Below are positions 1-40,630 of a stretch of DNA of 40,630 bases, in pieces; the stretch's first letter is position 1, and every line of letters begins with the position of its first letter. The position numbers and the translations under genes were made by a program. The stretch covers positions 1-40,630 of the forward strand of contig JAUZOQ010000023.1 of assembly GCA_030706385.1 (NCBI GenBank), given 5' to 3'. Origin of the DNA: Bacteroidota bacterium. GTDB lineage: Bacteria; Bacteroidota; Ignavibacteria; Palsa-1295. The notes beneath the pieces were generated by a model. The model ran no database searches. It saw only the letters and a program-made list of their open reading frames with translations, and was not told the DNA's origin.

Positions 1-628
1 AGAGGATGATCGCTGCAATTTGAGCCAGTAACATCCACATCGACCATGTGAGAGTTGAACCCAGGATTCGGCCCAGCGGCATCGCTCGTTCTTCGAATGC
101 TCTGCAGGCCAGGTCGTACCATCCCCCTAGAGCAGCGAGCATGCCAAGTGCCAAAAGAAACACTCCACCAAGCGAGATCAGGATCCCCCCGCTCAGTTCG
201 GAAATGATGACTTCCTCTGCCGATTTCCCGCTCGGCGGATACGCTACATCGGCAATACTATCGAGTCTGGAAAGAATAACTGCCCGTGCCGAATCCGGAT
301 ATTTGACAGTGATTTTCATCTGTACCGTATCGATAATACCAAAAAGCTCGGGATAGGTAAACTGGTACAGCCTGATGATCCCTTTCCGGTCGATTCCGGA
401 GACCACATAATCTCTCAGAAGTGCCGGAGTTTCGGGCGAGACACTCGTAAGTTTCTGTCCTACATTCTGCAATGCAACGATCGTTTGATCAAATCCCAGA
501 TTCAGAACTACGAAGCCCGGTGCGCAGCAAATGAGGAACACAACGGCAGCACGCCAGTATGCGCGTTTCGAAATGCGTATCGATTCTCCGAGAATTCCTC
601 CGAGATCGAGGGGGCGTGATGGAATCAT
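1..628 (-). CDS. Hypothetical multi-pass membrane protein (C-terminus cut by window edge)
   Basis: An open frame reads from an ATG at 628 leftwards off the window, giving about 209 residues without a stop. Residues 26-44 are hydrophobic after a basic patch (SKRAYWR), residues 148-170 form a second strong membrane segment (GGILISLGGVFLLALGM), and a third begins near 190. Between the first and second lies a soluble stretch of about 100 residues. The opening (LGGILGESIRISKRAYWRA) resembles the N-termini of YciC/GDPD-type membrane-domain proteins, but this is a weak resemblance. It follows ligA on the same strand after 66 bases and may be the last gene of the rodZ-ligA run. Function is not known. 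Confidence 0.6.
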   Translation of the reverse strand, partial: MIPSRPLDLGGILGESIRISKRAYWRAAVVFLICCAPGFVVLNLGFDQTIVALQNVGQKLTSVSPETPALLRDYVVSGIDRKGIIRLYQFTYPELFGIIDTVQMKITVKYPDSARAVILSRLDSIADVAYPPSGKSAEEVIISELSGGILISLGGVFLLALGMLAALGGWYDLACRAFEERAMPLGRILGSTLTWSMWMLLAQIAAIIL

Positions 629-694
629 GTTAGGTCTGAGAAGTAAATATCAGAAAACCAGTTCCTGGTCGGGGAATGTGGCCGAAGAAACTCG

Positions 695-4022
<3,328 letters not shown>

Positions 4023-4120
4023 TAGTGCAACGTAACAATACCCTATGTTGGTTCAAATTCAGCAGATTACGATGATGCACCCAACTCTTACGATCCGAGT
4101 TATCCCCAATTCTTTCTTCG

Positions 4121-4128
4121 TAACTTTG
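4121..4128 (+). promoter_or_regulatory. Candidate Bacteroidota-type -7 element for panC-panD-glmU
   Basis: TAACTTTG matches the TAnnTTTG -7 consensus of Bacteroidota primary sigma factors at every fixed position. It lies 67 bases upstream of the panC start. The corresponding -33 region is weak (no clear TTTG at the usual distance), so the call rests on the -7 match and on position in a divergent intergenic region. Confidence 0.45.
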
Positions 4129-4195
4129 CAAAGGCAAACAACTGGCAAACCCCAAACTGACCGATTTCACCATTCGAACTCCACTGCTTTACAAC

Positions 4196-5050
4196 GTGAA
4201 GATCACTAAAACTATCGCGGAAATTCGCTCTCTTCTCGAAAATGAACGATCGGCGAATCGGTCACTCGGATTTGTGCCGACAATGGGTGCGCTGCATGAA
4301 GGCCATCTCTCACTTGTCAGAGCATGTAGGCAAAAGTGCGGGATTACGATCGTGAGTATTTTCGTTAATCCCACGCAGTTCGGACCCGCTGAAGATCTGG
4401 ATAAATATCCGCGTTCGATCGAAGAAGATATCGCCATGCTTGAATCGGCAGGAGCGGATGTTCTGTTTCTCCCGACTGCCGAAGAGATGTATCCTCATGG
4501 CTCATCTACCTTCGTTATCGTCGAAGATGTAGCAGCCGGCTATGAAGGTGCGATACGCCCAACCCATTTTCGAGGAGTTGCAACGGTTGTCGCTTCTTTA
4601 TTTCATATTGTTCAGCCCGATATTGCATTCTTCGGCCAGAAGGATCTGCAGCAAGTTGCCGTCATCAAGAAGATGGTGCGAGACCTGCACGTTCCGATTC
4701 GCATCGAGATTGGAGCCACCGTGCGTGAGGCCGATGGACTGGCAATGAGTTCGAGAAATAGGTACCTCTCCAGCGAGGAACGCGCCGAGGCTCTCATCCT
4801 TTCACAGACTCTTGCCTATGTTCGGGAGAATCTCATTTCCGGCCTTCCTCCGGCCGAAGTGAAGCTTCTAGGCATTAAGTACTTCGATTCATTAAAGAAA
4901 AGGGCGATTCTCGACTATCTGGACATTATCGATCCCGAAACATTTCACTCTGCCGATTCGTTTAAATCTTCGAAGGAGACTGGAGTTGTCATTGCTGCAA
5001 AGATCGGAGCGACCCGATTGATCGACAACATTCTCCTTGAGGCTCAATAA
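4196..5050 (+). CDS. panC: Pantothenate synthetase PanC
   Basis: PanC joins pantoate to beta-alanine with ATP to give pantothenate, the precursor of coenzyme A. The 284-residue protein has all signatures: [11 protein letters not shown] (nucleotidyltransferase HIGH-type motif, about residues 27-37), [16 protein letters not shown], and MSSRNRYLS. The start is GTG at 4196; the conserved N-terminus ([13 protein letters not shown]) begins directly after it and no better start exists. panD follows within 10 bases, so the last two steps of pantothenate synthesis are encoded together: PanD makes the beta-alanine that PanC uses. Upstream lies a good -7 promoter motif. Confidence 0.97.
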
Positions 5051-5057
5051 CAACTCA

Positions 5058-5447
5058 ATGCAAAGAACTCTATTCAAATCGAAGATCCACCGGGCAACGA
5101 TTACTCAGGCTGACCTTTACTACGAAGGTTCGCTGACACTCGATAGCGATCTGATGCAGGCTGCGGACCTGCTTCCGTACGAGAAAGTATCGATCGTTAA
5201 CGTCAACAATGGCGAACGATTCGAAACCTATCTCATCGAAGGCCCCTCCGGTTCGGGCGTTGTCTGCCTGAACGGTCCGGCCGCACGCAGGGGAGTTGTC
5301 GGTGATGAAATCATCATCATTAGCTATGGCCAGTTCGATGATACTGAAGAGCTTCGTTACTTCCAACCGACCGTTGTTCATGTTGATAAGAAGAACAAAA
5401 TCAAGGATATAAAGCATTCACTTGAAGCTTTCCAATTAGTTAATTGA
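5058..5447 (+). CDS. panD: Aspartate 1-decarboxylase PanD
   Basis: PanD decarboxylates aspartate to beta-alanine using a pyruvoyl group formed by self-cleavage. Starting at the ATG at 5058 gives 129 residues opening [20 protein letters not shown] and puts the cleavage pair in YEGS at exactly Gly24-Ser25, the canonical position. That argues against an in-frame TTG at 5037 inside pan[21 protein letters not shown] is the conserved active-site and fold signature. The gene sits 7 bases after the panC stop and 9 bases before the next start, making a tight three-gene unit. Confidence 0.96.
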
Positions 5448-5456
5448 TCCTATAAC

Positions 5457-6236
5457 TTGCAACAGACCTTTCCTCCGCTTGCCACCGTAATCCTCGCCGC
5501 AGGCCAGGGCAAGAGGATGCAGGATCCGACAAAACCCAAAGTTCTTTATGAGATCGCCGGTATTCCGATGATCGGCCATGTGCTTAAACTTGCTTCGCAG
5601 ATCGGAAGCCAGAGGACGATTGCCATCGTCGGTTTCGGCAAGGAGCAAGTCAATCAATATGTGTCGTCGGCATATCCCCAAACCGAGTTCGCAATCCAAT
5701 CCGAACAGCTTGGCACCGGTCATGCTATGCAGATGACTTCCGGGCTTTTGAGCAATTTTGAAGGTGATATACTTGTCCTCTACGGGGACGTACCGCTTCT
5801 ATCGGAAAGTACAGTCCAGACTCTATTGAATACTCACCGGGCTTCCGGAGCAAAGGCTACAGTGCTCTCGGCAATTTTTGAGGATCCTTCCGGCTATGGA
5901 AGAATTGTTCGGTCCGATGACGGTAAGCATCTCAAAGCCATTATCGAAGATCGGGATGCCGATCCGGAAGTTAAGAAGATCAAGGAAATGAATTCGGGTA
6001 TCTACGTTTTCCAAGCGGGCTCGCTTTATCCCGCTCTGGCAAAGATCACTCCCAATAATAATCAGAAGGAATACTATTTAACCGATGTTTTCGGTATTCT
6101 GATCGGAGAGTTTGGTACCGATTCAGTCGCTATTTCAGTCTCAAGAAATCCCGTTGAAGTCAGCGGCGTTAATACGAAGGATCAGCTCCAGGAGTTGGAG
6201 CGGATTTACCTCAAAAACAGCTCAATTCGCGCATAA
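5457..6236 (+). CDS. GlmU-type UDP-GlcNAc pyrophosphorylase, uridylyltransferase domain only
   Basis: The protein is a sugar-nucleotide transferase matching the N-terminal half of GlmU: ATVILAAGQGKRM (about 10-21), TKPKVL, QLGTGHAMQ, VLYGDVPLL, GYGRIVR, and EMNSGIYVF. These residues bind UTP and GlcNAc-1-phosphate. At 259 residues it stops before the left-handed beta-helix that carries acetyltransferase activity in full-length GlmU (about 450 residues). The stop is clean and no beta-helix repeats follow, so it is not obviously a frameshift. The start is TTG at 5457, the only start upstream of the nucleotide-binding loop. Specificity for UDP-GlcNAc over other NDP-sugars is inferred from similarity. 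Glucosamine-1-phosphate acetylation would need another protein. Confidence 0.85.
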   Translation: MQQTFPPLATVILAAGQGKRMQDPTKPKVLYEIAGIPMIGHVLKLASQIGSQRTIAIVGFGKEQVNQYVSSAYPQTEFAIQSEQLGTGHAMQMTSGLLSNFEGDILVLYGDVPLLSESTVQTLLNTHRASGAKATVLSAIFEDPSGYGRIVRSDDGKHLKAIIEDRDADPEVKKIKEMNSGIYVFQAGSLYPALAKITPNNNQKEYYLTDVFGILIGEFGTDSVAISVSRNPVEVSGVNTKDQLQELERIYLKNSSIRA

Positions 6237-6267
6237 AAAAAGAGTTTTCCACTTCCTCAGATATTTC

Positions 6268-6298
6268 TTGGTAATACAGGGAAATATGCGTATTTTCG
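6268..6298 (+). promoter_or_regulatory. Candidate promoter of the SnoaL-like lipoprotein gene
   Basis: TTG at 6268-6270 and TATTTTCG at 6291-6298 are separated by 20 bases. They resemble the Bacteroidota -33 TTTG / -7 TAnnTTTG arrangement, with one mismatch in the -7 element. The predicted transcription start is about 30 bases before the ATG. Confidence 0.35.
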
Positions 6299-6333
6299 CA
6301 ACTCGTTTTCACCCCTATTAAAAGACAATTACT

Positions 6334-6915
6334 ATGAAATCTCGATTTGTTGTTCTCTTGATTCTTGCCGCATTTAGCCTGGCAAGTTGTATGAAAAAAG
6401 AAGGCACTGCAACGGATGCAGGCGCTAATGCAAAAGCCGATTCCATGAAAGCTGCCTACAAAGCTATCTCGGCGGCCTGGGATGCAGGCAAGGTCGACGA
6501 GTTCGATAAGTACGTAAGTGCAGATACAAAGGATAATAACATGATGCCCGGACAAAAACCAGGTCTGGCCGGGATGAAAGAATTTGCCTCAATGCTCAAG
6601 GTAGCCTATCCTGACATGAGCACGACTGTGGAAGATATGCGCGTCGATGGCGATGTTCTTACGGCTCGATTCAGAATGAACGGAACAAATTCCGGCCCAT
6701 TCATGGGAATGCCTGCAACAAACAAGAAGCTCACGAATGTGATGGGAATCGATCAGGTTCGCTGGAGCAATGGGAAGTTCGTTGAGCATTGGGGGCTCTT
6801 TGACGATCACACGATGATGATGCAGCTTGGGTTAGCTCCAATGCCGGGTGAGGGCGGAATGAAACCACCTGCCGAAGGCGGAAAGATGGAAAAGCCCATG
6901 GGGAAGAAGAAATAA
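6334..6915 (+). CDS. Lipoprotein with SnoaL-like (ester cyclase/NTF2-fold) domain
   Basis: The N-terminus is a lipoprotein signal (MKSRFVVLLILAAFSLASC), with Cys19 as the lipidation site. Residues about 40-165 fit a SnoaL-like NTF2-fold domain: an opening helix (AAYKAISAAWDAGKVDEFDKYVSAD), GLAGMKEFASMLKVAYPDM, and a conserved end (VRWSNGKFVEHWGLFDDHTMMMQLG) typical of the ester-cyclase branch. The last 25 residues are Pro/Gly/Met/Lys-rich and probably disordered. The domain is often a small-molecule binding or cyclase fold, but the substrate cannot be told. It has its own promoter-like sequence and a strong terminator, so it is probably monocistronic. Confidence 0.8.
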   Translation: MKSRFVVLLILAAFSLASCMKKEGTATDAGANAKADSMKAAYKAISAAWDAGKVDEFDKYVSADTKDNNMMPGQKPGLAGMKEFASMLKVAYPDMSTTVEDMRVDGDVLTARFRMNGTNSGPFMGMPATNKKLTNVMGIDQVRWSNGKFVEHWGLFDDHTMMMQLGLAPMPGEGGMKPPAEGGKMEKPMGKKK

Positions 6916-6930
6916 GAGTTGACGAAACGG

Positions 6931-6957
6931 AAAGCCCGTCGCGCACGGCGGGCTTTT
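6931..6957 (+). terminator. Intrinsic terminator after the SnoaL-like lipoprotein
   Basis: AAAGCCCG (6931-6938) pairs with CGGGCTTT (6949-6956), with a 10-base loop and a short T run. It lies 16 bases after the stop codon. Confidence 0.8.
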
Positions 6958-7028
6958 CTACCAAAGGTTTGCTTTAGTTGTGCGAGTCTTACCCACATTG
7001 TAGAGGTGCAATTACTGTCCGATACCTT

Positions 7029-7406
7029 ATGCCCGAAGCGAGTGGACATACATACGATCTGATACTCCGTCTTACGCAGGACTACCTCAAGTCCATCCGG
7101 GCACGCCGCATGCTTTCTTTTGCCCTTATGGGGATCGGCGTCATCATCGTCGTTATCGGTTTTGTAATGCCGGAAGAGATCAAGGGAATATCTCAGATCA
7201 TCACCTCTGCTGCCGGAGTGACGATCGGCTCCTCATCTTTTTTCCCGATCAACGATACGATCAAATTAAATCTAAAGATCCACACACTCGAAAATCTGCG
7301 CTCCGATCTTGAGCATGCAGGCGCCGGCGGCACAGTGGGGGCCGAGGATGCTTCGAAGATCGAAGCAATTGTCTGGAAACTCGTAGAACAAACTGTAGTA
7401 TCATGA
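7029..7406 (+). CDS. Small hypothetical membrane protein
   Basis: From the ATG at 7029 the protein has 125 residues: a polar N-terminal helix (YDLILRLTQDYLKSIRARR), a membrane helix (MLSFALMGIGVIIVVIGFVM), a second, weaker hydrophobic segment (IITSAAGVTIGSS), and an amphipathic C-terminal helix. An upstream in-frame TTG at 6978 is possible but would lie only 21 bases after the terminator hairpin. The stop overlaps the next start in ATGA, which indicates translational coupling with the following membrane protein. No family was recognised. Confidence 0.65.
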   Translation: MPEASGHTYDLILRLTQDYLKSIRARRMLSFALMGIGVIIVVIGFVMPEEIKGISQIITSAAGVTIGSSSFFPINDTIKLNLKIHTLENLRSDLEHAGAGGTVGAEDASKIEAIVWKLVEQTVVS

Positions 7407-7867
7407 CACCAGAAGTACCTGACCAGAAATACGAAGAGATCATTGCCTCGCTGAAGCGTTCGCATCGCCGCTCCTGGCTGCGCTTCTTTATTTTTCTCGG
7501 CTTCGTTCTCGTGCTGTGGATCTCGACATACGTTATTACGAAAGGGCAGTTCTCGATCTTCAGCAGGAAGATCGCCGTTGTCGATACACTTGTGATCAAT
7601 CAGGATTCGGCAATGGCTGCGCGCGATTCTATTATTGCAGATCAGAGAAGGCTGATCAACGTGCTGCAGAAATCCCAGGCTCATCCGGATAACGGAGTTC
7701 CTCCCGTTGCAGCCGGCCCGAGTGCGGCTCTTCGCTCCGATACCATCCGAATGCTGAACCAGCGCATCCTGCACCGCAATCTCGAACTGAAGGTCCGCGA
7801 TAGCGTCACGAATGTGAAACGGAAGGAATACTACCCGTTGAACGCCGTGCAGCAGATGGCGAAGTGA
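7403..7867 (+). CDS. Hypothetical single-pass membrane protein with coiled-coil-like tail
   Basis: The 154-residue protein begins in the ATGA overlap with the gene before it. A basic N-terminal tail (SLKRSHRRSW) precedes one membrane helix (about 27-46, FFIFLGFVLVLWISTYVIT), so the N-terminus is probably cytoplasmic. The rest is an outside segment with heptad-like runs (DSIIADQRRLINVLQKS and RMLNQRILHRNLELKVRDSV) broken by a Pro/Ala-rich linker. Coupling to 7029-7406 suggests that the two products work as a pair in the membrane. No recognised family. Confidence 0.65.
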   Translation: MTPEVPDQKYEEIIASLKRSHRRSWLRFFIFLGFVLVLWISTYVITKGQFSIFSRKIAVVDTLVINQDSAMAARDSIIADQRRLINVLQKSQAHPDNGVPPVAAGPSAALRSDTIRMLNQRILHRNLELKVRDSVTNVKRKEYYPLNAVQQMAK

Positions 7868-8005
7868 GATAGAAATTAATTCGCGCTGCAACCGTTACGG
7901 TCTTCCGTAGTGATGGTGGCATCGCAGGCACTCTCTGCATCATATACTGTCTTCACGAAATGATTGCGACTCACGGTAGCATGGAAGGTTTTCGTAATTT
8001 TGTCC

Positions 8006-8452
8006 ATGTCGCATTCGTACATCTCAATTTATTCTCATCTCGTTTTCAGTACGAAAAATCGAGAAGCATTTCTGACGCCGGTAATTCGGGAAAGGCTTTG
8101 GAGAGTAATGGCTGGAATCATGAAGAATAATGGCATCGATGCCATTACCATCGGCGGCTATGAAGATCATTGCCATGCCTTACTTTCACTTCCATCGACA
8201 ATTCCCATTGCAGAAGCCGCGAAAAAATTGAAAGGGATCTCATCCAAATGGTTATCCGAAGAATACCCGGAATTGAGAAATTTTGAGTGGCAGAAAGGGT
8301 ATGCAGCATTCAGCGTAAGCACATCGCAGCTAAAAAAGGTCATTGCCTATATCAATAATCAAGAAGAGCACCATAAGGCGAAAACATTTCGCGATGAATA
8401 TATCTCCTTTTTGCGCGGGAATAATATTCCGTTTGATGAGAAATATATTTGA
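8006..8452 (+). CDS. IS200-like / REP-associated tyrosine (Y1 HUH) transposase
   Basis: This is a 148-residue single-strand DNA transposase of the Y1 family. The HUH motif is His55-Cys-His57 in GGYEDHCHALLSLP. The catalytic tyrosine is Tyr115 in YINNQEEHH, where Tyr and Gln119 match the Y-x3-Q pair of IS200/IS605 TnpA enzymes. The start MSHSYISIYSHLVFSTKN at 8006 matches the usual family opening; an in-frame TTG at 7964 would only add an atypical leader. No tnpB or left-end hairpin is seen. Instead five tandem palindromic units begin 3 bases after the stop, which suggests a RAYT that acts on REP-like hairpins rather than an autonomous IS. Confidence 0.88.
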   Translation: MSHSYISIYSHLVFSTKNREAFLTPVIRERLWRVMAGIMKNNGIDAITIGGYEDHCHALLSLPSTIPIAEAAKKLKGISSKWLSEEYPELRNFEWQKGYAAFSVSTSQLKKVIAYINNQEEHHKAKTFRDEYISFLRGNNIPFDEKYI

Positions 8453-8455
8453 GAC

Positions 8456-8608
8456 GGTTGCATAGACTCCAAAATTGTTATCCATTCAAAACCGCCCACC
8501 GATAAATTGGTGGGCTAATGTGTTTTCATCCGCCAGAGGCGGATTCTGGAGTCGCCTTCGGCGACGGTATCAAATTAGCCCACGATTTTAATCGTGGGCG
8601 ATGGTGAT
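8456..8608 (+). repeat. REP-like unit 1
   Basis: Unit of 153 bases. Hairpin a is 8494-8515 with a G-T wobble in the inner stem, b is 8528-8544, c is 8551-8565, and d is 8578-8599. It shares its opening (GGTTGCATAGACTCCAAAAT) with unit 2 only. Confidence 0.9.
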
Positions 8609-8760
8609 GGTTGCATAGACTCCAAAATTGTTAATCATTGGACACCGCCCACCATTGAAATGGTGGGTGGTATGTTTCCATCCGCCAGAGGCGGATTCCG
8701 AAGTCGCCTTCGGCGACGATATCAAACTAGCCCACGATTTTAATCGTGGGCGATGGTGAT
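8609..8760 (+). repeat. REP-like unit 2
   Basis: Unit of 152 bases. The inner stem of hairpin a is ATT/AAT here. The right flank of hairpin a is GGTGGTATG instead of GGCTAATATG, which weakens the long-range pairing with hairpin d (8730-8751). Confidence 0.9.
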
Positions 8761-8913
8761 GGTCGGATAGATTCCAGAACTGTTATCCATTCAACACCGC
8801 CCACCAATAAATTGGTGGGCTAATATGTTTTCATCCGCCAGAGGCGGATTCCGTAGTCGCCTTCGGCGACGATGACAAATTAGCCCACGATTTTAATCGT
8901 GGGCGATGGTGAT
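8761..8913 (+). repeat. REP-like unit 3
   Basis: Unit of 153 bases beginning GGTCGGATAGATTCCAGAAC, shared with unit 4. The inner stem of hairpin a is AAT/ATT, pair-preserving compared with units 2 and 4. Hairpin d is 8883-8904. Confidence 0.9.
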
Positions 8914-9066
8914 GGTCGGATAGATTCCAGAACTGTTATCCATTCAACACCGCCCACCATTGAAATGGTGGGCTAATATGTTTTCATCCGCCAGAGGCGG
9001 ATTCCGGAGTCGCCTTCAGCGACGATATCAAACTAGCCCACGATTTTAATCGTGGGCGATGGTGAT
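8914..9066 (+). repeat. REP-like unit 4
   Basis: Unit of 153 bases, closest to unit 3 with about 8 differences by direct comparison. Hairpin c has one mismatch (TTCAGCGAC). Hairpin d is 9036-9057. Confidence 0.9.
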
Positions 9067-9220
9067 GGTTTCATAATTCCCCATATTGTTATCTATCATC
9101 GAACACCGCCCACCATTGAAATAGTGGCTGGTATGTTTTATCCGCCATAGACGGATTCCGGAGTCGACTTCGGCGACGATGCCAAATTAGCCCACGATTT
9201 TAATCGTGGGCGGGCTTTCT
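9067..9220 (+). repeat. REP-like unit 5 (most diverged)
   Basis: This copy has a mismatch in each of hairpins a (AATAGTGG), b (ATAGACGGAT) and c (GTCGACTTC). Hairpin d (9190-9211) is identical to the other copies and is followed by GGGCTTTCTT, so it could act as a weak terminator before groESL. Confidence 0.85.
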
Positions 9221-9263
9221 TGATTGTAACCTCTCCTCCGAAACTCCGTAACCGCTTCCGTTG

Positions 9264-9290
9264 TTAGCACTCGCCTAAGTGGAGTGCTAA
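9264..9290 (+). promoter_or_regulatory. CIRCE operator (HrcA binding site) of groESL
   Basis: TTAGCACTC (9264-9272), 9 bases, then GAGTGCTAA (9282-9290) is a perfect match to the CIRCE inverted repeat. HrcA binds CIRCE and represses groESL until heat or misfolded protein titrates GroEL. It lies 71 bases before the groES ATG. hrcA itself is not in the window, and no clear -7/-33 pair was found beside the operator. Confidence 0.97.
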
Positions 9291-9361
9291 GAGAATGCAT
9301 TCCGGGATTGGAATAATTCCTCAATTTTCTTTCATTTTAACTCTTTATTAATCAATTACTT

Positions 9362-9661
9362 ATGAATCTAACACCATTACATGACCGATTGATCGTTCGT
9401 CCTGCGCCTCCGGCTGAGGTGACAAAGGGCGGCATCATTCTTCCCGATACAGCTCAGGAAAAACCGCAGCAGGGTGAAGTCCTTGCAGTCGGAACAGGAA
9501 AGATCGACGATAACGGAAAGACCTTGCCGATGGCCGTGAAGGTCGGCGATACCGTTCTCTACGGAAAATACTCCGGCACAGAGATCAATGCCGAAGGCGA
9601 GGACGTCCTCATCATGAGAGAATCCGATGTATTTGCAATCGTAGGAAAAGGGAAAAAATAA
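9362..9661 (+). CDS. groES: Co-chaperonin GroES
   Basis: GroES is the lid that closes the GroEL folding chamber in the cytoplasm. The 99-residue protein has the family opening [12 protein letters not shown], the mobile loop that contacts GroEL (about 19-33, [18 protein letters not shown]), and the end [14 protein letters not shown]. It starts at the ATG at 9362 and is controlled by the CIRCE site upstream. groEL follows after 130 AT-rich bases. Confidence 0.98.
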
Positions 9662-11435
<1,774 letters not shown>

Positions 11436-11446
11436 GCGGATTACAC

Positions 11447-11480
11447 GGGGGCAGCCAACAGGTTGCCCCTCGTCCATTTT
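11447..11480 (+). terminator. Intrinsic terminator after groEL
   Basis: GGGGCAGCC (11448-11456) pairs with GGTTGCCCC (11461-11469), with one G-T pair and an AACA loop. ATTTTTG follows a few bases later. The rest of the gap to 11631 shows no gene or tRNA. Confidence 0.65.
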
Positions 11481-11630
11481 TGAATGATATTGTAGAATTA
11501 TTTGTCGGGGCACTTACATTAGGTGCGCTCGGTGCTGTCATTTAAGATGGTATGCAGGTCAGCCGTACTTTTCAGATCCTGATTTGGTGACCCGCGCTCA
11601 ACCTTGAGCATAACTGGGAAGTCGATATTC

Positions 11631-12281
11631 TTATTTCGTGGTTGATTGAAAAAGGTCATTCTTCATCATCTCATCTGCCAGATTTTCCGAAGCTGATGTC
11701 AAAAAAGATTCAGCACCAACCCATTGTATCCCGTAAGCATTTCTATTACTCGACGATGAACTCTCCGCCTGTGCATAAAAAATCTTATGTCCATTGTTGA
11801 AATCGAAAAGGCTAATGTCAAGGTTAAGTCCACTTAAAGTATTAGTTGTATATCCGCCCGTTGTTGTTGATGACCCATATGCATTTGCGGAATTACCATA
11901 AACTGTAGCATTAGCTGATGCTGAGGTGTAGGTAGGCACATGAACTTCCCAAACCTGTGATCCAGCGCCTTCAATTATTGCATAACAATCAAAATGATGA
12001 GCACGAAATATCGAAACTTTTTCTGAGTCTGTATATTGTCGAAGAGGTGGCAAAACTTGATATGATGGATCGGCAAGGATCCCAGAATGCCGGAGTTCAT
12101 TTACTACAGCCCACTCTGCTTTTTGTTGGTATTCAATTTTCTGGAAATTCCCAAAGACGAGTATGTGGTTTAAGTGATGACCATAATACGTGGGGTCTTT
12201 CAATGATGATACCTTTGTCGAAACACATCCGGTAGAAGCGAAAATAAAAATAATGAGACAAACTATGAACCTGTGTTTCAT
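11631..12281 (-). CDS. Hypothetical lipoprotein
   Basis: Starting at the ATG at 12281 gives 216 residues with a lipoprotein signal (MKHRFIVCLIIFIFASTGC). Upstream ATGs would place about 28 extra residues before the signal, so they were not used. After the Cys come VSSLKDPTYYGHHLNHILVFGNF, a mixed region with an E-V-H-V strand, and a Ser/Tyr/Gly/Thr-rich low-complexity stretch (about residues 130-150, SANATVYGNSANAYGSSTTT). ISLFDFNNGHKIFYAQAESS looks like a beta core, as in DUF4136-type envelope lipoproteins, but the match is weak. The DNA looks more AT-rich than groESL. It is convergent with groEL. Confidence 0.6.
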   Translation of the reverse strand: MKHRFIVCLIIFIFASTGCVSTKVSSLKDPTYYGHHLNHILVFGNFQKIEYQQKAEWAVVNELRHSGILADPSYQVLPPLRQYTDSEKVSIFRAHHFDCYAIIEGAGSQVWEVHVPTYTSASANATVYGNSANAYGSSTTTGGYTTNTLSGLNLDISLFDFNNGHKIFYAQAESSSSSNRNAYGIQWVGAESFLTSASENLADEMMKNDLFQSTTK

Positions 12282-12484
12282 ATTGTGGATTAATAGTTTA
12301 AAGCCTCCGAATAAAGTGATATTTACAGTATTTAGTTCAATCCGCATTCTCAATTCTCCCATCAACGATTCCTATCCCTGCGCCCGCAACGGTCGTCATC
12401 CGGGAGAGGATTAAAAATCAGGGATGAAGGATGAAATAGGTAAGGGGAACAAAGGGGGGGATTGGATCACCCTGATATACGATG

Positions 12485-13087
12485 TTATTCCCTTTTGATC
12501 GGCAGGCAGTGCATGATGGGAACTGCGGCAATCATCACGAGTGACACGACGGGAGAGAGGAATGCGACGAAGATCGAGCCGAGGAATAGGAATGTCCCGA
12601 TGATACCCATTATCCGTTTCATTTTGTCGTAATGCCCGAAGACAAAATTCTTTCCGACTAAATTCTTCTTCATTGCGTAAACGAAACAGAGCGTAATGAA
12701 GATGTTCATCAGCAACATATTCGCCGCAAGCATGGCTGCAGCAACAGAACTTCCCGGATATTCGCCGACAAGGGCTGTGGTGAACGGTATCGTTGCTGTT
12801 ACACCGATAAATAAGAAATTGATCACGCCGAAGGTATTCGTTGGCGTATCTACCATTCCCATTAGTCTGTTATGGCTGTACCAGAGAACAATAATAACGG
12901 CGAATGATAAAACGAAGGCGACCAGATGCGGGGCTTGGACGATGAGCCGACGGGTAAGTTCGGCGTCGCCCCCGGTTTCAACAATCGGGACTTTTATATC
13001 AAGGACAAGGATGGTGACGATGATCGCCAGTATGGCATCGCTAAAAAAGACCAACCGTTCCTTGCCCAGCTGTTTTGAGTGAGGCAT
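12485..13087 (-). CDS. TMEM175-family (DUF1211) potassium channel-like protein
   Basis: The 200-residue integral membrane protein opens with the family signature RLVFFSDAILAIIVTILVLDI (Arg11, Phe15-Ser16-Asp17). In bacterial TMEM175 channels this segment lines the K+ pore in helix 1. Six hydrophobic segments can be traced, the last near 178-195 (VVSLVMIAAVPIM). Bacterial members carry one six-helix unit and assemble as tetramers, and the length here fits one unit. Ion selectivity is inferred from the family. It appears monocistronic. Confidence 0.85.
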   Translation of the reverse strand: MPHSKQLGKERLVFFSDAILAIIVTILVLDIKVPIVETGGDAELTRRLIVQAPHLVAFVLSFAVIIVLWYSHNRLMGMVDTPTNTFGVINFLFIGVTATIPFTTALVGEYPGSSVAAAMLAANMLLMNIFITLCFVYAMKKNLVGKNFVFGHYDKMKRIMGIIGTFLFLGSIFVAFLSPVVSLVMIAAVPIMHCLPIKRE

Positions 13088-13335
13088 AACATATTGCGTA
13101 AGGTGAAAACATGAATATTGTTGTACTGCGAATATAACACGTTTCGAAAGAAGGAGGCTGTGACGAAGGCTTTTCTAATGTCGGATATAGATGAAGAGTA
13201 AAGAGTTAGCGTAACCAATTGGCACTCGTCAGAATCTCTACTTCGAGCAAATGTATTATTCAATTGTAACACCTGCCTACGAACGAAACCTTAGATCATT
13301 CGAAGCGTATTTTCAGGATCAATAATCGCTCTGCT

Positions 13336-13698
13336 ATGTCTGCAAGATCACACCGCTGGATTTTCCGCATCTCGATTACGTTGAATATACTCTTAACAGT
13401 AGTCATAATCTTCTATCTCTCCAATTCTCCTTCGTATGAGCTTGGAGTCCTGACTCAGGATGTAAAAGTCGGTTATCTCGCCTCTGATAGTACGATCTAC
13501 AGAATTCCGAAAGGCATCACGGTACGAGACGTTTCCGAGCGTGGACTCGGAGCCATCGGGCAGTTCGAGAATAACCGGTTTGAGATCATTGTGACGACCG
13601 GTCGCAGCGATCTTGTCAATTATCATCCCTCACGCAATCAACTGTCTCAATTCGGCAATTACTACTCCGCCGATGCCATCCCCGGTACGGCAAGATAG
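13336..13698 (+). CDS. Hypothetical membrane-anchored small protein
   Basis: The 120-residue protein has a basic N-terminus (SARSHRW) and one hydrophobic helix (ISITLNILLTVVIIFYL, about 12-29) that could be an anchor or an uncleaved signal. The soluble part looks like a small beta domain (VKVGYLASDSTIYRIPKGITVRDV ... FEIIVTTG). No family was recognised. It stands alone, 250 bases from the channel gene; that 13088-13335 gap holds nothing recognisable. Confidence 0.55.
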   Translation: MSARSHRWIFRISITLNILLTVVIIFYLSNSPSYELGVLTQDVKVGYLASDSTIYRIPKGITVRDVSERGLGAIGQFENNRFEIIVTTGRSDLVNYHPSRNQLSQFGNYYSADAIPGTAR

Positions 13699-13781
13699 AG
13701 CAGTGTTTGACCGTAAGAAAGAGGAGATGAAAGGTGCTTCAGAGGAGAAAGACGAGAATAATGGAGTTTATGCTACTGAGA

Positions 13782-13813
13782 CAAAAAAAAGGCAGCTCCT
13801 CAAGGGCTGCCTT
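13782..13813 (-). terminator. Intrinsic terminator of the 13840-14262 stress-protein gene
   Basis: Read on the minus strand, AAGGCAGC (13806-13813) pairs with GCTGCCTT (13789-13796), followed by a run of T (A run 13783-13790 on the plus strand). It lies about 27 bases after the stop. Confidence 0.85.
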
Positions 13814-13839
13814 CAGTACATTCGAAGCGAGGGAAGCGT

Positions 13840-14262
13840 TCAAGCTTCATGCATCGCTTCTACGTACCATGGTCCGAAATAGTTAATGGAATGCGCTCCG
13901 TGCCGTGATAGTATCTGTTCGACCGATTCTTTTATTTCGTCAGTCTCCGCTTTTACTTCGAAAAGATAACTTCCGTGCAACATGGCCTCTTCATATGATC
14001 GAAGTATTCCATTTTCCATATCGCCATATGCGCGAAGTTGAGTTGCGATCTTTGCAGCCAGTCCGTGACGTTCGCCGCCCGCGTCGAGAATATCCGATCC
14101 CTCGGCTCCATGAAAGATATCGATGTTTTTTTCTACAATGCCTTGCTCGAGTAGGGCATCCAGGGCGCTCCGTGCATCCATCGAATTATCAAATATTCCG
14201 CAGACTCTATTCGTGGGATAGGTTGAAAAGCTATTTGCATTATTAACAATCATTAGACTCAC
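13840..14262 (-). CDS. GSP17M/YflT-like general stress domain protein (paralog 1)
   Basis: The 140-residue protein is clearly related to the one at 14861-15286. Shared features are YPtnRVCgIfD, AldALleqGiveknIdIfhGaEG, HGlaaKIA, SYEeAm.hGsYlFeV and the ending INYFGPWYVEAM. The first 100 residues fit the heat-induced stress protein YflT domain (ferredoxin-like alpha/beta, no membrane segment). Function in the family is poorly known; it is linked to general stress in Firmicutes. The gene has its own terminator, so it is probably an independent unit. The family call rests on pattern recognition. Confidence 0.65.
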   Translation of the reverse strand: MSLMIVNNANSFSTYPTNRVCGIFDNSMDARSALDALLEQGIVEKNIDIFHGAEGSDILDAGGERHGLAAKIATQLRAYGDMENGILRSYEEAMLHGSYLFEVKAETDEIKESVEQILSRHGAHSINYFGPWYVEAMHEA

Positions 14263-14336
14263 CTTTATATCCTTTGTATATGATCGATCTAAAACTATTC
14301 ATCTATTGGGGAGGGCACAATTCCTATGCCAGAAAT

Positions 14337-14615
14337 TCAAGCTCTATCCTTCTGCAAATCGTATTCCCGATTCCGTATTGGAATTGCCTTTATCGAAGAT
14401 TTAGCATCTAAGCGCAAAAGCATTCTCGTTGCAAACATCGTAACGGTAATCCCTGCAACCGCTAAGATGATATTTAAGATGTCGGCGGGGAGATAATCGA
14501 TCAGGAATGATCCGATCCGGTAGAGAATATACATCATGATAGCGATAAGGCTATGCCCTAAAAACAGATTGCAGATATTTGCATATTTCTTTTCGCTTGA
14601 AATGAATTGTCGCAT
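14337..14615 (-). CDS. Small hypothetical two-helix membrane protein
   Basis: The 92-residue protein has two hydrophobic helices: about 18-40 (LFLGHSLIAIMMYILYRIGSF) and 45-67 (DILNIILAVAGITVTMFATRML). A basic tail follows (RNREYDLQKDRA). AGGAAAGGATTAGTT precedes the ATG on the minus strand, a good purine-rich ribosome-binding site for a genome that mostly lacks them. It lies between two paralogous stress-protein genes on the same strand. No family was recognised. Confidence 0.5.
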   Translation of the reverse strand: MRQFISSEKKYANICNLFLGHSLIAIMMYILYRIGSFLIDYLPADILNIILAVAGITVTMFATRMLLRLDAKSSIKAIPIRNREYDLQKDRA

Positions 14616-14793
14616 AACTAATCCTTTCCTCTTAGGGAGAGTTGTTCGTTATGGGAGTAAGGGATTTAAGAGATCGAATGTTGCATCAACACACTTGAGA
14701 AAATTCCATGTAAAAAGCATACCAATCTCTATTAGAAAGGAATGTAACTTTAGAAGATGAAAGGATGAGAAGACCTATCGATTTGCACAAGTG

Positions 14794-14832
14794 AAAAAGC
14801 AAGAGGGCAATTCAATCGGATTGCCCTCTTGC
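14794..14832 (-). terminator. Intrinsic terminator of the 14861-15286 stress-protein gene
   Basis: GCAAGAGGGCAAT (14799-14811) and ATTGCCCTCTTGC (14820-14832) form a perfect 13-pair stem with an 8-base loop. On the minus strand it is followed by TTTTT (14794-14798). Confidence 0.9.
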
Positions 14833-14860
14833 ACAGTAGTCCAAGATCAGACCGGCTACC

Positions 14861-15286
14861 CTACATGGCTTCTACATACCATGAAGTAAAGAAATTGATC
14901 TCACGGGCGTTTCCCGATTCCAGCGAACTTCTGATATGACCTTTATCTGCATCGGAATAGGACGGTATCACAAAGACATATCCTCCCTGGCGCAAAGCAG
15001 ATTCGTAGGAATTGATGAGTTTGCGCCCCAGTTCTCCGAACGACTGAAATTTATCGGCGATCTTCGAGAAGAAGCCATGGCCGCTCGCACCCGGATTGAG
15101 AAGATCGATCCCTTCTTTTCCATAAAGGATCTCGATATCCTCTTCTCGTGTGCCGGATTTTATCAGTGCATCGAGTGCACAACTTGCATTATCCCGTTCA
15201 TCGATAATTGCACAGACGCGTTGGCTTGGATAGGTCATAAGGCGGTCGGGTTTATTAAAGTATAATTCATTCATAGGCAGTGACAA
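14861..15286 (-). CDS. GSP17M/YflT-like general stress domain protein (paralog 2)
   Basis: The 141-residue protein is a diverged paralog of 13840-14262. The matching landmarks are YPSQRVCAIIDERDNASCALDAL, EEDIEILYGKEG, HGFFSKIADKFQSFGELG, SYESALRQGGYVFVI and INFFTSWYVEAM. The N-terminal 15 residues differ. It ends in a strong terminator and does not share a transcript with the small membrane gene downstream. Two copies with separate terminators suggest different regulation. The upstream gap 15287-15558 holds nothing recognisable. Confidence 0.65.
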   Translation of the reverse strand: MSLPMNELYFNKPDRLMTYPSQRVCAIIDERDNASCALDALIKSGTREEDIEILYGKEGIDLLNPGASGHGFFSKIADKFQSFGELGRKLINSYESALRQGGYVFVIPSYSDADKGHIRSSLESGNAREINFFTSWYVEAM

Positions 15287-15558
15287 GGTAAAGGTATACT
15301 AATGGGGATAGCTAAGGTTCAAGCATTGAACGCGTGTGGACAGAATAATGCTTTGCATGAAACTTGAACAAACCTTGTGCCAAATGCTAATGGCCTGATA
15401 GCAAGCAGTTTAGAGTTGCAAGCCCCTCGCCATCTCCAGTTCTGATTGCCTACATATTGACGCACTTATGCTTCAATTGTTTGTTTATAGTCCCTGCTCG
15501 CTACAAATCCACAAGACAGCGACCATCAATTACATCGATTTGAAATCCAAAAGAAACT

Positions 15559-16371
15559 ATGAGAGATGAAGAAGCATACATTCTTGGAATCAATAAAGAA
15601 GAGCTTGAACGCTTGCGGTTTCAGCATGGGGTTTGGAAGAAAGTAACGGACGATTTCTTTAATAGGATCGGAGTTGCTAAGGGGTGGAAATGCCTCGATG
15701 TCGGGTCAGGACCCGGCTTCGTTGCCATGGATCTGCGCGAGCGAGTCGGCGAGCAGGGAAGTGTTACGATCCTCGAGCCTGCGCAATACTATATCGATCA
15801 CTTCAAACAGGAATCCGAAAAACGCGGTTGGACGAACATTACTTTCCTCCATGGCACTGCCGAAACGGCCGAACTTCCGAAAGAGCAATTCGATCTCATC
15901 TTCGTGCGCTGGGTAATCGGCTTCGTGCCCGATCCCGAGAAATTCATTGTCAATCTGCTTTCATCGCTCAAGAAAGGCGGAGTGATCGCCATTCAGGATT
16001 ATCTCTATAGCGGATTAGGATTATATCCGAAGGGCGGAGCATTCGATCACGCTCTCGAAATGGTTATTCGTCACTGGGCCGTAAGCGGAGGCGATGCCTT
16101 CGTGGCCGCAAAGATCCCGGCTATTTTTCGCAAACATGGTTTAGAAATTGTCGATTACTCTCCGCACTGCCTTGCCGGTGGCCCCGATAGCGACGTGATC
16201 GAGTGGGCAGATAAGTTCTTCACCAAACACATGCACCTTATGGTGGCAAGCGGCGCAACAACAAAGGAGTTAGGCGATGCCATGCTCGAAGATTGGTACG
16301 CGCACCGGAAAAATCCCGATACAATATTCTGCTCGCCGATCGTAGTCGATATGGCGGGGAGGAAAATGTAA
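15559..16371 (+). CDS. Class I SAM-dependent methyltransferase
   Basis: The 270-residue protein has the SAM-binding motif I LDVGSGPGF (Leu46-Phe54), the acidic end of strand 2 in VTILEPAQ (motif II), TAETAELPKEQFDLIFVRWV (motif IV region) and LLSSLKKGGVIAIQDY (motif VI), so the Rossmann core is complete. The C-terminal 100 residues (YSGLGLYPKGGAFDHALEMVIRHWAVSGGD...) form an alpha-rich cap as in small-molecule methyltransferases. The substrate is unknown. The stop codon lies inside a 31-base AT-rich repeat (16364-16394) that also occurs before groEL, so the last residues may have been set by that insertion. Confidence 0.85.
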   Translation: MRDEEAYILGINKEELERLRFQHGVWKKVTDDFFNRIGVAKGWKCLDVGSGPGFVAMDLRERVGEQGSVTILEPAQYYIDHFKQESEKRGWTNITFLHGTAETAELPKEQFDLIFVRWVIGFVPDPEKFIVNLLSSLKKGGVIAIQDYLYSGLGLYPKGGAFDHALEMVIRHWAVSGGDAFVAAKIPAIFRKHGLEIVDYSPHCLAGGPDSDVIEWADKFFTKHMHLMVASGATTKELGDAMLEDWYAHRKNPDTIFCSPIVVDMAGRKM

Positions 16372-16394
16372 AATTAAAAATGTAAAATGTAAAA
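16364..16394 (-). repeat. 31-base AT-rich repeat, inverted copy of 9753-9783
   Basis: This stretch is the exact reverse complement of 9753-9783 (TTTTAC/ATTTT pattern). It covers the last codons and stop of the methyltransferase gene. Confidence 0.75.
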
Positions 16395-16434
16395 GTGGGG
16401 AGATCGGACTGCAAGAAGTCGCAGTACCACTATC

Positions 16435-18639
16435 TTAAGGTTCGGATCGTTTTCCTTCTCGCGCGATCAGCATTTCTGCGATCGCACAGATCAATGCAAT
16501 CACAAGAAAAGTCTGCCATAACTCGATACCAAAACGGGACTCCTTGATTTTCTGCGTTAGAGTTTTGCTTGATGCATCCAGTCGTGCAATGGATTCTTTC
16601 GGCTTTGCAAATAGTGGAGCGATAAGTGAGTCGGCTCCCGCATTTGTTGCACGACGCAGGTCGGCTTCGTCACTTCGGATATTGACGGCGAAGGAAGCGA
16701 CAGGCGAGCGTGCTTCGGCGTCTTGGTAGACCGTATAAATTCCTGCGGCATGAGCATTATCGAGATGGATCCGAAGTTTTCCCTCAGTTGCTATCGATTC
16801 GATCCTTTCAGAAGATCCATCGGGAAATTTAACCAGGAGCTTCAATCCCGATTGCTCATTTCCAAGCTGAGGCAACATGACATCGAACGGTTCATCGGTG
16901 TAGTACTTCTCTTCCTCATTTTCATCTTTTGCGCCGACGGAAGAGAGATATGCAGCCGTCCTACGGATCAATGGAAGAAAGATCGCTTTGCGCGGCAGAT
17001 CGCTAAACGATAGCGTCGGTGGCACGGAATAGATCAGTGCTTTGCCTTTTCCGATCGAGCTTTCACTTAAGAATGGCGCTCCGCTTGACAGAGTAATGAG
17101 CGGTATGCCTCCCTTCGATAACCTGTAATATTCGAATATCTTCGGTGATTCGATTCCGCGCGCAGAAAGGCTGCCCGATTTCTCTTCGAACATTCCCGAA
17201 AAGAAGGGATGCGCGAAGTCGAATTGCGCGAAGCTCACATATTTATCCGTTGTTTGTGCCGACCCTTCCTTCGATTCGATAGCGGGAATTCCCAGTTGTG
17301 AGCTTAGCAACGAATTGAATTGCTGGGATTGAATTCCCGGCAATGTAAAGATGCCGACGCCTTTTCCGGAGGCAACATAATCTTTCAGTGCTTTGCTATC
17401 GCTCGGATCAAGTTGCTCCGAACCGACTTCGACGATCACAGCATCGAGCCGAGAACGCAGCGATGGTAGCATTCGAAGCTCTTCGAGCCGGTGAAGTTCG
17501 ACGGAATAGGGAAGTTCATTCGTCTCGGAAAGCGTCTGTTCCAGTGCAAGCTTCAGAAACTGTACGTCTGCATCATGGGTGACGAAAATGCCGATTCTTC
17601 TTGTCAACGGAAGTATAAGCGATAGATACCGCTTATTGTCGAAAGGCAATGCATCGTCTTCAAGCTCTGCGCGGACTGCAAGAAGTCCGGCACCACGGGG
17701 CTGAGCGCTGATTGCGATCTTCTCGCTCTTCGATTGGCCAAGTCCCGTTACCGAGCGTTGCGCCACACGTTCACCATTATAAAACAAGGATACGACGGCA
17801 TTCTCGCTCGTGCCATCTCCCGTATTTCGAATGTATGCGTTGAATTCGAGCGGCCTGCCCGGTTCGAAGATCGTTGTTACCGGAATGAGAGAATCGATGG
17901 AAAGATTTCGGCCGATCGTTTTCTCCGACTCGCCGATATCGGTGATGAAGATCCTCGTTCGCTCATCGAAGAGCTTTAACCGGCTTGAAGCGGAATCGCT
18001 TTTCGGTTCGATTTCCTTCTTATAGTTGCGTGCCTGAGCATCGGATATGAGATAGATCTCTTTATTCACGTTCAGCGATCGGGCAAGCACAGCAGAGGCA
18101 ACTCGCATTCCATCTTCGACTCGTGCCGGAGCATCGGCAACAGTGACGGAAGAGATCGCCTTGCGGATATCGGTCATCGTATGCAGAGGCGGATACTCCT
18201 TCCCGGGCTCAAGCGTTGCGAGCGGAATAACGACAGCTTCATCACCATCTTCAATGGCATTCACGATCTCATTCGCTGCCTCTGTGGCTTGCTTGAAGTA
18301 TGAGCCGTTTGCATTCCGGCGTGACATCGAAGCAGAATTATCGACAAGCAATACAATGGTGGTATTCGCATGCGACGTTCCGAAGAATCCGCCGAGGTAG
18401 CCGCGTAAGGCAGGGCGCGAGAATGCCATGACCAGGCAGATAATGAGGAGCGTCCGAAGGATTAGCAAGAGGATCTGGCGCAACTTGACTTTGCGCATCG
18501 AAGATTTTTCGAGCTTTTGGAGAAAACGGATCGAGCTGAATTCTACTCGCCGTGCCTTGCGTTGGGCAAAAAGGTGAAACAGCAGCGGGAAACTCGCAGC
18601 AATGAGCCCGAAAAGAACGAATGGATTGAGAAAGGTCAC
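16435..18639 (-). CDS. BatA-type VWA-domain membrane protein
   Basis: The N-terminus (MTFLNPFVLFGLIAASFPLLFHL, then a second helix near 55-75 ending FSRPAL) is the BatA double-transmembrane domain. A von Willebrand factor A domain follows with an intact metal-binding DxSxS site (Asp100-Asn-Ser102-Ala-Ser104 in VLLVDNSASMS). The middle is a long beta-rich periplasmic region including a glutamine-amidotransferase-like stretch (LKDYVASGKGVGIFTLPG). A last helix near 705-725 anchors the C-terminus. MoxR ATPases act with such proteins as chaperone or assembly systems, and a moxR gene lies two genes upstream. At 734 residues it is longer than classic BatA and resembles VWA/BatA proteins common in Bacteroidota. 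Confidence 0.85.
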   Translation of the reverse strand: MTFLNPFVLFGLIAASFPLLFHLFAQRKARRVEFSSIRFLQKLEKSSMRKVKLRQILLLILRTLLIICLVMAFSRPALRGYLGGFFGTSHANTTIVLLVDNSASMSRRNANGSYFKQATEAANEIVNAIEDGDEAVVIPLATLEPGKEYPPLHTMTDIRKAISSVTVADAPARVEDGMRVASAVLARSLNVNKEIYLISDAQARNYKKEIEPKSDSASSRLKLFDERTRIFITDIGESEKTIGRNLSIDSLIPVTTIFEPGRPLEFNAYIRNTGDGTSENAVVSLFYNGERVAQRSVTGLGQSKSEKIAISAQPRGAGLLAVRAELEDDALPFDNKRYLSLILPLTRRIGIFVTHDADVQFLKLALEQTLSETNELPYSVELHRLEELRMLPSLRSRLDAVIVEVGSEQLDPSDSKALKDYVASGKGVGIFTLPGIQSQQFNSLLSSQLGIPAIESKEGSAQTTDKYVSFAQFDFAHPFFSGMFEEKSGSLSARGIESPKIFEYYRLSKGGIPLITLSSGAPFLSESSIGKGKALIYSVPPTLSFSDLPRKAIFLPLIRRTAAYLSSVGAKDENEEEKYYTDEPFDVMLPQLGNEQSGLKLLVKFPDGSSERIESIATEGKLRIHLDNAHAAGIYTVYQDAEARSPVASFAVNIRSDEADLRRATNAGADSLIAPLFAKPKESIARLDASSKTLTQKIKESRFGIELWQTFLVIALICAIAEMLIAREGKRSEP

Positions 18640-18688
18640 TTCTTGATTAGTCCGATCGTCTTACTCACATGTATCGAGGATTGTCTGC

Positions 18689-20743
18689 TCATTGAATTAC
18701 AATAAACTTAACCGTGCCGGATAAACTTCCGGAGCGAGTTCGTGCATGCAAATGATAGACTCCCGGAGCAAAGCCATCGACACGTATGCGAAGCTCATGA
18801 ATATTCGCCACAGCAGCATACTCAAGTACACTCCGGCCGAGTGCATCGGTGATCATATAGTTAACGGCTTCATCTGTTTGTACGCGCACGGTAATATTCT
18901 CTCGTGCGGGGTTCGGCATAACCACCAGATCGGAAACCGGAGCGACATCGTGAACGCCAAACGGAGCACTGATGATCGTATCTCCGATATGAAACTCGAA
19001 AACCGAATCGGAAGCATTGCGGGGCAGGACGGTGGTAGTATCGGCTCCGTCATTGGTGGCTATATAGTATCGGACGTGTGTTCCCTTGGGCAGACGAGGG
19101 AATGTTGCCGTATAGATTAGCGAATCAGCGGCAAGCGATAACGGAAGAATATTCGTGAGGTTCACTTCATTATTGATACCGAAGATTACTCGCGGATTCT
19201 TTACTCCGTTATTGGCTGCAATTCCGACTTCAACATGATGGATGGAATCCACTCTCCAAGTCCGAACCGTTCCGATGATCGTTCCGAGCGAGAGGGCAGC
19301 ACTATAAGCATCAAGTCTTCCAAAACCGTAAGCAGTATCGGGCGATGACACAAAATCGAGCCTGCCGGTTTTGATGATTGCCTTTCGGATCGCCTGAGCG
19401 CTGGCTTCAGGATGTGCCTGCTTGATGAGCGCGCATGCGCCGGAGACAAGCGGGGTAGCAAGCGATGTTCCGCCGGCCGCTGCGAATGTATCGTCATGCG
19501 TCATTGTCCAGACTGATACACCGGGAGCGCAGATCTCCGGTTTGAGGCGTTTGTCGAATGTCGGGCCGCGGGAAGAGAATCCTGCAATGGTATCTGTAAC
19601 ATCCAGTGCACCAACCGAAATAATACTATCTGCATCCGCCGGAGTGAGCGTATAGGAGTATCCTGTCGAACCGCCATTACCCATTGCTGTACAGCAGAGC
19701 ACTCCGAGTTTAGCCGCACGTTCACATGCCTTTGCCGAGATCGTTGTCCTGCCGTTCATATCGGCGTATGTATGGCTGACATATCCGCTATCAAAATTGT
19801 AGTAGCCAAGCGAACTCGATGTAATATCCACTCCGAGTTTCTCCATCCACTCAAGGGCTGCTGCATAATTGTCCTCTTCGATCGGCCGCTCGCTGCGAAC
19901 ATCTTCAGTTTTTGCAAGCAGGAGGTCGGGATTATAAGCGGGCCCCATGATATTATCGGGGAAAAAACCTGTTCCGGCACTCAGTACCGAAGAGCCATGG
20001 CCATCCTGATCGGGCACATCGAGTGAATCGTTCGCCGTTGAGGAATCATGAAAAATAAAATCGTACTCTGCAATCACATGATGCATCAATGTTGTGCGCA
20101 TTGCCTGCCAGCGGAATCCGACATCAAGAAATCCGAGCATCACACCACGTCCGTCGAATCCCATGGCATGAAGCGGAGGTACGTTAATGCGATGGATCTG
20201 CGAATCCGTTAATCCGTAATGATAGATGATGGTGTCGTATCCGGCAGGGATGGGCAAAACTTCGGGATCGTCGTTCGATGGTATCGCACGAGGTAGAAAG
20301 ATCGATGTGCGCTCCTCTATTTCCTTCGTGTTGCTGTTTGCTGATGGAATTGGTTTCGTGCTAACTACAAACGACTGACTCTTCACCAACTGTAATTGCT
20401 CCTGAGAGAGATATGCGCTGAAGGCATTCGCCCAATTAGAGATAGTAACCGGTTGAATTCCAAGTTTGCGAAGCGAATCCACGTATTTCGCGTTTATCGG
20501 AGCATCTTCGATCGTAACAATCTTCTCGATCGAATTCACTCCGAGAGCTGCAGCACGACGCTTCAATGCTTTCGCAGAGATCTCGCTGACCGTCTTATCG
20601 AAGATAGCGTTGCCAGGCTTAAATTCTGCGGCAGTTATTCCTTTATCTTTGAAGACGATCCAGTATTTCGATTGAGCTAGTATCTGCGTCGGAGACAAAA
20701 ACAGGGCAAGCAACAGAAAGAGGGAAGTAGCGGAAAGTAGCAT
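18689..20743 (-). CDS. Secreted S8 subtilisin-like serine protease with T9SS sorting domain
   Basis: A signal peptide (about 1-23, ending ILAQ) is followed by a propeptide-like region. The S8 catalytic domain has Asp207 (VMLGFLDVGF), His249 (DGHGSSV), oxyanion Asn356 (TAMGNGG) and Ser427 (GGTSLATPLVSGACALI), so it should be active. Around 505-590 is a beta domain, and the last 85 residues (LVVMPNPARENITVRV ... GFAPGVYHLHARTRSG) form a type A T9SS sorting domain, predicting export by type IX secretion and surface attachment or release. The gene starts one base after the moxR stop, so coupled expression with MoxR is likely. Confidence 0.92.
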   Translation of the reverse strand: MLLSATSLFLLLALFLSPTQILAQSKYWIVFKDKGITAAEFKPGNAIFDKTVSEISAKALKRRAAALGVNSIEKIVTIEDAPINAKYVDSLRKLGIQPVTISNWANAFSAYLSQEQLQLVKSQSFVVSTKPIPSANSNTKEIEERTSIFLPRAIPSNDDPEVLPIPAGYDTIIYHYGLTDSQIHRINVPPLHAMGFDGRGVMLGFLDVGFRWQAMRTTLMHHVIAEYDFIFHDSSTANDSLDVPDQDGHGSSVLSAGTGFFPDNIMGPAYNPDLLLAKTEDVRSERPIEEDNYAAALEWMEKLGVDITSSSLGYYNFDSGYVSHTYADMNGRTTISAKACERAAKLGVLCCTAMGNGGSTGYSYTLTPADADSIISVGALDVTDTIAGFSSRGPTFDKRLKPEICAPGVSVWTMTHDDTFAAAGGTSLATPLVSGACALIKQAHPEASAQAIRKAIIKTGRLDFVSSPDTAYGFGRLDAYSAALSLGTIIGTVRTWRVDSIHHVEVGIAANNGVKNPRVIFGINNEVNLTNILPLSLAADSLIYTATFPRLPKGTHVRYYIATNDGADTTTVLPRNASDSVFEFHIGDTIISAPFGVHDVAPVSDLVVMPNPARENITVRVQTDEAVNYMITDALGRSVLEYAAVANIHELRIRVDGFAPGVYHLHARTRSGSLSGTVKFIVIQ

Positions 20744-20744
20744 C

Positions 20745-21764
20745 TTATTCCTTCACTAATTTTTCGATCAGGTCAAGTGTCGAAACTCCTTCGGCCTCTG
20801 CATTGAAATTCAACACGATGCGATGGCGTAAGACCGATGTTGCAAGCGCACGGATATCCTCAATAGATGGTGTGAAGCGACCGTCCAATAACGCCCGAAC
20901 CTTCGCTCCGAGCACGAGGTATTGCGATGCGCGAGGGCCAGCGCCATAGCTGATGTACTTCTTTACATAATCGGGAGCATTCGCATTTTTCGGACGCGAG
21001 CGCGAAACCAATTTTACGACATACTCAACGACGTTATCGGCGATCGGCACATAACGAACCAGATCCTGATACAGCACAAGATCCTTGCCTGAAAGAATTT
21101 TGTTGAGAGCAGGTTTGTATTCGCTCGTTGTTGACTTCACAATGTCGATTTCCTCCGATTGCGAAGGATAGTCAAGCCAAATGTTCAGCATGAACCGGTC
21201 TAATTGAGCTTCAGGCAGAGGATATGTTCCTTCTTGCTCGATAGGATTCTGAGTAGCCAGCACGAAGAAAGGCTCAAGGAGAGTGTATGTAGTATTGGCT
21301 GCAGTGACGCGGTGCTCCTGCATAGCTTCCAAAAGCGCTGCCTGCGTTTTCGGAGGAGTACGGTTGATCTCATCGGCCAGAATAATATTCGCGAAGATCG
21401 GGCCTTTAATAAATCTGAATTCCTTCGCACCGGTCGAAATGTTTTGCTCGAGAATTTCCGTGCCTGTTATATCGGAAGGCATCAGGTCGGGTGTGAACTG
21501 AATGCGATTGAAATCCAAATGTAGTACTTCTGCCAGCGTACTGATGAGTAGGGTTTTTGCAAGTCCCGGCACACCGATAAGGAGGCAGTGTCCGCGGGCG
21601 AGAAGTGCGATAAGGAGTTCTTCGATGACTTCGGTCTGCCCGACGATCACCTTGGCGATCTCACTGCGCACCTGCTTATGCTTAGCGACGAGATCCTTCG
21701 CATACTCCAATTCTTTACCGGCAAAGACGCTGTTGGGGACTGCTGTTCTTACTGCTGTTTCCAC
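20745..21764 (-). CDS. MoxR-family AAA+ ATPase
   Basis: The 339-residue protein has Walker A Gly64-Val-Pro-Gly-Leu-Ala-Lys70-Thr71, Walker B ILADEINR (Asp131-Glu132) followed by TPPKTQAALLEAMQE, sensor 1 FVLATQNP, and the MoxR-type LPEAQLDRFML and C-terminal lid (LVLGAKVRALLDGR). MoxR proteins act as chaperones for VWA-domain partners. Here the likely partner is the BatA-type protein at 16435-18639, with a subtilisin gene in between and no DUF58 gene, unlike the usual moxR-DUF58-bat order. Confidence 0.93.
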   Translation of the reverse strand: METAVRTAVPNSVFAGKELEYAKDLVAKHKQVRSEIAKVIVGQTEVIEELLIALLARGHCLLIGVPGLAKTLLISTLAEVLHLDFNRIQFTPDLMPSDITGTEILEQNISTGAKEFRFIKGPIFANIILADEINRTPPKTQAALLEAMQEHRVTAANTTYTLLEPFFVLATQNPIEQEGTYPLPEAQLDRFMLNIWLDYPSQSEEIDIVKSTTSEYKPALNKILSGKDLVLYQDLVRYVPIADNVVEYVVKLVSRSRPKNANAPDYVKKYISYGAGPRASQYLVLGAKVRALLDGRFTPSIEDIRALATSVLRHRIVLNFNAEAEGVSTLDLIEKLVKE

Positions 21765-21844
21765 GTGCTGTTATTCTTCAGAATATAGTTTAAACTTGTT
21801 GTTCTTTTCTCCGTCGGGAATATGACGGTCTGCCGAGATCCAGG

Positions 21845-23206
21845 CTACAGTTTTTCGAAATTGTGATCGAATACTTCCACATTTCCGAATGCTACCATAT
21901 CTTTCTTTAAGGCGTTCGCATCTCCCGATGCCGATATGGTAACCGAATCGGGATGAATGTACGTTTCCGCGACCCGGAGAAGATCTTCCTGTGTAAGCGC
22001 TGCCACGGTATCCCTGAACTTGTCGTAGTAGTTGGATTCAAGTCCGTAAAGCGCCAGCGTTGCAATGCGGCCTGCAACCTGCTGCGGTGTTTCGATCGAA
22101 AGCGGAAAGCTGCCGATGATGTAATTCTTCACCATCGAAAGCTCATCGGTGCTGACAGGCTCTTTTCGGATCAATGTCAGTTCGTTAATGATCTCTTCCA
22201 CGGCCCGCGCCGTCACTTCCGTGCGTACTTCTGTACTGACGGCAAAAGCGCCTGTTTGTTTCCGTGCATCGAAGAAACTGCGTGCGCCATAGGTGAATCC
22301 GTGCTTCTCTCGCAAGTTCAGATTGATCCTCGAATTAAAATAGCCTCCCAGCAGCATGTTCAAGACATAGCAAGCGATATAATCCGGATCGTTGCGAGCA
22401 ATACCAAGATGCCCGACTCGTATGGCCGATTGCACAGCCTGTGCTTTTTCAACCAGAATGACTTCACGCTTCTGACCCACCGAGGGAAGGGCAATATTCG
22501 GAGACTGCACAGGGAAATTATTCCAACGGGCAAAGCGCTCATTCAACATTCCGAGTATTTCACTCTCCGATATATCTCCTGCGACGACAAAGAATGCATC
22601 GCTTGGCGAAGAAATATTGAAATAAAAATCTTTTAAGATCGAAGCATCGAGTTTAGGAATCGACTCTTCCGTACCGTTCGATTCAAGGCCGTATGGATGG
22701 CCTGCAAACACGCGCTTGGAGAAGATGCCTTCGGAGAGATATCCGGGATCGCTCTTCGATTGTTTAATGCCGGCAATACGCTGCAACTTCGCACGGTCAA
22801 GTTCTTCGTTTGCATAGACCGGATTCAGTGTCACATCGGCAAGCAGATCGAGCGCTGTGGAAAGGTATCGGGTAAGCACTGAAGTTGAGATCGTAGTCGA
22901 ATCGCTCGATGCACTTGCTCCGAGCGAGCCACCGACAAAATCGATCTCTTCGGCGATCTGAGTCGCGCTTCGAGATACCGTACCTTTCGTCAGTAGTTCG
23001 GCGGCCAGGGATGCAAGCCCCTCTTTTCCCGGAACATCATTGATCGAGCCCGAGCGAAGATAGAGTGACATGCTGACAAGCGGCTGCTCGTGGTTCTCTA
23101 CGAGATAGAGCGGAGTTCCATGCACCGTTTTTGCCGTAATAAATTTTGGAAAGGCAACGCTTGTAAGCGGTCCAGGCTGAGGGGGTTTTGAACGGTCGAG
23201 TTTCAT
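21845..23206 (-). CDS. M16 peptidase-family protein, catalytically degenerate subunit
   Basis: The fold is that of the insulinase/processing-peptidase family (453 residues, two homologous halves). Where active members have HxxEH, this protein has Ser66-x-x-Ala69-Glu70 (GLASLAAELLTKG), so zinc cannot be bound. The C-terminal half keeps the Arg/Tyr motif (NSRINLNLREKHGFTYGA) that inactive partners of bacterial M16 heterodimers contribute to substrate binding. It lies 21 bases after the gene of an M16 protein with an intact zinc site. The two very probably form a heterodimer, like mitochondrial MPP alpha/beta or bacterial two-gene M16B pairs. No signal peptide is seen. Confidence 0.9.
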   Translation of the reverse strand: MKLDRSKPPQPGPLTSVAFPKFITAKTVHGTPLYLVENHEQPLVSMSLYLRSGSINDVPGKEGLASLAAELLTKGTVSRSATQIAEEIDFVGGSLGASASSDSTTISTSVLTRYLSTALDLLADVTLNPVYANEELDRAKLQRIAGIKQSKSDPGYLSEGIFSKRVFAGHPYGLESNGTEESIPKLDASILKDFYFNISSPSDAFFVVAGDISESEILGMLNERFARWNNFPVQSPNIALPSVGQKREVILVEKAQAVQSAIRVGHLGIARNDPDYIACYVLNMLLGGYFNSRINLNLREKHGFTYGARSFFDARKQTGAFAVSTEVRTEVTARAVEEIINELTLIRKEPVSTDELSMVKNYIIGSFPLSIETPQQVAGRIATLALYGLESNYYDKFRDTVAALTQEDLLRVAETYIHPDSVTISASGDANALKKDMVAFGNVEVFDHNFEKL

Positions 23207-23227
23207 GACTGATTTGTAATTTTTTCG

Positions 23228-24514
23228 TTATTGCTTCGGCGGCAGGTAGATGACAGTGCATCGTTTTTCAGGCACGAGGTATGTTGCCGCTGCTTTGCGA
23301 ATATCATCGGTCGTCACACTTAGATACCTATCGATGATAGAATTTGCCTGGCTCGTATCTCCGAAAAAGACTCGGGCATGAGCTAGTTGATCTGCCTTTC
23401 CGGATACCGTTACCCGACCTGCTACTAAGCGCATCTCCGTCTTATTTTTTGCTTTCTGCAATTCTGTTTCCGTCACCCCTGTCGCGCGCACTTCAGATAG
23501 TACTTTTTCGATCGCGATCTCTATCGGTGCGATCGGATCTTCCGGTTCGTTAGCGACAGCATAGATCCAGGCAAGGCCCGGCATTTCGCGCAGATCGACA
23601 TAGGACGATACATCGGAAGCAACTTGATCGGCATAAATCAGTTTCTGGTAGAGACGTGAACTTCTGCCTGTTGAAAGAATATCGGTAAGCAAATCAAGGG
23701 CGATCGCATCGTCTGTGCCTTCCGGAGGCATTGGATAGGTATAGAAAACGGCCGGGAGCGGCACTGCTTCGTTATCGACAATTTCACGCCGTTCGCCCTC
23801 TTGCTCGGCTTCGTTGAATATCGGGCGGGCAAGAGTATGTCCGTCATTGGGAATACTTCCGAAAAACTTCTCGATCATTTTCTCGGCATCGGCTCTCTGA
23901 AAATCTCCGGAGAGGACGAGGACTGCATTTGCCGGAGAATAAAAAGTCTTATAGAAATCCTTTACGTCATTCAGTGTTGCCGCTTCGATCGTTTGCATAT
24001 CTCCGATCACGGTCCACTTGTATGGAAATGTCTTGTATGCTAACTTCATCATTCGTTCGGAGAGAGTGCCGTACGGAGCATTATCGTAGCGCTCGCGTTT
24101 TTCCTCTTTGACCACATCCTTCTGAGTGCGAAGACTCTCATCGCCTAACGTGAATCCCAACATCCGATCGCTTTCAAGCCACATGCCAAGACCTATTTGA
24201 TGCGCAGGCAGTACTTCGTAATAGTTAGTTTTATCTTCAGTGGTGTATGCATTATCATATCCACCTGCTTGCGTGATATAGGTATCGAACTCTCCTCGCT
24301 TCACATTCTGCGATCCTTCGAAAAGCAAGTGTTCGAATAGATGTGCGAATCCGGCACGATCGGGCGTTTCGTTCTTCGAACCGACATGATATGCAATGTT
24401 CAGGCATACGATGGGAGCTTTATGATCTTCCTGCAATATTACGTGAAGCCCGTTGGGGAGGTCGTATTCACTATATGGTATTGCGCCTATCTGGGTGTTT
24501 GGTGGGTTCTGCAA
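23228..24514 (-). CDS. M16 zinc metallopeptidase, catalytic subunit
   Basis: The zinc motif is intact: His58-Leu-Phe-Glu61-His62 in GFAHLFEHLLFEG, with the third ligand Glu138 in VVKEEKRERYDN. The length of 428 residues fits M16B proteins. Domain two begins near 180 (AVLVLSGDFQ). The start is TTG at 24514, as no ATG or GTG precedes the conserved YDLPNGLHVILQED segment. There is no signal peptide, so the cytoplasm is the likely site unless the start is wrong. It pairs with the inactive M16 gene directly downstream and is divergent from the TonB-dependent receptor gene. Confidence 0.92.
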   Translation of the reverse strand: MQNPPNTQIGAIPYSEYDLPNGLHVILQEDHKAPIVCLNIAYHVGSKNETPDRAGFAHLFEHLLFEGSQNVKRGEFDTYITQAGGYDNAYTTEDKTNYYEVLPAHQIGLGMWLESDRMLGFTLGDESLRTQKDVVKEEKRERYDNAPYGTLSERMMKLAYKTFPYKWTVIGDMQTIEAATLNDVKDFYKTFYSPANAVLVLSGDFQRADAEKMIEKFFGSIPNDGHTLARPIFNEAEQEGERREIVDNEAVPLPAVFYTYPMPPEGTDDAIALDLLTDILSTGRSSRLYQKLIYADQVASDVSSYVDLREMPGLAWIYAVANEPEDPIAPIEIAIEKVLSEVRATGVTETELQKAKNKTEMRLVAGRVTVSGKADQLAHARVFFGDTSQANSIIDRYLSVTTDDIRKAAATYLVPEKRCTVIYLPPKQ

Positions 24515-24649
24515 TCTTGAACTGGGTATAAATTGATCGAAATTTAGCCTGACTTTAACGACGAATAGAGGGGGGAAGTTCGATTTGTGTCGCGGATTTG
24601 CCAGGTGAAGATAATTATCAGAAAGGCGGAGCCCTTCACCAATAAAACG

Positions 24650-26893
24650 ATGTTTTCAATTGCAATGAAGATTCCGCGTTTACCCCCGACGCTCGTTCTT
24701 GTCGCCATCATCATTCTGGCCGGCAGAGTTGCTGCACAATCGGATGCAGATTCGATCCGGACAGGCATTGTGCGAGGCACGATCTATGATGCCGGCTCTC
24801 ACCTCACTATCCCGCGTGTGCGGGTAACTATTGAAGGCACGAAGTTAGGAGCCATTTCCTCTGTCGATGGGCAGTATAGGATCGTTGGAGTGCCGGTTGG
24901 TCACTATATTATCCGCGCTTCTGCAATCGGCTACAGCCCATCTTCTCAGGAAGTTGTCGTTAGCTCGGCACATCAATCGGTTCTTGATTTTGAATTGAAG
25001 GAAAAGGCTGTTCAGGGCGATACTGTTACCATAATTGGTTCGAATGCTCTGGAGGCAGTCAATCCTCGGGCCGTCGTGAGTACAACTCCCTTCAGCATTG
25101 AAGACGTGAAACGCTATGCTGCGGCATTTCAGGATCCTTCGCGAATGGCCGATAATTTCGCCGGTGTCTTTGGGCGAGGGACAACGAACAATTACATTGT
25201 AGTGCGGGGTGGATCTCCGATCGAACTACTCTGGAGGCTCGATGGAATCGATGTTCCCAATCCCAATCACTTAGGAAAGAATGGATCGACAGGCGGCCTC
25301 ATAAGTGCGATCAATAGCGAAATGCTAGGGAATAGCGATTTCTTCACCGGAGCATTTCCGGCGGAATACGGCACGAAGCTCTCGGCTGTATTCGATCTCC
25401 ATACACGCAACGGCAACAGTGAGACTCTGGAAGGTGCAGCACAGCTAAGCTTTAATGGAATGGAATTAATGGGTGAGGGGCCTGTTCCCGGAGCTTCTGG
25501 CAGTTCGTTCTTGGTGGCATACCGACATTCGACACTTGGTTTTTTGCGTCAGATCGGAATTCTTGATTATACCGATCTTCCGAACTTCGACGATGCCATG
25601 GCAAAGTTTCGCTTTAAGCTCGGAGAAAAAGATCAGATCAGCGCAACAGGTCTGTGGGGTACTGCATCGATTCAGAACACCTATACGGCGAATCAAGAGA
25701 TCGGAGCAGGTTCTGGGCTTCTGATCGCCGGACTCGATTGGCAGCATTTATTTTCCGATGATTTCACTACGCATCTTCTCATCAATCGCGCAACAAACAG
25801 GTTCGACGAAACAATTTCCGGTGGCACGGAAGAGATCAGCTTCGCCTACAATACTGCGAAACTCGAAGCGAACTACACTCCAAGCATTACGCAAGCATTC
25901 GAAGCCGGAGTTGCCGCACAAAAGGCGACTATTCAGATCGATCAAACGCAACAATCGGGATTCAATACAACTCAGCAGACAAATCTCTATCAGGCATTTC
26001 TCAATTGGAATTGGCACATCATGCCGCAGCTTGTTCTCAATACCGGAGTTTACAGTCAGTTTATTACCTATGATACCGGCAGTTCGTACGAACCGCGAAT
26101 CTCACTTGCCTGGTCGGCCACCGATGAACATACCTTCGCAGTAGCATTCGGTGTTCACCGCCAACCCGAGCCACTCCAGTTCACACAAGCGCTTCATTAT
26201 GTTGCAGGGTATACGTTCCGCCCGGCTCCGGATATACTCTTGAAAGCAGAGGGATATTATAAGGATTACTCACATGTACCCGTTCATGCATCAACGAAAG
26301 ATTCGTATTCATTCCTGAACGAAGGATTCGCTCAGCGAATCGATTATTACGATCTTGTAAGCACAGGTGTTGGAAGGAGTTATGGTGCGGAGTTAACCTT
26401 CATGAAGCACTATGGCGATGGGTATTACATTACGGCAACAACGTCATTTGTCCGCCAGCAATTTGTAGGATCCGATGGAGTCTGGAGGTTCGGATTGTTT
26501 GATAATATCTACATCGTGAATCTCCTTGCCGGTTACGATATTTCGCTCGGAGCAAATTCGGTCCTGACGCTCAGCGAGAAGTTCACGATCGCCGGAGGAG
26601 GGACGTATACTCCGTTTGATCTCCAGCAATCTGCAGCTTCAGGTTATGAAGTCCTTGATTCGGCCCATGCCTTCAGTGCCCGAAACCCTCCGTACGTGCG
26701 GGCCGATCTGAATGCCGAATTACATATTAATTGGAAGGCATCAACTCTGACGGTATACCTCTCGATCTTGAACGTGCTCAACATCAAGAATCCGACGAAC
26801 AGGTATGTACGCTTCACGAACGGAGTACCTGAAGTTAAAGAGGATTATGATCTGCCAATTTTGCCGATCGTAGGAATCCGATTCGAGTTCTGA
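24650..26893 (+). CDS. TonB-dependent outer-membrane receptor with N-terminal CarboxypepD_reg-like domain
   Basis: A signal peptide (MKIPRLPPTLVLVAIIILAGRVAAQ) is followed by a carboxypeptidase-regulatory-like beta domain (GIVRGTIYDAGSHLTIPRVRVTIEGTKLGA, then DGQYRIVGVPVGHY). A plug domain (FSIEDVKRYAAAFQDPSRMADNFAGV ... IVVRGGSPIELLWRLDGIDVPNPNH) precedes about 500 residues of barrel strands ending in the aromatic terminus VGIRFEF. This is the typical Bacteroidota layout for active uptake across the outer membrane; the substrate is not known. The start is uncertain: ATG 24650 is used, ATG 24665 is nearly as good, and a GTG at 24587 would put 26 residues before the signal. No SusD gene follows, so it is not a SusCD pair. 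Confidence 0.88.
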   Translation: MFSIAMKIPRLPPTLVLVAIIILAGRVAAQSDADSIRTGIVRGTIYDAGSHLTIPRVRVTIEGTKLGAISSVDGQYRIVGVPVGHYIIRASAIGYSPSSQEVVVSSAHQSVLDFELKEKAVQGDTVTIIGSNALEAVNPRAVVSTTPFSIEDVKRYAAAFQDPSRMADNFAGVFGRGTTNNYIVVRGGSPIELLWRLDGIDVPNPNHLGKNGSTGGLISAINSEMLGNSDFFTGAFPAEYGTKLSAVFDLHTRNGNSETLEGAAQLSFNGMELMGEGPVPGASGSSFLVAYRHSTLGFLRQIGILDYTDLPNFDDAMAKFRFKLGEKDQISATGLWGTASIQNTYTANQEIGAGSGLLIAGLDWQHLFSDDFTTHLLINRATNRFDETISGGTEEISFAYNTAKLEANYTPSITQAFEAGVAAQKATIQIDQTQQSGFNTTQQTNLYQAFLNWNWHIMPQLVLNTGVYSQFITYDTGSSYEPRISLAWSATDEHTFAVAFGVHRQPEPLQFTQALHYVAGYTFRPAPDILLKAEGYYKDYSHVPVHASTKDSYSFLNEGFAQRIDYYDLVSTGVGRSYGAELTFMKHYGDGYYITATTSFVRQQFVGSDGVWRFGLFDNIYIVNLLAGYDISLGANSVLTLSEKFTIAGGGTYTPFDLQQSAASGYEVLDSAHAFSARNPPYVRADLNAELHINWKASTLTVYLSILNVLNIKNPTNRYVRFTNGVPEVKEDYDLPILPIVGIRFEF

Positions 26894-26907
26894 AAAATTG
26901 GCGACGA

Positions 26908-28200
26908 TCAAACCATTTCACCGGCAAATTCGGGCATGTCACTCTCACCAGTCTCGGCTTCCGGAACCTGGGTAAAGGTAGCAGGCTTGCGTTGAGATAT
27001 CGATCGGTTGATGAAATAGAGCATTCCTGACATGACGATCATTGTTCCGACGACGACATATCCGAGATCGTTGTAATGCTCGATCATTCCCGTCTTCGAT
27101 TCCGAAACGATCCTGCCTGCGACTACAGATGCGGCGCCGCCTGAGATCTGCATGATCGCTGAGTTCACGCTCATAAACGCGCCGCGATCTTCCGGAGCCG
27201 GAATGGCCGTCAGCAAAGCCGAGGCAGAAACCATTCGCGCCGTCACCCCGGCAAAAAGCAGAACGCTGACAAGGCAGGCGATCCAAAACGGAGTGATTCC
27301 TAAATTCGTATAGATAACGACGACGATCGTAGCGATAAGCGTGCCGGCCAGGAATGTTCTATACTTTCCGATCTTATCGCTGAGCTTGCCGCTGAGCGGT
27401 CCGAAGAGAATCGAGAAAACTCCTGTTATCAAATAGAGCATCGGCAGCTGATCGAGCGTGAGCCCGAGATTATGAGTGCCGAACGCGCTGCCGAACGGCA
27501 TCAGCATGAAGCCTCCTGAAGCAAGAAGCGACATCGTCAGGAATCCGAATACATACTGCGGTTTCGAGACTGTCGTGAAAAGATGATGGAATGGGTTCTT
27601 ATCGATCCGAAATTTCAAATGCTCATCGATGGGCTTCAGGTAAATAAGCATGATCACTCCGACTACTGCGCCGAATCCAGCGATCATCCAGAAGCAGGAA
27701 TGCCAGCCGTAGTTATTGGCCAGCAACAAACCGATCGGAATGCCCAGCACCTGGCTCGCCGCAAATGCCATCTGCGTATATCCCATCACGCGGCCACGTA
27801 CTTCCATCTTAAAAAGATCCGTAACAATGGCAAGCCCGACCGATCCGATCACACCGCCGAAAATTCCGGTTACGATTCGAGCCAGCAAAAGGGAATTGAA
27901 ATCCGGAGCGATGGCGCACATTCCCGTGCCAAGGATGAATCCGGTATAGAAGAAGAGCAATAATTTCTTGCGGTCGAATTTATCTGCAAATCCTGCGGCC
28001 AGCAAACCCGAAGCTCCGGCGCTAAAGGCATAGGCGGAAACGACGACGCTGAAATCCGATGGAGTGATACTCAGTGTCTTCATGAGGATCACGCCCAAGG
28101 GTGAGATCACCATAAAATCGAGGATCACGGTGAACTGCAAAATTGATAGTATTGCGATGACGAATACTTGATACCGGGTAAATACCTTTTCCTTACTCAA
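26908..28200 (-). CDS. MFS transporter (DHA1/AraJ-like)
   Basis: The 430-residue protein has 12 hydrophobic segments and the MFS loop 2-3 motif (GFADKFDRKKLLLF, after SAGASGLLAA). Motif-like repeats follow later (GPLSGKLSDKIGKYR). LDFMVISPLGVIL in helix 1 and the helix-5 motif with QVLGIPIGLLLANNYGWHSCFW place it with drug- or sugar-efflux DHA1 transporters. The substrate is not predictable. It is convergent with the TonB-dependent receptor gene (14 bases between stops) and divergent from the DMFase-like gene. The 28201-28429 gap holds only AT-rich sequence without a clear feature. Confidence 0.9.
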   Translation of the reverse strand: MSKEKVFTRYQVFVIAILSILQFTVILDFMVISPLGVILMKTLSITPSDFSVVVSAYAFSAGASGLLAAGFADKFDRKKLLLFFYTGFILGTGMCAIAPDFNSLLLARIVTGIFGGVIGSVGLAIVTDLFKMEVRGRVMGYTQMAFAASQVLGIPIGLLLANNYGWHSCFWMIAGFGAVVGVIMLIYLKPIDEHLKFRIDKNPFHHLFTTVSKPQYVFGFLTMSLLASGGFMLMPFGSAFGTHNLGLTLDQLPMLYLITGVFSILFGPLSGKLSDKIGKYRTFLAGTLIATIVVVIYTNLGITPFWIACLVSVLLFAGVTARMVSASALLTAIPAPEDRGAFMSVNSAIMQISGGAASVVAGRIVSESKTGMIEHYNDLGYVVVGTMIVMSGMLYFINRSISQRKPATFTQVPEAETGESDMPEFAGEMV

Positions 28201-28429
28201 GGGCTTTTTTGATGCGATTATTAAGACAATTCAGCTAACTATGTCAAGCGGAAAGCATTCCTGGATTTAAACAATTACAAGAGAAATATTCATTCCGGAT
28301 TTCAATATGACGGCAAAATTTTTTTTGAATGTTTTTTAGAGTGTTTGCATTAGTATAAAGGACAACATTGCACACAGATATGAGGCGGATCGGATCTCTT
28401 TTGCCGATTCGTAACACACCTTTATAGAC

Positions 28430-30688
28430 ATGCAGCACACGAGATTTCGCGCTATCGTCATAGCCGGTATTCTCTTACTATTCAGTTTCGAAGCAAAGGC
28501 TCAATCCGACGGATACGTGAGCCCTGTCTCCGTTGCTCAAGGCGGAAAAATTCGATTCTATATTTCAACAGGCAGTCCGACATTCACCCTTTCGATCTTC
28601 AAGCTCGGCTTCCAGAAGCGCGAGATCCTGGCGCTTCACGATGTGCCGGGGGGAATACAGACCATCGGCGATAGCGCATTCATCAACGGCTGTAACTGGA
28701 AAGTAACCAAAGAACTGACTATTCCCGACGTATGGGCCTCCGGTGTTTACGAAGCGGATTTTCCTTCTGCCGACACAATGAAGAAGCTGATATTTATCGT
28801 TCGGGAGAAAGAACTTGGCAAACACTCAAAGATCTTGGTTTGTCTAACCACAAATACCTGGCAGGCCTATAATAACTGGGGAGGAAGAAGTCTGTACGAT
28901 TTCAATTCGTATTCCCAAACAGCTTCCGTAAAGATCAGTCTCAATCGGCCTCTTGCCGATACATCTGAGAATAATTATTTCCGTTGGACCGATAAGCTCG
29001 TCAGGTGGCTGGATGCGCATAATATCGATGCCGAGTATTGCATCAATACCGATCTCGACCGCGACCCGAATTTCCTTTCTCATTATAAAGTCTATGTACC
29101 GGTTGGGCATGACGAGTATTGGTCGAAGCCCGAGCGGAATGCCGTTGAAAACTTCGTGCGTTTTGGCGGAAGGATGATCTGCCTTTCCGGTAATACCTGT
29201 TGGTGGCAAGTACGGTTCGAAGATAGCTTGCAGACGATGGTCTGCTACAGGGATTCTGCCATCGATCCGATGTATCCGATGCATGACTCCATCGTCACGA
29301 GCAATTGGGGGCGTTCGCCGGTCAATGATCCACCGAATTCACTTTTTGGCGTAAGCTTCGAGCATGGCGGGTTCATCAACGACAATGGCATTTTTCCGAA
29401 ATTCTTCGGCTACGGCGGTTACACGGTTTTCAATTCACAGCATTGGATCTACGACGAAACAGGAGTTAAGGATGGTGATGTCATAGGAGCTCAGGATGCG
29501 ATCGCTGGTTATGAAGCCGATGGCGCGCTCTTCGATTGGCTAGGAGGGTTACCATATCCGACGGGAGAAGATAAGACTCCGAAGAATTTTTCTATACTCG
29601 GTATCTCACCTGCAGCCTCAGCTGCGAATCTCGCTGCCGGTCATGCAACGATGGGATATTTTACGAATGCCAGCGGAGGTGCAGTGTTCAATGGCGGCTC
29701 GACCGATTGGGTGAGCGGATTAGACGGCGATGATTCCGTGCAATCGCAAATGCTGCTGAATGTTTTTCACGGGTTCTCGTTCTTCGGTGAACTCCCACCC
29801 GAGATCACGGGCTACTCGCCTGCTCGAATGACGACCGATTCGATCAACCATGAATGGGTGAATATTAATCACCTTAGCATGCGCCTTGAGTCGCAGCAGA
29901 TAGATACGTTTGTGATCCACGGCAGATGCGCCGATGGAAAGAAGCCGTTATATTTTTGGCGCATTGATGGGAAAACCATCAGCTTCGATTCGATCTTCTA
30001 CCTTACACCGGAGATCAAGAAGAAATCCCCGTCAGCTTTTATCCTTGAAGGCTGTGCAAGCTCCGGTTTTGATAAGGCAGTTGTGCAGTGGGCCATCGTT
30101 GATACGACGATGCGCTTTGTCACTTCTGCCCCGACCGTGCCAAGCAAACGGCATTCATTTTTTTCTTATCATGCCGTCGCAGCATCTCTTGTCGATGAGC
30201 ATCCGGCCTATGTCATGATCTACGGCCCGAGTTGGTTGCATATCGACCGAAGGGGAGTCGTAAGCGGATGGGTTGCCGATGAGCCTGGAGATCACACCGT
30301 CATTCTTCGGGCTACCGATTCGAAAGGTAATTTTGACATGCAGACATTCAATATCCATGTCTCCGACTCGCTCGAGGGAGTCGAAAAGAATTCAGAAAGT
30401 GCCCTTACGCTTCAGTGTTTTCCAAATCCAATCTCCGAAGATGCGCACTTTCTCTATACTTTGGGCGAGAACGGATATGTGCAATTGGAAATCACCGATG
30501 TTGCAGGCAAGCAAATCTACTCAAGTTCTTTACCAAACATAACACCTGCAGGTCCCCACCTTCTGGGCTGGAATTGCAGAAGCACAAACGGCGAGAGGTT
30601 GCATGCAGGCATATACTTTTGCCGCCTGATCCTTCGCACTCTATCCGGAGCAAAATCTGCTGTTTTCGCAAAATTAGTAGTCTTATAG
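28430..30688 (+). CDS. Secreted N,N-dimethylformamidase-beta-like protein with T9SS sorting domain
   Basis: After a signal peptide (about 1-24, FSFEAKAQ), residues 25-470 resemble the large-subunit domain of N,N-dimethylformamidase: VSVAQGGKIRFYISTG, KILVCLTTNTWQAYNNWGG (about 134-152), VYVPVGHDEYWS (221-232), FVRFGGRMICLSGNTCWWQVRFE, then a glutamine-amidotransferase-like core. DMFase hydrolyses amide bonds with a mononuclear iron; whether its iron ligands are kept here could not be verified. An Ig-like domain follows (YGPSWLHIDRRGVVSGWVAD) and the last 90 residues (LTLQCFPNPISEDAHFLYTL ... GIYFCRLILRTLSG) are a T9SS sorting/FlgD-like domain. The substrate is therefore probably extracellular and may not be dimethylformamide. 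Confidence 0.8.
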   Translation: MQHTRFRAIVIAGILLLFSFEAKAQSDGYVSPVSVAQGGKIRFYISTGSPTFTLSIFKLGFQKREILALHDVPGGIQTIGDSAFINGCNWKVTKELTIPDVWASGVYEADFPSADTMKKLIFIVREKELGKHSKILVCLTTNTWQAYNNWGGRSLYDFNSYSQTASVKISLNRPLADTSENNYFRWTDKLVRWLDAHNIDAEYCINTDLDRDPNFLSHYKVYVPVGHDEYWSKPERNAVENFVRFGGRMICLSGNTCWWQVRFEDSLQTMVCYRDSAIDPMYPMHDSIVTSNWGRSPVNDPPNSLFGVSFEHGGFINDNGIFPKFFGYGGYTVFNSQHWIYDETGVKDGDVIGAQDAIAGYEADGALFDWLGGLPYPTGEDKTPKNFSILGISPAASAANLAAGHATMGYFTNASGGAVFNGGSTDWVSGLDGDDSVQSQMLLNVFHGFSFFGELPPEITGYSPARMTTDSINHEWVNINHLSMRLESQQIDTFVIHGRCADGKKPLYFWRIDGKTISFDSIFYLTPEIKKKSPSAFILEGCASSGFDKAVVQWAIVDTTMRFVTSAPTVPSKRHSFFSYHAVAASLVDEHPAYVMIYGPSWLHIDRRGVVSGWVADEPGDHTVILRATDSKGNFDMQTFNIHVSDSLEGVEKNSESALTLQCFPNPISEDAHFLYTLGENGYVQLEITDVAGKQIYSSSLPNITPAGPHLLGWNCRSTNGERLHAGIYFCRLILRTLSGAKSAVFAKLVVL

Positions 30689-30833
30689 TGCCCTCAAACC
30701 GAAGGACGAAATCGGCTGAAACAAAGTCCGGAACTCGTGCTCTCTTCCATTGTTAGGAAGTTTTCCCCGCTTGCTGTAACTTTCGATGGCTTTTGGAGTT
30801 ATATATCATCGAATTCTATTCCCACTCCATACG

Positions 30834-31598
30834 ATGAGATATTATTTTGCTTTGTTTCTTGGCCTGAACATTTGCTTTGCTATCGGCTGTAAAGAGAAGT
30901 CGCCGACGGCTCCAGTACCGCAAGGGGAAGTTGTCGGAGCTATCCAACTTTTTGATTCCGATGGCAAACTTCTCAGTTCTGCCAGCGGCGTAATGGTCTC
31001 GGTCAGCGGTTCGGATAAGACAACGCAGACGGATGATTCAGGCAAGTGGGCAATCTCAGGTTTAGAGGAAGGAGAACATACCTTCACGTTCACCAAGTCC
31101 GGATTCGGTGCGATGAAGATCATTGATCTCGCCATCGGCACAACGACGATTGCAGACACGATAGAAATGGCCGAGCCGCCTCAGGAAATCATCAATTTTC
31201 AGAAATTCTCGATCACCATTTCTCCGGCCGATTCGCTGCCAACGTACAATGCGATCGGTACGTTGCCGAGGCCATTCCTGGATAACCGTGCGATCGTTTT
31301 CTGTATAGGAACCGATAGTGCTGCGCTTGCCATGGATCCGGAATCTGCAATGACACAACTTGCTTTCAGTACTCCCGGATCGGGTTACGATGGTTCGTTC
31401 ATGTGGAGTTCGACCAATTCGCTTTCGCTGCAACGAGATTCCATCGGACACGGGAAGCGATTCTTTGCATGCCTATGCGTCGCAGGAAAAGGTCCCGATG
31501 GTGATGACTTCAGTCACTACTATGATCCCTCTCTGCAAAAAGAGGTTTATACTTCCCTTGGCCGGCGCTCACAGATCCTGAACGCCGTCATGCCTTAA
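30834..31598 (+). CDS. Lipoprotein with carboxypeptidase-regulatory-like domain
   Basis: Starting at the ATG at 30834 gives 254 residues with a lipoprotein signal (MRYYFALFLGLNICFAIGC); the in-frame ATG at 30786 would precede it with a non-signal stretch. Residues about 30-110 are a prealbumin-like beta sandwich (EVVGAIQLFDSDGKLLSSASGVMVSV, then TDDSGKWAISGLEEGEHTFTFTKSGFG). The rest (FQKFSITISPADSLPTYNAIGTLPRPF ...) looks like a second beta domain without a recognised family. It follows the DMFase-like gene by 145 bases and probably has its own promoter. The role is likely structural or binding at the envelope. Confidence 0.7.
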   Translation: MRYYFALFLGLNICFAIGCKEKSPTAPVPQGEVVGAIQLFDSDGKLLSSASGVMVSVSGSDKTTQTDDSGKWAISGLEEGEHTFTFTKSGFGAMKIIDLAIGTTTIADTIEMAEPPQEIINFQKFSITISPADSLPTYNAIGTLPRPFLDNRAIVFCIGTDSAALAMDPESAMTQLAFSTPGSGYDGSFMWSSTNSLSLQRDSIGHGKRFFACLCVAGKGPDGDDFSHYYDPSLQKEVYTSLGRRSQILNAVMP

Positions 31599-31615
31599 TC
31601 TCCTGCAAACTACGG

Positions 31616-32170
31616 CTACGGAAGTTTTTCGAATGTGATATTATTGTAGAGGACGTGCCAGGCTGCGACCTCCGTGCTGCCGCCGGTAAGTTCGAGGCTT
31701 ACAGTATCTTTTGCGCTGAGCGTCAATGTATCGAGTAAGCTGATCTTCGTCCATACTGTATCCTCAGCGATCATCGATGCACTTATATGCATCGGCGCCG
31801 GATTACTGGTTAGGATTCGAACCGCTCCCATGCCTTCCTTTTGCGTTACTTTCTCCCACAACGAAAGTTTGTAGATCCCACTGGAAAGTCCGGTGAACTC
31901 GTGATGGACAAATTCCGTACGCGGAATCCATCCCGGCGATAGAAGTAGCGACCACTTCGCAGATGATCCCGGAGGAACGTCGGATGTGAATTGAGCCGCC
32001 GAATCCATATCGGAAGCTCCATACGACCAGCCGTTAAGAGATCCGTGACCGCTGCTATCGAATGTGAGATTATCAAGCAATGCATTTGATGACGGAGCAT
32101 TGGTGCTATTCGTGCACGAGGTGGCAAAGAGTGCACTCATCATGATGAGATACAGGACAATATTCTTCAT
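31616..32170 (-). CDS. Hypothetical lipoprotein with carbohydrate-binding-like beta sandwich
   Basis: The 184-residue protein has a lipoprotein signal (MKNIVLYLIMMSALFATSC). The mature part fits a jelly-roll module: NLTFDSSGHGSLNGWSYG at the start, HHEFTGLSSGIYKLSLWEKV in the middle, and DTVWTKISLLDTLTLSAKDTVSLELTGG with AAWHVLYNNITFE near the end. This pattern is common in carbohydrate-binding modules, but no binding residues can be assigned. It is convergent with the lipoprotein at 30834 and lies 112 bases downstream of the large lipoprotein gene. Confidence 0.65.
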   Translation of the reverse strand: MKNIVLYLIMMSALFATSCTNSTNAPSSNALLDNLTFDSSGHGSLNGWSYGASDMDSAAQFTSDVPPGSSAKWSLLLSPGWIPRTEFVHHEFTGLSSGIYKLSLWEKVTQKEGMGAVRILTSNPAPMHISASMIAEDTVWTKISLLDTLTLSAKDTVSLELTGGSTEVAAWHVLYNNITFEKLP

Positions 32171-32282
32171 ACTGATCCAGAGATAGTGAACATCATATGA
32201 GACACAGAAAAAAGGAAAAAGTTGCAGCCGGTTACATAGTCGGATTCATAGATTTTTCTGGAGTTTCCGCAACTTCTTGATT

Positions 32283-34754
32283 CTATTTGCCTTTGGCATA
32301 GCGGTCATAAAAAGCGCATTCTGTCTTTGCTTCATCGCTAAATTTCGTATCGGCGTAATCACTCAGGAGTTTATTGAAATACTGCCGGTAGGATTTTTTC
32401 TGGTCGAGATAGAGCAAACTATCGATGGTCGACTCATCTCTCCATTGAACATCGCGAGTCTTTGTTATCTCATTGTGACGGCCTCTCAGATAGTAGTAGA
32501 AGCGTTTCTGTTCGCATTTGGCCGCCATGAAAACCGATCGCGCCTTGAACTCCCGATCGGTTGCTCGCGCTGCGGCCTCGTTGAAATAATGCTCTGCTTC
32601 CTGTATGAGGAAGTAGTAATTGCTATCTACAGATTCGCCCGATGAACTATACCAATACTCATCTACTAGCTCATCCGGACCTGTCCATCCGCTTTGAATC
32701 ATCAGCCACGAGTTTCCCCAGGCAGTCATATTGTAAGCGCCGCAGGCAAGTTCGAAACAATCTTCTGCGGAGCCGCCATGCTTTGCTTTTTCCGAAAGCT
32801 CAGACATCTTCTTTGCATACGTGAACGGATTATACTTCAGAGTATCGGCCGGCACCTGGGCGTGAGTATCATGAATGCCTGTACTGAACGGATTCGCAGC
32901 GAGGTATATCGGGTATGGCTCGTTACTCCATATGCTTGTATCGATATGCGAGAATGCTTCGGTGGCAACATCATACTTATGCTCTATGAGTGCACGAGTT
33001 CCTAATAGGCGATAGAGCGGTGCCGTAGAAACCCGTGAGATAATCTGCAGTTTCTTATCGTAGTCGCGAAGATCCTTTCCCTGAAAATAATTGAGTGTCG
33101 CCTGAACCGTTGCAGAGGGCGCTTCATTGCCGAGAAGATCAAGATCCGCATATCCCTTTCGTTCGGGATACCTGGGCTCCGATGAAATTACGGGGGAGTA
33201 ATGCCCTTTTGCAAGAAGCCCGAATAGAAAGGCCTTTGCCTCGGAATATTCTACTAATGAAGACGAGCTGCTCTCGGAAGCAGAGTTACAGGCAAAAATA
33301 TTTCCTTTAATAATATGTGGCGACTGCCGGCTATATAGCTGCTGGATGTTATGCGCAGCATATTTGAATGCATTGGAATGCTGCATTCCCCAACCATCCG
33401 AGAATCGTAAAAGCATCGGAAGAAGCTCTTCTTCTTTTGCCGGAGTCATCTCCTTCGTCAATTCAGAGAAAAGCAAGAATCGTTGCAGAAGCATTTGATC
33501 CTGCAACAGTGAATCCTTCGAACCCATCTGCTCCGCTTCTGCCAGTAGTTTATCCGAGCCGGTAAAATCGCCGAGTAAAAAAGCTGTATGAGCTTCGGCT
33601 GTCAGCCAAAAATCATGACGGGGGACTTTGTCGCTACCTGCAGCAACGGCAGAAAATTCTCTGAGCTTCTGCAATGTCGAGCTTGAAGATTTTGCTCTGG
33701 CAAGCCGCCCCGAATCGATATAATTATATTCCGGATTGTAGGCATACTGTGGACTATAGGAGCGATCGTATTCCGCTTTGTTGAGTTCACGAACGAAGAC
33801 GAGCCGGATCAGGCTATCCGATGGATCGGCTGCCATCATGCCTGTCAGAATGCCGGTCGATTCCTGCCAGGGCTGAACAGCGCAGAGCGCATAGACTGCA
33901 GCTTTTTCCTTGCCGTTCTTACAATAGGTGAGGGCTTGGGGTAGAAACATCACATCATTCAATCGCAGGCTCATATACGCTGCATATCTTCTCGATGCGC
34001 AGTTCTGAAATACCTGGCCGAAGTGATAGATCGCCTGCGCCGTATCTCCTTTGATGAGATAGGCGCCGCCTACTCTGCTTTCTGCCCAATAGCTGATCGC
34101 TGATCGCGTTTTGCTGTGGCTGAAGTATTCATCATAAAGTTTTATCTCATCATCGAGATTATGAAGTTCAGCATTGATCTTGATCGCCTGGAATGCATAG
34201 CGCTCTTTCAGGAATTGGTCTTTCTGCGACCTGGCCATCTTCAGTGCGATCGGCAATTGGAACTCAATCGAATCGTCAGCCTTCGTTGGCTCGTCGCTCC
34301 ACGACCCGCTCTGGCGCTGCATCGATTCGACATCCCAGGCAAATTCGAGATACTTCATCGCTGCCGGCCGCTTTTGGATTGCCTGTAGGAAAACTTTTGA
34401 TATTCTATTGTTCGTATCGTTATCCGGGCGGGTCGAAGTATTATTGCTTCTATAGATCGCCTGACCTGCTTCCTGGATGGTGTAGTTCCCGCCGATATAA
34501 TCCAGCCAAGAGCGCAGATTATCGTCCTCTCTGTAATTAACCGAATCGGTTTGGAAGACATCGAAATCGTCGGCTCCATAGAGAAAGCTCAGCGAAAAAT
34601 GATACGGGTAGAAACTATCGCTGTTGATGGAGGTCTCAGGCTGGAAGAAACCCATGTACGAATCATCCGGTCCGCCCGCACAGGAAAGGACGAGAACAAA
34701 GCTCAGGTAGAAGAGCGGTTTCTTAATGCGGGAAAAGAGATTCGAGTTCGTCAT
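32283..34754 (-). CDS. Very large hypothetical lipoprotein, paired with a DUF3142-like protein
   Basis: From the ATG at 34754 the protein has 823 residues and a lipoprotein signal (NLFSRIKKPLFYLSFVLVLSC). The mature part is mostly helical, with TPR-like stretches (SYWAESRVGGAYLIKGDTAQAIYHFGQVFQ; EAEHYFNEAAARATDREFKARSVFMAAKCEQ). Near the start is a charged region (DDFDVFQTDSVNYREDDNLRSWLDYIGG). No catalytic motif was seen. The start lies 32 bases inside the end of the upstream gene, which suggests tight coupling with the DUF3142-like lipoprotein. An ATG at 34868 would add a non-signal leader. Confidence 0.7.
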   Translation of the reverse strand: MTNSNLFSRIKKPLFYLSFVLVLSCAGGPDDSYMGFFQPETSINSDSFYPYHFSLSFLYGADDFDVFQTDSVNYREDDNLRSWLDYIGGNYTIQEAGQAIYRSNNTSTRPDNDTNNRISKVFLQAIQKRPAAMKYLEFAWDVESMQRQSGSWSDEPTKADDSIEFQLPIALKMARSQKDQFLKERYAFQAIKINAELHNLDDEIKLYDEYFSHSKTRSAISYWAESRVGGAYLIKGDTAQAIYHFGQVFQNCASRRYAAYMSLRLNDVMFLPQALTYCKNGKEKAAVYALCAVQPWQESTGILTGMMAADPSDSLIRLVFVRELNKAEYDRSYSPQYAYNPEYNYIDSGRLARAKSSSSTLQKLREFSAVAAGSDKVPRHDFWLTAEAHTAFLLGDFTGSDKLLAEAEQMGSKDSLLQDQMLLQRFLLFSELTKEMTPAKEEELLPMLLRFSDGWGMQHSNAFKYAAHNIQQLYSRQSPHIIKGNIFACNSASESSSSSLVEYSEAKAFLFGLLAKGHYSPVISSEPRYPERKGYADLDLLGNEAPSATVQATLNYFQGKDLRDYDKKLQIISRVSTAPLYRLLGTRALIEHKYDVATEAFSHIDTSIWSNEPYPIYLAANPFSTGIHDTHAQVPADTLKYNPFTYAKKMSELSEKAKHGGSAEDCFELACGAYNMTAWGNSWLMIQSGWTGPDELVDEYWYSSSGESVDSNYYFLIQEAEHYFNEAAARATDREFKARSVFMAAKCEQKRFYYYLRGRHNEITKTRDVQWRDESTIDSLLYLDQKKSYRQYFNKLLSDYADTKFSDEAKTECAFYDRYAKGK

Positions 34755-35751
34755 GTGAATACCTTGTAAGTGTTGCCGAATCCAGATGGAACAATGCAAA
34801 ACTACGCTCTTCATCGGGAAGCAAGGAAGAAATACGCGCGGAGTATTGAGCGATGATCTTCGCATCACACGATTCTGCTCGGATCATATCACCTGATTGC
34901 AATCGGGCTCCGAATGCAAATGTATCTCGAAGCACTCTGAATTTATCTCCATCGGCCACGAAAATATTCTTAGCAGTAAGCATGTCGCGGCGTGCACCGT
35001 CCAGAATTGCCAGAAACGAGGCGCCGCGATAGGCGATCGCCCAATGAAAGATCGGAAGAGCAACATCGAGCTGCATGGGATAATCTTTAATGTACGGTAA
35101 ATATTTCTCGGCTTCTTCCGGATCGAAGATCGAGTTCTTCGTCTGGGGCCGCCGCCAATCCGTCATATTATAGAACATTAGCATTCCACGGCTGCATGGC
35201 GGAAGGCCGGACTCCGATCTGTACTTCACTTGATGAAGCCGGATCGTGCATGAGGTGATCATCTTTCTCTGCGCAACAAGTTTTCCGATGACTTCAACTA
35301 ATCGGAAATATTTTGCGCGTGAGTGTTGCGCCCAATCGCAATCGAGTTGGATCTCATGCAGTTGCAATCCCTCGCGGTCGGCAATTCGGAATGTCTTGCT
35401 GACGATCTCCGCAGCTAAAGTATCGATCAACTTCTCATCAGTTCCGAGAAGAGCAGCCTGTGTGATGAAGATGACGGGCACATATTCGATATTGCTCCGA
35501 AGAGAAGATGAATCGAATCCAATAGTAGCGACGGGGATGGCTCCATGGTCTGATGCAGTGACATCGAAAAATTTCACGTAGATTTTCTTGATATGAAGAG
35601 TGCTCAGCGCACTATCTTCGAGGTTGCCAAGCTTATATTCATGCTTCCAATAATAGAACGCGCGAGCTGGCGCCGATGCATGATGCTCCTTCCTGCATCC
35701 GGGCAGAAGCGAGAGCGCAAGTAGGAGAAACGCGAACGTGCTTTTTTTCAC
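34723..35751 (-). CDS. DUF3142-like lipoprotein (TIM-barrel-like)
   Basis: The start is set at GTG 35751 because it opens a lipoprotein signal (KKSTFAFLLLALSLLPGC); an ATG at 35802 would add 17 residues with acidic charges. The mature protein matches my recollection of the DUF3142 family: AFYYWKHEYKLGNLEDSAL, LHIKKIYVKFFDVT, IQLDCDWAQHSRAKYFRLVEVI, CTIRLHQVKYRSESGLPP and RGMLMFYNMTDW. The spacing of strands with acidic ends (LDCDW, MFYNMTDW) suggests a glycosidase-like barrel. No activity is established. It overlaps the large lipoprotein gene, which probably encodes its partner. Confidence 0.7.
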   Translation of the reverse strand: MKKSTFAFLLLALSLLPGCRKEHHASAPARAFYYWKHEYKLGNLEDSALSTLHIKKIYVKFFDVTASDHGAIPVATIGFDSSSLRSNIEYVPVIFITQAALLGTDEKLIDTLAAEIVSKTFRIADREGLQLHEIQLDCDWAQHSRAKYFRLVEVIGKLVAQRKMITSCTIRLHQVKYRSESGLPPCSRGMLMFYNMTDWRRPQTKNSIFDPEEAEKYLPYIKDYPMQLDVALPIFHWAIAYRGASFLAILDGARRDMLTAKNIFVADGDKFRVLRDTFAFGARLQSGDMIRAESCDAKIIAQYSARISSLLPDEERSFALFHLDSATLTRYSHDELESLFPH

Positions 35752-35833
35752 ATCACGGGAAAGAAGATTTGGGAAGGGAAGTTCCACTAGTTCGTCAGGC
35801 ATACCATTGAGGGCATCCCATAAGAATTTTTCC

Positions 35834-35862
35834 TTTCCATGTCCATAAATTTATTATATTTG
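35834..35862 (+). promoter_or_regulatory. Candidate promoter of the RecA-fold-like gene
   Basis: TATATTTG (35855-35862) matches the -7 consensus TAnnTTTG fully, and TTTC (35834-35837) lies 17 bases upstream as a near-match to -33 TTTG. The gene starts 92 bases downstream. Confidence 0.45.
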
Positions 35863-35954
35863 TTATCGTATATATAGGAGCTTTTGCCCATAAATGGTAA
35901 AACGCTCAATTCTGGTCGAAAAAGGCACATATTTACGCTATTTCTATAACCTCT

Positions 35955-36686
35955 ATGAAAAAATACACACAGTTCACCCAGGGAGAGATCACGATCTATT
36001 GCGGCGAAGAGGCCCGTCATACCGTGGCTGAAAGCCTGAAGCAGGCGCGGGCAATTTCGCATAGTTCGAGGAATGAAAAGATATTGTATATCAATACGGT
36101 CTTCTCGACGCGAAGAGTGCTCGGAGCGGCAAGGCAAGTATTCGCTTCGGAGTTAGTCTCGCAAGTAGGATTCGGAGATCGAATCATTTTGAAGACCGTC
36201 GTCATCGGCGATCTCTGCAATCAACTTCCGAATATTCAGGAGATGATCGACTCGCACGATATCAAGCATGTCATCATCAACTCATGGGAGTTCGCGAACC
36301 GCTCCTATGCTTTCAAGGAGCGTACGCTCTTTGCGCTGGCTGCGCTTCGAGAGTTGGGAATCTCAGTGCTCATCTATTCGCAAGCTCCCTTCACCTCGCC
36401 CGGCGAGATCTGCCGCGGAGGGCTCGGCAAGCTTGCCGTCATCGCCGATGACATCATCCAACTCGAAGAGTCGTTTACGATGGATGAAGATCATGATGGT
36501 TCAAGCGCTGAAATCCTTCCTCAAAAAAGCGCACACCGACATTCGCTGAACTCCGAAAAGAAAATATTACTTGCCAGTGAAATCAATGAGTTAGACTATG
36601 CTCGAAAGGAAATGGAGGTTGCAAGCGGAGGGGAGATGGCGATGAAGGAAGTGGGGGCGATGGAGGAGGAGATGATTACAATGTAA
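35955..36686 (+). CDS. RecA/KaiC-fold-like protein lacking a P-loop
   Basis: The 243-residue protein has the strand-helix rhythm of RecA-superfamily ATPases. EITIYCGEEARHTVAESLKQA (about 11-31) sits where the Walker A loop and its helix would be, but has GEEARHT in place of GxxxxGK[ST]. EKILYINTVFS (41-51) resembles strand 2. HVIINSWEF (105-113) resembles the Walker B strand, and LGISVLIYSQAP (134-145) resembles the strand before the DnaB/RecA Gln signature. ADDIIQLEE closes the core. The last 60 residues are polar and Met/Glu-rich. It may be a non-ATP-binding regulator or DNA-recombination accessory; this is inference from pattern only. A good promoter motif precedes it. Confidence 0.55.
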   Translation: MKKYTQFTQGEITIYCGEEARHTVAESLKQARAISHSSRNEKILYINTVFSTRRVLGAARQVFASELVSQVGFGDRIILKTVVIGDLCNQLPNIQEMIDSHDIKHVIINSWEFANRSYAFKERTLFALAALRELGISVLIYSQAPFTSPGEICRGGLGKLAVIADDIIQLEESFTMDEDHDGSSAEILPQKSAHRHSLNSEKKILLASEINELDYARKEMEVASGGEMAMKEVGAMEEEMITM

Positions 36687-36836
36687 CGGAAGTTAGTTCA
36701 GAAAAGAGATTTTGGTACCAACGCTTTCATTGTGCTTCGCATCGGTGAGGCAGTTGACATCCAATTGGAGCTTAATATCTGGTTTGTGTAACAATTGAAG
36801 ACTCTATCGTGTCCATCATAGCAAAGTAGATATACG

Positions 36837-38090
36837 ATGATGCTAGTAAGGAAATACCCATTCATTATGCTCATGCTATTCGTGATTATCGCCAATGGCG
36901 ATTTGATGGCACAATGGATGAAAACTGACTTCCAGGGACAGGCGGGCAAGTACTCATCGTATTATTTTAGTTCAAAAGATTGCTATATCTCTCCTGGCTT
37001 TTATCGATCATCGGACGGGGGCATAACGTGGGATACGGTTATCTATAGCCAGCCGAATTTGTATGCCGGTCCGTTCATCGTGCATGGCGAATACATCTTA
37101 GCGCTCATTGCAGATCCGTTGTTAAGCGGTGAAGGAGGCTGGATGCGATCGTCCGATAGAGGAGAAAGTTGGGAAAGGATACATACAAATTTTAGTTTTG
37201 GTATCGATATATTCCTGAGTGATTTCGGCCGGATCTATGGCTCATGCGGAGATGGGATTGTCTATTCTTCCGATAACGGTGATTCTTGGACTGCCATACA
37301 TGACAGCATTTACATGATTTCCTCATTCGTTCGAAATGGGAATATGTTGTATGCATCGAGTTACAATGCAGGAACGGGCTTTCACGATGGAGGAGGAGTT
37401 TATCGTTCATCCGATAGCGGGCAGAGTTGGTCCACTTTCGAGAATGCATTGACTGGCATGCTGCATGTCGAGAATCTCGTAAGTGTCGGTAACGATTTGC
37501 TTGTCGAATCCGCGCTCGGACTTTCGATCTCTATAGATAGTGCGGTAACATGGAACGAAGTTTTTCCAACAAACGACACAATAGCCGACTCTCCCGTTTC
37601 TGTAGAGAGTTCACTTTTTTGTATTGCACACAGCGGACCGAATTTCCTGAAAAATTCTATTCTCTATTCCCAAGATCAGGAAAAGACGTGGAATGATGTG
37701 ACAGGCAATCTTCAAGGAAAACTGTTTAGCTATCTCGGAGCAGACAAGGATTATTTGTTCGTAATGACGGATAGCGGATTGTGGCGTCGCTCTCTTTCTG
37801 AGTTAGGAATAGAATCACAACATTCTGTTACTTCGCTGTTCACCGATCTTCATGTGACGGGAAATCCGTTCGGAGATGAAACAGAACTTCAATTTAGTCT
37901 TTCCACGGGTGCGCTTCTCGGACTGGAAATCTACGATTTGCTCGGGCACAGACTATTTTCATCTTCTCGACTATTTGAAGTCGGCGATCATGATTGGTAT
38001 ATTGACGGGAAAGATCTGCCCCACGGAATGCTCTACGCAAGGATTTGGGGCAAACAAGATTCTCGGATTCTAAAGCTTGTGCATTGGTAA
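36837..38090 (+). CDS. Secreted Asp-box (BNR/sortilin-like) propeller with T9SS sorting domain
   Basis: After a signal peptide (MLMLFVIIANGDLMAQ) come at least four clear Asp boxes: SSDGGITW, SSDRGESW, SSDNGDSW and SSDSGQSW. Two weaker ones (SIDSAVTW, SQDQEKTW) follow, so the fold is a six- or seven-bladed propeller. The last 80 residues (LHVTGNPFGDETELQFSL ... LPHGMLYARIWGKQDSRILKL) are a type A T9SS sorting domain. Such proteins in Bacteroidota are surface or secreted and mostly of unknown function; a sialidase role is unlikely, as no catalytic Arg triad was recognised. Confidence 0.8.
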   Translation: MMLVRKYPFIMLMLFVIIANGDLMAQWMKTDFQGQAGKYSSYYFSSKDCYISPGFYRSSDGGITWDTVIYSQPNLYAGPFIVHGEYILALIADPLLSGEGGWMRSSDRGESWERIHTNFSFGIDIFLSDFGRIYGSCGDGIVYSSDNGDSWTAIHDSIYMISSFVRNGNMLYASSYNAGTGFHDGGGVYRSSDSGQSWSTFENALTGMLHVENLVSVGNDLLVESALGLSISIDSAVTWNEVFPTNDTIADSPVSVESSLFCIAHSGPNFLKNSILYSQDQEKTWNDVTGNLQGKLFSYLGADKDYLFVMTDSGLWRRSLSELGIESQHSVTSLFTDLHVTGNPFGDETELQFSLSTGALLGLEIYDLLGHRLFSSSRLFEVGDHDWYIDGKDLPHGMLYARIWGKQDSRILKLVHW

Positions 38091-38205
38091 TACATGAGAG
38101 GAAGGGGTAGAGGAGCTAGCGTAGAGTGGAGTATCGCAGGAGGACTACTACATCATTACAAAGGATGCTTCCAAAACTTAATACGAATAGAGGGACGGCG
38201 TAGAT

Positions 38206-39333
38206 ATGATACAACTATTCGGGTCTATTCTGTATCTTATTTCTCAGGTAATTCTATTACCACCCATATCTTATTTAAATAATCAGAGCGGTATATTTCA
38301 GGAGTATGGCTATGAACAAAATGACAGCGAAAAATTTGCGCCGATCGTGCATGTAATCGAATCAGGCGCTTTTCAGATCGAAGAAGTTGACAGCTCTGTT
38401 TGGAACAAGGATTCCACCTTATACTCAATCTCATTAAGAGGTGACTCTGTTGAGATCCAGTATCGACAGGAATATGACGGTAAACCCGGACCCGTTTATT
38501 CGATCGAAAGATTTTCCAGAATAGGAAAATTGTTGTACCGAGCATCCTATTCGAAGGATAAACTCGAGTGGCTAAGTTATTTTGGTCCTGATGGATCTTG
38601 GGTCGAATATAGACATATCTGGCCGCAGAAAAATAATCATTGGTTAGACACGACTATTTTGAGGAAAAGAATACTGTTCGATAGGATGGGACGTGCCCTT
38701 GAAATTGATGAATTTACTGGACTCGATCAAATCAGGGAATTTGGGAAAATCGCACGAAAGACAGTCTATAACTATTCGAATGATGGAAGTGAAACCGAAG
38801 AACTTCACTATCATTGGAGATTCTCCGACCCCCACAACGAAATAAGAAAAGAGCAGTGGAGAGAATATCCGGACTCTATAGCACTGAAGGAACTGCTGTC
38901 TCGTCCGTTAGAGTACCTGCTTTATTCCCGTAAACATGAGAAAATAGATTCGGCTGCAAGATCGATTGAATCGGAAACCTATGATTACTACGACGGCGAT
39001 TCAAGTATCACGGACTGGACTTATAGTTTCTTTAATCTTGATCGCGCCTGGCATCCCATCAGGGAAATTCACAAGCACAAATCTCCGATAAGTCCGGACA
39101 CCTTCGAATGGAAAATTAAGTACGTGCGCAATCGGAAAGGCCTCTTGCTGAGAAAAACATTCAGCGACGGAGGCACTTCGGATATGTGGACTTACGATAA
39201 GAATGGTAATTGTACATCACACCTTCAACCACATTCAAGGTATCACGACGTCTGGAAATATGATTCGAAAGGGAATCTTGTGGAATTCAATACCGGCTCT
39301 TACAAGAATACCTTTAAGATCTCGTACAAATAG
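38206..39333 (+). CDS. Secreted hypothetical protein with YD-repeat-like segments
   Basis: The 375-residue protein has a short hydrophobic N-terminus (LFGSILYLISQVILLPPISYL) that may be a signal or anchor. The rest is rich in Tyr, Asp, Trp and Lys with YD/RHS-like repeats: FDRMGRALEIDEF, YNYSNDGSETEEL, MWTYDKNGNCTSH and WKYDSKGNLVEF. These form beta-hairpin shells in RHS and teneurin proteins, but no toxin or core domain is present. AGAGGGACGG lies about 8 bases before the ATG. By eye the coding sequence is richer in A and T than the neighbouring genes, which hints at later acquisition. A strong terminator follows. Confidence 0.6.
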   Translation: MIQLFGSILYLISQVILLPPISYLNNQSGIFQEYGYEQNDSEKFAPIVHVIESGAFQIEEVDSSVWNKDSTLYSISLRGDSVEIQYRQEYDGKPGPVYSIERFSRIGKLLYRASYSKDKLEWLSYFGPDGSWVEYRHIWPQKNNHWLDTTILRKRILFDRMGRALEIDEFTGLDQIREFGKIARKTVYNYSNDGSETEELHYHWRFSDPHNEIRKEQWREYPDSIALKELLSRPLEYLLYSRKHEKIDSAARSIESETYDYYDGDSSITDWTYSFFNLDRAWHPIREIHKHKSPISPDTFEWKIKYVRNRKGLLLRKTFSDGGTSDMWTYDKNGNCTSHLQPHSRYHDVWKYDSKGNLVEFNTGSYKNTFKISYK

Positions 39334-39420
39334 GCCATACTCAGGCCAGATCAGTGGATTCCTTTGGTCTTCTCCGTAGAACTGACTTGTTTGTGGATTT
39401 GGAAATCACAATCCCCAAAT

Positions 39421-39458
39421 AAATCCGCATTAGCGCGCTCAATTTGCGGATTTTTTTT
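39421..39458 (+). terminator. Intrinsic terminator after the YD-repeat-like gene
   Basis: AAATCCGCA (39421-39429) pairs with TGCGGATTT (39445-39453), followed by a run of eight T (39451-39458). It insulates the rRNA operon from upstream transcription. Confidence 0.85.
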
Positions 39459-39868
39459 CTTATCGCAGGGCTTCGGGCTGCAGGGTGCGGCCTGGTTGGA
39501 TTTCGGGGGGATTTGAGGGGGCAGGTCGGAGGGCATTATTGTGGAATTCTTAAAAAAAACTGACAATTTTCGCCGCGTTCGGAACTCCGCATACCCCTTT
39601 GTCGTTATATGCGTCCCGCGACGAAAAGGGAATGGTCTTCTAAGTACTTTTCGGTGATAAGACGGGTCAACCTAACGAGTGTTCATTGACATGAGAGAAG
39701 TTTTAAAGTCAGCAGGATGAGTACAAGGTAACTTGCAGTTTGTAAGTTCTCAAAGACTCATCAAGCAGCAAGTTTCCGTGAATTTTTTTGATTCATTTTC
39801 TTGCATCAATCTATCCAGATTGATACAGGTATCAAGCACTCAGCTTGATTATAGTTTTTAACTATAAT
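39459..39868 (+). other. Leader region of the rRNA operon with consecutive hairpins
   Basis: No protein gene is seen here. GTTCATTGACAT (about 39680-39691) resembles a leader motif I recall from Bacteroidota rRNA operons. From 39805 four inverted repeats follow: ATCAATCT/AGATTGAT (39805-39824), GATAC/GTATC (39822-39833, overlapping), ATCAAGC/GCTTGAT (39831-39849), and TTATAGTT/AACTATAA (39849-39867), which ends at the predicted 16S 5' end. These are probably leader structures used in processing or antitermination. No confident promoter was found. Confidence 0.5.

Positions 39869-40630
<762 letters not shown>

What the first reader, a model, noticed from the sequence alone, without database searches (positions are those of the whole stretch)
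8006..9220. RAYT-like transposase directly followed by a five-unit tandem array of palindromic REP-like elements
A Y1 HUH transposase (His55-x-His57, Tyr115-x3-Gln119) is followed 3 bases after its stop by five head-to-tail 152-154 bp units, each with four hairpins. RAYT/REP systems are known from other bacteria, mostly proteobacteria, with units of about 20-40 bases. A multi-hairpin unit of about 153 bases, tandemly amplified beside its enzyme in this lineage, may be an undescribed REP class. That the enzyme acts on the units is inferred.
Basis: partly seen in the sequence, partly recalled or inferred. Interest (0 to 1): 0.8.

Follow-up and report, generated by a model that had tools for sequence, protein, structure and literature searches.

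The report
Two-hairpin REP array beside its transposase
A small single-strand-DNA transposase gene is followed by five tandem copies of a paired-hairpin repeat; the same two-hairpin repeat flanks this branch of transposases in many bacterial phyla, was until now listed in Rfam as an RNA of unknown function (Acido-Lenti-1), and is most likely a DNA element that the enzyme spreads.

Summary
In detail: a Y1 HUH gene (8006-8452) and, 3 bp on, five 148-153 bp units (8456-9214). The reading needs correcting. The enzyme is not a RAYT: it has the Y-x3-Q-x2-HH signature of TnpA_Y1 subclass 1.2 (Quentin 2018, scored there as having no REPs), passes the IS200 model, fails the REP-transposase model, and folds closest to ISDra2/IS608. 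The unit is an inverted pair of about 47-nt REPs. Each REP is a small accessory hairpin, 10-12 nt, an NTAG tag, then the main hairpin. This two-hairpin REP is general. A covariance model built without the window array finds all five 'd' REPs (E 1e-8 to 2e-10) and, in 68 held-out loci, is 66-fold enriched within 500 bp of subclass-1.2 genes, mostly as TAG-hairpin-gene-hairpin-CTA. Copies are dispersed and mainly intergenic in some genomes (36 in Planctomycete Pan216, 21 in a Kapaibacteriaceae relative). In the window's genome the array's own REP family was found only in the array. The same element is Rfam RF01687 Acido-Lenti-1, a candidate ncRNA of unknown function. Best reading: a new REP/transposase system parallel to RAYT/REP. 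Cleavage and mobility are inferred.

The parts
8006..8452 (+). Y1 HUH transposase gene, 148 aa, TnpA_Y1 subclass 1.2 (H55-C-H57, W95-Q96, Y115-x3-Q119-x2-H122-H123)
   Evidence: Pfam Y1_Tnp 3.6e-28; NCBIfam IS200 73 bits over cut-off 55, REP_Tyr_transpos 20 bits under cut-off 80; signature compared with Quentin 2018 Table 1; AF2 pLDDT 92, best PDB matches ISDra2/IS608 TnpA
8456..9214 (+). tandem array of five units, each an inverted tail-to-tail pair of two-hairpin REPs
   Evidence: TRF, unit alignment
8456..8607 (+). unit 1 (main hairpin a 8494-8515, accessory b 8528-8544, accessory c 8551-8565, main d 8578-8599)
8608..8760 (+). unit 2 (tag of REP a lost)
8761..8913 (+). unit 3
8914..9066 (+). 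unit 4
9067..9214 (+). unit 5 (REP a degraded, REP d intact)
8550..8598 (+). REP d of unit 1 (accessory hairpin c - 11 nt - TTAG - main hairpin d); same at 8702-8750, 8855-8903, 9008-9056, 9162-9210
   Evidence: covariance model R1, built without these sequences: 37-43 bits, E 1e-8 to 2e-10
8495..8532 (-). REP a of unit 1 (accessory hairpin b - 11 nt - TTAG - main hairpin a, minus strand); same at 8800-8837 and 8953-8990
   Evidence: R1 19-28 bits; TAGCCCAC-N10-GTGGGC on the minus strand
8550..8598 (-). below-cut-off match to Rfam RF01687 Acido-Lenti-1, read on the strand opposite to the TAG strand
   Evidence: 28.9 bits, E 5e-4, gathering score 37

Best explanation
This is a REP/transposase system parallel to RAYT/REP, built on another branch of the Y1 family. 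The gene encodes a single-domain HUH tyrosine nuclease (subclass 1.2) that most likely recognises a folded single-stranded REP: accessory triloop hairpin, 10-12 nt, NTAG, main hairpin of 8-10 bp. By analogy with IS608, ISDra2 and TnpA_REP, the NTAG next to the stem would act as the guide that places cleavage, and Tyr115 would form a 5'-phosphotyrosine intermediate that passes REP DNA to a new single-stranded site. Elements move or multiply as inverted pairs; the pair that encloses the gene (TAG-hairpin-gene-hairpin-CTA) is the autonomous form, and pairs without the gene are MITE/REPIN-like. In the window an inverted pair downstream of the gene, already present at the same groESL site in a relative of another genus, was tandemly amplified to five. 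Shown: anatomy, enzyme subclass, association, orientation, geometry, dispersed and mainly intergenic copies, synteny. Inferred: recognition, cleavage, mobility, and the means of amplification (strand transfer next to a copy, or plain slippage or recombination).
For: Perfect hairpins are 1.52/kb within 500 bp of subclass-1.2 genes and 0.148/kb beyond 1.5 kb. AG at the stem foot: outer side 20/29 upstream and 22/30 downstream, inner side 2/29 and 0/30; these hairpins were found without reference to the tag. Inverted similarity of the two 250-bp flanks beats the 99th percentile of same-locus controls in 77 of 104 loci. Accessory hairpin plus tag plus main hairpin: 1.48/kb near, 0.031/kb far; accessory-tag gap 10-11 nt in 72 of 91. 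Model R1 in 68 held-out loci: 76 hits in 67 kb near, 18 in 1.04 Mb far; outer 58, inner 18. Co-occurrence in 100 relatives: odds ratio 7.5, p 4e-6; without the window's family 6.7, p 5e-5. Dispersal: 21 exact copies in G002, 0 in 92 of 100 genomes; 36 in Pan216, many as pairs 119 bp apart, control 0; 17 of 18 Pan216 contexts and 7 of 10 G002 copies lie outside long ORFs. Each gene carries its own REP family: the paralog at C128 is 61% identical, with a different hairpin at its own locus only. Synteny at CIRCE-groESL: gene plus REP pair in G000 and G002, a 20-27 codon remnant plus hairpins in G006, nothing found in G005 or G004. Accessory b has compensatory changes between genera (ATCCGCC/GGCGGAT to ATCGGC/GCCGAT).
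Against: No cleavage, binding or transposition was observed. The window gene has no upstream REP; its own flanks fail the inverted-repeat test. Copies of the window's REP family were found only in the array. 16 of 57 genomes with the gene have no model hit, and 11 of 43 without a detected gene do have hits, 8 of them three or more (G087 57, G015 37, G025 30), where only distant or broken Y1 genes, or none, were found. Many Bacteroidota loci have flanking repeats that the model does not recognise. Tandem duplication needs no transposase.
Confidence: 0.8

Rival explanations
1. The hairpins work as RNA: Acido-Lenti-1 is a genuine small RNA or mRNA element (stabiliser, terminator, regulator of groESL), and its place beside the Y1 gene is incidental or reflects carriage.
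For: Rfam lists RF01687 as a candidate sRNA, judged 'probably RNA' by Weinberg 2010. Stems with triloops would also fold as RNA, and the array sits just before a CIRCE-controlled groESL operon.
Against: 29 of 35 Acido-Lenti-1 hits in 22 loci lie within 600 bp of a Y1 gene, 46-fold enriched (the loci were chosen for the gene). Copies occur in inverted pairs, so both strands would have to be transcribed. The families are specific to each genome and its Y1 gene, and numerous in some genomes. No consistent downstream gene was seen in the loci read.
Confidence: 0.08
2. It is an ordinary IS200/IS605 insertion sequence (TnpA only) whose subterminal hairpins are the repeats; the array is a local duplication of one end.
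For: The protein passes the IS200 model and folds closest to ISDra2/IS608 TnpA. Hairpins flank the gene on both sides in many relatives.
Against: Hairpins face inwards in inverted orientation, whereas IS200/IS605 ends carry theirs on the same strand (own knowledge). Own-genome copies are only two and 61% identical, not near-identical multicopy. Gene-less dispersed copies outnumber the gene. Y-x3-Q-x2-HH plus a C-terminal domain separates subclass 1.2 from IS subclass 1.1.
Confidence: 0.07
3. A passive minisatellite: tandem slippage of palindromic DNA downstream of an unrelated, decaying gene; the enzyme no longer acts on it.
For: Units differ by 5-13% from the query unit and the outer unit decays, as in ordinary tandem arrays. 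The REP family is local. Spacer d-to-a is homologous to the gene's 3' flank, as simple tandem duplication predicts.
Against: Hairpin d is invariant in five units while spacers vary. Palindrome b is kept by compensatory change in G002. Arrays beside the enzyme recur in unrelated phyla with other sequences (L085 72 bp, L125 95 bp, L097 107 bp, L115 145 bp).
Confidence: 0.05

Closest known systems
RAYT/TnpA_REP with REPs, BIMEs, REPINs (class 2 TnpA_Y1; E. coli, Pseudomonas, Stenotrophomonas)
   Same: Y1 HUH gene flanked by inverted tagged palindromes; intergenic dispersed copies, inverted pairs, clusters beside the gene; each gene has its own repeat family (compared with PMC6006769, PMC3733652, PMC8266576)
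   Different: enzyme is class 1, not class 2 (Y-x3-Q-x2-HH, not Y-x3-NP; 20 bits on the REP model); each REP has an extra accessory hairpin at a fixed 10-12 nt; tag is NTAG or NCAG, not a strict GTAG
TnpA_Y1 subclass 1.2 (Quentin et al. 2018)
   Same: length 148, DH[x]H, WQ, YIxNQ-EHH, C-terminal extension, low copy number, Bacteroidetes
   Different: that survey lists no REPs for it (its automatic search used a GT[AG]G tag); here REPs flank it, and it reaches about ten phyla, not mainly Cyanobacteria and Bacteroidetes
Rfam RF01687 Acido-Lenti-1 RNA (Weinberg et al. 2010)
   Same: same main hairpin, CTA, about 11-nt linker, accessory hairpin; above cut-off in 11 of 22 flanking loci scanned and at the paralog locus of the window's genome
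   Different: described as a non-coding RNA; here read as the complement of a DNA REP; window copies score 28.9, below the cut-off of 37
IS200/IS605 insertion sequences (IS608, ISDra2; subclass 1.1)
   Same: closest fold and sequence model; hairpin-flanked Y1 gene
   Different: inverted, not direct, hairpins; no multicopy identical gene; mostly gene-less dispersed copies
CGTC-tagged REPs (Di Nocera 2013)
   Same: palindromic repeats, dimers; no dedicated transposase known for them
   Different: single hairpin, CGTC tag, AT at the stem foot; not this element

Membership tests
RAYT / TnpA_REP (class 2) | sequence model of REP-associated tyrosine transposases | tested here: not met
   NF047646 20.2 bits, cut-off 80; 27 of 27 aligned members match the IS200 model, 24 match NF047646, at best E 5.5e-7
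RAYT / TnpA_REP (class 2) | Y-motif Y-x3-NP | tested here: not met
   YINNQEEHH; Q119, H122 and H123 invariant in 27 aligned members
RAYT / TnpA_REP (class 2) | gene flanked by inverted REPs with GTAG at the stem foot | tested here: inconclusive
   inverted, tagged REPs yes, but the tag is ATAG 24, TTAG 22, GTAG 16 or others; the window gene has REPs on one side only
RAYT / TnpA_REP (class 2) | enzyme cleaves single-stranded REP | not testable with these tools
   needs purified protein
TnpA_Y1 subclass 1.2 | Y-x3-Q-x2-HH, WQ, about 148 aa, C-terminal extension | tested here: met
   all present; helices 119-125 and 128-138 follow the Tyr helix
TnpA_Y1 subclass 1.2 | low copy number, divergent within a genome | tested here: met
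   two copies, 61% identical
TnpA_Y1 subclass 1.2 | no REP association (as published) | tested here: not met
   66-fold enrichment of REPs beside the gene in held-out loci
REP elements | tagged palindrome of 20-40 bp, dispersed and mainly intergenic, many copies | tested here: inconclusive
   met in G002 and Pan216; in the window's genome this family was found only in the array
Acido-Lenti-1 RF01687 | score at or above gathering cut-off 37 | tested here: not met
   window copies 28.9 bits or less; the paralog locus in the same genome scores 54.6
Acido-Lenti-1 RF01687 | is transcribed as an RNA | not testable with these tools
   no expression data
IS200/IS605 (subclass 1.1) | IS200 transposase model | tested here: met
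   NF033573 73.2 bits, cut-off 55
IS200/IS605 (subclass 1.1) | multicopy near-identical IS with subterminal hairpins on the same strand | tested here: not met
   two diverged copies; outer-facing inverted tags

The most novel reading that the evidence does not exclude
A second REP/transposase system exists that arose within the IS200-like branch of the Y1 family: subclass-1.2 enzymes disperse two-hairpin REPs in about ten phyla, and the orphan 'ncRNA' Acido-Lenti-1 is the complementary strand of their DNA substrate.
Probability: 0.7. Interest if true: 0.85.

Novelty: new variant of a known kind. Interest (0 to 1): 0.75.

Why it matters
REPs are among the commonest repeats of bacterial genomes, yet only class-2 RAYTs are tied to them. 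Here a published 'no REP' subclass turns out to have its own REPs, so REP domestication happened on both branches of the Y1 family and can be compared. It also offers an explanation for an Rfam family whose function was called unknown as late as 2026 (PMC13298647), and warns against reading its copies as regulatory RNAs. The defined 47-nt substrate makes the enzyme directly testable in vitro.

Tried and rejected
CGTC-REP membership: read and rejected on anatomy. Flavo-1 RNA near one Flavobacterium gene: only one locus, not claimed. Covariation of the REP alignment is very strong, but the rows were chosen for perfect stems, so it is not used as evidence. Empty-site test at groESL: G001 has no groES in its assembly; G005 and G004 lack the element but are too diverged for junctions. 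Y1 genes of the genomes with REPs but no subclass-1.2 gene (G015, G084, G087, G073, G004) are partial or distant, and the loci scanned carry no REP. First alignment of REPs (A2) was dropped because loop lengths shifted the stems.

Full report
What is there. The window lies in a draft genome of 3.5 Mb in 161 contigs. Its family f1 includes G005, whose Y1 contig and protein are the same as those of Candidatus Kapaibacterium sp. CRAIB_MAG116, so the host is a relative of Kapaibacterium. A 148-aa Y1 gene at 8006-8452 is followed after 3 bases by a tandem array at 8456-9214, period 153. After the array come a perfect CIRCE operator (9264-9290), groES (9362) and groEL. Each unit carries four palindromes, a, b, c and d. 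In the five units hairpin d has no variable column of 22, hairpin a 7 of 22, b 2 of 17, c 2 of 15, and the spacer before a 20 of 41.

The enzyme. Pfam Y1_Tnp fits at 3.6e-28. NCBIfam gives IS200/IS605 73.2 bits (cut-off 55) and REP-associated tyrosine transposase 20.2 bits (cut-off 80); all 27 aligned members match the IS200 model. The AlphaFold model (pLDDT 92) is closest to ISDra2 and IS608 TnpA (E 5e-10 and weaker), with E. coli TnpA_REP (4er8) at 9e-6 and 15% identity. The motifs DHCH, WQ and YINNQEEHH, the length of 148 and a C-terminal helical extension are those of TnpA_Y1 subclass 1.2 of Quentin et al. 2018, PMC6006769, which reports no REPs for it. That survey's automatic search asked for a GT[AG]G tag. 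So it is not a RAYT by descent.

The repeat. Flanks of relatives showed that this gene is often enclosed by inverted hairpins. In 80 loci of named genomes, perfect stems of 8 or more are ten times denser within 500 bp of the gene than beyond 1.5 kb. The bases AG sit at the foot of the stem on the side away from the gene in 42 of 59 nearest hairpins and on the near side in 2 of 59, although the search did not use the tag. Inverted similarity between the two flanks exceeds same-locus controls in 77 of 104 loci. Most tagged hairpins facing this way have a second, smaller hairpin with a three-base loop before the tag; in 72 of 91 the gap is 10 or 11 nt although 3 to 24 was allowed, and such pairs are 47 times denser near the gene. 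The repeat is therefore: accessory hairpin, 10-12 nt, NTAG, main hairpin. In the window, b belongs to a and c to d, so the 153-bp unit is a tail-to-tail pair of these REPs.

Test on unseen data. A covariance model of 26 such REPs, none from the window array (one is from the paralog locus of the same genome), finds all five d REPs (37-43 bits) and three of the five a REPs (19-28 bits). In 68 loci that gave no training sequence it hits 76 times in 67 kb near the gene and 18 times in 1.04 Mb elsewhere, 66-fold, with 58 hits facing outwards and 18 inwards. In 100 relatives, 41 of 57 genomes with the gene and 11 of 43 without it have hits, odds ratio 7.5, p 4e-6; leaving out the window's family, 6.7 and 5e-5. 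Six of the 100 genomes gave training rows. Related genomes are not independent, and hits per genome are floors because candidates were capped.

Dispersal and specificity. The exact pattern TAGCCCAC-N10-GTGGGC has 21 copies over several contigs in G002, 8 in the window's genome (all in the array) and none in 92 of 100 genomes; the reversed control pattern has none. The paralog's REP family has 9 copies, all at its own locus. In the complete Planctomycete genome Pan216, 36 copies (up to one mismatch) are spread over 7.6 Mb, many as inverted pairs exactly 119 bp apart, and a 95-bp array stands beside the gene. Some of those pairs lie in one local duplicated segment. Of distinct contexts, 17 of 18 in Pan216 and 7 of 10 in G002 lie outside long ORFs, against ORF coverages of 43% and 80%.

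History of the locus. G002, another genus, has the orthologous gene at the same groESL site followed by a, b, c and d once and a degraded start of a second unit; accessory b there keeps its palindrome through compensatory changes. G006 keeps a 20-27 codon remnant of a Y1 gene plus hairpins there; no Y1 gene or REP was found at this site in G005 or G004. The array is thus most likely an old, vertically inherited REP pair amplified in the window's genome. The spacer between units is homologous to the gene's 3' flank, so plain tandem duplication is enough to explain the amplification itself.

The link to Rfam. The only Rfam family that matches the array is Acido-Lenti-1, RF01687, on the opposite strand for REP d, below its cut-off (28.9 of 37 bits). 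In 22 flanking loci of other phyla it scores above cut-off 35 times, 29 of them within 600 bp of the gene, 46-fold enriched, and it is above cut-off at the window genome's own paralog locus (54.6 bits). Its consensus is main hairpin, CTA, linker, accessory hairpin: the complement of this REP. Weinberg et al. 2010 (PMC2864571) listed it as probably an RNA, not cis-regulatory, and a 2026 paper (PMC13298647) says little is known of its function. I found no paper in the library linking it to a transposase; papers outside the library could exist.

Mechanism. Inferred from IS608, ISDra2 and TnpA_REP (PMC8266576): the enzyme binds the folded single strand, the tag selects the cleavage site, Tyr115 attacks, and the strand is joined elsewhere. 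Nothing here shows cleavage. The role of the accessory hairpin is unknown; contact with the subclass-specific C-terminal helices is a guess.

Limits. The window gene lacks an upstream REP; its REP family was found only in the array; 16 genomes with the gene have no model hit; eight genomes without a subclass-1.2 hit have three or more REPs, where relics after loss, other Y1 enzymes or incomplete assemblies are all possible. Many Bacteroidota members have flanking repeats that the model misses. Most loci are from MAGs.

Noticed in passing
window 9264-9290: Perfect CIRCE operator (TTAGCACTC-N9-GAGTGCTAA) directly between the REP array and groES-groEL.
   Followed up: partly
L131:10609-10668 and 1124-1205: Rfam Flavo-1 RNA (RF01705) lies 165 bp downstream of a subclass-1.2 gene in Flavobacterium sp. 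J49 and again elsewhere in the locus; it begins UUAG before a stem and might be another REP class misread as RNA.
   Followed up: partly
L206:463-543: G006 has a 20-27 codon remnant of a Y1 gene plus hairpins upstream of CIRCE-groES: a decayed copy at the syntenic site.
   Followed up: partly
G087, G015, G025: 30-57 model hits each without an intact subclass-1.2 gene found: orphan REPs or another enzyme.
   Followed up: partly
L126, L089: MAGs labelled Patescibacteria and Methylococcaceae carry the gene with REP-like hits; transfer or binning error.
   Followed up: no
window 9751-9783 and 16363-16394: Short A+T-rich repeats (CATTTTA x4.7 between groES and groEL; AAAATGTAAAATGTA x2.2) of unknown meaning.
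   Followed up: no
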